A DNA stretch of 64,000 bases from contig NZ_CP021361.1 in NCBI RefSeq assembly GCF_002157145.1, positions 558,001 through 622,000 on the forward strand, read 5' to 3'. Below the pieces are notes generated by a model. That model saw only the letters and a program-made list of their open reading frames with translations, was not told the origin of the DNA and did no database searches. This DNA is from Acidovorax carolinensis. GTDB lineage: Bacteria > Pseudomonadota > Gammaproteobacteria > Burkholderiales > Burkholderiaceae_C. The translations under genes and the position numbers were made by a program. Shown one piece after another: positions 1 through 64,000 of this stretch (within the stretch, counting starts at the first letter, position 1; the number at the start of each line of letters is the position of its first letter).

Positions 1-582
1 CGAGCGCCGGGCGCAGATCCTGCAGGCGCTGGCACAGATGCTGGAGCAGCCGGGGCAGAGCGCATCACCACGGCGGCGCTGGCTGCGCGCCTGTCGGTGA
101 GCGAGGCGGCCCTGTACCGCCACTTCGCCAGCAAGGCCCAGATGTTCGAGGGCCTGATTGATTTCATCGAAGAGGCTGTGTTCACGCGGGTGACGCACAT
201 CGTGGGGCGAGATCTGGCCGATGGTGATCAACCCGTGGAAGGCGGCGCCCACCAGGCGGCGCGCGTGGTGGCGCTGTTGCTGCAGTTTGGTGAGCGCAAC
301 CCGGGCCTGGTGCGCGTGATGGTGGGTGATGCGCTGGTGCTGGAGCATGAACGCCTGCAGCAGCGCATGAACCAGTTCTTTGAGCGCATTGAGTCCGCAC
401 TGCGCCAGTGCCTGCGCGCCGCAGCGGGCGCGGCGGGCTCTTCCACGCCCACGGTGGATGCCCAGGTGGCGGCCAGTGTGCTGACCTCCTTCATGCTGGG
501 CCGGTTGCAGCGCTACGCACGTTCGGGTTTTCGTCGATTGCCAACAGAGCATCTTGACGCTAGCCTCGCGTTGATGCTTTGA
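1..582 (+). CDS. slmA: Nucleoid occlusion factor SlmA, 5'-truncated, apparent frameshift
   Basis: SlmA is a TetR-fold DNA-binding protein that stops FtsZ assembling over the nucleoid. The start lies before the window. Positions 2-55 read ERRAQILQALAQMLEQPG in frame 2, while the continuation AERITTAALAARLSVSEA reads in frame 1 from base 55 onward, so the helix-turn-helix is split between frames at the G run 52-55. One extra G there would join the halves into the normal SlmA N-terminus. The rest, through QRYARSGFRRLPTEHLDASL, is intact and ends at TGA 580-582. The identity rests on the HTH (SVSEAALYRHFASKAQMFEGL begins at about base 97, not quoted in full) and the C-terminal GFRRLPTE block typical of SlmA. 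The frameshift is either a sequencing error or a real lesion; the former seems likelier given similar indels elsewhere in the window. Confidence 0.8.
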   Translation, partial: RAPGADPAGAGTDAGAAGAERITTAALAARLSVSEAALYRHFASKAQMFEGLIDFIEEAVFTRVTHIVGRDLADGDQPVEGGAHQAARVVALLLQFGERNPGLVRVMVGDALVLEHERLQQRMNQFFERIESALRQCLRAAAGAAGSSTPTVDAQVAASVLTSFMLGRLQRYARSGFRRLPTEHLDASLALML

Positions 583-733
583 CAGCTCCATAACGCCTGC
601 GGCCGCAATGCAGGTGAGCCATTCGCCTGTTTCGCCGCGCTGGTCGGTGGCGCGCGAACAACGCCCGGTGGGAGAAGCCCCCAAATTAATTTCAGGGGCA
701 TTGGGCACGCGATAAAAAATGCTGCAAAATAGC

Positions 734-745
734 ACGAACGTTCGT
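734..745. promoter_or_regulatory. Perfect 12-bp palindrome, likely TetR-family operator
   Basis: The sequence ACGAACGTTCGT is a perfect palindrome lying 12 bases before the ATG at 758 of the TetR gene. Alternating ACGAACGTTCGT palindromes are a common form of TetR-family operator, and fatty-acid TetR regulators usually repress their own promoter. The position argues for autoregulation and against the earlier in-frame ATG at 719, which would put the operator inside the gene. Binding is inferred. Confidence 0.55.
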
Positions 746-757
746 TTTATTTTGTAC

Positions 758-1462
758 ATGTCCTCACCTAGCCAATCCCGTCCCGTCACCCGTATTCCAC
801 GCCCTGGCAACGGAACGGGTCGCGCACTGCAAAAGGGCCAGCAAACCAAGGCCGTCATCGTGGAGGCTGCGCTGGGCCTGGCCACCCATATAGGCCTGGA
901 AGGGCTGTCGATTGGCGCGCTGGCCGATGTCACGGGCATGAGCAAGTCGGGCGTGTTCGCCCACTTCGGCTCGCGCGAAGAGCTGCAGATCTCGGTCATC
1001 CGCGAATACCACACCCGTTTCGAGCAGGAAGTGTTCTACCCGGCCATGAACGCACCGCGCGGCGTTCCGCGCCTGCGGGCCCTGTTTGACAACTGGATGA
1101 AGCGCACCTCCATCGAAATCGATTCGGGCTGCATTTACATCAGCGGTGCCATCGAGTTTGGCGACCGCACGGGCCTGGTGCGCGATGCGCTGGTCAGCTC
1201 GGTCATGACCTGGCACGCCGCCATGAAGCGCGCCATCGAGCATTGCAAGGAGCTGGGCCAGCTGCGCGACGAGGTGAGCCCGGAGCAGATGCTGTTTGAA
1301 ATCCACGGTCTCATTCTTGCGCTGCACTACGAAGCACGTTTTCTGCAAACCCCCGGGTCCATCAATCGGGCCATCACGGGGTTCAACAACATTCTGGCCC
1401 GCTGCAGCCAACCGGCGGCGGTCAAGGGTCGCCCCGTTTCCATTCAAACCACCAAGGAGTAA
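758..1462 (+). CDS. TetR/AcrR family transcriptional regulator
   Basis: A 234-residue TetR-family repressor. The N-terminal HTH is visible at about residues 35-75 (IGALADVTGMSKSGVFAHFG), preceded by a basic, disordered leader of some 25 residues. The C-terminal half has the aromatic, helical ligand-binding character of the family, with no recognised ligand signature. Its stop codon TAA 1460-1462 overlaps the Shine-Dalgarno AAGGAG of the acyl-CoA dehydrogenase, so the two genes are almost surely co-transcribed and the regulator probably controls the downstream acyl-CoA degradation genes. The start at 758 is preferred over 719 because of the palindrome at 734-745, though no strong ribosome-binding site precedes it. 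The inducer is likely an acyl-CoA, by context only. Confidence 0.8.
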   Translation: MSSPSQSRPVTRIPRPGNGTGRALQKGQQTKAVIVEAALGLATHIGLEGLSIGALADVTGMSKSGVFAHFGSREELQISVIREYHTRFEQEVFYPAMNAPRGVPRLRALFDNWMKRTSIEIDSGCIYISGAIEFGDRTGLVRDALVSSVMTWHAAMKRAIEHCKELGQLRDEVSPEQMLFEIHGLILALHYEARFLQTPGSINRAITGFNNILARCSQPAAVKGRPVSIQTTKE

Positions 1463-1466
1463 CCCC

Positions 1467-3263
1467 ATGCCTACCTACACGCCGCCCCTGCGCGACATGC
1501 AATTCGTCATGCACGAAGTCTTCAAGGTCACCGACGAATTCAAGGCCATGCCCCAGCATGCCGAGGTGGATGTGGACACGATCAACGCCGTGATTGAAGA
1601 GGCCGGCAAGTTCGCCTCTGAAGTGATTTTTCCGCTGAACATCAGCGGCGACACCGAAGGCTGCACGCTGGACAAAGCCACCCACGAGGTCAAGACCCCC
1701 ACGGGCTTCAAGGACGCCTACGACAAATTCGTCGAAGGTGGCTGGGCGGCGCTCTCCTGCGACGCCGCCTACGGTGGCCAGGGCCTGCCATTTGTGCTGA
1801 ACCAGTGCCTGTACGAAATGATGAACTCGGCCAACCAGGCCTGGACCATGTACCCCGGCCTGAGCCACGGTGCCTACGAAGCCCTGCACGCGCACGGCAC
1901 TGACGAGCAAAAGGCCCTGTACCTGCCCAAGCTGACCAGCGGCGAGTGGACCGGCACCATGTGCCTGACCGAACCCCATTGCGGCACCGATCTGGGCATG
2001 CTGCGCACCAAGGCCGAACCCCTGGCTGATGGCACCTACAAGATCACCGGCAACAAGATCTTCATCTCTGCGGGCGAGCACGCCATGGCCGCCAACATCG
2101 TGCACCTGGTGCTGGCCCGCCTGCCCGATGCGCCCAAGGGCAGCAAGGGCATCAGCCTGTTCGTCGTGCCCAAGTTCAACGTCAAGGCCGACGGCTCTTT
2201 GGGTGGCCGCAACCCCATCTACTGCACGGGCCTGGAGCACAAGATGGGCATCCACGGCAACGCCACGGCACAGATCGCCATCGACGGCGCCATCGGCACC
2301 CTGGTGGGCCAGCCGCACAAGGGCCTGGCGGCCATGTTCGTGATGATGAACGCCGCCCGCCTGGGCGTGGGCAACCAGTCGCTGGGCCTGACCGAAGTGG
2401 CTTACCAGAACGCGCTGGCCTACGCCAAGGACCGCATCCAGATGCGTTCGCTCAGCGGCACCAAGGCCAAGGACAAGGACGCCGACCCGATCATCGTGCA
2501 CCCCGATGTGCGCAAGATGCTGCTCACCGCCAAGGCCTACGCCGAAGGCGCGCGCGCCCTGCAGATCTACTGCACGCTGCTGCTGGACAAGGTGCACAGC
2601 CACCCCGATGAAAAGGTGCGCGCCGAATCCGAAGAGCTCGTGGCGCTGCTCACGCCCATCGTCAAGGCCTTCATCACCGACAACGGCCACACCGCCACCA
2701 ACGCCTGCATGCAGGTCTTTGGCGGCCATGGCTTCATCAAGGAATGGGGCATGGAGCAGTATGTGCGCGACAACCGCATCAACATGATCTATGAAGGCAC
2801 CAACACCGTGCAGTCGCTGGATCTGCTGGGCCGCAAGATCCTGGGCAACAACGGCGCCACGCTCAAGAAACTGGGCAAGCTGATTGGCAAGCTGGTGGAA
2901 GAAGAGGGCGTGAACGAGAAGATGGCCGAGTTCATCAACCCCGTGGCCTACCTGGGCGACCAGATGACCAAGTTCACCACAGAGATCGGTTTCAAGGGCC
3001 TGCAAAACCCCGACGAAGTGGGGGCTGCCGCCGTGGACTACCTGCGCGTGGCCGGCCACCTGGTGTTCGGCTACCTGTTTGCCCGCATGGCCCAGGTGGC
3101 GCTGCGCGAAATCGCCGCTGGCAACACGGACCCGTTCTATGGCGCCAAGCTGCAGACCGCGCGCTTTTACTTCGCCAAGCTGTTCCCCGAGACCGCCACG
3201 CTGATGCGCACGGCCCGTGCTGGCAGCAAGGTGCTGATGGACACGGACCTGGCGCTGGCCTGA
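1467..3263 (+). CDS. Acyl-CoA dehydrogenase (FadE-like, C-terminal extended)
   Basis: A 598-residue flavin-dependent acyl-CoA dehydrogenase that introduces the trans-2 double bond in beta-oxidation. The FAD/substrate region is seen in MCLTEPHCGTDLGM near residue 155, and the likely catalytic base is Glu443 in the IYEGTNTVQS block, the site used by short/medium-chain enzymes. At about 600 residues it belongs to the class with an extra C-terminal domain (pfam12806-like), longer than the 380-residue classical enzymes. The start at 1467 has AGGAG at 1455-1459; an upstream in-frame ATG at 1296 lies inside the regulator gene and is rejected. It is the first enzyme of a cluster that also carries the hydratase/hydroxyacyl dehydrogenase and thiolase. 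Chain-length specificity cannot be read from the sequence. Confidence 0.92.
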   Translation: MPTYTPPLRDMQFVMHEVFKVTDEFKAMPQHAEVDVDTINAVIEEAGKFASEVIFPLNISGDTEGCTLDKATHEVKTPTGFKDAYDKFVEGGWAALSCDAAYGGQGLPFVLNQCLYEMMNSANQAWTMYPGLSHGAYEALHAHGTDEQKALYLPKLTSGEWTGTMCLTEPHCGTDLGMLRTKAEPLADGTYKITGNKIFISAGEHAMAANIVHLVLARLPDAPKGSKGISLFVVPKFNVKADGSLGGRNPIYCTGLEHKMGIHGNATAQIAIDGAIGTLVGQPHKGLAAMFVMMNAARLGVGNQSLGLTEVAYQNALAYAKDRIQMRSLSGTKAKDKDADPIIVHPDVRKMLLTAKAYAEGARALQIYCTLLLDKVHSHPDEKVRAESEELVALLTPIVKAFITDNGHTATNACMQVFGGHGFIKEWGMEQYVRDNRINMIYEGTNTVQSLDLLGRKILGNNGATLKKLGKLIGKLVEEEGVNEKMAEFINPVAYLGDQMTKFTTEIGFKGLQNPDEVGAAAVDYLRVAGHLVFGYLFARMAQVALREIAAGNTDPFYGAKLQTARFYFAKLFPETATLMRTARAGSKVLMDTDLALA

Positions 3264-3307
3264 TCGGCAGGTCGGCGGATTTCATGCCTTTTAGTAACGG
3301 AGCCCTT

Positions 3308-3742
3308 ATGTATAAAGCGGTGACAGCTATTTTTTTGGTAGCGTCTGCGGCGCCTGTCTGGGCGCAGATGACGCCCGAGGGACTGTGGCGCAACATCGAC
3401 GACAAGACCGGCGAGGCCAAGGCAGAAATCCGCATCCGTGACAACGGCGGCGCATTGCATGGCGTGCTCGAAAAGCGCCTGGCCAAGGACGCCAAACCCG
3501 ATGACCTGTGCAAGGAGTGCAGCGACGACCGCAAGGACAAGCCGCTGCTGGGCCTGGAAATCATCCGTGGCGCCAAAAAAGCCGAGGGCAAGGACGTGTG
3601 GGAGGGCGGCAAGATTCTCGACCCCGAGAACGGCCGCAACTACACGCTGCGCATGACGCCCGTTGAGGGTGGCAAAAAGCTGGAAGTGCGCGGCTCCATC
3701 GGCCCCTTCGGCCGCACCCAGACCTGGATCCGGGTGCAGTAA
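3308..3742 (+). CDS. DUF2147 family secreted protein
   Basis: A 144-residue protein with a clear N-terminal signal peptide (MYKAVTAIFLVASAAPVWAQ) followed directly by the DUF2147 opening MTPEGLWRNIDDKTGEAKA. DUF2147 proteins are small exported beta-sheet proteins of unknown function, often found beside fatty-acid genes in Comamonadaceae. The CKECSDDRKDKPLLGLEI block, with two cysteines, and a C-terminal IRV strand are typical. The start at 3308 has GGAG at 3299-3302; the ATG at 3284 would put charged residues before the signal and is less likely. It lies 44 bases after the dehydrogenase and 93 before the next gene, in the same direction, so it is probably part of the operon. Its role is not known. 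Confidence 0.85.
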   Translation: MYKAVTAIFLVASAAPVWAQMTPEGLWRNIDDKTGEAKAEIRIRDNGGALHGVLEKRLAKDAKPDDLCKECSDDRKDKPLLGLEIIRGAKKAEGKDVWEGGKILDPENGRNYTLRMTPVEGGKKLEVRGSIGPFGRTQTWIRVQ

Positions 3743-3835
3743 AGACGACAACACCGTGTGCGCCGCGCTCGGGCACGGCACGCACAACAACGAGGGCAGG
3801 GCGCCAGCCGCTGTCGCCCTTTTGGAGAAATACCG

Positions 3836-6265
3836 ATGTCAAGATTCCAAGTGAAGAAAGTCGCCGTGCTCGGCGCGGGCGTGATGGGTGCGCAGATCGC
3901 TGCGCACCTGGTCAACGTCAAGGTGCCCGTGGTGCTGTTTGACCTGCCGGACAACGGGAAGGGCGGGGCCCCTTCCCCCTCCCCATCAGGCCCCAAGAAC
4001 GGCATCGTCACGCGCGCCATCGACAACCTCAAGAAGCTCAAGCCCGCGCCACTGGGTGTGGCCGACGACGCCGCGCTGATCCAGCAGGCCAACTACGAAG
4101 AGCATCTGGAGCAATTGCGCGACTGCGATCTCATCATCGAGGCCATCGCCGAGCGCATGGACTGGAAGCTCGACCTTTACAAGAAGATCGCGCCCTTCGT
4201 TGCACCGCATGCCATCGTGGCATCCAACACCTCGGGCCTGTCGATCACGAAGCTGAGCGAGGCGCTGCCCGAAGCCATCAAGCCGCGCTTTTGCGGTATC
4301 CACTTCTTCAACCCACCGCGCTACATGACGCTGGTGGAGCTGATCAACACCCCCACCACCGCCCCCGAAGTGCTCGACCAGCTCGAAGCCTTCGTCACCA
4401 GCGGCCTGGGCAAGGGTGTGGTGCGTGCGCACGACACGCCCAACTTCATTGCCAACCGCGTCGGCATCGCCGGCATGCTGGCCACGATGAAGGAGGTCGA
4501 GAACTTCGGTCTGACCTATGACGTGGTGGATGACCTCACGGGCAAGAAGCTCGGCCGCGCTTCCAGCGGCACCTTCCGCACTGCCGACGTGGTGGGCCTC
4601 GACACCATGGCCCACGTCATCAAGACGCTGCAGGACAACCTCGACGAACAAAGCGACCCGTTCTACGGCAGCTTTGAAACGCCCGCCGTGCTCAAGAAGC
4701 TGCTGGAGCTGGGCAACCTGGGCCAGAAGGCCAAGGCTGGTTTCTACAAGAAGGTCGGCCGCGATGTGCTGCGCTTTGACCTGGAGGCCGAAGAGTACGT
4801 GCCCGGCGGCCAGAAGGCCGACGAGGTGTACGGCCGCATGCTCAAGAAGCCTGCCGCCGAGCGCCTGCGCCTGCTGCGCAATGCCGAGGGCGCGCAGGGC
4901 CAGTTTTTGTGGGCCATCCTGCGCAACAGCTTCCATTACGCCGCCGTGCACCTGGGCACCATCGCCGACAACGCCCGCGATGTGGACCAGGCCATGCGCT
5001 GGGGCTTTGGCGTGCAGCAGGGCCCGTTCGAGCTGTGGCAAGAGGCCGGCTGGCTTGACGTGGCGAAGATGATCCAGGAAGACATCGACGCCGGCAAGGC
5101 ATTGAGCCGCGCGCCGCTGCCCGAGTGGGTGTTCAAGGGCCCCGTGGCCGAAGCCGGTGGCGTGCACACCGCGCAGGGTTCGTGGAGCGCCTCTGCTAAC
5201 AAATTCGTAGCGCGTCGCGCTTTGCCCGTCTACGCAAAGCAGCATTTTCCTGAAAAACTGCTGGGCGAATCGTTGCCCGACTTCAAGACCGCAGGCAAGA
5301 CGTTGCACGAAGACGACGCCATCCGCCTGTGGACACTCGATGACCAGGTGCTGATCGCCAGCATCAAGACCAAGATGCACGCCATCAGCCCCGACGTGTG
5401 CGAGGGCCTGAACCTGGCTGTGGAGCTGGCCGAGAAGGACTATCAGGGCGTGGTGATCTGGTCGGGCGACGAGCCTTTCAGCGTGGGCGCTGACCTGCAG
5501 GCCATGCTGCCTGCCTTCATGGTCGCCGGTGTCAGCGCCGTCGAGGGCGCGGAGCACGAGATGCAGCAGACCATGCTGCGCCTGCGCTACGCCAATGTGC
5601 CCGTGGTCTCCGCCATCCGTGGCATGGCGCTGGGCGGTGGCTGCGAGCTGGCCGTGCACTCGGCCCGCCGCGTGGTGCATATGGAAAGCTACATCGGTCT
5701 CGTGGAAGTGGGCGTGGGCCTGGTGCCCGGCGCCGGCGGCCTGACCTACATCGCGCGCCGTGCGGCCGAGAATGCCGAGACGTCCACAGGCAAAGACCTG
5801 ATGCCCTTCCTGACCGAAGGCTTCACCGCCGCCGCCATGGCCAAGGTGGGCACCAGCGCGCTGGAATCGCGCAAGCTGGGCTACGTGCTGGAGTCTGACG
5901 TCATCGTGCCGCACAAGGACGAGCTGCTGTTCGTGGCCATCAACGAAGCCAAGGCCATGGCCAATGGTGGCTGGCGCGCGCCGCACAAGCGCCTGTTCCC
6001 GGTGGCCGGCCGCAGCGGCATTGCCACCATCAAGGGCTCGCTGGTCAACATGAAAGACGGCGGCTTCATCAGCCCGCACGACTTCCACATCGCCAGCCTG
6101 ATCGCGGAAGTGGTGTGTGGCGGCGACGTGGACGCAGGCACGCTGGTGAGCGAGGAGTACCTGATGGCGCTGGAGCGCAAGGCGTTCTGCGCGCTCATCG
6201 AGCATCCCAAGACGCAAGAACGCATCCTGGGCATGCTGAATACCGGCAAGCCCGTGAGGAACTGA
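3836..6265 (+). CDS. Bifunctional 3-hydroxyacyl-CoA dehydrogenase / enoyl-CoA hydratase (FadB/FadJ-like)
   Basis: An 809-residue enzyme catalysing the hydration and NAD-dependent oxidation steps of beta-oxidation. The domain order is reversed relative to E. coli FadB: the Rossmann GAGVMG is at residues 13-18, hydroxyacyl-CoA dehydrogenase domains follow to about 430, and the crotonase-fold domain with IRGMALGGGCELA and GLVPGAGGL lies near 590-640. GGAGAA at 3823 and the family N-terminus fix the start at 3836. Two oddities: residues about 40-53 (DNGKGGAPSPSPSG) are an in-frame insertion in the NAD domain encoded by a near-palindromic GC tract, and residues about 453-471 are encoded by a copy of the short family-A repeat. 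Both leave the frame open. It pairs with the thiolase downstream. Confidence 0.92.
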   Translation: MSRFQVKKVAVLGAGVMGAQIAAHLVNVKVPVVLFDLPDNGKGGAPSPSPSGPKNGIVTRAIDNLKKLKPAPLGVADDAALIQQANYEEHLEQLRDCDLIIEAIAERMDWKLDLYKKIAPFVAPHAIVASNTSGLSITKLSEALPEAIKPRFCGIHFFNPPRYMTLVELINTPTTAPEVLDQLEAFVTSGLGKGVVRAHDTPNFIANRVGIAGMLATMKEVENFGLTYDVVDDLTGKKLGRASSGTFRTADVVGLDTMAHVIKTLQDNLDEQSDPFYGSFETPAVLKKLLELGNLGQKAKAGFYKKVGRDVLRFDLEAEEYVPGGQKADEVYGRMLKKPAAERLRLLRNAEGAQGQFLWAILRNSFHYAAVHLGTIADNARDVDQAMRWGFGVQQGPFELWQEAGWLDVAKMIQEDIDAGKALSRAPLPEWVFKGPVAEAGGVHTAQGSWSASANKFVARRALPVYAKQHFPEKLLGESLPDFKTAGKTLHEDDAIRLWTLDDQVLIASIKTKMHAISPDVCEGLNLAVELAEKDYQGVVIWSGDEPFSVGADLQAMLPAFMVAGVSAVEGAEHEMQQTMLRLRYANVPVVSAIRGMALGGGCELAVHSARRVVHMESYIGLVEVGVGLVPGAGGLTYIARRAAENAETSTGKDLMPFLTEGFTAAAMAKVGTSALESRKLGYVLESDVIVPHKDELLFVAINEAKAMANGGWRAPHKRLFPVAGRSGIATIKGSLVNMKDGGFISPHDFHIASLIAEVVCGGDVDAGTLVSEEYLMALERKAFCALIEHPKTQERILGMLNTGKPVRN
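5194..5249 (+). repeat. Short interspersed repeat, family A (copy in hydroxyacyl-CoA dehydrogenase)
   Basis: A degenerate copy of the ~50-bp repeat recurring through this window, here read in frame as residues about 453-471 (ANKFVARRALPVYAKQH). The shared pattern is TAGC, then GCGCTT, a short spacer, and a second partly complementary arm. This is one of the weaker copies. Confidence 0.45.
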
Positions 6266-6360
6266 TGAAGCACCCCCTGAGTCGCTTCGGGCCTTCCCCC
6301 TCTCCTTCGGGAAGGGGACGCACCCGGTGGCCTGGCAAAGCCAGTTCCTCGGGTGCACTG
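6266..6360 (+). repeat. Intergenic repeat, family B (copy 1)
   Basis: Immediately after the stop of the hydroxyacyl-CoA dehydrogenase comes CACCCCCTGAGTCGCTTCG, a hairpin of CCTTCCCC against GGGAAGGGG, then CGGTGGCCTGGCAAAGCCAG. The same arrangement follows the gltK stop at 24909-25005. Nothing in it looks coding. It may act as a mRNA 3'-end hairpin within the operon. Confidence 0.75.
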
Positions 6361-6419
6361 GTGTGGGCTGTGCCAGTTACTTACGATGCTGGCGGTACGC
6401 AGCACAGCGAGCAACAGAC

Positions 6420-6932
6420 ATGAGCAACGCACAGCTCCCCAACAAACTGCAGCGCTCGCTGATGCGCCTGGACGAGGCCCCCGCCTTCATGCGGGGCTTT
6501 GTGCAGAACATCATCCTGCGCCGCGCCGTGCCCTTCACGGGCACGGCCGGGGTGCGGTTTGTGTCGCTGACGCCCGAGCGGGTGGAAGTGCGCCTGGCCA
6601 ACGAGCATCGCGTGCGCAACCACATCGGTGGCGTGCACGCCTCGGCCATGAACCTGCTGGCCGAAACGGCCACCGGCATGGTCGTGGGCATGAACGTGCG
6701 CGACGACTGCATCCCGTTGGCTAAGGAGCTCAGCATGGCGTTCAGGAAGCGCGCCACCGGTGCGCTCAAGGCCGTGGCCACGCTCACGGCAGAGCAGCGT
6801 GCGGCCATGCAGTCCAGCGACAAGGGCGAGGTTCAAGTCAAGGTCACCGTGACCGACGAAGCCGGCGTGGAGCCGGTCGAATGTGCATTTACGTGGGCCT
6901 GGGTTCCATCCAGCCGCCCCGCCAAGAATTGA
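6420..6932 (+). CDS. Hotdog-fold thioesterase-like protein (DUF4442)
   Basis: A 170-residue single-domain hotdog protein. The hallmarks are the RNHIGGVHASAMNLLAETATG helix region near residues 60-80 (quoted here only in part as NHIGGVHASAM) and the C-terminal VECAFTWAWVP strand. DUF4442/PaaI-like proteins hydrolyse acyl-CoA thioesters or hold CoA ligands; the exact substrate is unknown. It is separated from the upstream gene by the family-B repeat and from the thiolase by only 11 bases, so it is probably co-transcribed with the beta-oxidation genes, where it could recycle CoA from dead-end acyl-CoAs. ATG 6420 gives the usual family length; an earlier ATG at 6327 lies in the repeat. Confidence 0.8.
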   Translation: MSNAQLPNKLQRSLMRLDEAPAFMRGFVQNIILRRAVPFTGTAGVRFVSLTPERVEVRLANEHRVRNHIGGVHASAMNLLAETATGMVVGMNVRDDCIPLAKELSMAFRKRATGALKAVATLTAEQRAAMQSSDKGEVQVKVTVTDEAGVEPVECAFTWAWVPSSRPAKN

Positions 6933-6943
6933 AGGAGTTACCC

Positions 6944-8143
6944 ATGGCCAAACAAGTCCAGGAAGCCTACATCGTCGCGGCCACGCGCACGCCCATCGGG
7001 CGCTCGCACCGCGGCTTCTTTCGCAACATGCGCCCCGATGATCTGCTGGCGACCACGCTCAAGGCCGCGTTGGCTGCAGCGCCCGGGCTCGATCCCGCCG
7101 CCATCGAAGACATCATCTGCGGCTGCGCGATTCCCGAAGCCCAGCAGGGCCTGAACGTGGCGCGCATTGGCGCCGTGCTGGCGGGGTTGCCCACCAGCGT
7201 GGGCGGTATCACCGTCAACCGCTTTTGCGCATCGGGCCTGTCGGCCGTGCAGATGGCGGCCGACCGCATCCGCGTGGGCGAGGCCGAGGTGATGATCGCT
7301 GCCGGTGTGGAAAGCATGAGCATGGTGCCCATGATGGGCAACTCGCCCAGCCTGTCGCCCACCATTTTTGAGCGCGAAGGCGACGTGGGCATTGCCTACG
7401 GCATGGGCCTCACGGCCGAAAAGGTTGCCCAGCAGTGGAAGGTGAGCCGCGAAGCGCAGGACGAGTTTGCGCTGCAGTCGCACCTCAAAGCCCTGGCCGC
7501 ACAAAAGGCCGGCTACTTTGCCGACGAAATCACACCCATCGAAGTGACCGACCGCACGGCCAACCTCGAAACCGGCGAGTCCATCGCCACCACCCGCACC
7601 GTGAGCCTGGATGAAGGTGCACGCGCCGACACGTCGCTGGAAGGTTTGGCCAAGCTGCGCACGGTGTTTGCGGCACGCGGCTCCGTCACGGCGGGCAATA
7701 GCTCGCAGACCAGCGATGGCGCAGGGGCCCTGATCCTGGCCAGCGAATCGGCCGTGAAGCGCTTTGGCCTCACGCCGCTGGCGCGGTTCGTAAGCTACGC
7801 CGCTAAGGGCGTGCCACCGCACATCATGGGCATTGGCCCCATCGAGGCAATTCCTGCGGCGCTGCGCTATGCCGGCCTCAAGCACCAGGACATCGACTGG
7901 TTCGAGCTGAACGAAGCGTTTGCCGCGCAGTCGCTGGCGGTGATGAACACGCTGGGGCTGGACCCTGCCAAGGTGAACCCGATGGGCGGCGCGATTGCAC
8001 TGGGGCATCCGCTGGGGGCTACCGGTGCCATCCGCTCGGCGACGGTGGTACATGCGCTCAAGCGGAACAAGCTGAAGTACGGGATGGTGACGATGTGTGT
8101 GGGGATGGGGCAGGGGGCTGCGGGGATTTTCGAGGCGGTTTGA
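6944..8143 (+). CDS. Acetyl-CoA C-acyltransferase (thiolase, FadA-like)
   Basis: A 399-residue thiolase that cleaves 3-ketoacyl-CoA with CoA to give acetyl-CoA and a shortened acyl-CoA. The nucleophilic Cys95 lies in NRFCASGLSAVQ, the histidine in GGAIALGHPLGATGA, and the second catalytic Cys385 in MCVGMGQGAAG, so the enzyme should be active. GAAGGAG ends six bases before ATG 6944. The protein is full length for the degradative class. Position right after the hydroxyacyl-CoA dehydrogenase/hydratase and the hotdog protein makes it the last step of the same pathway. Downstream is the large inverted-repeat element, so this may end the first transcription unit of the cluster. Confidence 0.93.
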   Translation: MAKQVQEAYIVAATRTPIGRSHRGFFRNMRPDDLLATTLKAALAAAPGLDPAAIEDIICGCAIPEAQQGLNVARIGAVLAGLPTSVGGITVNRFCASGLSAVQMAADRIRVGEAEVMIAAGVESMSMVPMMGNSPSLSPTIFEREGDVGIAYGMGLTAEKVAQQWKVSREAQDEFALQSHLKALAAQKAGYFADEITPIEVTDRTANLETGESIATTRTVSLDEGARADTSLEGLAKLRTVFAARGSVTAGNSSQTSDGAGALILASESAVKRFGLTPLARFVSYAAKGVPPHIMGIGPIEAIPAALRYAGLKHQDIDWFELNEAFAAQSLAVMNTLGLDPAKVNPMGGAIALGHPLGATGAIRSATVVHALKRNKLKYGMVTMCVGMGQGAAGIFEAV

Positions 8144-8175
8144 TTTTTTGGGTTTTGGTTTTTTGGGTTTTTGGA
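8144..8175. other. T/G-rich tract after the thiolase gene
   Basis: Runs of T and G (TTTTTTGGGTTTTGGTTTTTT) follow the thiolase stop directly. The tract is unlike the GC-rich surroundings. It may contribute to termination but there is no stem before it. Confidence 0.4.
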
Positions 8176-8441
8176 GGGCGGAGGCCGGGTCTCGGCCCGG
8201 CGGCCGACTCACTTTTCTTTGCTTCGCCAAAGAAAAGTAAGCAAAAGAAAGGCGACCCACAGTCTGCGGCCCCTGCGGGGCAACCTGCGGCGGTGCGCTT
8301 GCGGGGTACCGTGGAACTCGCTACGCGCTAGCGCGCTGCGCTCGGACAACCACGGCGAGTCAGATGACGAAGCGGGTGTGTCCTGCGGCACACCCGCTCA
8401 CCCTGCAACCGCCCCGCCGCAGGCGCAGTCAGATGGGGTTG

Positions 8442-8473
8442 AACAGCCCAACAGCCCAACAGCCCAACAGCCC
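8442..8473 (+). repeat. Tandem octamer repeat, four copies
   Basis: The unit AACAGCCC occurs four times in perfect tandem inside the inverted-repeat element. Copy number of such short arrays often varies by replication slippage. Confidence 0.95.
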
Positions 8474-8478
8474 ACGGG

Positions 8479-8554
8479 CCTTCGCTGCGCTCGGCCCAAG
8501 TTGCGCAGCGCGAGGCGCTTGCGCCCGCGCTTTGGGGGCCGAGCGCAGCGAAGG
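8479..8554. repeat. Perfect 19-bp inverted repeat in element centre
   Basis: CCTTCGCTGCGCTCGGCCC at 8479-8497 is the exact reverse complement of 8536-8554, with a 38-base GC-rich loop. As RNA or single-stranded DNA it would form a very stable hairpin. Confidence 0.9.
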
Positions 8555-8922
8555 TCCGTGAGGATGTCCGGTTTCGGGTTCCCTTCAGGATGCGCCGAGG
8601 AGCGCAGCGGCCAGCGGATCAGGGCTCGCGATTGTCTGAGCGAAGCGAGTTCGAGCGAGACCCCGCTGGGCGCGAGCACCGCAGGTTGCCCGCAGCGAAG
8701 CGAAGGGACGCAGCGTGTAGGGTCGCTTTTTCTTTGGTGACTTTCTTTTGTCGAAGCAAAAGAACGTTACTGTGCCGCCGGGCGCACACCCCGGCCTCCG
8801 CCCTCAACCAAGGCAAGTCGCCCCTTGCAGAAGATCACACCCCACTCCCACTATCAAATCAACCACCAAACCAGTCCCCCGCACGACGCTTCCCTCGCCC
8901 ATTTCACGGCACACTTCTCCCC

Positions 8923-9747
8923 ATGACCGCCTCACACCCCTTCGACCAAGCCACACAGCTACACGCCGAAACCCCCGGCCAGTACCAGGGCCACACCCAC
9001 CCTGGTTACTGGAACATGGTCGGCCCCTTTGGCGGTATCACGGCGGCCACTCTGCTGCAGGCCATCTTGCAGCACCCCGACCGGCTTGGCGATCCGCTAT
9101 CGCTCACCGTCAATTACGCAGGGGCACTGGTGGCCGGTCCGTTCACGGTGCAGGCCACACCGGTGCGCACCAATCGGTCTACCCAACACTGGACACTGTC
9201 GATCATGCAGGCCGACGCCGAGGGCGCCCAGGTGGTCACCACCACCGCCACCGCAGTGACGGCAGTGCGCCGCGAGACCTGGAGCGCGGGCGATGTGCCC
9301 ATGCCCGGCGTGCCACAGCCGGCGGATCTGCCCGCCATTCCCCCGGGCTTTGGTTCGGAGTGGCTTAGCCGCTATGAGATGCGGCCCGTGACCGGCACAC
9401 TGCCGCGCGCCTGGGACGGCAGCGGCGACCACAGTCTGACTCAGCTGTGGATGCGCGATGCACCCCCGCGCCCGCTCGATTTTTGTGCGCTGGCGGCGCT
9501 GGCCGATGTCTTCTTTCCCCGCGTCTGGTTGCGCCGCGCGCACCGCGTGCCGGCGGGCACCGTGTCCATCACGGTGTACTTTCATGCCAGCGCCGCCCAG
9601 TTGCAGGAAACGGGCATGGGCTACCTGCTGGGCCAGGCGCGCGGGCAGGAATTTCGCAACGGCTTTTTTGACCAGACCGTGCAGCTGTGGAACGAGGCGG
9701 GCACCATGCTCGCCACCAGCCACCAGATCGTTTACTACAAAGAATAA
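8923..9747 (+). CDS. Acyl-CoA thioesterase, double-hotdog family
   Basis: A 274-residue protein of the TesB-like/4HBT_3 type: an N-terminal hotdog domain (about 10-120) with NMVGPFGGITAATLLQA and a C-terminal hotdog domain (about 150-270) with FCALAALADVFFPRVWLRR and QIVYYKE at the end. Such enzymes release CoA from acyl-CoAs, and double-hotdog members dimerise to form the active site. ATG 8923 is chosen because the upstream sequence is the repeat element and gives no protein-like residues. It is 56 bases from the enoyl-CoA hydratase gene in the same direction. Promoter sequences for this second half of the cluster would have to lie at 8804-8922, which is C-rich and shows nothing I can name. 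Confidence 0.85.
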   Translation: MTASHPFDQATQLHAETPGQYQGHTHPGYWNMVGPFGGITAATLLQAILQHPDRLGDPLSLTVNYAGALVAGPFTVQATPVRTNRSTQHWTLSIMQADAEGAQVVTTTATAVTAVRRETWSAGDVPMPGVPQPADLPAIPPGFGSEWLSRYEMRPVTGTLPRAWDGSGDHSLTQLWMRDAPPRPLDFCALAALADVFFPRVWLRRAHRVPAGTVSITVYFHASAAQLQETGMGYLLGQARGQEFRNGFFDQTVQLWNEAGTMLATSHQIVYYKE

Positions 9748-9803
9748 GGAACGCGGCCCCGTGCCGCCCCCATCTCCCCATTCAGAACCTCCAAAAGACC
9801 ACC

Positions 9804-10580
9804 ATGACCGAAGCCACCCAAGACATCCTCGTGCACACCGAAGCGGGCGTGACCACCATCACCTTCAACCGCGTGGACAAGAAGAACTCCATCACCACCA
9901 CCATGTACGCTGCCATGGCCGATGCGCTGGTCGCTGCGCAAGCCGACGCCAGCGTGCGCGTGGTGGTGTTCCAGGGCGACGTGGCCGTTTTCAGCGCGGG
10001 CAATGACATTGGCGACTTCCTGCAGCAGCCACCTGCCACGCAGGATTCACCCGTGTTCCGCTTCCTGCGCGCCATCGCCGCCTTCCCCAAGCCGGTGATT
10101 GCAGCGGTGTGCGGCCCGGCGGTGGGCATTGGCACCACCATGCTGTTTCACTGCGATCTGGTCTACGCGGGGGACAACGCGGCGTTTTCCATGCCGTTTG
10201 TCAACCTGGGCCTGTGCCCCGAGGCCGCATCGAGCCTGCTGGTGCCGCAGATGATGGGTTACCACCGCGCTGCCGAAGCCCTGCTGCTGGGCGAGCCCTT
10301 CATGGCCGAGGCGGCGCTCGAAGTGGGCCTGGTCAACCGTGTGGTGCCGCCCACCGAATGCAATGGCGTGGCGCAGGCACAGGCCCGCAAGCTGGCCGCC
10401 AAGCCGCTGTCTGCGCTGATCGAAACCAAGCGCCTGATGAAACAGGGCCAGACCCCGCAGGTCCTGGCCGTGATGGCCGAAGAGGGCGCCAGCTTTGGCC
10501 GCATGCTGCGCGAGCCCGCCGCCCGCGAAGCCTTTGGCGCGTTCATGGAAAAACGCAAGCCAGACTTCAGCAAGTGCTGA
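9804..10580 (+). CDS. Enoyl-CoA hydratase/isomerase family protein
   Basis: A 258-residue crotonase-fold protein. The oxyanion-hole segments are VFSAGNDIGDFL near residue 65 and VCGPAVGIGTTMLFHCDLV near residue 105, and NLGLCPEAASSLL follows. The position normally holding one catalytic glutamate of true hydratases (in the CxGAG-type loop) is not the classical one, so an isomerase or another crotonase activity is possible. It provides a stand-alone hydratase/isomerase next to the bifunctional enzyme, as would be needed for unsaturated or unusual acyl-CoAs. The stop codon lies inside the perfect hairpin 10560-10587. The start at ATG 9804 matches the family N-terminus; the upstream signal is weak. 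Confidence 0.88.
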   Translation: MTEATQDILVHTEAGVTTITFNRVDKKNSITTTMYAAMADALVAAQADASVRVVVFQGDVAVFSAGNDIGDFLQQPPATQDSPVFRFLRAIAAFPKPVIAAVCGPAVGIGTTMLFHCDLVYAGDNAAFSMPFVNLGLCPEAASSLLVPQMMGYHRAAEALLLGEPFMAEAALEVGLVNRVVPPTECNGVAQAQARKLAAKPLSALIETKRLMKQGQTPQVLAVMAEEGASFGRMLREPAAREAFGAFMEKRKPDFSKC

Positions 10581-10587
10581 AGTCTGG
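10560..10587. terminator. Perfect hairpin spanning the enoyl-CoA hydratase stop codon
   Basis: CCAGACTTCAGCA and TGCTGAAGTCTGG form a perfect 13-bp stem with a 2-base loop; the stop TGA is in the right arm. No T run follows, so it is not a standard intrinsic terminator; it may stabilise the 3' end or pause the ribosome. A degraded echo, ACTTCAGCAACTGTTGAA, occurs at 10651-10668. Confidence 0.5.
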
Positions 10588-10701
10588 TATCGCCGCCGCC
10601 GACCGGGATGCGAAGCGGACCGGATGTTTTCGCTAAATGCGCAGACCCGACTTCAGCAACTGTTGAAACCCGCGCTGCGTTTGCCACCACCCAGGCCCCC
10701 G

Positions 10702-11184
10702 ATGACAAAGACCATAGCAACACCCCTCGAGTTCGAGCCCGAGTTCATTGCCGGCGTGAAAACCATCTTCGAGGAGAAAATAGTCTTCAACCATGTGCTG
10801 GGCCTCAAGGTGGTGAGTCTGGCCCCCGAGCGCGTGGTGGCCCGCATCGACATGAAGCCCGAACTGGTCGGCCACTATGCCTACAACCGCATCCACGGCG
10901 GCGTGATCAGTGCGGGGCTGGACGCCATGGGCGGCCTGGCCGTGATGGCCGCCATTGGCGCGCGCCATATGGACGAGACGCCCGAGCAGCGCCTGCACCG
11001 CTTCGCCCGACTCGGCACCATCGACCTGCGCGTGGACTATCTGCGGCCCGGCATTGGCAGCCATTTCGAGCTGCGTGCCGAGGTGCTGCGCCTGGGCTCG
11101 CGTGTGGCCACCACGCGCATGGAGTTTTTCGGGCCTGATGGCGTGCTCATGTCCGCGGCCGCTGCGGCCTACATCGTGTCCTGA
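10702..11184 (+). CDS. Hotdog-fold thioesterase family protein
   Basis: A 160-residue hotdog protein with the PaaI-type signature IHGGVISAGLDAMGGLA near residues 62-79 and a C-terminal strand ending AAAYIVS. Family members are acyl-CoA thioesterases acting on short or aromatic acyl-CoAs. It is the third hotdog protein gene in 4.8 kb and probably belongs to the same regulon. The stretch before it (10581-10701) carries hairpins rather than an obvious promoter, so it may be co-transcribed with the hydratase. Start ATG 10702 begins the conserved region; longer in-frame extensions read through repeat-like sequence. Confidence 0.83.
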   Translation: MTKTIATPLEFEPEFIAGVKTIFEEKIVFNHVLGLKVVSLAPERVVARIDMKPELVGHYAYNRIHGGVISAGLDAMGGLAVMAAIGARHMDETPEQRLHRFARLGTIDLRVDYLRPGIGSHFELRAEVLRLGSRVATTRMEFFGPDGVLMSAAAAAYIVS

Positions 11185-11321
11185 ACGCGCTGCAACCGGT
11201 GTGACCATGCAAGTGGTGCAAGTGCATGCAACCAGAGAACGATTTCGTTACCGATCTTGCGCAAGACGTTAAGGTGCAATGACCTGGCGCTTCTACGATC
11301 CCTTCTTTTCAAGGAGATCCG

Positions 11322-11876
11322 ATGGCCGTGCAGAACCCCTTTTTTGGCAAGCGTGAAACCGAAACCTTCCAGCCCCGCCACAACCCGGTCACTCCCAGCA
11401 GCAGCGTGAACAGCGTGGCACCCAGCAGCGCCAGCACGAGTGCCGCGACCGTGACCGCCGCAGCCGCCGCCAAGGCGCCGGCCGAGAGCACCGGCAGCAA
11501 GCTCACCGTGGGCCCCAACATCAAGCTCAAGGGGGTGGAGATCACCGATTGCGACACCCTGGTGGTGGAAGGCACGGTGGAAGCCACGATGGATTCGCGG
11601 GTCATCCAGATTGCCGAGCAGGGCGCGTTCCGCGGTTCGGCCGACATCGATATCGCTGAAATCCGCGGCGAATTCAACGGCACGCTCACGGTGCGCGACA
11701 AGCTCGTCGTCTTTGGCACCGGCAAGGTCAGCGGCAAGATCCGCTACGGCAAGCTGGTGGTGGAAGAGGGCGGCCAGCTGTCGGGTGAAATCGAGGTGGG
11801 CGTGGGCTCCAGCGCCCGTGCTGCGGTCGCTGCGCGGCCTGTGGATACGCCGGCACCAGCCGTGGCTTTGGCCTGA
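11322..11876 (+). CDS. Bactofilin (polymer-forming cytoskeletal protein)
   Basis: A 184-residue bactofilin (DUF583). The central domain, about residues 65-165, is a right-handed beta-helix of short repeats visible as IKLKGVEITDCDTLVVEG, AFRGSADIDIAEIRG and KVSGKIRYGKLVVEEGG; the flanks are low-complexity Ser/Ala/Pro tails, as usual. Bactofilins self-assemble without nucleotide into membrane-associated filaments that position cell-wall enzymes or appendages. AAGGAG lies six bases before ATG 11322. It stands alone between the thioesterase cluster and a convergent gene. The N-terminal segment MAVQNPFFGKRE is the probable membrane-targeting peptide, by analogy with other bactofilins. Confidence 0.92.
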   Translation: MAVQNPFFGKRETETFQPRHNPVTPSSSVNSVAPSSASTSAATVTAAAAAKAPAESTGSKLTVGPNIKLKGVEITDCDTLVVEGTVEATMDSRVIQIAEQGAFRGSADIDIAEIRGEFNGTLTVRDKLVVFGTGKVSGKIRYGKLVVEEGGQLSGEIEVGVGSSARAAVAARPVDTPAPAVALA

Positions 11877-11956
11877 CCGGGGCGTCTTGGCCTGGGGGCA
11901 TCATGCCCCGCAGGCAGCGGCGTGCCTGCTGCGCGGCGGGCCAGGTCGCCGCACGC

Positions 11957-12370
11957 TCAGGACTGCACGGGAACCGGGCGCGGCCGGCCTTCGGCATCAA
12001 TGGCCACATAGGTCAATTGCGCCTCGGTCACCTTCAGGTATTGGCCCTGCTGGGACATGCGCTCGGCATACACCTCCACATCCACCGTGATGGAGGTGCG
12101 GCCGATGCGCGTGACATGCGAGAAGAACGACAGGATGTCACCCACGCGCACCGGCTGCTTGAACACGAACTCTTTCACCGCCACCGTCGCCATGCGGCCC
12201 CGCACATAGCGCGCCGGCAGCACCGCGCCGGCCAGGTCCACCTGCGCCATCACCCAGCCGCCGAAGATGTCGCCGTTGGCATTGCTGTCGGCAGGCATGG
12301 GGATGACCTTCAGTACCAGTTCGTGGCTGCAGGGCAACGCTGGCGGGGCAAGGGTGGGCAGGTCAGTCAT
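11957..12370 (-). CDS. Acyl-CoA thioesterase (YciA-like)
   Basis: A 137-residue hotdog thioesterase. The YciA signature is seen in ADSNANGDIFGGWVMAQVD near residues 27-45, containing the conserved Asn/Asp of the active site, with VKEFVFKQPVRVGDILSF following. YciA cleaves a wide range of acyl-CoAs. The start (ATG at 12370-12368) matches the family; the longer frame to 12622 runs antisense through the exporter gene and is rejected. It is divergent from the ABC exporter, whose start is only 40 bases away, so the two promoters overlap. Ending sequence RPRPVPVQS is usual for the Comamonadaceae homologues I know. Confidence 0.88.
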   Translation of the reverse strand: MTDLPTLAPPALPCSHELVLKVIPMPADSNANGDIFGGWVMAQVDLAGAVLPARYVRGRMATVAVKEFVFKQPVRVGDILSFFSHVTRIGRTSITVDVEVYAERMSQQGQYLKVTEAQLTYVAIDAEGRPRPVPVQS

Positions 12371-12410
12371 AGGCACAATCTCGGTAAAACAACCATCGGA
12401 ATTGTCCTCC

Positions 12411-14227
12411 ATGCGCCACCACGGCGAGCCTTCTCCCCCCCCTCCTGCTGAAAACCCTGCGCAAAAGCGCTCCGACTGGGCAACGCTCTCACGCTTGCTG
12501 CCATACCTGTGGCAGTACAAGTGGCGCGTTGTCCTGGCCATCGTGTTCATGGTGGGCGCCAAAGTCGCCAACGTGGGCGTGCCGGTGCTGCTCAAGAACC
12601 TGGTCGATGCCATGGCGTTCAAGCCCGGCGACCCGGCCGCCGTGCTGGTGGTGCCGGCCGGTCTGCTGCTGGCCTACGGGCTGTTGCGCCTGTCCACCTC
12701 GCTGTTCACCGAGCTGCGCGAACTGGTGTTTGCCAAAGCCACGCAGGGCGCCGCGCGCTCGATTGCCTTGCAGACCTTCGAGCACCTGCATGCCCTCTCC
12801 CTGCGCTTTCATCTGGAGCGCCAGACCGGCGGCATGACGCGCGATATCGAGCGTGGCGTGCGTGGCATCGAATCGCTGATCTCGTTCACGCTGTTCAACA
12901 TCGGCGCCACGCTGATCGAAGTGTTCATGGTGCTGACCATTCTGGCGCTGCGCTTTGATGCCTGGTTTGCCTGGATAACGCTGGCCGCGCTGGCCTGCTA
13001 CATCACCTTCACGGTGCTGCTGACCGAGTGGCGCACGCAGTTTCGCCGCCAGGCCAACGAGTTCGACTCGGCCGCGCACAGCAAGGCCGTCGACTCGCTG
13101 CTCAACTACGAAACCGTCAAATACTTTAACAACGAAAGCTTCGAGGCCCGGCGCTACGACGAAAGCCTGCAGCGCCTGCGTGCCGCCCGCCTGAAGGCGC
13201 AAAGCTCGCTCTCGCTGCTCAACACCGGCCAGCAGCTCATCATCGCCACGGGCCTGGTCGCCATGCTCTGGCGCGCCACGCAGGGCGTAGTTGATGGCCG
13301 CATGACGCTGGGTGACCTGGTCATGGTCAACGCCTTCATGATCCAGCTTTATATTCCGCTGAACTTTCTCGGCGTGATCTACCGCGAGATCAAGCAGAGC
13401 CTGACCGACCTGGACAAGATGTTCACGCTGATGGACAAGGAGCGCGAGGTGGCCGACGCCCCGGTGCGCAGCCGCTGGTGGGGCTGGCGCAGCCCACGGT
13501 GCGGTTCGAGAATGTGCAATTTGCCTACGACCCGGCGCGGCCCATCCTCAAGGGCATCAGCTTCGAGATTCCGGCGGGCAAAACGGTGGCGGTGGTCGGC
13601 CCCTCGGGGTCGGGCAAGTCCACGCTGGCGCGACTGCTGTTTCGCTTTTATGACATCCAGCAAGGCCGCATCACCATGGCCGGGCAGGAAATCCGCGACG
13701 TGACGCAGGCCAGCCTGCGCCAGGCGATCGGCATCGTGCCGCAAGACACCGTGCTGTTCAACGACACGGTGGCCTACAACATCGCCTACGGTCGCCCCGG
13801 CGCCAGCCAGGCCGAAATCGAGGAAGCCGCCCGCGCCGCGCGCATCCATGATTTCATCGCCTCCACGCCCAAGGGCTACGCCACCATGGTGGGCGAGCGG
13901 GGCCTCAAGCTGTCGGGGGGCGAGAAGCAGCGCGTGGCCATTGCGCGCACGCTGCTGAAGAACCCGCCAGTGCTGATTTTTGACGAGGCCACCTCGGCGC
14001 TGGATTCGGCCAACGAGCGTGCCATCCAGGCCGAACTGCAAAGTGCCGCCCGCAACCGCACCACGCTGCTCATCGCCCACCGCCTGTCCACCGTGGTCGA
14101 TGCACACCAGATCCTGGTGATGGATGCCGGCGAGATCGTCGAGCGCGGCACGCACAGCGAGCTGCTGGCCCTGGGCGGACGCTATGCCAGCATGTGGGCG
14201 CTGCAACAGAATGAGAGCCCCCTTTGA
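12411..14227 (+). CDS. Atm1-type ABC exporter, permease-ATPase fusion, apparent frameshift
   Basis: An ABCB7/Atm1-like half-transporter: six transmembrane helices in roughly residues 20-330, then an ATPase domain with [32 protein letters not shown] and [11 protein letters not shown]. Members of this group export glutathione-linked sulfur or metal conjugates. The first frame runs from ATG 12411 to the linker KEREVADAP at 13463 and then turns to nonsense; the ATPase part reads in the next frame. Inserting one G in the GG at 13463-13464 gives [20 protein letters not shown] and a 605-residue protein of normal size. No separate start or ribosome site serves the second half. A sequencing error is the best explanation; a real lesion would disable the exporter. 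Confidence 0.82.
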
Positions 14228-14487
14228 TTCCACTTCGGGGCCTCGGTGCGGCCGCCAGAGGCGGCGGCTCTTCGGTACCGTCCAGGCCTGCGCAGGCAGG
14301 CCTGGAGCTGCGGCCCTCAGCCCCTGAGGGGGACGACGACGCCTTCGCTGCGGGACGGCACTTGCTGGGCGTCTCTCGCCTGGGCCGCACCGGTTTCATG
14401 CGCTGCGCGCGGGCGGATCGGTGGAAGTCAAATGGCTTCCTCGTTCCACAGTTCGGTGTTTTCCATGATCCTTCATTTGCTTGACCC
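14228..14487. other. Intergenic region with several strong hairpins
   Basis: The region contains a perfect 9-bp hairpin (CCAGGCCTG 14282-14290 with 14297-14305), a GCGGCCGCC/GGCGGCGGC pair just upstream, and CCCTCAG/CTGAGGG near 14317-14333. It ends in a less GC-rich stretch that may hold the promoter of the dehydrogenase gene. No coding frame is convincing. Confidence 0.6.
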
Positions 14488-15420
14488 ATGAAACCTGTCC
14501 TGCTTGCCATCACCTTTCTGTCGGAAGAGCACCGTGCCCAGCTCGCGGGGTCTTGTGAGCTGATTTACGCGCCCGATGCGGCGCAATGCACAGCGGCCAT
14601 TGCCGCGCACGGTGCCACGGTGCAGGCCGTGCTCACGATTGGCTCCATCGGATTGCGCGCCGATCAGATGCAGGCGCTGCCCCGGCTGTCGCTGGTGAGC
14701 GCGCTGGGCGCGGGGTTTGAGAACATCGACGTAGCCTACGCCAAGGCCCATGGCATTGCCGTGGCCAACGGCGCGGGCACCAATGACGACTGCGTGGCCG
14801 ACCATGCCTGGGGCCTGCTGCTCGCCGTGGTGCGCGGCATTCCGCAGCTGGATGCCAAGACCCGCCAGGGCATGTGGCGCACCGCGTTGCCGCTGCCGCC
14901 GGGCGTGTCGCACAAGCGCATGGGCATCGTCGGCCTGGGCACCATTGGCAGCAAGATCGCGCAGCGCGCGCTGGGGTTTGATGTCGAGGTGGGCTACCAC
15001 AATCGCAGCGCCCGCCCTGATGTGCCACACCGCTACTTTGCCGATGTGCAGGCGCTGGCCGCATGGGCCGACTTTCTGGTGGTGGCCACGCCCGGCGGGC
15101 CACAAACACGCCGCCTGGTGGATGCCCCCGTGCTCGAAGCACTGGGCCCGAACGGCTATCTGGTGAACATCGCGCGCGGTAGCGTGGTCGATACCGCTGC
15201 CCTTGCGCAGGCGCTGCGCGCACGCCGCATTGCAGGCGCGGGGCTGGATGTGTACGAGAGCGAGCCGGTGCCGCCGGCCGGGCTGATCGACCTGGACAAT
15301 GTGGTGCTCACGCCCCATGTGGCGGGCTGGTCACCCGAGGCGGTGCAGGCGTCGGTGAACCGGTTTGTGGAAAACGCCCGGCGCCACTTTGCGGGCGAGC
15401 CCATGGTGTCGCCGATATAA
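14488..15420 (+). CDS. 2-hydroxyacid dehydrogenase (D-isomer-specific family)
   Basis: A 310-residue NAD(P)-dependent reductase of 2-ketoacids such as glyoxylate or hydroxypyruvate. The dinucleotide motif GIVGLGTIGSKIA is near residue 147; the catalytic Arg lies in NIARGSVVDTAAL (about 232), the Glu in DVYESEPVP (about 260), and the His in LTPHVAGW (about 278). The full catalytic set is thus present. The protein is of normal length. It starts at ATG 14488 after a region rich in hairpins. The stop TAA 15418-15420 adjoins a family-A repeat. Its neighbours do not point to one substrate, so no narrower name is justified. Confidence 0.9.
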   Translation: MKPVLLAITFLSEEHRAQLAGSCELIYAPDAAQCTAAIAAHGATVQAVLTIGSIGLRADQMQALPRLSLVSALGAGFENIDVAYAKAHGIAVANGAGTNDDCVADHAWGLLLAVVRGIPQLDAKTRQGMWRTALPLPPGVSHKRMGIVGLGTIGSKIAQRALGFDVEVGYHNRSARPDVPHRYFADVQALAAWADFLVVATPGGPQTRRLVDAPVLEALGPNGYLVNIARGSVVDTAALAQALRARRIAGAGLDVYESEPVPPAGLIDLDNVVLTPHVAGWSPEAVQASVNRFVENARRHFAGEPMVSPI

Positions 15421-15468
15421 GCTAAATTAGCCGTTGACGCTTTCTGGTAAAGCGCAAGCAGCTATGAA
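15421..15468 (-). repeat. Short interspersed repeat, family A
   Basis: Read on the minus strand it begins ATAGCTGCTTGCGCTTTACC and continues with AGAAAGCGTCAACGGC. It lies between the dehydrogenase stop and the ribosome site of the next gene. This is one of the clearest copies. Confidence 0.8.
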
Positions 15469-15493
15469 AAGAAGAGTAATGGGAGGAGGGTGC

Positions 15494-15814
15494 ATGGACG
15501 TCAAGGCATTGCAGGCCCGCCTGCGCAACTTCGCTGCCGCGCGCGACTGGCAGCCCTACCATTCGCCCAAGAACCTGGCGATGGCGCTGATGGTGGAGGC
15601 GGCCGAGCTGCAGGAGCTGTTCCAGTGGCTTACGCCCGAGCAGTCGCACGCCCTCACGCAGAACGCGGCAGACAAAGAGCGCGTAGCCGACGAGATCGCC
15701 GATGTGCTGCTGTATCTGCTGCAGCTGGCCGACCACACTGGCGTGGACGTGGAGGCCGCCGTGGAGCACAAGCTGCGCAAGAACGCGCACAAGCACCCGG
15801 CCAGGCCAGCCTGA
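15494..15814 (+). CDS. MazG-like nucleotide pyrophosphohydrolase
   Basis: A 106-residue all-alpha NTP pyrophosphohydrolase, a house-cleaning enzyme that hydrolyses non-canonical nucleoside triphosphates to monophosphates. The metal-binding EXXE...EXXD arrangement is seen as VEAAELQELFQW near residues 34-45 and DEIADVLLYLLQLAD near 65-79. GGAGGAGG at 15481-15489 supports ATG 15494; the earlier in-frame ATG codons lie in or beside the family-A repeat. The length fits the single-domain RS21-C6/iMazG type and not the duplicated E. coli MazG. It is transcribed toward the diguanylate cyclase, 122 bases away. Confidence 0.88.
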   Translation: MDVKALQARLRNFAAARDWQPYHSPKNLAMALMVEAAELQELFQWLTPEQSHALTQNAADKERVADEIADVLLYLLQLADHTGVDVEAAVEHKLRKNAHKHPARPA

Positions 15815-15936
15815 CGGCCCGGGCACCTTTGCGGCACAGCAGCCGCGGGTCAAAATACACTGGTTACCATTGGTGAACCTATCGGTCACCGCCGCGTCCC
15901 CTTCGCCCCCCGTCGAAGCAACAGGAAGCCATTCTC

Positions 15937-17253
15937 ATGCCCATGCCCACGCCCGACGAATCGCCTCAATTGTCGGCAATTGATTACCGCCAGTTGCTCG
16001 ACGAGGTGGGGGCCTTTGTCTACACCACCGATGCGCATGGGCAATACACCTATGCCAACCAGCTGGTGCTGGAGCTGCTGGGCAATCCGCCGCTGCAGGC
16101 CATCCTCGGCAAGTCGTTCACCGATTTTGTAGACATCGGCGAAGCCGGCGCCACGCTGCGCGAGACCGACCTGCGTGTGCTGCGCGATGGCGAAACCATT
16201 GCCCGCGAAGAAACCAACTACATCCACGCCACCGGCGAATCGCTCACCTACTGGTCCATCAAGAAACCGCTGCGCGGCGCCGATGGCGCCATCGTCGGCA
16301 TGCTGGGCATCTCCCACGACATCACCGCCAAAAAACGCCTGGAAGACAAGGTGCGCCAGCAAAAAGAGCTGCTGGACGCCGTGCTCGACAACATCCCGGG
16401 ACTGGTCTACATGAAGGGCGCGAACCGCCGCTTTCTGTATGCCAACCAGCACCTGGCAAAAATGTTCGGGCGGCCGGTTGACCAGATCGTCGGCCGCCTC
16501 GATAGCGAGCTGATGCCGCCCGATGTGGCCGATGCCTTCTGGCAAAAAGACCTGCACATGCTGGCCACCGGCGAGCATTACGCAGGCCGCGAGTCGATGT
16601 TTGATGCCACCGGCCAGTTGCGCCAGTTCTGGAGCGTGGTGGTGCCCTGGTCGGGCTTTGACGGCATGCCGGCCCTGATTGGCCTGATTACCGATATCAC
16701 CGAGCTGCAGAGGCTCAAGGACGAACTGCAGCGCCAGGCCCACACCGACAGCCTGACCGGCGTGGCCAACCGGCGCAGTTTTTTTGAGCGCGCCGAGCAC
16801 GAATTTGCGCACAGCCGCCGCCACGGCGCGCCGCTGAGCCTGATTGCTGTGGACGTCGACCACTTCAAGCAGATCAACGACGAACACGGCCATCCGGTGG
16901 GCGACCTGGTGCTGCAGGGGTTTGTGCAGTGTTGCCTGGACCAGTTGCGCGCGCAGGCGCTGTGCGCCCGTACCGGCGGCGAGGAGTTCTGCATCCTGCT
17001 GCCCGGCGTGCCTGCCGATGCCGCCCAGGCCATCGCCGAACGCATCCGCACGGCAGTTGCCGCCGCCTGCCTCAGCCCGGAGCACCCGGCGCTGCGGGTC
17101 ACCGCCAGCTTTGGCGTGACCGGCCTGGGTCCGGCCGATCCGCACTTTGGCGCCGTTTACTCGCGCGCCGACCGCGCGCTCTACACCGCGAAGCAGCAGG
17201 GGCGCAACTGCAGTTGCCTGCACCATGCAAGCGAAATAGCTACCAGCCCTTGA
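15937..17253 (+). CDS. PAS-PAS-GGDEF diguanylate cyclase
   Basis: A 438-residue signalling protein: PAS domain one about residues 15-135, PAS two about 145-265, and a GGDEF domain from about 270. The active-site motif is GGEEF (CARTGGEEFCILL), an accepted active variant, and DVDHFKQINDEHGH carries the metal-binding aspartate, so it should make cyclic di-GMP from GTP. The RxxD inhibitory site that normally lies five residues before the motif is absent, which suggests weak product inhibition. There is no membrane segment; the protein is soluble. The last residues SEIATSP and the stop come from a family-A repeat, so the C-terminus was rewritten by it. The PAS ligand is unknown. Confidence 0.93.
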   Translation: MPMPTPDESPQLSAIDYRQLLDEVGAFVYTTDAHGQYTYANQLVLELLGNPPLQAILGKSFTDFVDIGEAGATLRETDLRVLRDGETIAREETNYIHATGESLTYWSIKKPLRGADGAIVGMLGISHDITAKKRLEDKVRQQKELLDAVLDNIPGLVYMKGANRRFLYANQHLAKMFGRPVDQIVGRLDSELMPPDVADAFWQKDLHMLATGEHYAGRESMFDATGQLRQFWSVVVPWSGFDGMPALIGLITDITELQRLKDELQRQAHTDSLTGVANRRSFFERAEHEFAHSRRHGAPLSLIAVDVDHFKQINDEHGHPVGDLVLQGFVQCCLDQLRAQALCARTGGEEFCILLPGVPADAAQAIAERIRTAVAAACLSPEHPALRVTASFGVTGLGPADPHFGAVYSRADRALYTAKQQGRNCSCLHHASEIATSP

Positions 17254-17287
17254 TATTCAAGCGCTTGCAGCTCTTGTTTTTATAGCG
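17235..17287 (-). repeat. Short interspersed repeat, family A (overlaps cyclase stop)
   Basis: AATAGCTACCAGCCCTTGAT supplies the last codons and stop of the cyclase and continues to the end of the convergent dctP gene. Read on the minus strand it gives AGAGCTGCAAGCGCTTGAAT. It may also work as a bidirectional hairpin between convergent genes. Confidence 0.75.
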
Positions 17288-18280
17288 TTACCTCTTGCGC
17301 GCCGCGATCGACTTTTCTGCCAGGTTCACCAGATCGGCGCCAATCTGGCCTTTCCATTTCTCCACCACGGGGCGCGTGGCCTTCACGAAGGCTTCGCGCT
17401 CGGCTGCGGTCAGCTGGGTCACGGTCACGCCGTGGCTGGCGATTTCTTTGAGCAGCGGTTTGTCGGCCTCGATGGCGGCCTGCTTGACGATCTCGCGGTC
17501 GGCGGGGGTCCAGCTGTTCCAGATGTCCTTGTTGACCACAAAGATCAGCGGATCATTCATGTAGCCCCAGAGCGTCAGGTGTTTTTGCGCCACGGTGTAC
17601 AGCTTGGCGGCCATATAGACCGACAGCGGGTTCTCTTGCCCATCGACGGCACTGCTGGCCATGGCGGGCTGGGCGTCGGCCCAGCTCATCTGCGTGGGGT
17701 TGGCGCCCAGGGCGGTGAAGGTGTCCAGGAACAGGGGCGAGCCCACCACGCGGATCTTCATGCCCTTGAGGTCTTCGGGCGTCCTGATGGCCTTCTTGGA
17801 GTTGGAGATTTCGCGGTAGCCGTTTTCGCCCCAGGCTAGCGGCACCACGCCGGCCTTGTCCAGCGTCTGGAACAGGCTCTTGCCCACTTCGCCCTGCGTG
17901 AGCGCGTCGGCGGCGGCGTAGTCGGGCATCAAAAAGGGCAGCGAAAACAGATTGAGCTGCTTGACCTGGGGCGACCAGTTGATGGTCGAGCCCACGGCCA
18001 TGTCGATCACGCCCTGGCGCAGCGCGGAGAACTCGCGCGTCTGGTCGCCCTGGATCAGCGAGACGCCGGGGTAGAGCTTGATGTTGATGCGGCCCTGGGT
18101 GCGCTCGCGCACCTTGTTGGCCCACAGCTCGCCGCCCTTGCCCCAGGGGAAGGCCGTGCCCAGCACCAGCGACATGCGGTATTCGCTTTTGTATGCGGTT
18201 TGTGCGATGGCAGTGGGGGCGGTGAATGCCAGGGCGGCGGCAGCGGCCACGGCCGATGTGAGGAACGTACGCAGTTTCAT
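17288..18280 (-). CDS. TRAP transporter substrate-binding protein, DctP family
   Basis: A 330-residue periplasmic solute receptor with signal peptide MKLRTFLTSAVAAAAALAF and a cleavage site after TAIAQ. The core carries LVLGTAFPWGKGGELWANKV near the N-terminus and GVIDMAVGSTINWSP, LKGMKIRVVGSPLFLDTF with the conserved arginine that usually binds an organic-acid carboxylate. DctP receptors deliver their ligand to the DctQ/DctM membrane pair, which is encoded just upstream on the same strand (48-base gap). The ligand cannot be read from the sequence; the WxP/lignin-aromatic and dicarboxylate classes both fit. The divergent LysR gene may respond to it. Confidence 0.92.
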   Translation of the reverse strand: MKLRTFLTSAVAAAAALAFTAPTAIAQTAYKSEYRMSLVLGTAFPWGKGGELWANKVRERTQGRINIKLYPGVSLIQGDQTREFSALRQGVIDMAVGSTINWSPQVKQLNLFSLPFLMPDYAAADALTQGEVGKSLFQTLDKAGVVPLAWGENGYREISNSKKAIRTPEDLKGMKIRVVGSPLFLDTFTALGANPTQMSWADAQPAMASSAVDGQENPLSVYMAAKLYTVAQKHLTLWGYMNDPLIFVVNKDIWNSWTPADREIVKQAAIEADKPLLKEIASHGVTVTQLTAAEREAFVKATRPVVEKWKGQIGADLVNLAEKSIAARKR

Positions 18281-18327
18281 TTTTCAGTCTCCTTCAGGTC
18301 AGTATGGAAAACGGTTGCACAGCGAAA

Positions 18328-19626
18328 TCAGTAGCCCAGGCGGGCGGGCAGCCACAGGGCCAGTGGCGGGAATGCAATCACCAGCACCATGACGAGGAAC
18401 ATGGCGAACAGCATCCAGCCGACCCAGCGCACGGTGGATTCCATGCGCACACCGGCGATGCGGCACGACACCATCAGGTTCACGGCCAGCGGCGGGGTGA
18501 ACTGGCCCAGCGCCACCTTGAGCGTGAGGATGACGCCGAACCACACCGGGTCCCATTGGTAATGGTTCATGATGGGCAGCAGCAGGGGCACGAAGATCAA
18601 GAAGATCGAGATGCCGTCCAGGAACATGCCCACGGTAATGAGCAGCACGATGAGCAGCGCCAGCACGCCGTATTCGCCCAGGCCCGAGTTCACGATGGCG
18701 TTGGCCACGGGGTCGATCACACCGAGGGTTGAGAGTGAGTAGGCAAAGATGCCCGCCAGCGACACCACGATGAGGATCACCGCCGACAGCTCGCCCGATT
18801 CGCGCAGGATGGGGAACAGGTCGCGCACCGAGATGGTGCGGTGGATGACCATGCCCACAAACAGGCCGTAGAACACCGCCACCACGGCGGCTTCGGTGGG
18901 CGTGAACCAGCCGGCGCGCATGCCCCCCAGGATCAGCACCGGCGCGGCCAAACCCCACAGGGCTTCGCGCAGGCTCTTCCAGAACGGCGGGCGGGGCATC
19001 GTGGCTTCGAGGGCGCCCATCTTGTGCCTGCGCGCCATCCACACGGCGGGCACGATCAGCGCGATGCCGGCCAGGATGCCGGGGATCATGCCTGCGGCAA
19101 ACAGCGCGGGCACCGAGGCGCCGGGCACCAGCACCGAGTAGATGATGAATGCGACCGAGGGCGGAATCAGGATGTCGGTGGCGGCCGCTGCCCCCACCAC
19201 GCTGGCCGAGAACGAGGGTGGATAACCCGCGCGCGACATGGCCGCAATCATCACGCCGCCCACGGCGGCCGCATTGGCCGGGCCCGAGCCCGAGATGCCG
19301 CCCAGGAACATGGCCACGGCGATGGCCACCAGCGGCAGCATGCCGGGGCCGCGCCCCACGATGGCCACGGCGAAGTTGACGAGGCGCAGCGCCACGCCCG
19401 AGCGGTCAAAGATGGAGCCCACCAGCACGAACATCGGAATCGCCAGCAGCGGGTATTTGCCCAGCCCTGCGTAAAAGTTCTGCGGCACGGCCAGCAGGCC
19501 AAACCACTGGCTGTCGGCATTGGCCAACGCGATGGCGGCGGCGCCGGCCAGTCCCAGGGCGGCGCCAATCGGCACGCCGACGAACATCATGGCCAGGAAG
19601 GCCACGAACAATAGCGTGGCGATCAT
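18328..19626 (-). CDS. TRAP transporter large permease, DctM family
   Basis: A 432-residue integral membrane protein, the sodium-driven channel subunit of the TRAP system, with about 12 hydrophobic segments. Typical features are MFVGVPIGAALGLAGA near the N-terminus, GGISGSGPANAAAVGGVM near residue 100 and GMFLDGISIFLIFVPLLLPI near residue 355. The start at 19626 gives MIATLLFVAFLAMMF and overlaps the small permease stop by four bases (ATGA), the usual arrangement for dctQM. The longer frame to 19797 is rejected because its N-terminus is arginine- and proline-rich and overlaps dctQ. It works with the DctP protein encoded 47 bases downstream. Confidence 0.93.
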   Translation of the reverse strand: MIATLLFVAFLAMMFVGVPIGAALGLAGAAAIALANADSQWFGLLAVPQNFYAGLGKYPLLAIPMFVLVGSIFDRSGVALRLVNFAVAIVGRGPGMLPLVAIAVAMFLGGISGSGPANAAAVGGVMIAAMSRAGYPPSFSASVVGAAAATDILIPPSVAFIIYSVLVPGASVPALFAAGMIPGILAGIALIVPAVWMARRHKMGALEATMPRPPFWKSLREALWGLAAPVLILGGMRAGWFTPTEAAVVAVFYGLFVGMVIHRTISVRDLFPILRESGELSAVILIVVSLAGIFAYSLSTLGVIDPVANAIVNSGLGEYGVLALLIVLLITVGMFLDGISIFLIFVPLLLPIMNHYQWDPVWFGVILTLKVALGQFTPPLAVNLMVSCRIAGVRMESTVRWVGWMLFAMFLVMVLVIAFPPLALWLPARLGY

Positions 19627-20180
19627 GCCTGGAAGTCTCCATGGTGGTCTGCGGGCGGCGCCTGGCGGCCGCGGCGGATGAACAGGCCGATGGCGCGCGC
19701 GGCGATCAGCGCCGAGATCACGGGCAGCCAGATCGAATACCACCACTGGGGCACGCCGATGCCCGGCGAGGTTTCGCCAAAGCGGTAGTCGTCCCACACC
19801 ACGCGCACGCTGAGCACGGCGATCAGGCCAAACAGCAGGGCCACCATGAGCGCGCCAAATCGCGCCAGCAGCTTGCGGCGGGCCATGGAGCCGCCTTCGG
19901 CAAAGTATTCAATGCGAATGTGCTGGTCGCGCGCCACGGCGGCCGAACCGGCCACCAGCGCCAGCACGATCATCAGGAAGACCGAGATCTCTTCGGTCCA
20001 GGCAAAGGACGAATTGGTGAAGTAGCGCACCAGCACATTGGCGAAGGTGATGAGGGCCAGCGCCGCCATCACGATCACCGTGAGCCAGTCTTCAATGCGC
20101 AGCGAGCGGGGGGAGTTGTCTTCAGGCGCCAGGGGCACGGACGCAGAAGCCGTCGGCCCGGGAGGGGAGGAAGGTGGCAT
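19623..20180 (-). CDS. TRAP transporter small permease, DctQ family
   Basis: A 185-residue membrane protein with four predicted helices (LTVIVMAALALITFANVLVR, the EEISVFLMIVLALVAGSAAV block, LMVALLFGLIAVLSVRVV and ISALIAARAIGLFI). The FAWTEEISVFL motif after the first helix is characteristic of DctQ. A roughly 30-residue Pro/Ser-rich cytoplasmic leader precedes the first helix. It is the first gene of the TRAP operon, transcribed leftward and divergent from the LysR gene with about 183 bases between the starts, where the operator should be. An internal start nearer the first helix is possible but I see none better. Confidence 0.88.
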   Translation of the reverse strand: MPPSSPPGPTASASVPLAPEDNSPRSLRIEDWLTVIVMAALALITFANVLVRYFTNSSFAWTEEISVFLMIVLALVAGSAAVARDQHIRIEYFAEGGSMARRKLLARFGALMVALLFGLIAVLSVRVVWDDYRFGETSPGIGVPQWWYSIWLPVISALIAARAIGLFIRRGRQAPPADHHGDFQA

Positions 20181-20363
20181 GGGGGCAGGGTCTCAGGGAA
20201 ACAAACATGGCGAATGCTGTCACTCTGCCCGGCAGTGTTGTGCACCAGGGGCCTGGACGGGGACGGCGCTGTGGGCGCAGCTGCATATTATGGAGCGTGT
20301 TGCTGCGTGCACCGGTCTTCGCGCAGCCCGGCGGCGACGCCGGCACGCGCGGATAATGCGGCG

Positions 20364-21311
20364 ATGGAAACCAAGTGGCTTGAGGATTTTGTCAGCCTGG
20401 CAGAGACGCGCAGCTTCAGCCGCTCCGCCCAGCTGCGGCACGTGACGCAACCGGCCTTTTCGCGCCGCATTCAGGCGCTGGAGGCGTGGGCCGGAGCCGA
20501 TCTGGTTGATCGCAGTTCCTACCCCACGCGCCTGACACCGGCGGGCAAGACGCTGTATGACCAGGCGCTGGAGATGCTGCAGGCCATGCAGAACACGCGC
20601 GCCATGCTGCGCGCGCACACCAGCGCCAGCCGCGACATGATCGAGTTTGCGGTGCCGCACACACTGGCGTTCACGTTTTTCCCGGCATGGGTGTCGAGCC
20701 TGCACGAGAAATTCGGTCCCTTCAAAAGCCGCCTCATTGCACTCAACGTGCACGATGCGGTGATGCGTCTGGTGGAGGGGGGCTGCGACCTGATGATCGC
20801 CTACCACCACGCGTCGCAGCCCTTTCAGCTGGACACCGACCGCTACGAGATGGTCAACCTGGGGCAGGAGGTTTTGTCGCCCTACAGCAAGCCCGATGCC
20901 GACGGGCAACCGCTGTTTCGCCTGCCCGGCCGCGCGGGCCAGCCGTTGCCCTATCTGGGTTACGCGCCCGGGGCCTATCTGGGACGCATGACCGAACTGA
21001 TTCTCAAAGAGTCGGGCGCCGCGATTCACCTGGAGCGGGTGTATGAAACCGACATGGCCGAAGGCCTCAAGGCCATGGCATTGGAGGGCCATGGTGTGGC
21101 GTTCCTCCCGCACAGTGCCGTCAAGAAGGATGTGCGCGCGCGCAAGCTCGTGAGCGCGGAACCAGCAGACCAGTCAGGCATGCAGATCGTGATGGATGTG
21201 CGCGCCTACCGCGAAAAGCCCAGCGCAAAAGAAACCCCAAAAGGCACGGCCCAAGCGTTGTGGACATATTTGCAGGGATTGGGGTCGAACCAAGGGTTGA
21301 TGCGGATATAG
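20364..21311 (+). CDS. LysR family transcriptional regulator
   Basis: A 315-residue LysR-type regulator. The N-terminal winged HTH is seen in METKWLEDFVSLAETRSF and SAQLRHVTQPAFSRRIQALE, followed by the linker helix and an effector domain from about residue 90. The divergent TRAP operon 183 bases away is the likely target, with the TRAP substrate or a metabolite as co-inducer. The start is fixed by the family N-terminus; the frame is open far upstream but that part is antisense to dctQ. The spacer 20181-20363 has no T-N11-A pattern I can assign with confidence. The C-terminal end runs into the spacer before the next gene, with no terminator visible. Confidence 0.9.
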   Translation: METKWLEDFVSLAETRSFSRSAQLRHVTQPAFSRRIQALEAWAGADLVDRSSYPTRLTPAGKTLYDQALEMLQAMQNTRAMLRAHTSASRDMIEFAVPHTLAFTFFPAWVSSLHEKFGPFKSRLIALNVHDAVMRLVEGGCDLMIAYHHASQPFQLDTDRYEMVNLGQEVLSPYSKPDADGQPLFRLPGRAGQPLPYLGYAPGAYLGRMTELILKESGAAIHLERVYETDMAEGLKAMALEGHGVAFLPHSAVKKDVRARKLVSAEPADQSGMQIVMDVRAYREKPSAKETPKGTAQALWTYLQGLGSNQGLMRI

Positions 21312-21478
21312 ACTATTCGCATAGTTTTTCGCGCATTCGGCATTGGAAATTCACCGTGCTGAAACCTACAGTTGGCGCCCAGGCTGGGTCGGAGCAGGCT
21401 GAAGATGCGGCAGCATGTTTCCGCGGTGGCACAAAGATTGCATATGCGTTTGGCAAGTATTCACAAGGGCATTACGAC

Positions 21479-22372
21479 ATGAAGGTTCGGCATTGGGGTT
21501 GGGCGTGGGGCTTGGCGGCGTTGTGCGGTGCGTCGCTCGCGTCGGCGCAAACCGTGCTGGAGAAGGTTGCTGCGGGGGGCTCCCTGGTGATCGCCCACCG
21601 CGAATCCTCGGTGCCGTTCTCCTATATGGACAGCAAGTCGGGAAAACCGGTGGGCTACGCCATCGATCTGTGCCTGCGCCTGGCGGACGTGGTGCGCAAG
21701 AAGACCGGCATGAAAGACATGGCGGTCGAGATGGTGCAGGTGACGGCGGCCAACCGCCTGGCGGTGGTCGAGCAGCGCCAGGCTGACCTGGAGTGCGGCT
21801 CCACCACCAACAACGCCGAGCGGCGGCAGAAGGTGGCGTTCACTGTTCCCCACTTCATCACGGGAGCGCGCCTGCTGGTCAAGGCCTCCAGCAGCATTGA
21901 CCGTCTGGAAGACCTTGCAGGCAAGAAACTGGTTTCCACCAAGGGCACCACGCCATTGAAGGCCGCTGAACAGGCCAACCGATCGCATCTGATGGGCATC
22001 ACCATCGTGGAGGCGGCCGACCATGCGCGGGGTGTAGAAATGGTGGAGAAAGGGGAGGCCGATGCCTTCCTGATGGACGACGTGCTGCTGTATGGCCTGG
22101 CCGCCGGCCGCCCCAATCCGGCGGCGCTCAAGGTCGTGGGCCGCTTTGTCACCACCGAGCCACTTGCCATCGTGCTGCCCAAAAATGACACCGAATTCAA
22201 AAAGCTGGTCGATGACGAGATGCGCCGCCTGGTCACCAGCCGCGAGATTTACCCGATCTATGACAAGTGGTTCAACAAGCCCATACCCCCCAACAACACC
22301 GTGCTGAACCTGCCGGTCAGCTACCTGTTGCGCGACTTCTGGAAATACCCGTCCGATCAGGTGCCGTTCTGA
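21479..22372 (+). CDS. Amino-acid ABC transporter substrate-binding protein (stand-alone paralogue)
   Basis: A 297-residue periplasmic binding protein of family 3, with a signal peptide ending LASAQ near residue 23. It contains LECGSTTNNAERRQKVAFT and YDKWFNKPIPPNN, matching the binding protein encoded directly downstream (LECGSTTNNATRQKDVAF, YDKWFLQPVPPTN). The binding residues for the amino-acid carboxylate and amine should be like those of glutamate/aspartate receptors. The gene is followed after 106 bases by gltI and the permease genes, so it may share the transporter and broaden its substrate range. The start at ATG 21479 gives a clean signal peptide; the in-frame upstream part is not signal-like. 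Confidence 0.87.
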   Translation: MKVRHWGWAWGLAALCGASLASAQTVLEKVAAGGSLVIAHRESSVPFSYMDSKSGKPVGYAIDLCLRLADVVRKKTGMKDMAVEMVQVTAANRLAVVEQRQADLECGSTTNNAERRQKVAFTVPHFITGARLLVKASSSIDRLEDLAGKKLVSTKGTTPLKAAEQANRSHLMGITIVEAADHARGVEMVEKGEADAFLMDDVLLYGLAAGRPNPAALKVVGRFVTTEPLAIVLPKNDTEFKKLVDDEMRRLVTSREIYPIYDKWFNKPIPPNNTVLNLPVSYLLRDFWKYPSDQVPF

Positions 22373-22478
22373 CCGGGACGGCAGGTAAACCCCCTGTTCT
22401 GGACGTTGCCGCCCGCTCACAATGCGGGCTGGCGCAAGTCTCTAGAATCCTTTTTTTGCATGACATCAGGAGATTGAT

Positions 22479-23378
22479 ATGAAGAAGCACATTTTCGCGA
22501 TGGCCGTGGTCGCACTGGCTGCCGGTAGCGCTTTCGCGCAGGCGAACGACACCCTGGCCAAGATCAAGTCGTCGGGCAGCATCACGCTGGGTGTGCGCGA
22601 ATCGTCGGGCCTGTCATACACACTGGGCAACGGCAAATATGTGGGCTTTCATACCGAGATGGCCGAGCGCATCATCTCCGACCTGCGCAAGCAGCTGGGT
22701 CTGACCGCGCTGGAAACCAAGTACCAGCCAGTTACCTCGCAAAACCGCATTCCGCTGGTGACCAATGGCACGGTGGACTTGGAGTGCGGCTCCACCACCA
22801 ACAACGCCACGCGCCAGAAGGATGTGGCCTTTGCGGTAACCACCTACGTGGAAGAAGTGCGCATCGCCGTCAAGGCCAATTCGGGCATCCAGGCGATCAA
22901 GGACCTGAACGGCAAGAGCGTAGCCACCACCACTGGAACCACATCCGTGCAGACCCTGCGCAAGAATGAGCGCGCCGGTGGCATTGACTTCAAGGAGGTC
23001 TATGGCAAGGACCACGCCGACAGTTTTCTGCTGCTGGAAACCGGCCGTGCCGATGCCTTTGTGATGGACGGCTCCATCCTGGCCGCCAACATCTCCAAGT
23101 CCAAGAACCCGGCCGATTTCAAGATCGTGGGTGAAGTGCTGTCGGTCGAGCCGATTGCCTGCATGCTGCGCAAGGACGACCCGGCCTTCAAGAAGGCCGT
23201 GGACGACAGCATCAAGCGCCAGATCGCCGACGGTTCGCTGGCCAAGCTGTACGACAAGTGGTTCCTGCAGCCCGTGCCGCCGACCAACACCAAGATCGGC
23301 CTACCCCTGTCCGACGCCACCAAGGCGGCCTGGGCCAACCCCAACGACAAGCCCATGGAAGACTACGCCAAGAAGTAA
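22479..23378 (+). CDS. gltI: Glutamate/aspartate ABC transporter substrate-binding protein
   Basis: A 299-residue periplasmic receptor with signal peptide MKKHIFAMAVVALAAGSAFA. Family-3 features are SITLGVRESSGLSYTLGN near residue 35, DLECGSTTNNATRQKDVAF near 95 and KLYDKWFLQPVPPTN near 265; these match the Glu/Asp receptor GltI. CAGGAG precedes ATG 22479. A rho-independent terminator lies at 23394-23428, between this gene and the permease gene, which would make the receptor more abundant than the membrane parts by partial read-through, a common arrangement in such operons. Glutamine or another acidic amino acid remains possible as ligand. Confidence 0.88.
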   Translation: MKKHIFAMAVVALAAGSAFAQANDTLAKIKSSGSITLGVRESSGLSYTLGNGKYVGFHTEMAERIISDLRKQLGLTALETKYQPVTSQNRIPLVTNGTVDLECGSTTNNATRQKDVAFAVTTYVEEVRIAVKANSGIQAIKDLNGKSVATTTGTTSVQTLRKNERAGGIDFKEVYGKDHADSFLLLETGRADAFVMDGSILAANISKSKNPADFKIVGEVLSVEPIACMLRKDDPAFKKAVDDSIKRQIADGSLAKLYDKWFLQPVPPTNTKIGLPLSDATKAAWANPNDKPMEDYAKK

Positions 23379-23393
23379 ACGGCGCTGGACAAT

Positions 23394-23428
23394 GCCCCTT
23401 CGAGCCAGGCGTTCGGGGGGGCTTTTTT
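23394..23428 (+). terminator. Intrinsic terminator between gltI and gltJ
   Basis: GCCCCTTCGA pairs with TCGGGGGGGC (10 bp, two G-U pairs, 9-base loop) and is followed by TTTTTT. It fits partial termination after the binding-protein gene. Confidence 0.88.
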
Positions 23429-23480
23429 GTTGGACGCGCCGTGCGCTGTCCGGCTTCCCATAGAAAACGGAGGTACTCCT

Positions 23481-24236
23481 ATGAGTTGGGATTGGCAGGT
23501 GTTCTGCCAGGACACCATGGACAAAGAGGTGGTGCAGGGCTGCTTTGGCAAGGGTGGCGACATCACCTATCTGGACTGGATGCTCTCGGCCTGGGGCTGG
23601 ACCGTGTCGGTTTCGCTGTCGGCGCTGGTGCTGGCGCTGGTGCTGGGCTCGGTCATTGGCACGCTGCGCACGCTGCAGGGCCGCCCCATGGTGGTGCGGC
23701 TGGGCAATGCCTGGGTGGAGCTGTTTCGCAACATTCCGCTGCTGGTGCAGATTTTCCTGTGGTACCACGTCGTGCCCACCATGTTCCCGGCCATGCAGGC
23801 CGTGCCGGGCTTTGTGCTGGTGGTGCTGGCGCTGGGTTTCTTTACGTCGGCGCGGATCGCCGAACAGGTGCGCTCGGGGATCCAGGCACTGCCGCGCGGT
23901 CAGCGCTACGCAGGCCTGGCCATGGGCTTCACCACGTTTCAGACCTACCGCTATGTGCTGCTGCCCATGGCATTTCGCATCATCATTCCGCCGCTGACCA
24001 GCGAGACGATGAACATCTTCAAGAATTCGTCCGTGGCGTTTGCCGTGTCGGTGGCCGAGCTGACCATGTTTGCCATGCAGGCGCAGGAAGAAACCTCCCG
24101 CGGCATCGAGGTCTACCTCGCCGTCACGGCGTGCTACATCGTCTCGGCATTTGCCATCAACCGCATCATGGCCTTCATCGAGAAGCGCGCGCGCGTTCCG
24201 GGCCTGATCGTGGCCGGCGGATCGGGAGGGCACTGA
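23481..24236 (+). CDS. gltJ: Amino-acid ABC transporter permease GltJ
   Basis: A 251-residue inner-membrane permease of the His/Glu family. After an amphipathic N-terminus (WDWQVFCQDTMDKEVVQGCF) come about five helices; WVELFRNIPLLVQIFLWY is the family signature, and the EAA loop is seen as GLAMGFTTFQTYRYVLLP. It forms the translocation channel with GltK, encoded one base beyond its stop. CGGAGG at 23468-23473 supports ATG 23481. The gene lies after the terminator at 23394-23428, so its expression depends on read-through or an unseen promoter. Confidence 0.92.
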   Translation: MSWDWQVFCQDTMDKEVVQGCFGKGGDITYLDWMLSAWGWTVSVSLSALVLALVLGSVIGTLRTLQGRPMVVRLGNAWVELFRNIPLLVQIFLWYHVVPTMFPAMQAVPGFVLVVLALGFFTSARIAEQVRSGIQALPRGQRYAGLAMGFTTFQTYRYVLLPMAFRIIIPPLTSETMNIFKNSSVAFAVSVAELTMFAMQAQEETSRGIEVYLAVTACYIVSAFAINRIMAFIEKRARVPGLIVAGGSGGH

Positions 24237-24237
24237 C

Positions 24238-24909
24238 ATGAACCTCAGTCTTGATTTTTCCTTCTACAACTGGGACCTGATCTCCAACTTCGTGCTCAAG
24301 GGGCTGTACTTCAGCCTCATGCTCACGGTGGTGGCCACCATTGGCGGCGTGATATTCGGCACGGTATTGGCGCTCATGCGCCTGTCGGGCAAGAAGTGGC
24401 TGGTTGTGCCCGCCACCATCTACGTCAACGGCATGCGCAGCATTCCGCTGGTCATGGTGATTCTGTGGTTCTTCCTGTTGGTGCCCGCCATCATCGGCCG
24501 GCCCATCGGTGCCGAGGTGTCCGCGGTGATCACCTTCATTGCCTTTGAAGCCGCCTATTTCAGTGAAATCATGCGTGCCGGCATCCAGTCGGTGCCGCGG
24601 GGGCAGGTGTATGCCGGCCAGGCGCTGGGCATGACCTACGGCCAGAACATGAAACTGGTGGTGCTGCCGCAGGCGTTTCGCAACATGCTGCCGGTGCTGC
24701 TGACGCAGACCATCATCCTGTTCCAGGACACCTCGCTGGTCTATGCCATTGGCGCCTACGACATGCTCAAGGGCTTTGAAGTGGCCGGCAAGAACTTTGG
24801 CCGGCCCATCGAGGCCTATCTGGCGGCAGCCGTGCTGTATTTCGTGATGTGCTACGCCTTGTCCTGGATGGTCAAGCGCCTGCACCAGAAGATCGCAATT
24901 ATTCGATGA
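24238..24909 (+). CDS. gltK: Amino-acid ABC transporter permease GltK
   Basis: A 223-residue permease, the partner of GltJ. Helices are visible around FVLKGLYFSLMLTVVATIGG, TIYVNGMRSIPLVMVILWFF and VLYFVMCYALSWMV; the EAA loop that contacts the ATPase is QALGMTYGQNMKLVVLPQAF. The start ATG 24238 lies one base after the gltJ stop, indicating translational coupling. The 153 bases between its stop and the ATPase gene contain a family-B repeat, whose hairpin may lower or protect downstream mRNA. The protein is of normal size and no defect is visible. Confidence 0.92.
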   Translation: MNLSLDFSFYNWDLISNFVLKGLYFSLMLTVVATIGGVIFGTVLALMRLSGKKWLVVPATIYVNGMRSIPLVMVILWFFLLVPAIIGRPIGAEVSAVITFIAFEAAYFSEIMRAGIQSVPRGQVYAGQALGMTYGQNMKLVVLPQAFRNMLPVLLTQTIILFQDTSLVYAIGAYDMLKGFEVAGKNFGRPIEAYLAAAVLYFVMCYALSWMVKRLHQKIAIIR

Positions 24910-25005
24910 CACCCCCTGAGTCGCTTCGCGCCTTCCCCCTCAAGGGGGACGACGCCGGTGGCCTGGCAAAGCCAGTTCCACGGCGTCCGCTGGCTTCGGC
25001 CGTGC
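24909..25005 (+). repeat. Intergenic repeat, family B (copy 2)
   Basis: Right after the gltK stop: CACCCCCTGAGTCGCTTCG, then the CCTTCCCCCT..AGGGGGA hairpin, then CCGGTGGCCTGGCAAAGCCA. It matches copy 1 at 6266-6360 along most of its length; the hairpin loop differs. Confidence 0.78.
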
Positions 25006-25062
25006 CGATTTGACGGCCAGGGCCGTGAACAAGTGACACAAGAGCAGAGATTGGAGAAAGAA

Positions 25063-25800
<738 letters not shown>

Positions 25801-25832
25801 GCGCATTACGCGGCCACTCAGCGGCAACAGAG

Positions 25833-25860
25833 CGGCACCTTTGGGTGCCGTCGGTGTTTT
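25833..25860 (+). terminator. Probable intrinsic terminator after gltL
   Basis: CGGCACC-TTTG-GGTGCCG forms a perfect 7-bp stem; the tail TCGGTGTTTT is only partly T-rich, so strength is uncertain. Confidence 0.65.
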
Positions 25861-25929
25861 CAGCCAGTAAGATGCGCAGGGCCGGACTTCCCCGGCGCGG
25901 CCTGAATGCCCTGAACGAGATACTGAAAA

Positions 25930-26121
25930 ATGAAACAACCCGTGGTCATCACCGCCGAGCTGACGCCCGAAAATGCCCAGGCCCTGGCCCGCTTCGTCAA
26001 AAACATCAGCCACGAGGCCATCCGGGCATGTTCCCGCGACGATGCGGAAACCTTCCTCGTGCGCGACGCCCTCGATTCGCTGCGCGAAGCACTGGATCTG
26101 GCCGGCTTCGACCCCGTGTAA
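25930..26121 (+). CDS. Small conserved protein (DUF7706-like)
   Basis: A 63-residue acidic protein beginning [20 protein letters not shown], with a helical middle containing [19 protein letters not shown] and an end [13 protein letters not shown]. It resembles a small Comamonadaceae/Burkholderiales family (DUF7706) of unknown function. There is no signal peptide or membrane segment. Codon use is like that of the neighbours, and the frame has no overlap with another gene. It lies between the gltL terminator and pyrC. The function is not known; the size and charge would fit a small regulatory or adaptor protein, but nothing more can be said. Confidence 0.7.
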
Positions 26122-26194
26122 ATCCGCTTTTTCCGCCACCCGGGCAGGGCTGGCGGACACCCCCTGGCCGTGGAGTGATGGGACAATGGCGTCC

Positions 26195-27235
26195 ATGACT
26201 GCCGCCCCAGACACCCTCACCATCACCCGCCCCGACGACTGGCACCTGCACGTTCGCGACGGCGAGCCCTTGCACACCGTCGTGCCGCACACCGCCGCCC
26301 AGTTCGGCCGCGCGATCATCATGCCCAACCTGCGCCCGCCTGTGACCACGGCCGAGCAGGCGCTGGCGTACAAGCAGCGCATCCTGGCCGCCGTGCCCGC
26401 CGGTGTGCAGTTCGAGCCGTTGATGACGCTGTACCTTACCGACAACCTGCCGCCCGAAGAAATCGCCGCTGCCCGGGCGGCCGGCGTGGTCGCCGCCAAG
26501 CTTTACCCGGCTGGTGCCACCACCAACAGCGATGCGGGCGTGACCGATCTGCGCAAGACCTACCCCACGCTGGAAGCCATGCAGAAGGCCGGCATGCTGC
26601 TGCTGGTGCATGGCGAGGTCACCAGCAGCGACATCGACCTGTTCGACCGCGAGGCTGTGTTCATTGAGCAGCAGCTCATGCCGTTGCGCCGCGACTTCCC
26701 CGAGCTCAAAATCGTCTTTGAGCACATCACCACCCAGGACGCGGCCGACTATGTGCGCGAGGCAGACCGGTTCACCGCCGCCACCATCACGGCGCACCAC
26801 CTGCTGTACAACCGCAACGCCATCTTTACCGGTGGCATTCGCCCGCACTACTACTGCCTGCCCGTGCTCAAGCGCGAAACGCATCGCGTGGCCCTGGTGC
26901 AGGCCGCCACCAGCGGCAACGCCAAGTTCTTCCTGGGCACCGACAGCGCACCCCACCCCGCGCACCTCAAGGAGCATGCCACCGGCTGCGCAGGCTGCTA
27001 CACGGCCCACGCCGCCATAGAGATGTATGCCGAGGCGTTTGACAACGCAGGTGCGCTCGACAAGCTTGAAGGCTTTGCCAGCTTTCACGGCCCCGACTTC
27101 TACAACCTGTCGCGCAACACCGGCACCATCACCCTGCGCCGCGAAAGCTGGACGCCACCGGACAGCTTTGCCTTCGGCGAGGCCGAGCTCAAGCCCTTGC
27201 GCGCGGGTGAAGCGCTGCCGTGGCGGCTGGTTTAG
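26195..27235 (+). CDS. pyrC: Dihydroorotase (PyrC type)
   Basis: A 346-residue zinc enzyme of pyrimidine synthesis that cyclises carbamoyl-aspartate to dihydroorotate. The metal ligands are visible: WHLHVRDG near residue 15, the carbamylated lysine in [10 protein letters not shown] near 98, LLVHGEV near 135, and [13 protein letters not shown] near 172; [11 protein letters not shown] near 250 is the catalytic aspartate loop. This is the short PyrC class, not the PyrC/PyrX type. ATG 26195 gives the usual [17 protein letters not shown] start; ATG 26186 three codons earlier is possible. The next gene begins within its last 16 bases. Confidence 0.95.
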
Positions 27236-28002
27236 CAGCCGTTGATTGGGGAGCCGTCTGGTTGGCACCCTGGCGCGCCAATGGTGAACCAGTAGTGCAG
27301 CAGATTCTGGATGGCGAAGCGGTGCACAGCGCGCTCCAGGCAGCGCCGAGTGCGGTTGGAGCGCGCATTCGTTTTGTCCCCCAAACCGACCTGCCCGATG
27401 GCACCGCCTACGAACAGTTCATCTTCGACACCGGCCGCGTCCCCACGCGCGACAACCTGCACGACTTTTTCAATGGCCTCGTCTGGCTTCAGTTTCCGCT
27501 GACCAAGCGGCGGCTGAACCAGTTGCAGGCGCAGGCCATCGCGGCCGATGGCGTGCGGGCCGTGCGCGGGCCCTTGCGCGATGCGCTCACGGTGCTGGAC
27601 GAAAACGGCGCCGTGCTCGACGCGCCAGCGCCGCTGTGGCAGGCGCTGGCGGCGCGGGACTGGCGGCGGCTGTTCGTGGATCTGCGGCCGCTGTGGCGTG
27701 AGGCCCGGCTGGTGCTGTTCGGCCATGCGCTGCTGGAAAAGCTGGTATTTCCGCGAAAACCCATTACAGCGCATGTGTATCAAGCGCAGGCAGCTATTGA
27801 TTTGGTAGCATCGCTCGATGCCTGGCTGGCGCAGGAGCTGCAACCCGAGCGCCTGGTGGCCAAGCCGTTTGTGCCATTGCCGGTGCTGGGGATACCCGGC
27901 TGGTGGCCCGGAAACGAGAACTTTTCCTTCTATGATGACTCCCTCGTCTTTCGCAGCGCGCCCCGCAAAAGCAATCACACCATGGGTTCTGCAGCGCTGT
28001 GA
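27220..28002 (+). CDS. DUF3025 domain-containing protein
   Basis: A 260-residue cytoplasmic protein of unknown function. Recognisable DUF3025 features are [20 protein letters not shown] near residue 67 and [20 protein letters not shown] near 87, then [20 protein letters not shown]. It starts at GTG 27220, overlapping the pyrC stop by 16 bases and giving [10 protein letters not shown]; no ATG is available nearby, so translational coupling to pyrC is likely. Residues about 182-197 ([16 protein letters not shown]) are encoded by a family-A repeat in frame. The C-terminal [20 protein letters not shown] is also typical of the family. Nothing points to a catalytic site. Confidence 0.83.
27764..27811 (-). 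repeat. Short interspersed repeat, family A (inside DUF3025 gene)
   Basis: Read on the minus strand it gives ATAGCTGCCTGCGCTTGATA and then ACATGCGCTGTAA, close to the intergenic copies at 15421 and 54601. It is in frame within the gene. Confidence 0.75.
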
Positions 28003-28079
28003 CGCCGGCTTGAAGGAGCGCGCAGCCACCCCCATGTGAGCCGCTCCATGACAATCCCCCGCATCCTTGTGGAGAACCC

Positions 28080-28961
28080 ATGAAACGTATTTTTCTGTTC
28101 CTTTTGACCAACGTGGCCGTGGTGGCTGTGCTGGGCATTGTTGCCAGTCTGCTGGGCGTCAACCGCTATCTCACGGCCAATGGCCTGAACCTGGGCGCAT
28201 TGCTGGGTTTTGCCTTTGTCATGGGGTTTGGCGGCGCCATCATCTCACTGCTGATCAGCAAGCCCATGGCCAAGTGGAGCGCGGGCGTGCAGATCATCGA
28301 GCAGCCGCGCAGCGCCGATGAGGCCTGGATTGTCGAGACCGTGCGCAAGTTTGCCGACAAGGCCGGCATCGGCATGCCCGAGGTCGGCATCTTCGAGGGC
28401 GATCCCAACGCCTTTGCCACGGGTGCGTTCAAGAATTCGGCGCTCGTGGCGGTGTCCACGGGCCTGCTGCAAGGCATGACGCGCGAGGAAGTGGAGGCCG
28501 TGATCGGCCACGAGGTGGCCCACATTGCCAACGGCGACATGGTCACCATGACGCTGATCCAGGGCGTGATGAACACCTTTGTGGTGTTCCTGTCGCGCGT
28601 GATCGGCTACGCGGTGGACAGTTTCCTGAACAAGAACAACGAAAACCGCTCGGGCCCCGGCATCGGCTACATGGTCACCACCGTGGTGCTCGACATCGTG
28701 CTGGGCTTTGTGGCGGCCATCATCGTGGCCTGGTTTTCGCGCCAGCGCGAATTCCGTGCCGACGCTGGCGCCACCCAGCTCATGGGCCGTCGCCAGCCCA
28801 TGATCAACGCCCTGGCCCGCCTGGGGGGCATGCACCCCGCAGAGCTGCCAAAAAGCATGGCGGCCATGGGCATTGCCGGTGGCATTGGCAAGCTGTTCAG
28901 CACCCACCCGCCCATTGAAGAGCGCATTGCCGCTTTGCAGAACGCACAGCAGCAGGGCTGA
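28080..28961 (+). CDS. htpX: Membrane-bound zinc metalloprotease HtpX
   Basis: A 293-residue inner-membrane M48 protease that degrades damaged membrane proteins. Two helices open the protein ([20 protein letters not shown] and [20 protein letters not shown]); the zinc motif is HEVAH with His144-Glu145 in [16 protein letters not shown], and the third ligand is in the [14 protein letters not shown] block near residue 225. Two further helices lie between. The catalytic set is complete and the size normal. It is followed by a strong bidirectional-looking terminator at 28994-29033. No heat-shock promoter is clear in the 77-base spacer upstream. Confidence 0.96.
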
Positions 28962-28993
28962 ATGCCGGGCCTTGCAGGCCCCCCAACAAAAAC

Positions 28994-29033
28994 AAACCGC
29001 CGCAGGCTGCAAATCCTGCGGCGGTTTCTTTTT
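28994..29033. terminator. Strong intrinsic terminator after htpX
   Basis: AAACCGCCGCAGG and CCTGCGGCGGTTT form a perfect 13-bp stem with an 8-base loop, followed by CTTTTT. The flanking A and T runs let it serve the convergent gene on the minus strand as well. Confidence 0.93.
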
Positions 29034-29148
29034 GGCTGGGCGTTCGAGGCCTGCAAGGCTGTCACATGCAGCCTGTAGGCCATTGACGGGGGCACACACT
29101 CCCCCCTTTTGCCAATGCCCCCGCAGCACTTGCGCCGCAGGGCATTGC

Positions 29149-30684
29149 TTACTTCACCATGAGTCCCATCCAGGGCCAGTAGGTCAGCGCAAATATCACC
29201 AGCAGCAACGTGCCCACCACCGTGATCATGAAACCGGTGCGCACAAAATCGTGCGCCTCGAAGGTGTCGGTGCCGTAGGCAATCATGTTCTGCGGCGCGT
29301 TCACCGGCAGGATGAAGCCGAAGCTGACCACGAACTGCAGGATCATCGTCATGCCCACCACGTTGATGCCCGGCGTCTCTACGGTGGTCAGCACGCTGAT
29401 GATGATCGGAATCATGGTGGACGCCAGCGCCGTGGCACTGGCAAAGCCCAGGTGGATGACGATCAGAAAGCCCGACAGCAGCATCAGGATGACGAATGCG
29501 GAGGCCATCTGCAGGCCGAGGTTGGTGACGATGAGCTGTGCCAGCCAGCCGGCGGCCTTGGTCTGCAGCAACGCCGAGCCCACGCTGATGCCAACGGCAA
29601 ACAGCACCACCGTGCCCCACGGAAAGCCCTTTTGCGATTGCTTCCAGTCCATCACGCCGAGGCGGGGAAACAGCATCAGCGCCACGGCCGCGATGGTGGT
29701 GGAGGTGGTGTCAAAGTTGTGCAGTACTTTTTCGGTGGACCAGAAACCCAGCAGCACCAGCACGATGGCCAGCAATTTCCACTGGTTCAAAGTCATGGGG
29801 CCCAGCTCCTGCAGCTGCTTGCGGATGGTTTCCTGACCCCCGGCAATCTCTTTCATTTCGGGCTTCATCATGCGGGTCATGATGAAGAACAGCGCCACCG
29901 TCATCAGCGCGGCAAAAGGCGCCGCGGCCACGAACCATTCACCCCAGGTGATCTGCGCGCCCAGCTGCTTTTCAATGAAGCCGACCGCCACCATGTTCTG
30001 CGCGGCGGCGGTCTTGATGCCCACGTTCCAGATGCTGGCCGTCTGCGCCGTGGTGATCACCAGCAGCGCTGCGAAGCGGCTTTTGCGGTCCACATTGAAG
30101 GCCAGCACAAAGCCCATCATGATGGGCATCAGGCAGGCCACGCGGGCGGTGGTGCTGGGCACGATGAACGACAGCAAGAAGCCCACGATCATGGCGCCAA
30201 TCACGATGTGGTGCGTCTTGGCCCCCACCTTGGAGAGCACCGTGAGCGCGATGCGCCGGTCCAGCCCGGTGGCCGTCATGGCCGAGGCAATGAAGCACGC
30301 CGCCGCCACCAGGGCCACGGCACTGTTGGCGAAACCGGAGAGCGCCAGGCTGAGCGACGCCCCGGTGCCCATGGCCGTTGTGATGCCCGGCTTGGCGGCG
30401 CTGGGGGCGTAGGCCAGCAAAAAAACCATCAGCGCGGCAATGACCACGGCACTGACCGAATAGTCGAGTGCCTCGGTCATCCAGATGATCACGGCAAAGG
30501 CCAGAATGGCCAGCATGTAATGCCCGGCCAGCGGCAGGTCGGCGGGCGTGGGCAGCAGCAGTACCGCCACCATGGCCGCCAGCGCCGCCCACAGTCCAAA
30601 GCGTTTGATCAGCCCCGCAGGCGCGGGGGCGATGCGGGAAGTGGTGCAGCGAGCGGTGCGGTCATGGGAGTTTTCCTGTTGCAA
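29149..30684 (-). CDS. SLC13/DASS family anion transporter, N-terminus uncertain
   Basis: An about 505-residue membrane protein of the sodium/dicarboxylate or sulfate symporter family, with about 12 helices and the two family repeats (SFIVPSTTARVACLMPIMMG and VVSFGFILPVNAPQNMIAYG), each holding an SNT/NAP-type substrate loop. It should take up a di- or tricarboxylate or sulfate. As sequenced, the frame can begin only at TTG 30684 without a ribosome site. ATG 30665 has AGGA upstream but leads, after about 12 codons, to a stop; adding one C in the run that is G 30625-30629 on the plus strand joins MTAPLAAPLPASPPAPAGLI to the body. I therefore suspect a one-base sequencing loss and a true start at 30665. 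Confidence 0.8.
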   Translation of the reverse strand: MQQENSHDRTARCTTSRIAPAPAGLIKRFGLWAALAAMVAVLLLPTPADLPLAGHYMLAILAFAVIIWMTEALDYSVSAVVIAALMVFLLAYAPSAAKPGITTAMGTGASLSLALSGFANSAVALVAAACFIASAMTATGLDRRIALTVLSKVGAKTHHIVIGAMIVGFLLSFIVPSTTARVACLMPIMMGFVLAFNVDRKSRFAALLVITTAQTASIWNVGIKTAAAQNMVAVGFIEKQLGAQITWGEWFVAAAPFAALMTVALFFIMTRMMKPEMKEIAGGQETIRKQLQELGPMTLNQWKLLAIVLVLLGFWSTEKVLHNFDTTSTTIAAVALMLFPRLGVMDWKQSQKGFPWGTVVLFAVGISVGSALLQTKAAGWLAQLIVTNLGLQMASAFVILMLLSGFLIVIHLGFASATALASTMIPIIISVLTTVETPGINVVGMTMILQFVVSFGFILPVNAPQNMIAYGTDTFEAHDFVRTGFMITVVGTLLLVIFALTYWPWMGLMVK

Positions 30685-30866
30685 TGTCTAGGCAGCCTTG
30701 CCAACTACAGTGTGCCGCCCCGGTGCGATTGCGGGTTGACGGATGTCAAGAACATGCGGTGGCCCTGACTGCCTCGGCCTGGAGTTTCCTGTCTCTTCGT
30801 GACACTTTCGCTGTCACTGCGCCGTGCGACCCGGCGTTGGCCGTACCCCTTGCCAATCTGCCGTCG

Positions 30867-32603
30867 TCAGGCCGCAGCGCCCAGCAGGCTGCGTGCCACC
30901 GCTTCGCCCACCTTGATACCGTCCACGCCCGCCGAAAGAATGCCCCCGGCAAAGCCCGCCCCTTCGCCGGCCGGATACAGGCCGGGGGTGTTGGGGCTTT
31001 GCAGGTTGTCGCCGCGGTCGATACGCAGCGGTGCGGACGTGCGCGTCTCCACGCCAGTGAGCACGGCGTCGGGCATGTCGTAGCCCTTGATCTTGCGGCC
31101 GAACACCGGCAGGGCCTCGCGCATGGCTGCGATGGCATAGCCAGGCAATGCACCATGCAGATCACCCAGCGTCACGCCGGGTTGGTAGGAGGGCTGCACG
31201 CTGCCCAGTTCCTTGGAGGGCCGGCCTGCGATGAAATCGCCCACCAGCTGGCCGGGCGCGCTGTAATTGCTGCCGCCAAGCACATAGGCGCCCGATTCCA
31301 GCTGGCGTTGCAGCACGATGCCCGCCAGCGGGTGGTGCTGGCCGGCAGCCAGCGCCTCGACGCCGTGCGTGGCGCCCAGCGCGGCTTCGTAGGCCGCAGG
31401 GTCCCGCGGATAGTCGCGCGGATCGATGCCCACCACCATGCCGGCATTGGCATTGCGCTCGTTGCGCGAGTACTGGCTCATGCCGTTGGTGACCACGCGG
31501 CCCGGCTCGCTGGTGGCGGCCACCACGGTGCCGCCGGGGCACATGCAAAAGCTGTAAACAGCGCGGCCATTGGCGGCGTGGTGCACTAGCTTGTAGTCGG
31601 CGGCGCCCAGCAGCGGATGGCCCGCGTGGCGGCCCCAGCGTGCGCGATCGATCACGCCCTGCGGGTGCTCGATGCGAAAGCCGACCGAAAACGGCTTGGC
31701 CTCCATCTGCACGCCACGCTCGTACAGCATGGCAAAGGTGTCGCGCGAGCTGTGGCCCAGGGCCATCACCACATGGTCGGCACGCAGCTCGGTGGTGGCG
31801 CCCGTGGCCTGGTTCTGCACCTTCACGCCACGCACATGGCGGCCTTGCGGGCCGCTTTCCACGATCAGGTCGGTAACCCGCTGCCCAAAGCGGATCTCCC
31901 CACCCAGCGCAATGATCTGCTCGCGCAGGCTTTCCACCACCTTCACCAGCTTGAACGTGCCGATGTGCGGATGCGCCACGTACAAAATTTCTTCGGGCGC
32001 ACCGGCCTTGACGAACTCGGCCATCACCTTGCGGCCCAGGTGGCGCGGGTCCTTGATCTGGCTGTAGAGCTTGCCGTCGCTGAACGTGCCGGCGCCGCCT
32101 TCGCCAAACTGCACATTGCTTTCGGGGTTGAGCTCGCGCTTGCGCCACAGGCCCCAGGTGTCCTGGGTGCGTTCGCGCACGTTCTTGCCGCGCTCCAGCA
32201 CGATGGGCTTGAAACCCATCTGTGCCAGCACCAGCGCCGCGAAGATGCCGCAGGGGCCAAAGCCCACCACCACCGGACGCAGGGACAGTCCGGCCGGTGC
32301 CTGGCCCACGGGGTGCCAGGCCATGTCGGGGGTGGGCTGGATATGTGGATTGCCGGCGAATCTGTCGAGCAGGGCGGCTTCCTGCGTGGGATCGACGAGC
32401 GCGATGTCCACGATGTAAACCGCCAGCAGATCGGCCTTGCGTGCGTCAAAGCTGCGCTTGAAGACCTGCAGCGTGGCAATGCTGGCTGCATCGGCCAGGC
32501 CCAGCGCCTGCGCGGCGAGTGCGCGCAGGGCGGCTTCGGGCTGGGTGTCGGGGTCGGACGGCAGCGCGGACAGCGGCAGCCGGATTTCAGAAAGGCGGAT
32601 CAT
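30867..32603 (-). CDS. NAD(P)/FAD-dependent oxidoreductase (COG2509-like)
   Basis: A 578-residue flavoprotein. The FAD-binding Rossmann motif is VVGFGPCGIFAALVLAQMGF near residue 110, about 100 residues later than in most flavoproteins; the N-terminal domain before it is characteristic of this uncharacterised COG2509-type family. QFGEGGAGTFSDGKLYSQIK follows near 165, and the C-terminal GLYPAGEGAGFAGGILSAGV binds the flavin ribityl. CMCPGGTVVAA is also conserved. The physiological electron acceptor and substrate are unknown. The start ATG 32603 is clear. It lies 84 bases from the UspA gene on the same strand, without evidence of a shared operon. Confidence 0.88.
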   Translation of the reverse strand: MIRLSEIRLPLSALPSDPDTQPEAALRALAAQALGLADAASIATLQVFKRSFDARKADLLAVYIVDIALVDPTQEAALLDRFAGNPHIQPTPDMAWHPVGQAPAGLSLRPVVVGFGPCGIFAALVLAQMGFKPIVLERGKNVRERTQDTWGLWRKRELNPESNVQFGEGGAGTFSDGKLYSQIKDPRHLGRKVMAEFVKAGAPEEILYVAHPHIGTFKLVKVVESLREQIIALGGEIRFGQRVTDLIVESGPQGRHVRGVKVQNQATGATTELRADHVVMALGHSSRDTFAMLYERGVQMEAKPFSVGFRIEHPQGVIDRARWGRHAGHPLLGAADYKLVHHAANGRAVYSFCMCPGGTVVAATSEPGRVVTNGMSQYSRNERNANAGMVVGIDPRDYPRDPAAYEAALGATHGVEALAAGQHHPLAGIVLQRQLESGAYVLGGSNYSAPGQLVGDFIAGRPSKELGSVQPSYQPGVTLGDLHGALPGYAIAAMREALPVFGRKIKGYDMPDAVLTGVETRTSAPLRIDRGDNLQSPNTPGLYPAGEGAGFAGGILSAGVDGIKVGEAVARSLLGAAA

Positions 32604-32687
32604 GGTCTTGCGGCCCGTGGTTATCGGGCGAAATGCAAAGCAGGGATGCGGATTTTACCGGCCGCACCCTGCCCATCGCGTGCCGCC

Positions 32688-33131
32688 TTACCGGTACACC
32701 AGTACCGGAATCGTCGAATGCGCCAGCACCTTCTGCGTCTCGCTGCCCAGCAGTAGCGCGCTGACGCCCGACCGGCCGTGCGACGCCATGAAAATCAGGT
32801 CGCAGCCGTTGGCGTCTGCCGCTGCAATGATCAGCTCATAGGGCTTGCCGCCCACCCGCACCACGCGCTGGCAGCTGGCGCCGGCTTCCTGCACCACTTT
32901 TTCAGCCGCATCCAGGATTTCCGTGGCGGCTTCATCCAGGCGGGTCTGGAGGTCCTGGCTGAGGTGTGTGTTGCTCACGGCGCCCAGCCCGGCATAGACG
33001 GACGGCGCCTCGGGCTGGGCGTAGAACAGCGTAATGCGGGCACCAGTTTCCTGGGCATAGGCTGCGGCCCGCGCAACGCTGTTCATGGACAGCGCGGAGC
33101 CATCGGTGGGAACCAGAATGTGTTTGAACAT
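32688..33131 (-). CDS. Universal stress protein, UspA family
   Basis: A 147-residue single-domain Usp protein. It starts MFKHILVPTDGSALS and carries the nucleotide-binding signature GRSGVSALLLGSETQKVL near residue 115, matching G-2X-G-9X-G(S/T), so it is of the ATP-binding kind. Usp proteins are induced in stasis and by membrane or oxidative stress, with no single reaction. It is the last gene of the efflux operon, 21 bases downstream of the DHA2 gene, so its expression is likely tied to drug or solvent stress through the divergent TetR repressor. Confidence 0.93.
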   Translation of the reverse strand: MFKHILVPTDGSALSMNSVARAAAYAQETGARITLFYAQPEAPSVYAGLGAVSNTHLSQDLQTRLDEAATEILDAAEKVVQEAGASCQRVVRVGGKPYELIIAAADANGCDLIFMASHGRSGVSALLLGSETQKVLAHSTIPVLVYR

Positions 33132-33152
33132 GAATGTGCCTTTCCGGGGGAT

Positions 33153-34721
33153 TCAGTGCCCACCGGCGCCGGGCTCGATGGTGCGCGTGGGTTTGGGGGC
33201 GATCCAGATGATGGCGGCGGCGATGAAGAACATCACGGCAATGCCGGTCATGACCTGGTTGGTCGACAGCATGCCGCTTTGCGACACGATCAGGTAGTCC
33301 ACCACCTGCGTGGCCACCTCGGGTGGCGCACCTGATTGCGTGAGCATCTGCGTGACGCTGCCGTCGCGGTCGGCCAGGCCCACCAGCTCGGCGTGGTTGC
33401 GCGTGGTCTGGTTGGCCCACACGGTGGTCACCACCGAGGTGGCAAAGGCACCGGACAACGTGCGCAAGAAGTTCATCAGGCCGGCGGCCGAGTCCATCTC
33501 ACGCTCTTCCACGCTGCCCAGGGCGATGCCCGAGGTGGGGATGAAGAAGAACGGCAGCGCAAAGCCCATCACCGCCAGCGGAATGGCAATATCCCAGAAC
33601 GCCATGTCGCTGTTGGCCACCGTGCGCCACAGCGTCACCAGCGCCATCCAGAGCACGCCAAAGAACACCAGCGCACGCGGGTCGCGCTTGCTGTTGGCCA
33701 CGATGGGTGCGACGAACAGCGCGGTGACGCCCGTCCAGGCGGTGGCGAGGCCCGCGTCGGTGGCGGTGTAGCCCATGAAGCTTTGCAGCCACAGCGGCGT
33801 GAGCACACTGACGCCAAAGAAGGCGGCATAGGCCACGCTCACGGTGATCACCGAGGCATTGAAGCCCCGGTGGCGAAACACGCGCAAATCGACCACCGGG
33901 TGCTTTTCGTGCAGCTCCCAGATCAGGAAGGCGGCAAAACCGACCACGGCGATGATGGTCAGGGCCACGATCTGGCTGGAGGCAAACCAGTCGAGGTTCT
34001 TGCCCTCGTCCAGCACCAGTTGCAGCGCCACCACCCACACCAGCAGCAGCACCAGGCCGACCTTGTCGAACGGGTTGCGCACGGGCGCATCCTGGTAATG
34101 CTTGAGCATCTTCCAGGCGCCCAGGCCAAAGCCGATGGCGATCGGGGCGTTGATGAGGAACACCCAGTTCCAGGTGAAATCGTCCACCAGCCAGCCCCCC
34201 AGGATGGGGCCGACCACGGGTGCAATCAGCGTCGTCATCGACCAGATGCCGATGGCCGTGCCCGCCTTGTCCTTCGGGAAGATGCGCAGCATCAGCGTTT
34301 GCGACAGCGGCATCAGCGGGCCACCGCTCAGGCCCTGGAACACGCGCATCACCACCAGCATGCCAATCGAGGTGGACAGGCCGCACAGGATGGAAAAGAT
34401 GCCGAACAGCACCATCGACACCACGAAAACGCGCACTGCACCAAAGCGCGCGGCAAACCAGCCGGTCAGCGGCACCGTGATGGCCTCGCCCACGGCAAAC
34501 GAGGTGATGACCCAGGTGCCCTGGCTGGCGGCGGCACCCAGGGCGCCGGCAATGTTGGGCACCGCCACGTTGGCGATGGTCATGTTCAGCACGGCAATGA
34601 AGTTGGCCGCGGCCAACATCAAGGCCGCCACAAAAAGCATGGGGCCGCTCAGCGGCGCCGGTGCAGCAGCAGGGGCCTGGTGTGCGGCGGGCGCGCCGGG
34701 CGCCGTGGTCGCTTGACTCAT
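33153..34721 (-). CDS. DHA2-family multidrug efflux MFS transporter (EmrB-like)
   Basis: A 522-residue inner-membrane drug:proton antiporter with 14 predicted helices, typical of DHA2. Features are NFIAVLNMTIANVAVPNIAG in helix 1 (family D1 motif), VITSFAVGEAITVPLTGW, and PLMPLSQTLMLRIFPKDKAG. It pairs with the HlyD-family adaptor encoded 14 bases upstream and the outer-membrane protein before that to export hydrophobic compounds across both membranes. The start (ATG at 34721) is preceded by an Ala/Pro-rich leader of about 25 residues. The divergent TetR gene probably controls the operon. Confidence 0.93.
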   Translation of the reverse strand: MSQATTAPGAPAAHQAPAAAPAPLSGPMLFVAALMLAAANFIAVLNMTIANVAVPNIAGALGAAASQGTWVITSFAVGEAITVPLTGWFAARFGAVRVFVVSMVLFGIFSILCGLSTSIGMLVVMRVFQGLSGGPLMPLSQTLMLRIFPKDKAGTAIGIWSMTTLIAPVVGPILGGWLVDDFTWNWVFLINAPIAIGFGLGAWKMLKHYQDAPVRNPFDKVGLVLLLVWVVALQLVLDEGKNLDWFASSQIVALTIIAVVGFAAFLIWELHEKHPVVDLRVFRHRGFNASVITVSVAYAAFFGVSVLTPLWLQSFMGYTATDAGLATAWTGVTALFVAPIVANSKRDPRALVFFGVLWMALVTLWRTVANSDMAFWDIAIPLAVMGFALPFFFIPTSGIALGSVEEREMDSAAGLMNFLRTLSGAFATSVVTTVWANQTTRNHAELVGLADRDGSVTQMLTQSGAPPEVATQVVDYLIVSQSGMLSTNQVMTGIAVMFFIAAAIIWIAPKPTRTIEPGAGGH

Positions 34722-34735
34722 GGTGGCGGTCCTGC

Positions 34736-35926
34736 TCAGCGGGTTGCCGTGCCGGGGCCTTCAGCGGCGGCTGCTGCGGCTGCGGTGGCCTGCTTGTCGC
34801 CGGTGCGGGTGTCGATTTCGGCGCTCATCGACAGGCCTACCTTGAGCGGGTTGGCCTGCAGCTCGGCCGCATCGAGTTTCACGCGCACGGGCAGGCGCTG
34901 CACCACCTTGATCCAGTTGCCGGTGGCGTTTTGTGCCGGAATGGCCGCAAACGCCGAACCCGAACCGCCCGAGAAGCCTTCCACCACGCCCTGGTAGGTG
35001 ACGTTCTTGCCATAGATGTCGGCGTGCAGTTTCACGCTCTGGCCGACGCGCACTTTTTCGAGCTGCACTTCCTTGAAGTTGGCATCGACATAAATCTCAT
35101 GGACGGGCACCACGGCCATCAACGGCATGCCGGGCTGCACGCGCTGGCCGAGTTGCACCCTGCGCTGGGCCACCACGCCGTCGAGCGGCGCGCGGATCAC
35201 GGTGCGCGCCAGGTCCACCTTGGCCTGGTCGAGGCGGGCGCGGGCGGCGGCCACTTCAGGGTTGGTGTCCACAGTGCTGTGGCTGATCAGGGCCGCATTG
35301 GCCTCCTTGGCCGCGACGGCCGAGCGCTGGTTGGCGGTGACCTGCGCGGCGGCGGCCTTGGCGGCGGCCAGCTGGGCGGTGGCAGCGTCAAAGCCATTCT
35401 TGGCGCGCGTGAGTTCGTCGCCCGACACCGAGCCCGAGGCCACCAGTGCCTGGCGGCGTTGCAGGTCGACCTTGGCGCGCTCGAAGTCGGCCTGCGCGGC
35501 GGCCAGCTGGGCGCTGGCGCGCTGGGCGTCGGCCTCGCGGGCGCTGATCTGGGCGCTCAGGTTGTTGTCGTTGGCCATGTAGCTCTTCACGCGGCGGGTG
35601 GCGCGGTCAAGTTCTGCCGTGGCCTGCGCGACGGCCAGCTGGGCGTCAGTGGGGTCGATGACCAGCAGCACGTCGCCCTGCTTCACCGCGTCGGTGTCGC
35701 TCACGTTCACCTCCAGCACGGTGCCGCCGACGGACGGTGTGATTTGCGCCACTTCAGCGGCGGCATAGGCGTTGTCAGTGGAGACGAAATGCGAGGCGTG
35801 CAGTTTCCAGTAGGCGGTGGAGCCCGCGGCGGCCAGCACCACCACGCCGCCCAGCAGGGCCAGGCGGGCGTTGCGGCGCTTTTTCATGAGGGCATCGGCG
35901 GCAGAGCTTGTGTTGTTTTCAGACAT
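34736..35926 (-). CDS. HlyD-family membrane-fusion (adaptor) protein, EmrA-like
   Basis: A 396-residue periplasmic adaptor. After a short cytoplasmic tail (KKRRNARLALL) one membrane anchor (GGVVVLAAAGSTAYW) is followed by a lipoyl/barrel half (VGGTVLEVNVSDTDAVKQGD), a long coiled-coil hairpin with many Ala/Gln (about residues 95-210) and the second barrel (VIRAPLDGVVAQRRVQLGQ). It links the DHA2 pump to the outer-membrane channel. The C-terminus is a disordered Ala-rich tail. The gene is in the middle of the efflux operon, 35 bases after the outer-membrane factor. Confidence 0.93.
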   Translation of the reverse strand: MSENNTSSAADALMKKRRNARLALLGGVVVLAAAGSTAYWKLHASHFVSTDNAYAAAEVAQITPSVGGTVLEVNVSDTDAVKQGDVLLVIDPTDAQLAVAQATAELDRATRRVKSYMANDNNLSAQISAREADAQRASAQLAAAQADFERAKVDLQRRQALVASGSVSGDELTRAKNGFDAATAQLAAAKAAAAQVTANQRSAVAAKEANAALISHSTVDTNPEVAAARARLDQAKVDLARTVIRAPLDGVVAQRRVQLGQRVQPGMPLMAVVPVHEIYVDANFKEVQLEKVRVGQSVKLHADIYGKNVTYQGVVEGFSGGSGSAFAAIPAQNATGNWIKVVQRLPVRVKLDAAELQANPLKVGLSMSAEIDTRTGDKQATAAAAAAAEGPGTATR

Positions 35927-35961
35927 GGGAATTCCTTGATCGATATGTATGGGGGCGTGGA

Positions 35962-37431
35962 TTACTGCTGGGCGACGGCGTGGGCAACCTGGTACCCGCC
36001 GCCCAGGGCGCGTTGCAGGCCGATGTCGAGCGTGAACGATGCCGAGCGCAGGTTGGTCTGGGCGCTCAGGGCGCCCAGCAGGCTGTCTTCGGCCGTCAGC
36101 ACTTCGAGGTACGTCGCCAGGCCACCCTCATAGCGGTTGCTGGCCACGCGGTGCGCCTCGGTGGCGGCATCCACGGCTTCCTGCGCCTTGCCCAGGCGCT
36201 GGCCCAGGGCTTTCTGGCTGATGGCGTTGTCGGCCACGTCTTGCAGCGCGCGCGCCACGGTGGCGTTGTACTGGGCCACGGCCTCGGCATAGCTGGCGTG
36301 CGCGCCGCGCAACTCGCCCTGCAGGCGGCCGCCGCTGAAGATCGGAAGCGAGATCGCCGGGCCAAAGCTGGCGATGCCCGAGCCGCCCTTGGTTAGCATG
36401 TCCAGCCCCAGCGACTGCACGCCAATCAGCGCCGACAGGTTCACGTTGGGGTAGAACTCGGCCTTCTTTTGCTCGATGCGGCTGCCCAAGGCTTGTGCAC
36501 GCAGGCGCGCGGCCACCACATCCGGGCGGCGGCCGAGCAGGTCGGCCGAGATTTCGGCGGGCAGGCCAAAGGCGCGGTCCAGCTTCAGGGTGGGTGCCGC
36601 GATCGACAGGCCGCGGTCCGGGCCCGCGCCCAGCAGCGCGGCCAGGCGGTTGCGTTGCAGCGCGATCTGCTCGTCCAGCGCCAGCAACTCGCCCTCGGCC
36701 ACGGTGCGGCGGGCGTCGGCGTTGCGCAGGCCGCCGCGCGTTTCCAGGCCGTTGTCAAAACGCTGGGTGAACAGGCTGGCGGTTTTCTGGCGAATCTCCA
36801 GCGCGCGGGCGGCGGTGTCGCGGTTGGCGTGCAGGCGGCTCAGTTCGGCATAGTTCGCCGCCACACCCGCGGCGAGCCACAACCGTGCTTGCGCCAGCTC
36901 GGCGCGGCTGGCTTCAACCTCGGACGTGGCAGCGGCCAGCGCGGCGCGGTTTTTGCCCCAGAAATCCAGTTCCCAGCGTACATCCAGCGTGGCGCGGCCG
37001 TAGTCGTTCAGGCCCTCGGTGGCAGGCGAGCGCGGGATCAGGTGGTTGTAGCTGAGCTTGTCGCCGGTGATGGACGCATTGGCGCTGACCTGCGGCTTTG
37101 TGGCCGAGCCCGTGATCTGCATGACGGCATCGGCCCGTTGCAGGCGCGCGGCGGCGGCGGCCAGGTCGGGCGCATCAGCCAGCGCTTCGGCAATCAGGGC
37201 GTTGAGCTGGGCGTCGCCATAGGCCGTCCACCACTGTTCGGCGGGCCAATGGGCGCTGGGCGCGGTCAAAGAGGCTGTGGACTGGAAAGCCTCGGCCGAC
37301 TTGGGTTGGGGCGTTGCGCCCAGGTCCGGAAACTGGGCACAACCCGCCAGAAACAGGGCGGCGCCCAAGCCCGTCAGGGGCATGCGCAGCCGGTGCAAGG
37401 CTGTCGAGGGCGGCGTGCTGCTATGGTGCAT
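35962..37431 (-). CDS. Outer-membrane efflux channel, NodT/OprM family lipoprotein
   Basis: A 489-residue TolC-like protein with a lipobox: LGAALFLAGCAQ puts the lipidated Cys near residue 31. Two OEP repeats are seen, with alternating helices such as LAQARLWLAAGVAANYAELS and a second copy near residues 290-440. The start at 37431 gives MHHSSTPPSTALHRLRMP; an internal ATG at residue 17 would give a more usual lipoprotein signal length. It is the first gene of the efflux operon and forms the outer-membrane channel for the adaptor and pump encoded next. Its promoter faces the TetR gene across an operator-like region (37447-37513). Confidence 0.92.
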   Translation of the reverse strand: MHHSSTPPSTALHRLRMPLTGLGAALFLAGCAQFPDLGATPQPKSAEAFQSTASLTAPSAHWPAEQWWTAYGDAQLNALIAEALADAPDLAAAAARLQRADAVMQITGSATKPQVSANASITGDKLSYNHLIPRSPATEGLNDYGRATLDVRWELDFWGKNRAALAAATSEVEASRAELAQARLWLAAGVAANYAELSRLHANRDTAARALEIRQKTASLFTQRFDNGLETRGGLRNADARRTVAEGELLALDEQIALQRNRLAALLGAGPDRGLSIAAPTLKLDRAFGLPAEISADLLGRRPDVVAARLRAQALGSRIEQKKAEFYPNVNLSALIGVQSLGLDMLTKGGSGIASFGPAISLPIFSGGRLQGELRGAHASYAEAVAQYNATVARALQDVADNAISQKALGQRLGKAQEAVDAATEAHRVASNRYEGGLATYLEVLTAEDSLLGALSAQTNLRSASFTLDIGLQRALGGGYQVAHAVAQQ

Positions 37432-37448
37432 GGAGACTCCATTAAATG

Positions 37449-37498
37449 AACTGATCGGTTTAGTTTAGCTTTGTTTTTCGGCGGATTCAAGCTAAACT
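37449..37498. promoter_or_regulatory. Operator region between efflux operon and TetR gene
   Basis: Two palindromic elements lie here. AACTGATCGGTT (37449-37460) is an imperfect 12-bp palindrome (10 of 12 positions). AGTTTAGCTT (37462-37471) and AAGCTAAACT (37489-37498) form a perfect 10-bp inverted repeat with a 17-base spacer. Placement between divergent starts 37431 and 37531 fits TetR-type repression of both genes. Confidence 0.6.
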
Positions 37499-37530
37499 GA
37501 GCTTGTTGGTTCAAAAATAAAGAGGTTGAC

Positions 37531-38142
37531 ATGCGGGCAAAAACCGAGACAAGGCGCCAGGCCATCCTGGACGCCGCCGCCGTCGTTTTCCAGGAAACGG
37601 GGTTCGAGCGCACCACCATGGCCGCCATCTGCGAGCGGCTGGGTTACTCCAAGGCCACGCTGTACAACTACTTCGCGTCGAAAGAAGAACTGTTCTCGGC
37701 CGTCGTGTTCGAGGCCACCGAGGCCGAGTTCCAGGCCACGCTGGAAGCGCTGGACGCGACCGTGGAGGACATGACCGAGGCGCTGCAAAAGTTTGGCCGG
37801 GGGCTGCTGACGCTGCAGTATTCGCCCCAGGTGCAGGCGGTGCGCCGCCTCATCGTTGCAGAGGCCGGGCGCTCGGAGTTGGGGAAAAAATGCTACGAAC
37901 TGGGCCCCGTGCGCAACGAGGCCGCTGCTGCCGCCTTCTTGCAGCACGCCATGGATACCGGCCAGTTGCGCCAGGCCGATGCCCGCATCGCCGCCCTGCA
38001 CCTGCGCGGCCTGCTGGAGGCCGAATGGCTGGACCGCTTTTTGTTCCAGACCCTGGAGCCGATCTCTGCCGAAGAAATCAATGCCACGGTGGCGCGCGCG
38101 GTGGCCGCATTCATGGCGGCGTATGGGCCGGTGCAGGCGTGA
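37531..38142 (+). CDS. TetR/AcrR family regulator of the efflux operon
   Basis: A 203-residue TetR-family repressor. The HTH is seen in TTMAAICERLGYSKATLYNY at about residues 28-47, preceded by MRAKTETRRQAILDAAAVVF. The C-terminal domain matches the AefR-like type found beside multidrug pumps. It is divergent from the three-gene efflux operon plus UspA, and inverted repeats lie between the two starts, so it most likely represses both. Ligands would be the pump's substrates. A GAAA-capped bidirectional terminator follows the gene. The start ATG 37531, with AGAGG upstream, is the only reasonable one. Confidence 0.92.
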   Translation: MRAKTETRRQAILDAAAVVFQETGFERTTMAAICERLGYSKATLYNYFASKEELFSAVVFEATEAEFQATLEALDATVEDMTEALQKFGRGLLTLQYSPQVQAVRRLIVAEAGRSELGKKCYELGPVRNEAAAAAFLQHAMDTGQLRQADARIAALHLRGLLEAEWLDRFLFQTLEPISAEEINATVARAVAAFMAAYGPVQA

Positions 38143-38158
38143 TGCCTAGCATGGGATG

Positions 38159-38187
38159 AAAAAAAGGAGCTGAAAAGCTCCTTTTTT
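38159..38187. terminator. Bidirectional intrinsic terminator, GAAA tetraloop
   Basis: A7, then GGAGCT-GAAA-AGCTCC, then T6. The symmetric A and T runs make it work for the TetR gene (+) and the convergent cysteine synthase gene (-). Confidence 0.93.
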
Positions 38188-38236
38188 AATAGCTGTTAGC
38201 GCTTACTCGATAAGCGCTAGAGGCTTATATGGCTTG
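38186..38236 (+). repeat. Short interspersed repeat, family A (clear copy)
   Basis: TTAATAGCTGTTAGCGCTTA, a short spacer, and GATAAGCGCTAGAGGC. GCGCTTA and TAAGCGC can pair. It directly follows the terminator between convergent genes. Confidence 0.88.
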
Positions 38237-38245
38237 AATTCCACA

Positions 38246-39163
38246 TCACGCGGGCAAAAAGCCTTCCACCGACAGGTAGCGCTCGCCCGTGTCGTAGTTG
38301 AAGCCGAGCACCTTGGCCCCGGCAGGCAGCTCGGGCAGTTTTTGCGCGATGGCGGCCAGCGTGGCACCGCTGGAGATGCCCACCAGCATGCCTTCTTCGC
38401 GGGCGCTGCGGCGGGCGTATTCGCGCGCCGGCTCAGCTTCGACCTGGATCACGCCGTCGAGCAGGCTGGTGTCCAGGTTCTTCGGTATGAAGCCCGCGCC
38501 AATGCCCTGGATGGGGTGGGGCGAGGGCTGGCCGCCGCTGATGACGGGCGACTGCGTGGGCTCCACGGCAAATACCTTGAGGTTGGGAAACTTTGCTTTC
38601 AGTACCCGTGCCACGCCCGTGAGGTGCCCGCCGGTGCCCACACCGGTGATCAGCGCATCGAGCCCGCCTTCGAAGTCGGCCAGGATTTCCTGCGCCGTGG
38701 TGCGCACGTGCACGTCGATGTTGGCCGGGTTCTCGAACTGCTGCGGAATCCAGGCGCCGGGCGTCTGGGCCTTGAGCTCTTCGGCGCGGGCGATGGCACC
38801 CTTCATGCCCTTCTCGCGCGGCGTCAGGTCGAAGCTGGCGCCGTAGGCCAGCATCAGGCGGCGGCGCTCGATGCTCATGCTGTCGGGCATCACCAGAACC
38901 AGCTTGTAGCCCTTGACGGCCGCCACCATCGCCAGGCCCACGCCGGTGTTGCCGCTTGTGGGCTCGATGATGGTGCCGCCGGGCTGGAGCGCACCCGACT
39001 TTTCGGCGTCTTCCACCATCGCCAGCGCGATGCGGTCCTTGATCGAGCCGCCGGGGTTGCTGCGCTCGGACTTGATCCACACGTTGGCGCCCGGGCCAAA
39101 CAGGCGGTTGATGCGCACATGCGGTGTGTTGCCGATGGTTTGCAGGACGTTGTCGGTTTTCAT
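38246..39163 (-). CDS. cysK: Cysteine synthase (O-acetylserine sulfhydrylase)
   Basis: A 305-residue PLP enzyme that makes cysteine from O-acetylserine and sulfide. The PLP lysine is in [15 protein letters not shown] near residue 42, the substrate loop [11 protein letters not shown] near 69, and the phosphate-binding [15 protein letters not shown] near 177. ATG 39163 follows AGGAG on its strand and gives [16 protein letters not shown]; the frame extends further upstream into the RNase P RNA gene and is rejected. The length and [13 protein letters not shown] segment suit CysK rather than CysM. A promoter must lie between 39164 and the divergent rnpB promoter, within about 90 bases. Confidence 0.93.
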
Positions 39164-39250
39164 GGTGAGTCTCCTGGGAAAAGAGGGGTTGCCCGCGCAT
39201 TCTGGACCAGTTGATCGCTCATTTCGGCCATATGGATATGCCGATCGGGG

Positions 39251-39256
39251 GATAAT
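39251..39256 (+). promoter_or_regulatory. Probable -10 element of rnpB
   Basis: GATAAT lies six bases before the first base of the RNase P RNA, where a -10 hexamer is expected. No matching -35 is evident at 16-18 bases. Confidence 0.5.
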
Positions 39257-39262
39257 CGCCCC

Positions 39263-39710
39263 GTGAAGCGCGCCAGACCGCCGCTGGTGCAATCTGGGAA
39301 ACCAGGCACTGGAGGAACGTCCGGACTGCACAGGACAGCGTAGCAGCTAACGGCTGCCCACCGTGAGGTGAGGATCAGAGCAACAGAGACGAGTCAGGTC
39401 GTTTTCAGCCACCAAGGGTGTTCTATGGGGTGCCAGCGCAAGCTGGCATCGGCTGGCGCAAGCCAGACGCTCAGGCGCAAGCCTGAAGCCCCATAGCCGC
39501 CCAAGGCGCGGAACGCGACTTGGGTGAAACGGGCAATCTCTACGCGCAGCAATACCAAGTAGGCCAGCGTTGATGTGGTTCCGCAGAGCTGGCGGGTAGG
39601 TAGCATCGAGCCGTGGTGGCGACACCCGGCCCAGAGTAATGGCGGTCACGCCGCGGGCCTTCGCAAGAGGGTCAGCGGTGCACAGAATCCGGCTTATCGG
39701 CGCGCTTCAC
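39263..39710 (+). ncRNA. rnpB: RNase P RNA (class A) with enlarged P12 region
   Basis: The catalytic RNA of RNase P, which matures the 5' ends of tRNAs. The universal segments are present: GAGGAACGTCCGGACTGC near the 5' end and ACAGAATCCGGCTTATC near the 3' end. The P1 helix is the perfect pairing of GTGAAGCGCGCC (39263-39274) with GGCGCGCTTCAC (39699-39710). At 448 nt it is some 70 nt longer than the E. coli RNA. The extra length is at 39423-39496: an outer stem CTATGGGG/CCCCATAG encloses three hairpins, each capped by GCAA (stems 39431-39448, 39453-39466 and 39471-39486). Ends are set from P1 pairing; a few bases of trailer are possible. Confidence 0.95.
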
Positions 39711-39724
39711 ACTTTTCATGAAAA

Positions 39725-39775
39725 CAGGCGCTAGCGCTTATCTATCCAGCGCTGAAAGCTATCGTATAGATAGCG
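39725..39775 (-). repeat. Short interspersed repeat, family A
   Basis: On the minus strand: ATAGCTTTCAGCGCTGGATA, then GATAAGCGCTAGCGCC. It lies between rnpB and the next convergent gene and may help to end both transcripts. Confidence 0.85.
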
Positions 39776-39785
39776 AAATGCCCTG

Positions 39786-40571
39786 CTAAAACCGCTCCCA
39801 CGGCTGCAGATAGCGCCACTGCCCTTCGGGCACCTTGGCCAGCGGCACGCGGCCGATGCGGATGCGCTTGAGGGCCACCACCGTCAGGCCCACGGCATCG
39901 CACATGGCCGGAATCTGCCCGGGGCGGATGCCCTTCAGGGCAAAGCGCAGTTTGGTTTCGCTCTGCCAGCTCACCTTGATGGGGGGCAGCGGGCGGCCGT
40001 TGAAGCTGAGGCCATTGCACAGGCGTTGCAGGCCGTGGGGCGCGATGTCGCCCTTGACCTCGACGATGCACTCCTGCTCCAGCGATTCGATGTCTTCGGC
40101 CAGCTTGCGCGCGATGCGTTTGTCCTGCGTGTAGACCACCAGGCCACTGGCCTCGGTGGGCAGCGGGGTGAAGCATTCGAGCTGCTTGAAATGGCGCTGC
40201 AGCACGCGGATGCCCGAGGCGTCTTCGGCCAGGTGCGACGCCGCATTGAGCAGCGTGGTGGCCGGGGTTGCGCCCTGTCTGCGGCTGGCGTGGGCCGCTT
40301 GCCCGGCTGGTACGCCCAGGCCGGCTTCAAACCCCACCGGCTTGTGCAGCAGCAGCGTGACCGGTGTCAGCGCGAGCAGGCTGGCGTCTTGCGCCACCGC
40401 CACGGCCTGGTCGGGGCGCACGCGGGCGCCGGGGGCTTCCACCACCTGGCCGTCCACGCTCACAAAGCCGCCTTCGATGAATTGCTCGGCCGTGCTGCGC
40501 GAGCAGTTCAGTTGCTCGGCCACGCGCTTGGCCAGGCGGATGTGGCTGGGGTCAGGGTTCTTGTCGGTCAT
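39786..40571 (-). CDS. RluF/RsuA-like S4-domain protein lacking pseudouridine-synthase catalytic residues
   Basis: A 261-residue protein with an N-terminal S4 RNA-binding domain (residues about 10-60, AEQFIEGGFVSVDGQVV) and a RsuA/RluF-type pseudouridine-synthase fold. The fold's landmarks are LLLHKPVGFEAG near 73, SGLVVYTQDKRIARKL near 142 and VVALKRIRIGRVPLAKVPEG near 231. The catalytic motif normally reading GRLD-x4-GL is CFTPLPTEASGL, so the aspartate is Pro138, and the second motif RQIRRM is GQIPAM (218-223). Chemistry of the normal kind therefore seems impossible unless another residue serves; it may act as an RNA-binding or assembly protein. It is annotated as a synthase in some genomes, probably by fold alone. 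It ends next to a family-A repeat. Confidence 0.8.
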   Translation of the reverse strand: MTDKNPDPSHIRLAKRVAEQLNCSRSTAEQFIEGGFVSVDGQVVEAPGARVRPDQAVAVAQDASLLALTPVTLLLHKPVGFEAGLGVPAGQAAHASRRQGATPATTLLNAASHLAEDASGIRVLQRHFKQLECFTPLPTEASGLVVYTQDKRIARKLAEDIESLEQECIVEVKGDIAPHGLQRLCNGLSFNGRPLPPIKVSWQSETKLRFALKGIRPGQIPAMCDAVGLTVVALKRIRIGRVPLAKVPEGQWRYLQPWERF

Positions 40572-40604
40572 GGAATGAATGCGGTTTGGTGCTGTTCTTG
40601 TGGT

Positions 40605-42296
40605 TCAGTTGTTGCCGGGTTGTTGTGCCCGGATGCGTTCGACATGCGCCAGCAGCGAGCGCTGGGCCACGGGCCACATGCGCGGCGGCACGTCGTCATA
40701 CGCGTGCTGCACCCAGTCGTCCATGTTGCCATCGGGCAGCGCCTGCATGGCGGCCAGCACCTTGGCTTCGCGTGCCAGGCGGTGGGCCTTGAGCTTGGCG
40801 ATGGCGCTGCGCGCCCCATTCACCGGGCCTCCCAGCACATAGCCGTGGGCGGGCAGGATGAACTCCACGCCGTGTTCGGCGCACGCTGCGTCGAGCCGGT
40901 CCAGCGAATCGAGGTAGTCGGCCATGTTGCCGTCGGGCGGGTCGATCACGGTGGTGCTGCCGTTGAGGATGTGATCGCCGCTGAACAGCAGGCCGTCTTC
41001 CTGCAGCAGCAGGCACAGGTGGTTGGCCGCGTGGCCGGGGGTGTGGATCACCTGCAGGGTATGGGTGATTTTGCCCTCTGGCGCTTGTCCTGAAAGCGTC
41101 AGCAGCTCATTATCTTGTAGCGCCCGGTCGGGCGTGAACGCGCTGGCCACGCGCGCGGTGGGGGCCGATGGCAGTCCCAGGATGGGCGGCTGGGCCTTGC
41201 CCGCCTGCACGCACAGCGCCTGCAGCGGCTTGCTGCCTGGCGAGTGGTCGGGGTGCGAGTGGGTGCACACGATCATGCGGATGTCGCCCCCGGCGGCGCG
41301 CCAGAGCTTGTCGAGGTGCTCGGCATCGGCCGGGCCGGGGTCGATGGCGATGAAGCCGGTGGCCGGGTCGCCCACCAGGTAGCTGTTGGTGCCGGGGCCT
41401 GTCATCACGCCAGGGTTGGGCGCGGTGAGGCGCTGGACATTGCGCAGCAGCGGCACGGGACGCTCGGCCTGCCAGTCGAGCGGGTGCACGATCTGACCGT
41501 CGGGGCAGACCAGGGCCAGCTCGCCAAACGGCGATTCGTCTTCCATGTAGCGCGCTTCTTTGCCGCCCAGCAGGCCGGCGCGCGGGCAGCTCACCCACAG
41601 CGGCTGTTCGTGCGCCACGGCGTCCAGCACGGCCTGGGTGCTCACAAACTTTGCCAGCCGCTGCAGCGTGCGGATGGTCGGATAGATCATGAAGAACTGG
41701 CCCGCCTCATGCCGCGCCAGCGCATCCGCCGGGCGCACCCACACGGGCTCGAACTGCTCGGCCTCGTCGGCAACGGGCGTCTGCCCCTCGGGCATGCGGG
41801 CCACGAGAAACGGCACCTCAAAGCGCCGGGGCAGGTCGCGGTCGCCCGTCCAGTGGGCCAGCAAGTACACGCTGTCGGCCGCCAGGCGCAGGCCACGGGC
41901 CTGGCACTGCGCGGCAAAGGGCTGGTGGCGGTCGATGGCGGCGATGTCGTGCGCATCGGCCATCCCACCTTTGCGGGGGCCATCGGCATGGCGCGCCAGC
42001 AGAATGCCCAGCTCTTCAAAGCTCTCGCGGATGGCGGCAATGGCCTGCGTGAGGTGCAGGTCGTCTTGCGCCGGGCGGCGGTCGGCGGCGGCGTGCGTCT
42101 CGGGCGACGCATCGAGCGCGTCGATGCCGCCGCCGGGGAAGACATAGGCGCCCGGTGCGAAGCTGGCCCGCGGCGAGCGGCGCGTCATCAGCACCTCCAC
42201 CCCTTGTGCGCCGTCGCGCAGCAGCAGCACGGTGGCGGCGGGCAGGGTGGGAACGGGAGGGTGCGGTGGGTGCAGAAGCTGGCTGGGGCGTGTCAT
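40605..42296 (-). CDS. NUDIX hydrolase - metallo-beta-lactamase fold fusion
   Basis: A 563-residue two-domain protein. The N-terminal NUDIX domain has GAYVFPGGGIDALDA near residue 49 and IRESFEELGILLA near 89; the Nudix box has the needed REXXEE glutamates but a roughly 30-residue insert after the first glycines. The C-terminal MBL domain, from about residue 265, has the TGPGTNSYLVG strand and the zinc motif THSHPDHSPG near 342, then HTPGHAANHLCLLLQEDG and SGDHILNG. The MBL part resembles LACTB2-like hydrolases. Residues about 391-405 (ALQDNELLTLSGQAPE) are encoded by a family-A repeat. Start 42296 (MTRPSQ) or 42305 (MQPM); neither has a clear ribosome site. Substrates, such as nucleotide derivatives or CoA esters, are unknown. 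Confidence 0.85.
   Translation of the reverse strand: MTRPSQLLHPPHPPVPTLPAATVLLLRDGAQGVEVLMTRRSPRASFAPGAYVFPGGGIDALDASPETHAAADRRPAQDDLHLTQAIAAIRESFEELGILLARHADGPRKGGMADAHDIAAIDRHQPFAAQCQARGLRLAADSVYLLAHWTGDRDLPRRFEVPFLVARMPEGQTPVADEAEQFEPVWVRPADALARHEAGQFFMIYPTIRTLQRLAKFVSTQAVLDAVAHEQPLWVSCPRAGLLGGKEARYMEDESPFGELALVCPDGQIVHPLDWQAERPVPLLRNVQRLTAPNPGVMTGPGTNSYLVGDPATGFIAIDPGPADAEHLDKLWRAAGGDIRMIVCTHSHPDHSPGSKPLQALCVQAGKAQPPILGLPSAPTARVASAFTPDRALQDNELLTLSGQAPEGKITHTLQVIHTPGHAANHLCLLLQEDGLLFSGDHILNGSTTVIDPPDGNMADYLDSLDRLDAACAEHGVEFILPAHGYVLGGPVNGARSAIAKLKAHRLAREAKVLAAMQALPDGNMDDWVQHAYDDVPPRMWPVAQRSLLAHVERIRAQQPGNN
41081..41125 (-). repeat. Short interspersed repeat, family A (inside NUDIX-MBL gene)
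   Basis: On the minus strand it reads GATAATGAGCTGCTGACGCT and then TTCAGGACAAGCGCC, like the copy at 15421. It is in frame and in the sense direction of the gene. Confidence 0.7.
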
Positions 42297-42360
42297 GGGC
42301 TGCATTATGGGCAGGACGGCTTGCGCGGTGGGGCGCGGGCACAATGCGTGGCCCTCCGTT

Positions 42361-43428
42361 ATGACTGCACCACCCACGATGCATCGCCCCTCCTTTTCCG
42401 CCCATTCCTGCGCCCGCATCGCCCGGGTGCGGAACGCGTTGCTGGGCCTGGGCTGGGTCTGGCTGGCGCTGGCGGCGGTGCTGGCCTGGCTCGACCGGGA
42501 AGGGCGCTGGATTGAATCGGGGCGCGAGGCGGTCGTGCTGTTCAAGCTGTGGATCTTCTGGGCCGTGTGGGCCGTGTTGCCCTGGTGCGGCGCAGCGCTG
42601 CTGGGTCTGCGCGAGGGGGCAGGGCGCAGCGTGCTGCGGCTGGCATGGCTGGGGGCGCTGGTCTTGGTGGCCTACAGCGGCCTGGTGGAGCCGCGCCTGC
42701 TGACGGTGCACGAGCACCGGCTGCGGCTGCAGACGCCGCTGCAGCTGCCGCCGCTGCGGCTGGCGCTGGTGGCCGATGTGCATGCCGGCCTGTTCGTGCG
42801 GGGCTGGCAGGTCGAGCGGCTGGTTGATCGGCTCAATGCGCTGGACGTGGATGCCGTGATGGTGGCGGGTGACTGGACGTACGAACCGCCGCGCGACCTG
42901 CATGCGCTGCTGCAGCCGTTTTCGCGGCTGCGCCACCCGGTGTGGGGCGTCCTGGGCAACCACGACACCGGCGCGCCCGGGCCACCGCTGGCAAAGGCGC
43001 TGCGTCAGGCACTGCAGGACCACGGCGTGCAGGTGCTGGATGGGCGGCGCCTGCTGGCCGAGGGCTGGGAGGTGGTGGGTCTGAGCGACCGGTGGGGCGG
43101 CGATCCGCTCAGCGAAATGGCCCGCCTGCTGCCGCCCGGCGCGCCCGCCACGCCCCGGCTGGTGCTGGCGCACCAGCCCGACACGGCGGCACTGCTGCCG
43201 GCAGGCAGCGCCAGCCTGGTGGTCAGCGGCCACACGCACGGTGGCCAGATTATGCTGCCCTGGGTCACGCGCCAACGGGTGTTGCCGGGCATGAGCGCGC
43301 AGGGCTGGTTCGAGGGCCTGTACGCCACGCGGGCTGGACCGTTGTTCGTGACGGCGGGCATCGGCACCATCGGCCTGCCGGCGCGACTGGCGGTGGTGCC
43401 GCGCATCGATGTGCTGCTGCTCGAATGA
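42361..43428 (+). CDS. Membrane-anchored metallophosphoesterase (YkoQ/YaeI-like)
   Basis: A 355-residue protein with three N-terminal hydrophobic segments (LGLGWVWLALAAVLAWL, LWIFWAVWAVLPWCGAALL, LAWLGALVLVAYSGLV) followed by a calcineurin-like phosphoesterase domain. The metal ligands are in LVADVHAG near residue 138, MVAGDWTYEP near 168, GNHDTG near 200 and SGHTHGGQ near 290. Relatives such as YaeI hydrolyse phosphodiesters or UDP-sugars in lipids; the substrate here is unknown. The gene is divergent from the NUDIX-MBL gene with 64 bases between starts. ATG 42361 is used; ATG 42379 (MHRPSF) is an alternative. Confidence 0.87.
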   Translation: MTAPPTMHRPSFSAHSCARIARVRNALLGLGWVWLALAAVLAWLDREGRWIESGREAVVLFKLWIFWAVWAVLPWCGAALLGLREGAGRSVLRLAWLGALVLVAYSGLVEPRLLTVHEHRLRLQTPLQLPPLRLALVADVHAGLFVRGWQVERLVDRLNALDVDAVMVAGDWTYEPPRDLHALLQPFSRLRHPVWGVLGNHDTGAPGPPLAKALRQALQDHGVQVLDGRRLLAEGWEVVGLSDRWGGDPLSEMARLLPPGAPATPRLVLAHQPDTAALLPAGSASLVVSGHTHGGQIMLPWVTRQRVLPGMSAQGWFEGLYATRAGPLFVTAGIGTIGLPARLAVVPRIDVLLLE

Positions 43429-43434
43429 GTCTTC

Positions 43435-44139
43435 TCAGTCCCGCGCCGGAATGACCAGCCCGCGCTGCACGGCCGGCCGCGCCACAAACGCATCCAGCAC
43501 GCGCTGCACCTCCGTGAACTGGCCAAATTCCACCAGCGCACCCGCGCCATAAAAGCCGACCAGGTTGCGCACCCACGGAAAGATGGCGATGTCGGCGATG
43601 GTGTACTGCTCGCCCATCACCCAGGCGCGGCCGGCCAGGCGCTGGTTGAGCACGCCCAGCAGGCGTTTCGATTCGGCCACATAGCGGCCCAGCGGGCGCT
43701 TGTCCTCAAAGTCCTTGCCGGCGAACTTGTGGAAAAAGCCGAGCTGGCCAAACATGGGGCCCACGCCACCCATCTGCCACATCAGCCACTGGATGGTTTC
43801 GTAGCGCGCGGCGGCATCCTGGGGCAGCAGCTGGCCGGCCTTGTCGGCGAGGTACAGCAGGATGGCGCCGGACTCGAACAGCGCCAGCGGCTGGCCGCCC
43901 GGCCCGTTGGGGTCGAGGATGGCGGGAATCTTGTTATTGGGGTTGAGCGACAGGAACTCGGGCGAGGTCTGGTCGTTGGTGTCGAAGCTCACCAGGTGCG
44001 GCTCGTACGGCAGGCCCAGTTCTTCGAGCGCAATCGACACCTTCACGCCATTGGGCGTGGGCAGCGAATACAGCTGGATGCGGTCGGGGTGCCGGGCGGG
44101 CCATTTATGGGTGATGGCAAAGGCGGAAAGATCGGGCAT
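43435..44139 (-). CDS. Glutathione S-transferase family protein (Ure2p/YghU-like)
   Basis: A 234-residue GST-fold protein. The N-terminal thioredoxin-like domain has [20 protein letters not shown] near residue 20, with the TPNGxK loop typical of the YghU/Ure2p-like group, and [15 protein letters not shown] with the cis-proline. The helical C-terminal domain has [16 protein letters not shown] near 108 and [14 protein letters not shown] near 175. Activity may be disulfide-bond reduction with two glutathiones, as in YghU. The start ATG 44139 gives [14 protein letters not shown]; the longer frame overlaps dapF antisense and is rejected. It is convergent with the phosphoesterase, 6 bases apart. 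Confidence 0.9.
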
Positions 44140-44254
44140 GAAGAAGTCCTGGCAGGTGGCAGCCACAGTGGCGCCACAAGAGCGCAAGACTAATCGGGCA
44201 GCGAAACCGGCGCTGCCCGAGGTGATTGGCAGCCCACCGACGATAATCCGGCCC

Positions 44255-45133
44255 ATGAAGATTCGCTTCACCAAAATGCAGGGCGCGGGCAACGATTTCG
44301 TGGTGCTCGACGAAACCCAGGGCCGCCTGGGCCTCACGCCGGCGCACTACCGCCTGCTGGCCGACCGCCACTTCGGCGTGGGTGCCGACCAGATCCTCAC
44401 CGTGCGGCCCTCGCCGGGCGACGGCATTGATTTCGAATACGTGATCCACAACGCCGACGGCGGCGAGGTGGAGCAGTGCGGCAACGGCGCGCGCTGCTTT
44501 GCACGCTATGTGCATGACAAGGGCCTGAGCGCCAAAGACACCATTCGCGTGCAGACGCTGGCCGGCGTGATTGCGCCGCGCCTGACCCCCGACGGCCGCG
44601 TGACGGTGAACATGGGGCGGCCGGTGTTCGATGCGGCGCGGGTGCCTTTTGATGCGACCGGCCTCACGCCGGTGGCGCAGGGTTTGGGGCAAAAATGGCC
44701 GCTAGCGCTTTCTGGATCTGCGCAAAATGCTCCTGTTTTGGTAGCGGTTGTGTCCATGGGCAATCCGCACGCGGTGCAGCTGGTGGGGGACGTGGACACC
44801 GCGCCGGTGGCGCAGACCGGCCCATTGATCGAGTCGCACCCGCGATTTCCCCGGCGGGTCAACGCCGGGTATCTGCAAATCGTGGACCGCGGCCATGTGC
44901 GCCTGCGCGTGTTCGAGCGCGGCGCGGGCGAAACCCTGGCCTGCGGCTCCGGCGCCTGCGCCGCGGTGGCAGCGGGCATTCGCCTGGGGCTGCTCGATGC
45001 GCAGGTGGACGTGCAGACGCGCGGCGGCCTGCTCACCATTGCCTGGGCCGGTGCCGACACCGACCCTGTTTTTATGACCGGTCCGGCCACCCCCGTTTTT
45101 GAAGGCCAGATCGAACTTCCGGACACGCCATGA
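44255..45133 (+). CDS. dapF: Diaminopimelate epimerase
   Basis: A 292-residue cofactor-free epimerase converting LL- to meso-diaminopimelate for lysine and peptidoglycan. The two catalytic cysteines are in [13 protein letters not shown] near residue 75 and [14 protein letters not shown] near 230. [20 protein letters not shown] sets the start at 44255. Residues about 148-164 ([17 protein letters not shown]) are encoded by a family-A repeat and replace a beta-strand region just before the conserved [11 protein letters not shown]; the frame and both active-site loops are intact. The next gene overlaps by four bases (ATGA), forming dapF-DUF484-xerC, a conserved proteobacterial operon. Confidence 0.95.
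44697..44747 (-). repeat. Short interspersed repeat, family A (inside dapF)
   Basis: On the minus strand: TTTTGCGCAGATCCAGAAAG, then CGCTAGCGGC. The second arm matches the copies at 15421 and 39725. It is read in frame and does not stop dapF. Confidence 0.7.
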
Positions 45134-45822
45134 CCACCAGCTCCCCTATTTCGCCCATCACCGAAGACGACATCGCCCAGTTCCTGATCCAGACGCCGGA
45201 GTTTTTCGAACGCCACGCCGAGGTGCTGGCCAGCGTGCAGATCACCAGCCCGCACGGCGCGCGCGCCGTGAGCCTGCAGGAGCGCCAGGCCGAAATGCTG
45301 CGCGAGAAGATCAAGGGGCTGGAGCAGCGCATCATGGAGATGGTGCGCCACAGCCATGAGAATGCCGCCATCGCCGCCAAGGTGGACCACTGGACCAGCG
45401 CCCTGCTGCAAGTGCGCGACCCCATGGACCTGCCCCAGGCCGTGGTGGACGGCGTGCGCACCCTGTTTGATGTGCCCCAGGCTGCCGTGCGGGTGTGGGG
45501 TGTGGCGGGGGCGTATATCGATGCCGATTTCACCCAGGGCGCCAGCGAAGACGCCCAGGCTTTTGCCACCTCGCTGACCATGCCGTTCTGTGGCCCCAAC
45601 CTCGGTTTCGAGCCGACGGCATGGCTGGCGCAGGATGACGGTGCGGTTCAGTCCCTGGCCCTGCTGCCGCTGCGCGAAGGTGCCATCAACAGCGCCACGC
45701 CGGCATTTGGCCTGCTGGTGCTGGGTTCGCACGACCCGCAGCGCTTTGACGCCACCATGGGCACCGACTTTCTGTCGCGCATGGCCGAGCTGGCGAGCGC
45801 CGCGCTGATGCGGCTACGCTGA
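45130..45822 (+). CDS. DUF484 (YigA-like) family protein
   Basis: A 230-residue soluble protein of the DUF484 family, which has a GAF-like fold and no known activity. The N-terminus is [20 protein letters not shown], the usual family opening, followed by [20 protein letters not shown] (coiled coil, about residues 50-85) and a domain with [10 protein letters not shown] near residue 178 and [14 protein letters not shown] near 195. It overlaps dapF by four bases and precedes xerC by 35, the order conserved in E. coli and Pseudomonas, so a joint role in chromosome or cell-wall processes has been suspected but is unproven. Confidence 0.9.
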
Positions 45823-45857
45823 GACGCCATCCTCAGGCACTGGCCGGGTCCCTGCGC

Positions 45858-46832
45858 ATGGTTGATGTCCCCACGCCGCAAAGCACCGTGGTGGCTGCGC
45901 CCGACCCCCATGTGCAGCGCTACCTGGCGCATGCGCGCTTTGAAAAGCGTCTGGCCGCGCGCACGCTCACGCTCTACACCCTCGATCTGGATCGGCTTGC
46001 GCAGCTGGCAGCGGGCGTCGATGTGCCCTTGCTGCAATTGCAGACCGCGCACATCCGCCGTTTTGTGGCCCAGATGCACAGCAGCGGGCGCAGCGGCCGG
46101 GGGATTGCGCTCATCCTGTCGGGCTGGCGCGGCTTTTTCACCTGGGCCGGCCGGCAGGGGCTGATTGCGCACAACCCCGTGCAGGACGTGCGCGCGCCCA
46201 AGGCGCCCAAGCCATTGCCCAAGGCGCTGGGGGTGGACGACGCCGTGCGGCTGGCCGAGTTTGACCACGCTGGCGCCGACCCCTGGCTGGAGGCGCGCGA
46301 TGCGGCCATCGTCGAGCTGCTGTACGGCTGCGGCCTGCGCGTTGGAGAGCTGGTGGGGCTGGATGCCCTGCCCAATGCCGACACGCAGCGCCAGGGCCGC
46401 GGCTGGATCGACCTGCAGGCGGGCGAGGCCCATGTGTTCGGCAAGGGCAGCAAGCGCCGCAGCGTGCCCGTGGGCGCTGCCGCCATGGCTGCGTTGCAGG
46501 CCTGGCTGGGGCTGCGCGCCACGCCATTTGCCGCGGGTGCGCTGGACGCGGCCCTGTTCGTAGGCCAGCGCGGTGCACGCCTCACGGCCCAGTCGATCTG
46601 GCTGCGCCTGCGCCAGCGCAGCCAGCAGGCGGGGCTGACCACGCCGGTACACCCGCACATGCTGCGCCACTCGTTTGCCAGCCACCTGCTGCAAAGCAGC
46701 GGCGACCTGCGCGCGGTGCAGGAACTGCTGGGCCACGCCAACATCACCACCACGCAGGTTTACACGCGGCTCGATTTCCAGCATCTGGCCAAGGTGTATG
46801 ACGCGGCGCACCCGCGGGCACGGCGCAAGTAG
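45858..46832 (+). CDS. xerC: Tyrosine recombinase XerC
   Basis: A 324-residue site-specific recombinase that, with XerD, resolves chromosome dimers at dif. The N-terminal core-binding domain (about 20-110) has SGRSGRGIALILSGWRGFFT. The catalytic set is complete: CGLRVGELVGLD (Arg, near 165), FGKGSKRRSVPVG (Lys, near 195), HPHMLRHSFASHL (His and Arg, near 265) and LGHANITTTQVYT (His and the tyrosine nucleophile near 296-300). It is the third gene of the dapF operon, which distinguishes it from phage integrases. ATG 45858 gives a slightly long N-terminus, which is normal for the family. Confidence 0.95.
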   Translation: MVDVPTPQSTVVAAPDPHVQRYLAHARFEKRLAARTLTLYTLDLDRLAQLAAGVDVPLLQLQTAHIRRFVAQMHSSGRSGRGIALILSGWRGFFTWAGRQGLIAHNPVQDVRAPKAPKPLPKALGVDDAVRLAEFDHAGADPWLEARDAAIVELLYGCGLRVGELVGLDALPNADTQRQGRGWIDLQAGEAHVFGKGSKRRSVPVGAAAMAALQAWLGLRATPFAAGALDAALFVGQRGARLTAQSIWLRLRQRSQQAGLTTPVHPHMLRHSFASHLLQSSGDLRAVQELLGHANITTTQVYTRLDFQHLAKVYDAAHPRARRK

Positions 46833-47136
46833 CGTCAGATACCGCCTGGCATGGCGGCATTGCCGGAGCCCAACCCTCTGGCAAGGGCTCCCTGAAGACC
46901 CACCGTTCCGCCCCGTCTTGCACATGGGCGCTTCGTTATTTATAGCTAATGGCGCTTTCTACATAAGGGCGGGATGCCGTTTTGTATGCAAATCGATGGT
47001 GTCCAGCGCGTGCATTGTTTGACGGCCGGCCAGGCTGGATCGATTGCGCTGTGCGGACCGGCAAGGACATCGCGGCTGGTGATGCACAAGGGTTGAAAGA
47101 GTCCACAGCCAGCCGGGTGGGCCGGATCGTTTGCAC
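46833..47136. other. 304-bp spacer between xerC and cadR
   Basis: The two genes converge here. The region holds a family-A repeat (46936-46972) and a CCCTCTGGCAAGGG hairpin near 46876. Several short open frames cross it but none has a credible start or protein character. I see no terminator with a T run. Confidence 0.6.
46936..46972 (+). repeat. Short interspersed repeat, family A (degenerate copy)
   Basis: ATAGCTAATGGCGCTTTCTA followed by CATAAGGGCGGG; recognisable by ATAGCT-N4-GCGCTTT but diverged in the second arm. Confidence 0.6.
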
Positions 47137-47628
47137 TCAACGGCCGGGTTTTTGCGCCGCTGGCGCGGCCTTGCGCGTTGTCGTGCGGGCATGCGTGCCG
47201 TGCACATGGCCCGCGTGCGCGTGGCCCGGCCGGCTGGCCAGGTCGGTCAGCTCGTTGAGGATGCCGCAGTGGGCGGCATCCTGCGCTTCGTGGCACTGTT
47301 CGCGCAGGTTCTTGAGCTGCTTTTCGAGCTGGCGCAGTTCGCGGATGCGCGCGGCCACATGGCCGATGTGCGCGTCCAGCAGGGCGTTGACATCGCTGCA
47401 GTTGCGGGTGGGCGCGTCCTTGAAGCGCAGCAGCGTGCTGATCTCGTCCAGCGTCATGTCCAGGCTCCGGCAATGCCGTATGAAGGACAGGCGTGCGGCC
47501 TGGGCCTCGTTGTAGATGCGGTAGTTGCCACCCGTGCGGGCGGCCTCGGGCAGCAAGCCCTCGCGTTCGTAATACCGGATGGTTTCGACCGGGGTGTGGG
47601 TCAGGGTGGCCAGCTCGCCGATTTTCAT
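47137..47628 (-). CDS. cadR: Cd(II)/Pb(II)-responsive MerR-family regulator
   Basis: A 163-residue MerR-family activator. The HTH and wing are in MKIGELATLTHTPVETIRYY and GLLPEAARTGGNYRIY. The metal-binding pattern of CadR is Cys77 in TRNCSDVN, Cys112 in EQCHEA and Cys121 in AAHCGIL, with a His-rich C-terminus (HAHAGHVHGTHA) that can bind more metal. On binding Cd, Pb or Zn it untwists its long-spacer promoter. The start at 47628 gives the family N-terminus; the longer frame runs into the cadA start. It is divergent from cadA, and the operator lies between them. Confidence 0.93.
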   Translation of the reverse strand: MKIGELATLTHTPVETIRYYEREGLLPEAARTGGNYRIYNEAQAARLSFIRHCRSLDMTLDEISTLLRFKDAPTRNCSDVNALLDAHIGHVAARIRELRQLEKQLKNLREQCHEAQDAAHCGILNELTDLASRPGHAHAGHVHGTHARTTTRKAAPAAQKPGR

Positions 47629-47678
47629 GGGGTGCGCCGTTGGGGTGGTGGTATCGCGATGGTACGCCGCGGGCGTGC

Positions 47679-47709
47679 TTGACTCTGTAGTGGCATCAGG
47701 GTTTCCAAT
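47679..47709 (+). promoter_or_regulatory. CadR-controlled promoter of cadA (19-bp spacer)
   Basis: -35 TTGACT (47679-47684) and -10 TCCAAT (47704-47709) are separated by 19 bases, the over-long spacing typical of MerR promoters. The spacer region holds ACTCTGTAGTGGCATCAGGG (from 47682), an imperfect inverted repeat like known CadR operators (ACCCT...AGGGT ends). Confidence 0.8.
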
Positions 47710-47732
47710 GGATGCCAGCAAGGAAAACAACC

Positions 47733-50006
47733 ATGAGCCCATCCCCCCACACCCCGCCCGCCGCAGCCGAGCCCTGCAGCCATTGTTCCTCCGATGCGCT
47801 CATGGACAACGCCCCTGCGCAGCGACCTGTGGCCGGTGCGCCCGGCGCCGCCCGCGGGACGGTTTTTCGCATCGCCACGATGGACTGTGCGGCCGAGGAA
47901 AGCGAGATCCGCCATGCCGTAGCGGGTGTTTCGGGCCTGCTCGGCCTGCAGTTTCAGCTCGGTGCCCGCACGGTGGCCATTGACGCGGCGCCTGCGGTGA
48001 TGCCGCAGGTCCTGGCCGCCATCCGCGGGGCGGGGTTTGATCCGCAACCCCTGGCCCCCGAGGAAGCTCAGGCGCACGCGCACGGTCATTTGCCGGGCGC
48101 CGAAGGGCTCGCGCGCCTGGGCTTGGCGCTCGGTCTGGCCGTGGCCGCCGAGTTGCTGGCGTTTCTGGCACCAGACCAGCGGGTGTTTCAGGTGGCCGGC
48201 ATGGCGCTGGCTGCCGTCGCCATCGGGTTGGCCGGTTTTTCCACCTACCGCAAGGGCCTTGCCGCGTTGGGCCGCGGGCGGCTCAATATCAATGCACTGA
48301 TGACCGTGGCCGTGACCGGCGCCTTTGTGATCGGCCAGTGGCCCGAAGCGGCCATGGTGATGGCGCTGTATGCCATTGCCGAACTCATCGAGGCCCGCTC
48401 GGTGGACCGGGCGCGCAATGCCATCAAGGGACTGCTCGACCTGGCCCCCGATACGGCCGAGCTGCGCCAGCCTGACGGCACCTGGCAACCGGTTGCCGCA
48501 GCCGCGGTGGAGCCGGGCGCCGTGGTGCGCATTCGGCCCGGTGCGCGCGTACCGCTCGACGGCGTGGTCATCGCGGGCGCGAGTGCCGTGAACCAGGCCT
48601 CGGTCACGGGCGAGAGCATGCCTGTTGACAAGGCCGCGGGCGACACCCTGTTTGCCGGCACCATCAATGACACCGGCACCCTGGAAATGCGGGTGACCGC
48701 CACGGCCAGCAACACCACGCTGGCCCGCATCATCCACGCGGTGGAGCAGGCGCAGGCCAGCCGCGCGCCCACCCAGCAGCTGGTGGACCAGTTCGCCGCC
48801 ATCTACACGCCGGTGGTGTTTGCGCTGGCCGTGGCGGTGGCGGTGCTCACGCCCTGGCTGATGGATGTGGCGTGGCTTGAGGCGCTGTACAAGGCCCTGG
48901 TCCTGCTCGTGATTGCCTGCCCCTGCGCCCTGGTCATTGCTACGCCCGTCACGGTGGTGAGCGGCCTGGCTGCAGCCGCGCGGCGCGGCATTCTCATCAA
49001 GGGTGGGGTTTATCTGGAAACCGCGCACCAGCTCAAGGCCATTGCGCTCGATAAGACCGGCACCATCACCGAAGGCCGGCCCCGGCTGGTGGCGACCGAG
49101 GTGCTGCCGCAGGAGGGTTCCACATCGGTGCCAGAGGCGCAGGTGCTGCGCTGGGCCGTCGATCTGGCGGGGCATTCCGACCACCCGGTGTCGCGCGCCA
49201 TCGCGCAGGGCCTGGCGACGGCGCAGGCGGCGCCCGCCGGTGGTGCGCTGGAGGCCTTCACGGCCTTGCCGGGGCGCGGCGTGCAGGCCCGCATCGCCGG
49301 GCAGGCGCTGGTGCTGGGCAACCACCGCCTGATCGAGGAGCGTGGACTTTGCAATGCCGATATCGAGGTGCGGCTGGCCGCCCACGAGGCGCAGGGTCGC
49401 ACGGTGACGCTGTTGGCCACCGATACCGCCGTGCTGGCCGTTTTTGCCGTGGCCGACACCATCAAGGACAGTTCGCGCGAGGCGCTGGCCACGCTGCATG
49501 CGATGGGCGTGGCCTCGGTGATGCTGACGGGCGACAACCAGGTGACGGCCCGCACCATCGCCGCCCAGGCGGGCCTTGATGAGGTGCAGGGCAACCTGCT
49601 TCCCCAAGACAAGCTGGCGGCCATCGAGGCCCTGCAGGCGCGCCATGGCCTGACGGCGATGGTGGGCGACGGCATCAACGATGCCCCCGCGCTGGCCCGC
49701 GCCGACATCGGCATCGCCATGGGGGCGGCGGGCACCGACACGGCCATGGAGGCCGCCGATGTGGTCATCATGAACGACGACCTGCGGCGTATTCCCCAGC
49801 TCATCCGGCTGTCGCGCCGCACGCGTGCCGTGCTCTGGCAGAACATTGCCCTGGCGCTGGGCATCAAGCTGGTTTTTCTGGGGCTGGCGCTGTTCAACGG
49901 CGCCTCGATGTGGATGGCCGTGTTTGCCGACATGGGGGCCAGCCTGATCGTGGTGTTCAACGGCCTGCGCATGCTGCGCGCGGTGGACGAGGCGCCCGCG
50001 AAATAG
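47733..50006 (+). CDS. cadA: Heavy-metal P-type ATPase (Cd/Pb/Zn exporter)
   Basis: A 757-residue PIB-type ATPase that pumps Cd, Pb or Zn out of the cell. One N-terminal HMA-like domain (about 45-110) has the motif MDCAAEESEIR, and a leader carries CSHCSSDAL. The membrane CPC is at residues 396-398 (VIACPCALVIAT), phosphorylation Asp440 in DKTGTITEG, VTGESMPVDKAAGD is the TGES loop, and GDGINDAPALARADIG the hinge. All catalytic parts are present. The start at ATG 47733, after AAGGA, is preferred to 47712. It is controlled by the CadR promoter just upstream and faces cadR. Specificity follows from CadR and CPC, not from experiment. Confidence 0.94.
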   Translation: MSPSPHTPPAAAEPCSHCSSDALMDNAPAQRPVAGAPGAARGTVFRIATMDCAAEESEIRHAVAGVSGLLGLQFQLGARTVAIDAAPAVMPQVLAAIRGAGFDPQPLAPEEAQAHAHGHLPGAEGLARLGLALGLAVAAELLAFLAPDQRVFQVAGMALAAVAIGLAGFSTYRKGLAALGRGRLNINALMTVAVTGAFVIGQWPEAAMVMALYAIAELIEARSVDRARNAIKGLLDLAPDTAELRQPDGTWQPVAAAAVEPGAVVRIRPGARVPLDGVVIAGASAVNQASVTGESMPVDKAAGDTLFAGTINDTGTLEMRVTATASNTTLARIIHAVEQAQASRAPTQQLVDQFAAIYTPVVFALAVAVAVLTPWLMDVAWLEALYKALVLLVIACPCALVIATPVTVVSGLAAAARRGILIKGGVYLETAHQLKAIALDKTGTITEGRPRLVATEVLPQEGSTSVPEAQVLRWAVDLAGHSDHPVSRAIAQGLATAQAAPAGGALEAFTALPGRGVQARIAGQALVLGNHRLIEERGLCNADIEVRLAAHEAQGRTVTLLATDTAVLAVFAVADTIKDSSREALATLHAMGVASVMLTGDNQVTARTIAAQAGLDEVQGNLLPQDKLAAIEALQARHGLTAMVGDGINDAPALARADIGIAMGAAGTDTAMEAADVVIMNDDLRRIPQLIRLSRRTRAVLWQNIALALGIKLVFLGLALFNGASMWMAVFADMGASLIVVFNGLRMLRAVDEAPAK

Positions 50007-50165
50007 GGGGGATTTCGCTTGTTCCGCCAGGACGTGACCCGGTTTGGCAGCGTCCGGCACGGGCTTTGGTCCCCCGCTAAACTCACCCCCTTTGCGGTCT
50101 GGCTCCCCAGCGGCGCACCATTGGGCGGTGGGTTGCACGGCCCGTTGCTTCTCCCAAGGCTTTCC

Positions 50166-51224
50166 ATGTCCCTCATTCCTGTCACCATCCTCACCGGCTT
50201 TCTGGGTTCCGGAAAGACCACGCTGCTCAAGCGCCTGCTGGGCGAAGCCCATGGCCAGAAAATCGCCGTCATCGAGAACGAATTCGGCGAAGAGAACATC
50301 GACAACGACATCCTCGTGACCGAATCCAAGGAGCAGATCGTGCAGATGAGCAATGGATGCATCTGCTGCACCATCCGCGAGGATCTGCGCGAGACGCTGC
50401 AGTTGCTGGCCGCCAAGAAGCGCAAGGGCCTGCTGGATTTTGAGCGCATCGTGATCGAGACCACTGGCGTGGCCGACCCCGGCCCCGTGGCGCAGACCTT
50501 CTTCATGGACGAAGAGATCGCCGAGACCTACCTGATCGATTCCATCATCACGCTGGTCGATGCCAAGCATGCGCCCCAGCAACTCAATGACCGCCAGGAA
50601 GCCCGTCGCCAGGTGGGCTTTGCCGACCAGATCTTCCTGTCCAAGACCGATCTCGTGAGCGCCGAGGAAACCGATGCGCTGATCCATCGCCTCAAGCACA
50701 TGAACCCGCGCGCGCCCATCAAGGCCGTGCACTTTGGCGAGGTGCCGCTCAAGGAAGTGTTGGATCTGCGGGGCTTCAACCTCAATGCCAAACTGGACAT
50801 CGACCCGGATTTCCTCAAGGAGGAAGAAGCGGCGCACGACCACCACGATCACGCGCATGGCGAGCACTGCGACCACCCATCGCACCAGCACGGCCACGAC
50901 GGCCATGGACACCATCACCATCACGACGATGATGTCAAGAGCTTTGTCTACCGGTCGGACCGCCCGTTCGATCCGGCCAAGCTGGAGGATTTCCTGGGTG
51001 CCATCGTCAACATCTATGGCCCGCGCATGCTGCGCTACAAGGGGGTGCTGAACATGAAGGGCACCGATCGCAAGGTGATCTTCCAGGGCGTGCACCAGCT
51101 CATGGGCAGCGACCTGGGGCCGCAGTGGGCCGAGGGTGAGGCGCGCACCAGCAAGATGGTCTTTATCGGCATTGACTTGCCCAAGGACATCTTTTTGCAG
51201 GGGCTGGAGCAGAGCCTGGTGTGA
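50166..51224 (+). CDS. COG0523 GTPase (CobW/ZNG1-type metallochaperone)
   Basis: A 352-residue G3E GTPase. Walker A is GFLGSGKTTLL at residues 11-21, the metal-binding CxCC is NGCICCTIREDL (64-68), ETTGVADPGPVAQ the switch region, and LSKTDL replaces NKxD. A His/Asp-rich loop at about residues 225-260 (EHCDHPSHQHGHDGHGHH and more) should bind Zn or other metals. The C-terminal domain has FDPAKLEDFLGAIVNIYG. Members insert Zn, Co or Ni into client enzymes, often in zinc starvation. It follows cadA by 159 bases, in the same direction, which suggests a metal-homeostasis neighbourhood. I found no Zur-like box in the spacer. Confidence 0.92.
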   Translation: MSLIPVTILTGFLGSGKTTLLKRLLGEAHGQKIAVIENEFGEENIDNDILVTESKEQIVQMSNGCICCTIREDLRETLQLLAAKKRKGLLDFERIVIETTGVADPGPVAQTFFMDEEIAETYLIDSIITLVDAKHAPQQLNDRQEARRQVGFADQIFLSKTDLVSAEETDALIHRLKHMNPRAPIKAVHFGEVPLKEVLDLRGFNLNAKLDIDPDFLKEEEAAHDHHDHAHGEHCDHPSHQHGHDGHGHHHHHDDDVKSFVYRSDRPFDPAKLEDFLGAIVNIYGPRMLRYKGVLNMKGTDRKVIFQGVHQLMGSDLGPQWAEGEARTSKMVFIGIDLPKDIFLQGLEQSLV

Positions 51225-51404
51225 TGCGGTCTGGCTGCGGAGTGACCCCGGTACACCCACGGGTTTGTGTTGTATCTGCAACGTTTCCGTTTGCATCCCC
51301 GCAGGTCGATACAATCGCGCCCCGGTAAAACCCCGGAAGGCTTGCCACCCGCCCTTGGCTGCCTGCGCAGCCCGGGCCAGCCCGTTACGCGAGGAGTCCC
51401 GTCA

Positions 51405-52189
51405 GTGAAAGCCGAAACCAGCAAACCCAAGGCCGCCGCAAAAGCGGTCCCAACCGCGGCAAAAAGTGCCGCCGCCCCAGCGGCAACCAAGACTGCTGCA
51501 AAGGCTGCTGCCAAGGTCGCCCCAAAGCCGCCAGTCCTGCAGTGACAGAGGAGCCCGCACAGGTTTTGCGGGCCGGCAGCCAAGTACCCGTGCGCAGCAC
51601 CCGGCCTTCATCCCGGCTGGCCCAATTGACCGTACCATCCATGGCTCAGGCAGTGGCTTCGACCGCTGCCAAAGCCAGTTATCTACACACCATGCCCACG
51701 ACCGCGCAAGTGCACCCCACCTACACGGCAGCCAAAAAAGACCCCAAGCTGGCGAACAACTGGAAAACCAAGACGGCCGAAGAGCTGACCGACGCCGAAG
51801 TGATGGCGATGCCCGACAGCGAGTACATGAACGACAAGCAGATGGCGTTTTTCCGCCTCAAGCTCGTTCAGCTCAAGCAGGAAATCCACAACAGTGCCGG
51901 TGAAACCACCGAGCATCTGCGCGAAGACACCGTGGTGGTGCCCGATCCCGCCGACCGCGCCACCATTGAAGAAGAGCACGCGCTCGAGTTGCGCACCCGC
52001 GACCGCGAACGCAAGCTGCTCAAGAAGATCGAGCAGTCCATTGCCCGCATCGACTCGGGTGACTATGGTTATTGCGACGAAACCGGCGAGCCCATCGGGG
52101 TGGGCCGGCTGATTGCACGCCCCACCGCTACGCTGTCGCTGGAAGCACAGCAACGCCGTGAACTCAAACAGAAAATGTTTGGAGACTGA
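51405..52189 (+). CDS. dksA: RNA polymerase-binding factor DksA with Lys/Ala-rich N-terminus, apparent frameshift
   Basis: DksA binds the RNA polymerase secondary channel and, with ppGpp, tunes rRNA and stress promoters. The core begins around ATG 51692 (MPTTAQVHPTYTAAKKDP) and includes the coiled coil with EEHALELRTRDRERKLLKKI. The zinc finger is reduced: of four cysteines only YGYCDETGEP remains, as in many beta-proteobacterial DksA. A GTG at 51405 with GAGGAG eight bases before begins VKAETSKPKAAAKAVPTAAK, a Lys/Ala tail, in another frame that stops at 51545. One extra C near 51526-51529 joins it as PKPPSPAVTEEPAQ to the core, giving 261 residues. I think the tail is real and one base is missing. 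Confidence 0.85.
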
Positions 52190-52235
52190 AGGCCGAGCGG
52201 CCTCACAACTCCATGCGCACCCGATCTGACTGCCT

Positions 52236-53954
52236 ATGAGCAAGGAAGAAACCACACCCGGCGGCCTGTTGTCCAAGGTGGTGCGGTTTGTGCGCAACCC
52301 CACGGTCAACTGGACGGAGCTCGACTCGATCCAGGCCGACCGCGAGAGCCAATACAGCAAGCAGATGCTCAAGGAGATGATCGAACGCAAGCGGCGCAAC
52401 GACTTCGTGCGCCGCCGCGAGTTCGATCAGTTGCGCAAGCTGCGCCAGCGCGAGGTGCTGCAGGGCCATCGCGCGGACGACCCTGCGGGCCGCCCGTCGT
52501 TCTTTCAGAGCAGCATGGCGTCACCCGACGAGCGCGCCGTCACGCTCAAGAAGATCGACGAGATCGAAGCGCAGATGTCCCAGCAGTGGTGGAAGGGCAA
52601 GCAGACGGCAGATGCTCCCACCCAGCCTGCCGACATGCAGCCCCATGACCAAGAGGGCGCCGCCGCGCGAGCCTATGCGCCCACCCGGCCGGGCACTTTG
52701 CAGGCGCCGCTGGAGGCCAGGCCCTCGGTGGCGCCCTTGTTTGCGGATGACAGCATGCCCATTGCGGGATTTGGCGGCAAGGATGCCACCTTGCGCGCTG
52801 ACGCACCCGCGGCGTCTTACAAGCCTGTGGCTCCCGCCGCCGAACGTGAACCCGCAGTCGAACCGGAGGAATTCGTGCACGAACCCGATCTAGAAGAAGC
52901 CGCCATACGGTTTGCCAATGGCGACCATGCCGGCGCCGAGTCTGGCCTGCGGGATGTACTTGCCCAGCACGAGCAGGACGACCCTGAGCAGCAGCTGGAA
53001 ATCTGGATGACGCTGTTTGACCTGTATCGTGCCACCGGCCAGCAGGACCGTTTCGATACCCTGGCGATCGATTTTGCTGCGCGCTTCAGCCGGTCGGCGC
53101 CCTTGTGGTTTTCGATGCCCGAGCAACTGGGGCTGGCCTCTGCGGCTGCGACAGAAGCCGCGCCAGTGGCAGCACGGCGTGATTTCAGCTGGGCGGCGCC
53201 TTCGACCGTGGCCGTGTCGTCCGTGGCCGCGTTGCAGGCCGCGCTGGCCCGAGCCACCTCGCCCTGGACCCTGGCCTGGGGCCGCCTGGCCGCCATTGAC
53301 GAGGCGGCCGTGCCGCTGCTGGCCGACCAGTTCACCCAGTGGGCCGATCGCAGCGGACAGTTCGTGTTTTCCGGCGTGTCCGCCCTCAATGCCCTGCTGG
53401 AGAGCAAGACCCAGTCGGGCGACCGGTCCACCAGCCCCGAGTGGTGGCGGCTGCGCATGGCGGCCTTGCGGCTCATGGTCAGCCCGGATGAGTTCGAGCT
53501 GGTCGCGCTGGACTACTGCGTGACCTATGAAGTCTCGCCGCCCTCGTGGAGTGCGCCGCGCTGTGGCTATTCGGACAGTGAAAACGCGGCCGCGCCCACT
53601 GCGCAAGCCGCCGCACGCGATCTGCTGGCCCCCGAGGCGGCAGATGCCACCGTGCCTGCAGCGCTCGAATCGGTTCCCCCTGCGGCGACGCTCAGTGGCC
53701 ATATTGACGGCGATGCCGCGCCACTGCTGGAGCCTTTCCAGGCGCTGGCGCGACCCGGTGAACCCTTGATCATCGGCTGCGACCGTCTGATCCGCATCGA
53801 TTTCGGCGCCGCCGGCTCGGTGCTCAACTGGGCTGCCGAGCAGCAGTCCCGTGGCCATGTGGTGCAGTTTCACAATCTGCACCGCCTGGTGGCGATCTTC
53901 TTCAATGTGATCGGTGTCAACGAGCACGCCTGGGTGATTCCGCGCAAGAACTGA
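52236..53954 (+). CDS. STAS domain-containing protein (uncharacterised, Comamonadaceae type)
   Basis: A 572-residue cytoplasmic protein of unknown function between dksA and hslVU. Residues about 1-100 are basic and helical (VRFVRNPTVNWTELDSIQAD, MIERKRRNDFVRRREF), followed by a Pro/Ala-rich linker (about 120-215). The middle (about 215-290) has IRFANGDHAGAESGLRDVLA, resembling a tetratricopeptide/FimV-type helix pair, and the end (about 465-572) is a STAS-like domain with PLIIGCDRLIRIDFGAAGSV and VVQFHNLHRLVAIFFNVIG, as in MlaB-type or anti-sigma antagonists. There is no membrane segment. Such proteins could act in signalling or scaffolding; a job in lipid transport is possible but unsupported. 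Confidence 0.75.
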   Translation: MSKEETTPGGLLSKVVRFVRNPTVNWTELDSIQADRESQYSKQMLKEMIERKRRNDFVRRREFDQLRKLRQREVLQGHRADDPAGRPSFFQSSMASPDERAVTLKKIDEIEAQMSQQWWKGKQTADAPTQPADMQPHDQEGAAARAYAPTRPGTLQAPLEARPSVAPLFADDSMPIAGFGGKDATLRADAPAASYKPVAPAAEREPAVEPEEFVHEPDLEEAAIRFANGDHAGAESGLRDVLAQHEQDDPEQQLEIWMTLFDLYRATGQQDRFDTLAIDFAARFSRSAPLWFSMPEQLGLASAAATEAAPVAARRDFSWAAPSTVAVSSVAALQAALARATSPWTLAWGRLAAIDEAAVPLLADQFTQWADRSGQFVFSGVSALNALLESKTQSGDRSTSPEWWRLRMAALRLMVSPDEFELVALDYCVTYEVSPPSWSAPRCGYSDSENAAAPTAQAAARDLLAPEAADATVPAALESVPPAATLSGHIDGDAAPLLEPFQALARPGEPLIIGCDRLIRIDFGAAGSVLNWAAEQQSRGHVVQFHNLHRLVAIFFNVIGVNEHAWVIPRKN

Positions 53955-54020
53955 AGCGGCGGTGGATGATCTGGGGCTGGCGGCTTGCAAACGGCAGCCC
54001 CGCCCTCACCTGAACCGGCT

Positions 54021-54584
54021 ATGGACCAATCTAGCCAAACCCCTGTTTTCCACGGCACCACCATCCTGAGTGTGCGCCGCCAGACGCCCCAGGGCCTGCA
54101 GGTCGCCATTGGCGGCGACGGCCAGGTCACCCTGGGCAATATCGTCGTCAAGGGCACGGCGCGCAAGGTGCGCAAGCTCTACCACGGCAAGGTGCTGGCG
54201 GGTTTCGCCGGTGCCACGGCCGACGCCTTCACGCTGTTCGAGCGTTTCGAGGCCAAGCTGGAAAAGCACCAGGGGCACCTCACCCGCGCCGCCATCGAAC
54301 TCACCAAGGACTGGCGCACCGACCGCGTGCTGCGCCGCCTGGAGGCCATGCTGGCCGTGGCCGACGCCAGCGCCTCGCTGATCATCACCGGCAACGGCGA
54401 TGTGCTGGAGCCCGAACAGGGCATCGTGTCCATCGGGTCGGGTGGCGCCTACGCGCATTCGGCCGCCAAGGCGCTGCTCAACCACACCGATCTGTCGGCC
54501 CAGGACATCGTCAAGCGCTCGCTGGAAATCGCCGGCGAGCTGTGCATCTACACCAACATGAACCACACCATCGAGACGCTTTGA
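54021..54584 (+). CDS. hslV: ATP-dependent protease proteolytic subunit HslV
   Basis: A 187-residue threonine peptidase of the HslUV complex. The active-site Thr follows a 12-residue propeptide: [20 protein letters not shown]. This is longer than in E. coli, where the Thr follows the initiator Met, and is usual in beta-proteobacteria. [20 protein letters not shown] and [20 protein letters not shown] carry the catalytic lysine and the subunit interface. It forms a hexameric double ring capped by HslU, encoded 86 bases downstream; a family-A repeat fills most of that gap, so the operon is interrupted by a potential hairpin but the genes are still co-oriented. Confidence 0.95.
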
Positions 54585-54600
54585 GCGCGGGTGTTGGGTT

Positions 54601-54650
54601 GCTATATTATTCATAGCTGTTTGCGCTTGATTGATAAGCGTTGCGGCCAT
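54601..54650 (+). repeat. Short interspersed repeat, family A (clear copy, hslV-hslU gap)
   Basis: ATAGCTGTTTGCGCTTGATT, then GATAAGCGTTGCGGCC. It lies in the 86-base gap of the hslVU operon, close to identical to the copy at 38186. Confidence 0.88.
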
Positions 54651-54670
54651 TTTTGACTGTGGATTCATCT

Positions 54671-55996
54671 ATGTCGTCCATGACCCCCCAGGAAATCGTT
54701 TCCGAACTCGACAACCACATCGTTGGCCAGGCCAGCGCCAAGCGCGCCGTGGCCATTGCGCTGCGCAACCGCTGGCGCCGTCAGCAGGTCGAGGGCAGCC
54801 TGCGCCAGGAAATCACGCCCAAGAACATCCTCATGATCGGGCCCACGGGCGTGGGCAAGACCGAGATCGCCCGGCGCTTGGCGCGCCTGGCCGATGCGCC
54901 CTTCATCAAGGTGGAGGCCACCAAGTTCACCGAAGTGGGCTACGTCGGCAAGGATGTGGATGCCATCATCCGCGACCTGGCCGAAATGGCCGTCAAGCAG
55001 ACGCGCGAGTCGGAAATGAAGAAGGTGCGCACCCGCGCCGAAGATGCGGCCGAAGAGCGCATTCTGGACGTGCTGATCCCGCCGGCCCGCGCCGCGGCAG
55101 GCGCCGAGCCGGCCAGCGACAGCACGGCACGCCAGGTGTTTCGCAAGAAGCTGCGCGAAGGCGGCCTGGACGACAAGGACATCGAGATCGACCTGGCCGA
55201 GAGCCGCCCCCAGTTGGAACTGATGGGCCCGGCGGGCATGGAGGAAATGACCGAGCAGTTGCGCGGCATGTTCAGCCAGATGGGACAGGACAAGCGCCGC
55301 GCGCGCAAGCTCAAGATTGCCGAGGCCCTGAAGCTGCTCATCGAGGAGGAGGCCGCCAAGCTGGTGAACGAGGAAGAGATCCGGGCCCGCGCCATTGCCA
55401 ATGCCGAGCAGAACGGCATCGTGTTCATCGACGAGATCGACAAGGTGGCGGCGCGCCAGGAGACCAGTGGCGCCGACGTGTCGCGCCAGGGCGTGCAGCG
55501 CGACCTGCTGCCACTGGTGGAGGGCACCACGGTGTCCACCAAATACGGCATGGTCAAAACGGACCACATTCTGTTCATCGCCTCCGGCGCGTTCCACCTG
55601 TCCAAGCCCAGCGACCTGATTCCCGAACTGCAGGGGCGCTTTCCGATCCGGGTGGAACTTGAATCCCTTTCGGTGCAGGACTTTGAAGCCATCCTCACGC
55701 AGACCCACGCCTCGCTGGTCAAGCAATACCAGGCGCTGCTGGCCACCGAGGGCGTGACGCTTGAATTTCTGCCCGAAGGCATTACGCGCCTGGCGCATAT
55801 CGCCTTCGATGTGAACGAGCGCACCGAAAATATCGGTGCGCGCCGCCTGGCCACCGTGATGGAGCGGCTACTCGACGACGTGAGCTTCGACGCGGCCCGC
55901 CTGTCCGGCCAGACGGTGACCGTGGACGCGGCCTATGTCGACACACGCCTGCAAACCCTGAGCCAGGATGAAGACCTGTCGCGCTACATCCTTTGA
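54671..55996 (+). CDS. hslU: ATP-dependent protease ATPase subunit HslU
   Basis: A 441-residue AAA+ unfoldase that feeds substrates to HslV. It begins [20 protein letters not shown], Walker A is [14 protein letters not shown] near residue 58, Walker [15 protein letters not shown] near 250, the intermediate (I) domain spans about 110-240, and the C-terminal end [15 protein letters not shown] inserts into HslV. All needed motifs and the C-terminal hydrophobic residue are present. ATG 54671 gives the family N-terminus. It lies in the conserved hslVU operon, and the next 304 bases hold the mraZ promoter. Confidence 0.96.
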
Positions 55997-56300
55997 GAAC
56001 AATGCTCACGATCTCGCCCCGGCCGCGGGCAGATCGTGAATGCGTTCCAGCCCGGTTTGCCTTCAGGTAACACTTCCATAGGCAGTTCTAAGTGCTTATT
56101 GGGTAAAGGATTTTGTCGTTTTCGTTCCTGCGAAATCGCTGCTAAGTCCTTGATTTCATTGCAAAAGTTTGTTGCACACCCCCTTGTTTGGCGCGCTTTT
56201 CCTGCTACAGTGCAAAAAAGTGCAATTAAGTGGTGAAAAGTGCCCTTGAACTCCGATATCCGGGTTTGAGGGGCCATCGCCCGAATAGGGGAATCGGTCC
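55997..56300 (+). promoter_or_regulatory. 304-bp promoter region of the dcw cluster
   Basis: A comparatively AT-rich spacer between hslU and mraZ. A possible promoter is TTGTTT (56184-56189), 16 bases, TACAGT (56206-56211). The four AGTG repeats at 56209-56242 overlap and follow its -10. There is no obvious gene. The segment 56060-56160 is unusually low in GC for this genome. Confidence 0.6.
56209..56242 (+). promoter_or_regulatory. MraZ box: four AGTG repeats at 10-bp spacing
   Basis: AGTG occurs at 56209, 56219, 56229 and 56239, exactly 10 bases apart, within a (A)AAGTG-N pattern. MraZ is known to bind arrays of such short direct repeats upstream of its own gene (AAAGTG-type in mollicutes, TGGGN-type in E. 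coli). Here the array ends 59 bases before the mraZ start, which fits autoregulation of the division cluster. Confidence 0.8.
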
Positions 56301-56729
56301 GTGTTTCAAGGTGCCTCGTCGCTGAGTCTCGATGCGAAAGGTCGGCTGTCTGTGCCGACCCGGCATCGTGACGTCCTGAGCGCGACGGCTGCCGGCCAAC
56401 TCACGATCACCAAGCACCCCCACGGCTGCCTGATGGTGTTTCCCCGCCCGGAGTGGGAAAAGTTTCGCGAACGCATCAGCCAGCTACCCATGTCCGCCCA
56501 GTGGTGGAAGCGCATCTTCCTGGGCAACGCCATGGACGTGGAGATGGACGCCACCGGCCGCGTGCTGGTGTCGCCCGAGTTGCGCGAGGCGGCCGGCATT
56601 GCCAAGGACGCCATCCTGCTGGGCATGGGCAACCATTTCGAACTGTGGGACAAGGCCACGTACGACGCGCAGGAAGCGCAGGCCATGCAGGGCGAAATGC
56701 CCGATGTGTTCAAGGATTTCTCTTTCTAA
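56301..56729 (+). CDS. mraZ: Transcriptional regulator MraZ
   Basis: A 142-residue AbrB-fold DNA-binding protein, the first gene and repressor of the division/cell-wall cluster. It begins (GTG 56301) [20 protein letters not shown] and has two AbrB-like halves; the second has [20 protein letters not shown] near residue 88. DNA-binding residues DAKGR and DATGR are both intact. The GTG start follows GGGGAAT, a weak ribosome site, but it is the family start. The four-repeat box upstream should be its operator. The rsmH gene begins 5 bases after its stop. Confidence 0.95.
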
Positions 56730-56734
56730 GGCCC

Positions 56735-57667
56735 GTGGTGACCCCTGATCTGCAACACACCACCGTCCTGCTTGATGAAGCGGTCGACGCGCTGCTGGGC
56801 GGTGCGGGCCGCGAGCCCGCCGGCACCTGGGTGGATGCCACCTTTGGCCGGGGAGGGCATTCGCGCCGCATCCTGCTGCGGCTGGGGCCGCAAGGGCGCC
56901 TTGTGGCCTTTGACAAGGACCCCGAAGCCATCGCCGAAGCAACGCGCATCACCGATGCGCGTTTTTCCATTCGGCACGAAGGTTTTCGCCATCTGGCGGA
57001 TTTGCCGCCGGGCAGTGCGGCCGGGGTGCTGATGGACCTGGGCGTGAGCTCGCCCCAGATCGACAGCCCCGGGCGCGGCTTCAGTTTCCGTTTCGACGGC
57101 CCGCTGGACATGCGCATGGACACCACGCGTGGCGAGAGCGTGGCCCAGTGGCTGGCCACTGCCGAGGTTCAACAGATTGCGGAGGTGATACGTGACTACG
57201 GTGAAGAACGGTTTGCTGGCCCCATTGCAAAGGCGATTGTTGCTCGGCGCGAGGAACGGGGCCCCCTTGCGACCACCGCCGAGCTGGCCGATCTCGTGGC
57301 TGGTGCGGTCAAAACCCGCGAGTCGGGCCAGAACCCTGCAACGCGCACATTTCAGGCTTTACGGATTTTCATCAACGCTGAACTTGAAGAGCTGCAACAA
57401 GCACTAGAAGCCAGCCTGCATGTGCTGCAGCCCGGTGGCCGGCTGGTGGTCATCAGTTTTCATTCACTCGAAGACCGCATCGTCAAGCAGTTCATTGCGC
57501 AGCATTCCAAGGACGTGTACGACCGCCGCGCGCCCTTTGCCCCGCCCAAGGTCATGAAGCTGGTCGCGCTGGACCGCGTCAAGCCCAGCGCGGCCGAAGT
57601 GGCGGCCAATCCCCGTTCGCGCAGCGCCATCATGCGCGTGGCCGAGCGGACGGAGGCACCGGCATGA
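56735..57667 (+). CDS. rsmH: 16S rRNA (cytosine1402-N4)-methyltransferase RsmH
   Basis: A 310-residue SAM-dependent methyltransferase (MraW) acting on 16S rRNA C1402. The SAM-binding motif is [20 protein letters not shown] near residue 31, [20 protein letters not shown] near 100, and [20 protein letters not shown] near 235. The start is GTG 56735 or the next codon GTG 56738; no ATG is near. It overlaps ftsL by four bases (ATGA). The length and all family blocks are normal. Part of the dcw cluster. Confidence 0.95.
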
Positions 57668-57969
57668 CCCGGCTCAGCCTCGTCCTGCTGGTGGCGGTCA
57701 TGGCCAGTGCCCTGTATCTGGTGCATACGCAGTATGAGTCGCGCCGCCTGTTCACCCAGCTGGACCGGGCCGTTGCCGAGTCGCGCCGGCTGGAAACCGA
57801 GCACCAGCGGCTCCAGGTGGAAAAGCGCGCCCAAGCCACGCCGTTGCGGGTGGAAAAACTGGCGCGGGCGCAGTTGCACATGCGCACGGCCACTCCGGCC
57901 ATCACCCAGTATGTGGCCGACCCTGCCGGTGCCAATGGCTCCACGATCGTTTCGGGGGTGCAGCCATGA
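57664..57969 (+). CDS. ftsL: Cell division protein FtsL
   Basis: A 101-residue bitopic protein of the divisome, working with FtsB and FtsQ to recruit FtsW/FtsI. One membrane segment ([20 protein letters not shown], residues 4-23) is followed by a periplasmic coiled coil ([20 protein letters not shown]) and a low-complexity tail. It overlaps rsmH at the start and ftsI at the stop by four bases each, so translation of the three is coupled. The position alone makes the identity firm, as FtsL proteins are poorly conserved. Confidence 0.92.
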
Positions 57970-59710
57970 GCCGCAGCGTGCTCTACACCTCCAGCCCGCT
58001 GCTGGCCAGCAAGACGCCCGTATGGCGCAGCAAGTTCATCGTGGCCATGATTGCGCTGGGCTTCGTGGGCTGGGCGCGCGCGCGGCTTATGTGCAGGTGT
58101 TCGGCAACGCATTTTTTCAGCGCCAGGGCGAAGTGCGCTTCGCGCGCACGCTCGAATTGCCGGCCAACCGGGGCAAGATCCTCGACCGCAACGGGCTCAT
58201 CCTGGCATCCAGCGTGCCGGCGGCCAGCATCTGGGCCATTCCCGAAGACGTCGAGCAGGACAAGCCCGAGGTGCGCGCCAAGCTCAAGCAACTGGCCCGT
58301 CTGCTTGACATGCCCCTGGCCGAGCTGAACGCCAAGCTGGCCGACGAAGACAAGACGTTTGTCTGGATCAAGCGCCAGCTCGACTGGGACATTGGCCAGC
58401 AGATCACGGCCCTCGACATCAAGGGCATTTACCAGCGCAAGGAATACAAGCGCCAATACCCCGAGGGCGAAGCGGCTGCGCATGTGGTCGGCTTCACCAA
58501 TGTGGAAGACAAGGGCCAGGAGGGCATGGAGCTGGCCTTCAACAGCGAGCTGGCCGGGCGCGCCGGCTCGCGCCGCGTGATCAAGGACCGCCTTGGCCGA
58601 GTGGTCGAAGGCGTGGGCGAGACCGTGCCGCCGGTGGATGGCCGCGACATGCAGCTGTCCATCGACAGCAAGGTGCAGTTTTTCGCCTACCAGAAGCTGC
58701 GCGACCAGGTCGCTGCCCACAAGGCCAAGGCGGGCAGCGTGGTGGTGCTCGATGCGCACACGGGCGAGCTGCTGGCCCTGGCCAACTACCCCAGCTACGT
58801 GCCCGACAAGCGCCAGAACCTCACCGGCGAGCAGCTGCGCAACCGCGCGCTCACCGATGTGTTCGAGCCGGGCTCGACCATCAAGCCCATCACGGTGGGC
58901 ATTGCGCTCGAAAGCGGCCGCGTCAAGCCCGAGACCGTGATCGACACCTCCCCTGGGCGTCTCACGATCACGGGCTCCACCATCAGCGACACGCACAGCT
59001 ATGGCGCGTTGACGGTGGAGGGAGTGATCCAGAAATCGAGCAACGTGGGCACCACCAAGATCGCCATGCAGCTGCCCGCGCGCGAGATGTGGGAAACCTT
59101 CTCGGCCGTTGGCTTTGGCCAGAAACCGCAGATTGCATTTCCGGGGGCGGTGAGCGGGCGTTTGCGGCCCTATAAAACCTGGCGCCCCATCGAGCAGGCC
59201 ACCATGTCCTATGGCTATGGCCTCTCGGCCAGCCTGGTCCAGATGGCGCGCTCATACACCGTGTTTGCCAACAGCGGGCGCGTCATTCCCGCCACCATGC
59301 TCAAGACCAACGAGCCCCCGGTGGGCGTGCCCGTGTTCTCCGAGCGCACGGCCGACCAGGTGCGCAAGATGCTGCAGATGGCCGCTGGCCCCGGCGGCAC
59401 GGGGCAAAAGGCGCAGACGGTGGGCTATTCAGTGGGCGGCAAGTCGGGCACGGCGCGCAAGCAGGTCGGCAAAAACTACGCCGCCGGCAAATACCGCGCC
59501 TGGTTCACCGGCCTGGCGCCCATCGACAAACCGCGCATCATCGTGGCCGTGATGATCGACGAGCCCAGCAACGGCCAGGTGTATGGCGGCCTCGTGGCAG
59601 CGCCGGTGTTCAGCGAAGTGGTGCAGCAGACCCTGCGCATGATGGGCGTGCAGCCGGACATGGCCGTCAAGCCGCAGATCGTCACCAATGGCGTGGAGGA
59701 GTCGCTGTGA
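57966..59710 (+). CDS. ftsI: Septal peptidoglycan transpeptidase FtsI (PBP3), apparent frameshift
   Basis: The essential septum-specific transpeptidase. The body shows the PBP2/3 dimerisation part (GKILDRNGLILASSVPAASI) and the active site: SxxK in EPGSTIKPITVG, SSN in QKSSNVGTTKIAM and KTG as GKSGTARKQVGK. The N-terminus [20 protein letters not shown] with the membrane segment FIVAMIALGFVG reads in one frame from ATG 57966 and the rest (GARAAYVQVFGNAFF onward) in another. One extra G in the run 58067-58069 gives FVGLGARAAYVQ and a 581-residue protein. Since ftsI is needed for growth, a base is probably missing from the sequence, not from the genome. Confidence 0.88.
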
Positions 59711-61275
59711 TGCATACGCTGACCTCGTCCCAAGATGCCGTGCAGTGGTTGCGCGAGCGCGTCACCGGCACCTTGCAGACCGACAGCCGCCTGGTGGCAC
59801 CCGGCGACGGATTCATTGCCTGGCCCGGCGCCGCGACCGACGGGCGCTCCCATGTGGCCGATGCCCTGGTGCGCGGTGCGGCGGCATGCCTTGTGGAGCA
59901 GGCGGGTGTGGAGGCGTTCGGTTTCACGGGCGATCACATCGCCGCAGTGCATGGTCTCAAGGCCGCCACCGGGCCCATTGCCGCGCAGTGGTTCGACCGC
60001 CCCACCAGGCAACTCGCCGTGCTGGCCGTGACGGGCACCAATGGCAAGACCAGCACGGCGTGGTGGCTGGCGGGTGCCTGGAATTCGCTATCAAATAAAG
60101 AGCTTTATGCGCAGACTGGCTGTGCGCTGGTGGGTACTTTGGGCATGGGGGTGCCGCCCGCCCTCGAATCCACGGGCATGACCACGCCCGACCCGGTGCG
60201 CCTGCAGCGCGCGTTTCGCGAATATGCCGACCAGGGGCTGGGTGCTTGCGCCATCGAGGCGTCCTCCATCGGATTGGCGGAGGCACGCCTCGCGGGCACG
60301 CAGATTCGCGTGGCCATCTTCACCAATTTCACCCAGGACCACCTCGACTACCACGGCAGCATGGCCGACTACTGGCTGGCCAAGCGCGCCCTGTTCGCCT
60401 GGCCTGGTCTGCAGGCGGCCGTCATCAACGTGGACGACCCGGCCGGTGCGCAGCTGCACGCCGAACTGACGGGTGGTGCGCTTGATCTGTGGAGCATCTC
60501 CGCTCAGGGGCCGGCGCGGTTGGTGGCGCAGGACATCGCCCTGGGCGACCAGGGACTGCGCTTCACCGTGGTGGAGGGCTCGCAACGGCAGCAGCTGCAG
60601 ACCCGCGTGATCGGCCACTACAACGTGCTGAACCTGCTGGGCGTGCTGGCCACGCTGCGCAGCCAGGGCGTGCCGCTGGCTGATGCCGCGCGGGCCTGTA
60701 CCGGCCTGCAACCCGTGCCCGGCCGCATGCAGCGGCTGGTGGCGCCGGGGCAACCGCTGGTGGCGGTGGACTATGCCCACACCCCCGACGCTCTGGACAA
60801 GGCCTTGCAGGCGCTGCGCCCGCTGGCCGTGGAGCGCGGCGGCCAGCTGTGGTGTGTGTTCGGCTGTGGCGGAGACCGCGATGCCGGCAAGCGCCCGCTG
60901 ATGGGCGCCGTGGCGCAGCAGCATGCCGACTGGGTGGTGGTGACCAGCGACAACCCGCGCAGCGAAGAGCCTGTGGCCATCCTGCACCAGATCCTGCAAG
61001 GCACGATTGCCGGCGAGACGGTTCGGGCCGAACCTGATCGTGCAGCCGCCATTGCGCTGGCTATCGGCGAGGCCGATGCGGCCGATGTGGTGCTGATCGC
61101 CGGCAAGGGCCACGAGGACTATCAGGAAACAGCCGGCGTGCGCCGGCCGTTTGACGACATGGCGCAGGCGCAGGCAGCGCTGGCCGCCCGGGAGCCAGCA
61201 CATGGGCATGATGAACCTGCAGCAGGCGCTGGAATGGATTCAACGCAGCATTCCCGAGGCCCGCCTGGTGGGTGA
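59710..61275 (+). CDS. murE: UDP-N-acetylmuramoyl-tripeptide synthetase MurE (meso-DAP adding)
   Basis: The ligase that adds meso-diaminopimelate to UDP-MurNAc-dipeptide. ATP site TGTNGKTSTAWWLAG near residue 111, DTRTL-like substrate part, FTNFTQDHLDYHG near 205 and the DAP-specific DNPRSEEPVA near 414 are present. TGATG links the ftsI stop and its ATG at 59710. Residues about 126-138 (SLSNKELYAQTGC) come from a family-A repeat. The frame runs 64-74 bases into murF, unlike the other junctions here; an extra G near 61195 would end it at TGA 61209-61211 as a 500-residue protein with the usual ATGA overlap. The catalytic part is unaffected. Confidence 0.93.
   Translation: MHTLTSSQDAVQWLRERVTGTLQTDSRLVAPGDGFIAWPGAATDGRSHVADALVRGAAACLVEQAGVEAFGFTGDHIAAVHGLKAATGPIAAQWFDRPTRQLAVLAVTGTNGKTSTAWWLAGAWNSLSNKELYAQTGCALVGTLGMGVPPALESTGMTTPDPVRLQRAFREYADQGLGACAIEASSIGLAEARLAGTQIRVAIFTNFTQDHLDYHGSMADYWLAKRALFAWPGLQAAVINVDDPAGAQLHAELTGGALDLWSISAQGPARLVAQDIALGDQGLRFTVVEGSQRQQLQTRVIGHYNVLNLLGVLATLRSQGVPLADAARACTGLQPVPGRMQRLVAPGQPLVAVDYAHTPDALDKALQALRPLAVERGGQLWCVFGCGGDRDAGKRPLMGAVAQQHADWVVVTSDNPRSEEPVAILHQILQGTIAGETVRAEPDRAAAIALAIGEADAADVVLIAGKGHEDYQETAGVRRPFDDMAQAQAALAAREPAHGHDEPAAGAGMDSTQHSRGPPGG
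60086..60124 (+). repeat. Short interspersed repeat, family A (inside murE)
   Basis: CGCTATCAAATAAAGAGCTT, then TATGCGCAGACTGGCTGTGCGC. It is read in frame in murE between the ATP loop and the next conserved block. Confidence 0.65.
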
Positions 61276-62623
61276 CGGAGCAACACCCCTGGCACGCGTG
61301 CATACGGACACCCGCACGCTGCAGCCGGGCGACCTGTTCGTGGCGCTCAAGGGCGAGCGCTTTGATGCCAACGCCTTCCTGGCGGACGCCCGCACTGGCG
61401 GCGCCGTGGCGGCCATCGCCCACGGCGGGCTCGAAGCCGCCGGGCTGCCCGGCATCGAGGTGCCCGACAGCCTGGCCGCGCTGGGTGCGCTGGCTGCCGG
61501 GTGGCGTGCCCAGTTCAGCCTGCCGCTGATTGGCATCACGGGCAGCAATGGCAAGACAACGGTGACGCAGATGGTGGCGTCCATCCTGCGCGCCTGGAAG
61601 GGCGAAGCCGCGTTGGCCACGCAGGGCAACTTCAACAATGACATCGGTGTGCCCCTGACACTGCTGCGCCTGCGCGCAGAGCACGCCGCCGCGGTGATCG
61701 AGATGGGCATGAACCATCCCGGCGAAATCGCCACCCTGGCTGCTATCGCGCGGCCCACGGTGGCCCTCGTCAACAACGCGCAGCGCGAGCATCTTGAATT
61801 CATGCACACGGTGCAGGCCGTGGCAGAGGAAAACGGCTCGGTGTTGGCGGCATTGCCTGTCGAGGGCGTGGCCGTGTTTCCTGCCGGCGATGCCTACACC
61901 GCCCTGTGGGCTAGCCTGGCGGCACCGCGCCGGTGCATCACTTTTGGCGAGGCTGGCGACGTGCAGTGTCGGCGCGCCAGCTGGCAGCAGGGCGCCTGGG
62001 CGGTGGAGATGGCCACGCCGGCCGGTGCGCTGTCGTGCACGCTGCAGATTGCGGGCCAGCACAACGTGACCAATGCGCTGGCGGCTGCCGCCTGTGCCTT
62101 GGCGGCGGGGGCTCCGCTGGATGCCATTGCGCGTGGCCTCAGTGCATTCAGCCCCGTCAAGGGGCGCTCACGCGCCCTCAGCGTGCGGCAGTCGGGCCGC
62201 GACATCACCGTGGTGGATGACACCTACAACGCCAACCCCGATTCCATGCGCGCCGCCATCGACGTGCTGGCTGCATTGCCCGCGCCGCAGCTGCTGGTGA
62301 TGGGTGACATGGGCGAGGTGGGCGACCAGGGGCCGCAGTTCCATGCAGAAGCCGGCGCCCACGCGCGTGCGGCGGGCATTGCGCAACTGTATGCGCTGGG
62401 TGCGCAATCGGCGAACGCCGCCCGGGCCTTCGGCACGGCGCGGCATTTTGACAACATGGCATCGCTGCAGTCGGCGGTGCTGCAGGCGCTGCCCCAGGTG
62501 GGCAGCGTGCTGGTGAAGGGATCGCGGTTCATGAAGATGGAACAGGTGGTGGAGGCCATGGTTGCCGCCGCAGAACAAAAAGAAAACGTCCACCCGGAGG
62601 CGCGCCATGATGCAAGCCACTGA
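61208..62623 (+). CDS. murF: UDP-N-acetylmuramoyl-tripeptide--D-alanyl-D-alanine ligase MurF
   Basis: An about 471-residue Mur ligase that adds D-Ala-D-Ala. The ATP site is GITGSNGKTTVTQMVAS near residue 112, FNNDIGVPLTLLRL near 140, EMGMNHPGEIATLA near 165 and VVDDTYNANPDSMRAAI near 335. Three ATGs in frame (61202, 61208, 61211) offer starts; 61208 would make the ATGA overlap with the corrected murE frame. The last residues VHPEARHDASH follow the conserved part. The gene ends 30 bases before mraY. Mur ligase fold and order in the cluster agree. Confidence 0.94.
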   Translation: MMNLQQALEWIQRSIPEARLVGDGATPLARVHTDTRTLQPGDLFVALKGERFDANAFLADARTGGAVAAIAHGGLEAAGLPGIEVPDSLAALGALAAGWRAQFSLPLIGITGSNGKTTVTQMVASILRAWKGEAALATQGNFNNDIGVPLTLLRLRAEHAAAVIEMGMNHPGEIATLAAIARPTVALVNNAQREHLEFMHTVQAVAEENGSVLAALPVEGVAVFPAGDAYTALWASLAAPRRCITFGEAGDVQCRRASWQQGAWAVEMATPAGALSCTLQIAGQHNVTNALAAAACALAAGAPLDAIARGLSAFSPVKGRSRALSVRQSGRDITVVDDTYNANPDSMRAAIDVLAALPAPQLLVMGDMGEVGDQGPQFHAEAGAHARAAGIAQLYALGAQSANAARAFGTARHFDNMASLQSAVLQALPQVGSVLVKGSRFMKMEQVVEAMVAAAEQKENVHPEARHDASH

Positions 62624-62653
62624 TGCCCGCCGCACCCCGCACGGAGGTGCCGC

Positions 62654-63832
62654 ATGCTGCTGATGCTGTCGCAATGGCTGCAGGGCCTGTCGCCCGAGTT
62701 CGGGTTTTTCCGCGTGTTCCAGTACCTCACCTTCCGCGCCGTGATGGCCGCCATGACGGCGCTGCTCATCGGCCTGGTGGCGGGCCCCAAGGTGATCCGC
62801 GTGCTCACCTCGCTCAAGATCGGTCAGCCGATCCGCGGCTATGCGATGCAGTCGCACCTGTCCAAGAGCGGCACGCCCACCATGGGCGGCGTGCTCATCC
62901 TGCTGTCGATTGCCATCTCGACCCTGCTGTGGTTTGACCTGTCCAACCGTTTTGTTTGGATCGTGCTGCTGGTCACGCTGGGTTTTGGCGCCATTGGCTG
63001 GGTGGACGACTGGCGCAAGGTGGTCAACAAGGACCCTGAGGGCATGCGCTCGCGCGAAAAGTATTTCTGGCAGTCGGTGATCGGCCTGGTCGCGGCGCTT
63101 TACCTGGTGTTCAGCATTTCCGAGAGCTCCAATGCCAAGGTGCTGGAGCTTTTCATCAGCTGGGTGCGGTCGGGCTTCTCGCTCGACCTGCCGCCCAAGG
63201 CCGGCCTTCAGTTGCCGTTCTTCAAGGAAGTGAGCTACCCGCTCGGTGTCCTGGGCTTTGTCATCCTCACCTATCTCGTGATCGTGGGGTCGAGCAACGC
63301 CGTGAACCTGACCGACGGCCTGGACGGCCTGGCCATCATGCCGGTGGTGATGGTGGGCTCGGCGCTGGGTGTCTTTGCCTATGTGACCGGCAGTTCGGTC
63401 TATTCCAAATACCTGTTCTTCCCGCACATCCCCGGCTCGGGCGAGCTGCTGATCTTTTGCGCCGCCATGGCCGGTGCGGGCCTGGCCTTTCTGTGGTTCA
63501 ACGCGCATCCGGCCCAGGTGTTCATGGGCGACGTGGGTGCGTTGGCGCTGGGCGCGGCCCTGGGCACCATCGCCATCATCGTGCGCCAGGAAATCGTGCT
63601 GGCCATCATGGGCGGCATCTTCGTGGTCGAGGCCCTGTCCGTGATGTTGCAGGTGACCTGGTTCAAGTACACCAAAAAGCGCTATGGCGAAGGCCGGCGC
63701 CTGCTGAAGATGGCGCCGCTGCACCACCATTTTGAAAAGAGCGGCTGGAAGGAAACGCAGGTGGTCGTGCGCTTCTGGATCATCACCATGCTGCTGTGCC
63801 TGGTGGGGCTTTCAACCCTGAAACTGCGATGA
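62654..63832 (+). CDS. mraY: Phospho-N-acetylmuramoyl-pentapeptide-transferase MraY
   Basis: A 392-residue membrane enzyme that makes lipid I from UDP-MurNAc-pentapeptide and undecaprenyl phosphate. About ten helices are present; conserved loops are [20 protein letters not shown] near residue 75, [17 protein letters not shown] (two catalytic aspartates) near 115, [20 protein letters not shown] near 218, and [14 protein letters not shown] near 288 with [20 protein letters not shown] near 355. All known catalytic residues are visible. The start at 62654 is [11 protein letters not shown] after GGAGGTG. It overlaps the next gene by ATGA. Confidence 0.96.
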
Positions 63833-64000
63833 GCACCGACGACCCCCTCCTGCCCGGCCAACCCCCGGCCGCGCCTTCCGAGGCAGGGGCCGGTGCGCCC
63901 GCCATCTCTGCCGCCCAGGCGGCGGCTGATTTTGTGGCACAGATCTTTGCCGAGGTGGCTGCGCCCGAGCCCGGCCCTGCGCAGTTGCCTCAGCAGCCTG
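63829..64000 (+). CDS. Start of next dcw gene, probably murD with a Pro/Ala-rich leader (truncated)
   Basis: An open frame begins at ATG 63829, overlapping the mraY stop by four bases, and runs to the window end (57 residues visible). The peptide [20 protein letters not shown] and then [20 protein letters not shown] is proline/alanine-rich and has no recognisable domain. murD normally follows mraY, so this is likely an N-terminal extension of MurD, which in this family is longer than the E. coli protein; a separate small gene is also possible. No Rossmann motif is reached before the window ends. Confidence 0.55.

Follow-up and report, generated by a model that had tools for sequence, protein, structure and literature searches.

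A dispersed giant palindrome at gene ends in Acidovorax, mostly oriented with the inferred replication fork

The DNA analysed here (the window) is a stretch of 64,000 nucleotides from Acidovorax carolinensis (NZ_CP021361.1, positions 558,001 to 622,000). Between a thiolase gene and an acyl-CoA thioesterase gene, which are codirectional on the plus strand, lies a giant palindromic element (Table 1). The original prediction had described a gene-free imperfect palindrome at 8176..8803; the near full-length palindrome is real, and its true extent goes slightly beyond those limits. The ends are inverted copies (GGGCGGAGGCCGGG at 8176-8189, with the complement at 8790-8803), and the long complementary arms include 72 nt at 75% and 13 nt at 100% (GGGCAACCTGCGG), with further blocks pairing across the element. 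Arm-against-arm alignment gave 214 complementary columns of 283; whereas 100 single-base shuffles averaged 169 and never exceeded 185. The DNA fold was -227 kcal/mol, compared with -152 +/- 5 for 20 dinucleotide shuffles (z -14). The perfect 19-bp central pair and the octamer array, both also predicted, were present as well. Two open reading frames inside the element were tested, and neither has a Pfam match. At the window's own locus, the element of the relatives sits after a hydratase gene and not before the thioesterase gene; from sequence comparison, this difference may be either a shift or a rearrangement.

Two other features of the window were recorded. A bacterial RNase P class A RNA is located at 39265-39712 (+, 193 bits). 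An ABC-transporter-like frame at 12267-14227 (+), named by eye, seems to be split, as the ORF 12267-13703 overlaps a coding signal at 13478-14227; a frameshift or a sequence error is possible.

Table 1. Features of the palindromic element and its neighbours (window coordinates).
Feature	Positions	Strand	Basis or remark
Core, giant palindromic element, window copy	8172..8807	+ (pointing with the inferred replication fork)	Boundaries common to full-length copies; profile score 582 (+) vs 253 (-)
Left terminal inverted repeat	8172..8189	+	17 of 18 bases of consensus TTGAGGGCGGAGGCCGGG
Right terminal inverted repeat	8790..8807	-	18 of 18 consensus bases
Left terminal motif, possible intrastrand triplex: pyrimidine/purine hairpin with an additional, third purine tract (ACTTTTCTTTG..CAAAGAAAAGT..CAAAAGAAAGG)	8211..8252	+	Sequence; motif also at the ends of relatives or on its own in other Proteobacteria
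Inverted right copy of terminal motif, degenerate	8725..8771	-	
Perfect 13-nt arm, partner 8679-8691	8278..8290	+	
Mate of arm 8278-8290	8679..8691	-	
Octamer array, AACAGCCC x4	8442..8473	+	Profile-independent marker of core orientation
Central hairpin, left arm, 25 nt	8473..8497	+	One mismatch; perfect 19-bp stretch
Central hairpin, right arm	8536..8560	-	
T-rich left flank	8144..8171	+	Site of outer repeats T1 and/or T2 in most full-length family members; window copy without both
Upstream neighbour, thiolase	6881..8143	+	PF00108, PF02803; longest ORF, true start possibly further in
Downstream neighbour, acyl-CoA thioesterase	8923..9747	+	PF13622, PF20789

The element is not a single copy. 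Matching pieces in its own genome (4.12 Mb, one contig) numbered 27 and were grouped into seven copies, including that of the window; the arms are also conserved, with paired changes. Strong matches (E <= 1e-60) were found in 39 of 47 genomes of the genus, the own genome included, and the other eight had no strong match. The exact core pattern matched 74 stretches in named genomes, 72 of them in Acidovorax and two in one Gammaproteobacteria MAG. Related DNA (E <= 0.001) extends into the wider family, where 109 of the 200 genomes sampled and 88 of the 141 genera have it, many of these rows representing one arm only. Partial relatives were found in 15 plasmid records by the plasmid search; the phage search found no relatives. 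A literature search, largely outside subscription journals, found no description of the palindrome family.

A total of 93 copies from 13 genomes were mapped. The first set contained 54 copies from seven genomes (an eighth, G002, has none), and the fresh test set contained 39 copies from six further genomes, mapped after the fork pattern described below had been noticed in the first set. These copies fall into 22 loci, of which 15 are common to at least two genomes and 14 are occupied in at least three, with the orientation mostly kept; the presence at each locus is patchy. Twelve genomes were mapped along their entire chromosome contig, and each holds 5 to 10 copies. In genome G016 (contig C81, about 127.5-129.2 kb), several element pieces follow one another on one strand, which suggests local multiplication. 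The consensus of 42 copies carries an 18-bp perfect terminal repeat (TTGAGGGCGGAGGCCGGG / CCCGGCCTCCGCCCTCAA).

The core is nested in outer repeats at many places. Complementary flanks beyond the core exceeded the best of 20 shuffles in 33 of the 54 first-set copies. At the five printed loci, many of the genomes have, from the stop codons inward, T1 (AGCGCTTAT..ATAAGCGCT..TAGCTATT), zero to several T2 (CCGTTCGGGCTGAGCTTGTCGAAGC) and a spacer, then the core, beyond which the series returns in mirror image; the outer repeats extend towards both stop codons. T1 stands on both sides in 46 of the 78 full-length copies, on one side in 28, and on neither in 4; T2 is absent from both sides in 28, and its left and right numbers correlate (rho 0.54). 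The window copy has T1 on neither side and T2 counts of 0/0. Both units also occur elsewhere in the sampled DNA, T2 as a short-loop hairpin at five places.

The terminal motif (hairpin plus third purine tract) also has relatives of its own, and its exact pattern occurs in 8 of 398 genomes of the phylum (0 matches for the reversed control). An inverted mate within 900 bases was found in G000, G152, G109 (not for all copies), G642, Pasteurella, and Variovorax. At the tested loci of G574, G612, G591, G636, Burkholderia, Aeromonas, and Pseudoalteromonas, there was no inverted mate, or one barely above shuffles. In G574, from another family of the same order (L298 1278-4571), two terminal motifs lie in 282-nt inverted repeats, which are 98% complementary and 2.7 kb apart, and enclose a PAAR-motif gene and a gene for Tae4 (a type VI amidase effector). 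Arms of the terminal-motif type can flank gene cargo. In its sequence plan alone (pyrimidine-purine-purine), the motif is similar to the intrastrand triplex motifs PIT, BoxC, and TM-ECO (PMC4666352); whereas it is A/T-richer and part of a 640-bp palindrome.

A giant structured RNA was one of the readings in the original prediction. A consensus structure of 156 pairs was derived from 42 aligned full-length copies and evaluated on the same alignment, which favours it: among 6,505 pair cells, 86 were broken, 98 had changes on one side, and 336 had changes on both sides. The two-sided changes fall in 36 of the 156 pairs; whereas 8-14 pairs and 17-72 cells were obtained when the partners were slid by 1, 2, 3, or 5 columns. 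The conservation of sequence also extends outside the paired columns. By construction, the fold of each strand favours its own wobble (197 G-U to 37 A-C for the plus strand, 349 A-C to 43 G-U for the minus strand), and therefore the 97 pairs found on both strands were used. Their 4,050 cells include 3981 Watson-Crick pairs, 25 G-U, 20 A-C, and 24 others. An RNA transcribed from one strand should tolerate G-U more than A-C. Since G-U is as rare as A-C here, the counts point to a DNA process, either a single-stranded or cruciform hairpin or the copying of one arm from the other, and favour conservation of the pairing as a DNA structure rather than an RNA. The conserved structure of the RNA reading was thus found, but the wobble-tolerant one-strand covariation and an Rfam match were not (no family above the cut-off in the element). 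The central hairpin (8467-8568) weakly matched two microRNA families at 31 and 27 bits, well short of the cut-offs of 75 and 80 bits; these matches probably reflect just the long hairpin.

The copies are placed at gene ends. The genes were called by a home-made codon-usage method, so that single gene strands may be wrong. The junctions of the 93 copies are convergent in 55, codirectional in 38, and divergent in none, although some of these labels may be wrong since the flanking gene is more than 400 bp away for 11 copies and a transposase gene had been missed at one of them (L067). By comparison, the background gaps longer than 40 bp without an element are convergent in 90 and divergent in 193 of 879. 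By locus, 14 of 22 are convergent. Loci in the named genomes (n=74), which are of the same genus and so not independent, were convergent in 31, codirectional in 13, divergent in none, and undetermined in 30; those in other genera (n=27) were convergent in 11, codirectional in 11, divergent in one, and undetermined in 4. For the Variovorax relative, the annotated genes on either side are convergent.

The core is nearly palindromic yet directional, and the forward profile scores about 1.3 to 2.8 times the reverse in full-length copies. Origins were taken from the dnaA position. A dif-like pattern had no match in eight genomes, and the terminus was therefore assumed to lie half-way round the chromosome. 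Of the 78 full-length copies, 70 have the core oriented with this inferred fork, as do 9 of the 15 partial ones. The first set has 49 of 54 copies with the fork; in the fresh genomes the agreement was weaker, with 30 of 39 (26 of 31 full-length). Because many loci recur in both sets, loci are a fairer unit than copies. By majority, all 18 loci holding full-length copies are with the fork (two-sided p 8e-6), or 18 of 19 after splitting locus 5, which in our reading seems to be a merger of two. Across all 22 loci, 19 are with the fork and three against, and those three hold only partial copies of 266-344 bp. Among the loci found only in the fresh set, the full-length-bearing 17, 19, and 20 and the partial-only 21 are with the fork; the partial-only 14 and 18 are against it. 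Six of the eight full-length exceptions are clean flips in place, as the flanking genes match crosswise between species (5 to 8 crossed, 0 parallel). The near-origin loci 9 and 14 (such as G004 4872964, G018 2849620, G250 1604865, and G258 4740066) were seen to hold short partial copies alone, many of which run against the fork. The full-length ones begin at a relative distance of 0.17 from the origin, and the locus positions showed no difference from uniform in a KS test (p 0.18).

Of the 93 regions, 79 have a local 20-kb GC skew in agreement with the assumed fork and 14 have one in disagreement; the core strand agrees with the skew in only 40 of 54 first-set copies. Mutational strand skew was rejected as the source of an apparent orientation, given the excess of forward over reverse profile scores and the octamer array, which alone gives the strand of the profile in 67 of 68 scorable full-length copies (10 were not scorable); the array agrees with the fork in 61 of the 68. 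Gene direction was also rejected as the cause. At loci 6, 17, and 21 (6, 1, and 1 copies), the genes run against the fork and the core runs with it, and 12 of 12 convergent loci are also with the fork. The counter-cases are three copies that follow the genes and not the fork (two at locus 5 and one partial at locus 18).

These data bear on another part of the original prediction, a transcription insulator. The broader form of this reading is a bidirectional terminator or insulator, or a structured RNA from read-through of the upstream gene. The position at gene ends fits it, with none of the 93 junctions divergent and the outer repeats reaching towards both stop codons at the printed loci; however, termination alone does not account for a core oriented with the fork against the genes at loci 6, 17, and 21. 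Moreover, intrinsic-terminator matches at the window copy (7900-9100) were at the shuffled level (2 vs 1.7 expected), and the rarity of G-U on the strand-neutral pairs and the lack of an Rfam match over the cut-off also speak against it. This reading is considered improbable.

The copies within a genome resemble each other more than copies that occupy one locus in separate species. In a quick tree of the 78 full-length copies, the genome label changes 36 times (minimum 55 and mean 60 in 200 shuffles); whereas the locus label changes 58 times (minimum 55, mean 61). For 43 copies the nearest relative comes from the same genome, for 4 from the same locus, and for 31 from neither. In an earlier tree of 42 copies, all six copies of G022 form one clade. 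Conversion or replacement therefore seems to have affected the copies at shared loci; an alternative may be that insertion took place independently at preferred sites. The highest identity between copies of one genome was 0.946 (42 copies), and in the absence of near-identical copies no recent movement or burst was seen.

The original prediction also proposed a MITE-like mobile unit, and the multiple dispersed copies with terminal inverted repeats support this part. The classical form would be a MITE mobilised by an insertion sequence that has matching ends (TTGAGGGCGG..CCGCCCTCAA) and encodes a DDE transposase. The 18-bp repeats and the many dispersed copies speak for it; beta-clamp-binding transposases can also show orientation bias (PMC5371812). 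However, direct repeats of at least 7 bp flank only 3 of 78 full-length copies, with 2.5 expected from re-paired flanks, so that there is no signal of target-site duplication. No clean empty site or duplication was found in the seven regions compared: at locus 12, G011 lacks both the element and the next gene, and in the other six only one flank matches over its length. The 93 copies occupy only 22 loci, the orientation is tied to replication, and no insertion sequence with the ends of the element was met, in what was not a systematic search. The transposase found at L067 abuts a truncated copy. There, at 8529-9709 (G000 about 970.8-972.0 kb), transposase genes (HTH_Tnp_1; HTH_21 and rve) adjoin an element copy cut to 409 bp (G000 972095), which is probably an insertion that truncated the element. 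The classical MITE is thus very improbable.

REPINs are paired inverted REPs, mobilised in trans by RAYT/TnpA-REP. Like them, the element is non-coding, located at gene ends, and hairpin-forming, with inverted outer units around an insert. REPs are 20-40 bp and REP stems are reported with GT pairing (PMC3733652); whereas the core is about 640 bp, is present 5 to 10 times in each of the 12 fully mapped genomes, and shows no wobble preference. By itself, the outer unit T1 is short, and it is also found at other places. REPs are mostly found between codirectional and convergent genes (PMC3733652), and in this the element is similar to the BIMEs and the GTAG- and CGTC-tagged REPs; its size, nested architecture, and fork orientation are different. 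Some tandem REP arrays are oppositely oriented on the two sides of the chromosome (PMC3116915). IS200/IS605 orientation follows host replication via the lagging-strand template (PMC5371812, PMC6006769). The element also follows the replication fork; however, it has no transposase gene, its ends are long inverted repeats, and its loci are common to several species. It is like MITEs in being non-autonomous and dispersed with terminal inverted repeats (18 bp in the consensus of 42 copies); whereas the lack of a target-site duplication signal, the near full-length palindromy, and the fork orientation are unlike MITEs.

A Y1_Tnp match was found in 44 of 47 genomes of the genus, also where a strong element match is absent (G002, G003, G237, G243, G246, and G257). 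Near Y1_Tnp, T1 was seen in two of the seven regions viewed and the core in none of the seven, and the link of the repeats to a RAYT is weak. The genome G259 (contigs C1-C5) has 36 strong Y1_Tnp matches and one weak; all 13 on C1 are on the minus strand, all 13 on C2 on the plus strand, and four of five on C3 on the minus strand. This set is a ready orientation control for single-stranded DNA transposition in the genus.

In summary of the direct evidence, the element is multi-copy, bounded by 18-bp repeats, placed at gene ends, alike within genomes, and oriented with the fork as inferred, and its arms are complementary without wobble preference on either strand. The fork link, the pairing at the DNA level, and the lack of target duplications fit the handling of single-stranded DNA on the lagging-strand template, as in IS200/IS605 (PMC5371812); the data are less compatible with a structured RNA or a classical MITE. 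At about even odds (roughly 0.5, for the description and the mechanism together), the element belongs to a giant REPIN/MITE-like palindrome, a non-coding and non-autonomous dispersed repeat of which it forms the core and which acts as a hairpin on the lagging-strand template. The core's top strand would lie on that template, which would be transiently single-stranded at each fork passage and allow the core to fold into a long hairpin. A putative single-strand DNA enzyme in trans (with HUH/Y1, TnpA-REP-like, as the obvious class) or hairpin-primed template exchange might then insert, replace, or convert copies, which would fix the orientation. Gene ends, and convergent ones above all, would tolerate such a hairpin because no promoter is there; a block of read-through between the neighbours might be a by-product.

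The orientation might alternatively be selected, and not a trace of insertion, if the element were a chromosomal site with a replication function at fixed loci, where the lagging-strand hairpin would give a polar signal at gene-end junctions, such as one for priming or for restart of the fork. The 14 loci occupied in at least three genomes with mostly kept orientation, the conservation outside the paired columns, and the minority of flips (eight of 78 full-length copies against the fork, six of them clear flips) are consistent with such a site. However, the presence at the loci is patchy, eight of 47 genomes have no strong match, flipped copies persist, and the copies are few and vary in number (5 to 10 in 12 genomes), which makes a fixed replication site unlikely. 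A further proposal, doubtful to a slightly greater degree than the terminator, is a fork-polar chromosomal signal: a giant lagging-strand-template hairpin at gene-end junctions would be read by the replication or repair machinery in each cycle, the same exposure would drive template exchange among the copies, and the nested outer repeats would be earlier hairpins with later ones inserted in their loops. If this were true, exchange among all copies would yield concerted evolution without locus memory, the lack of wobble pairs, and the flips in place.

Instability would be expected of long palindromes in bacteria. Despite this expectation, these giant palindromes share chromosomal sites across several species and have kept their arms matched. 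The link to the direction of replication offers a concrete way of testing how extragenic palindromes originate and spread, as single-stranded DNA at the fork.
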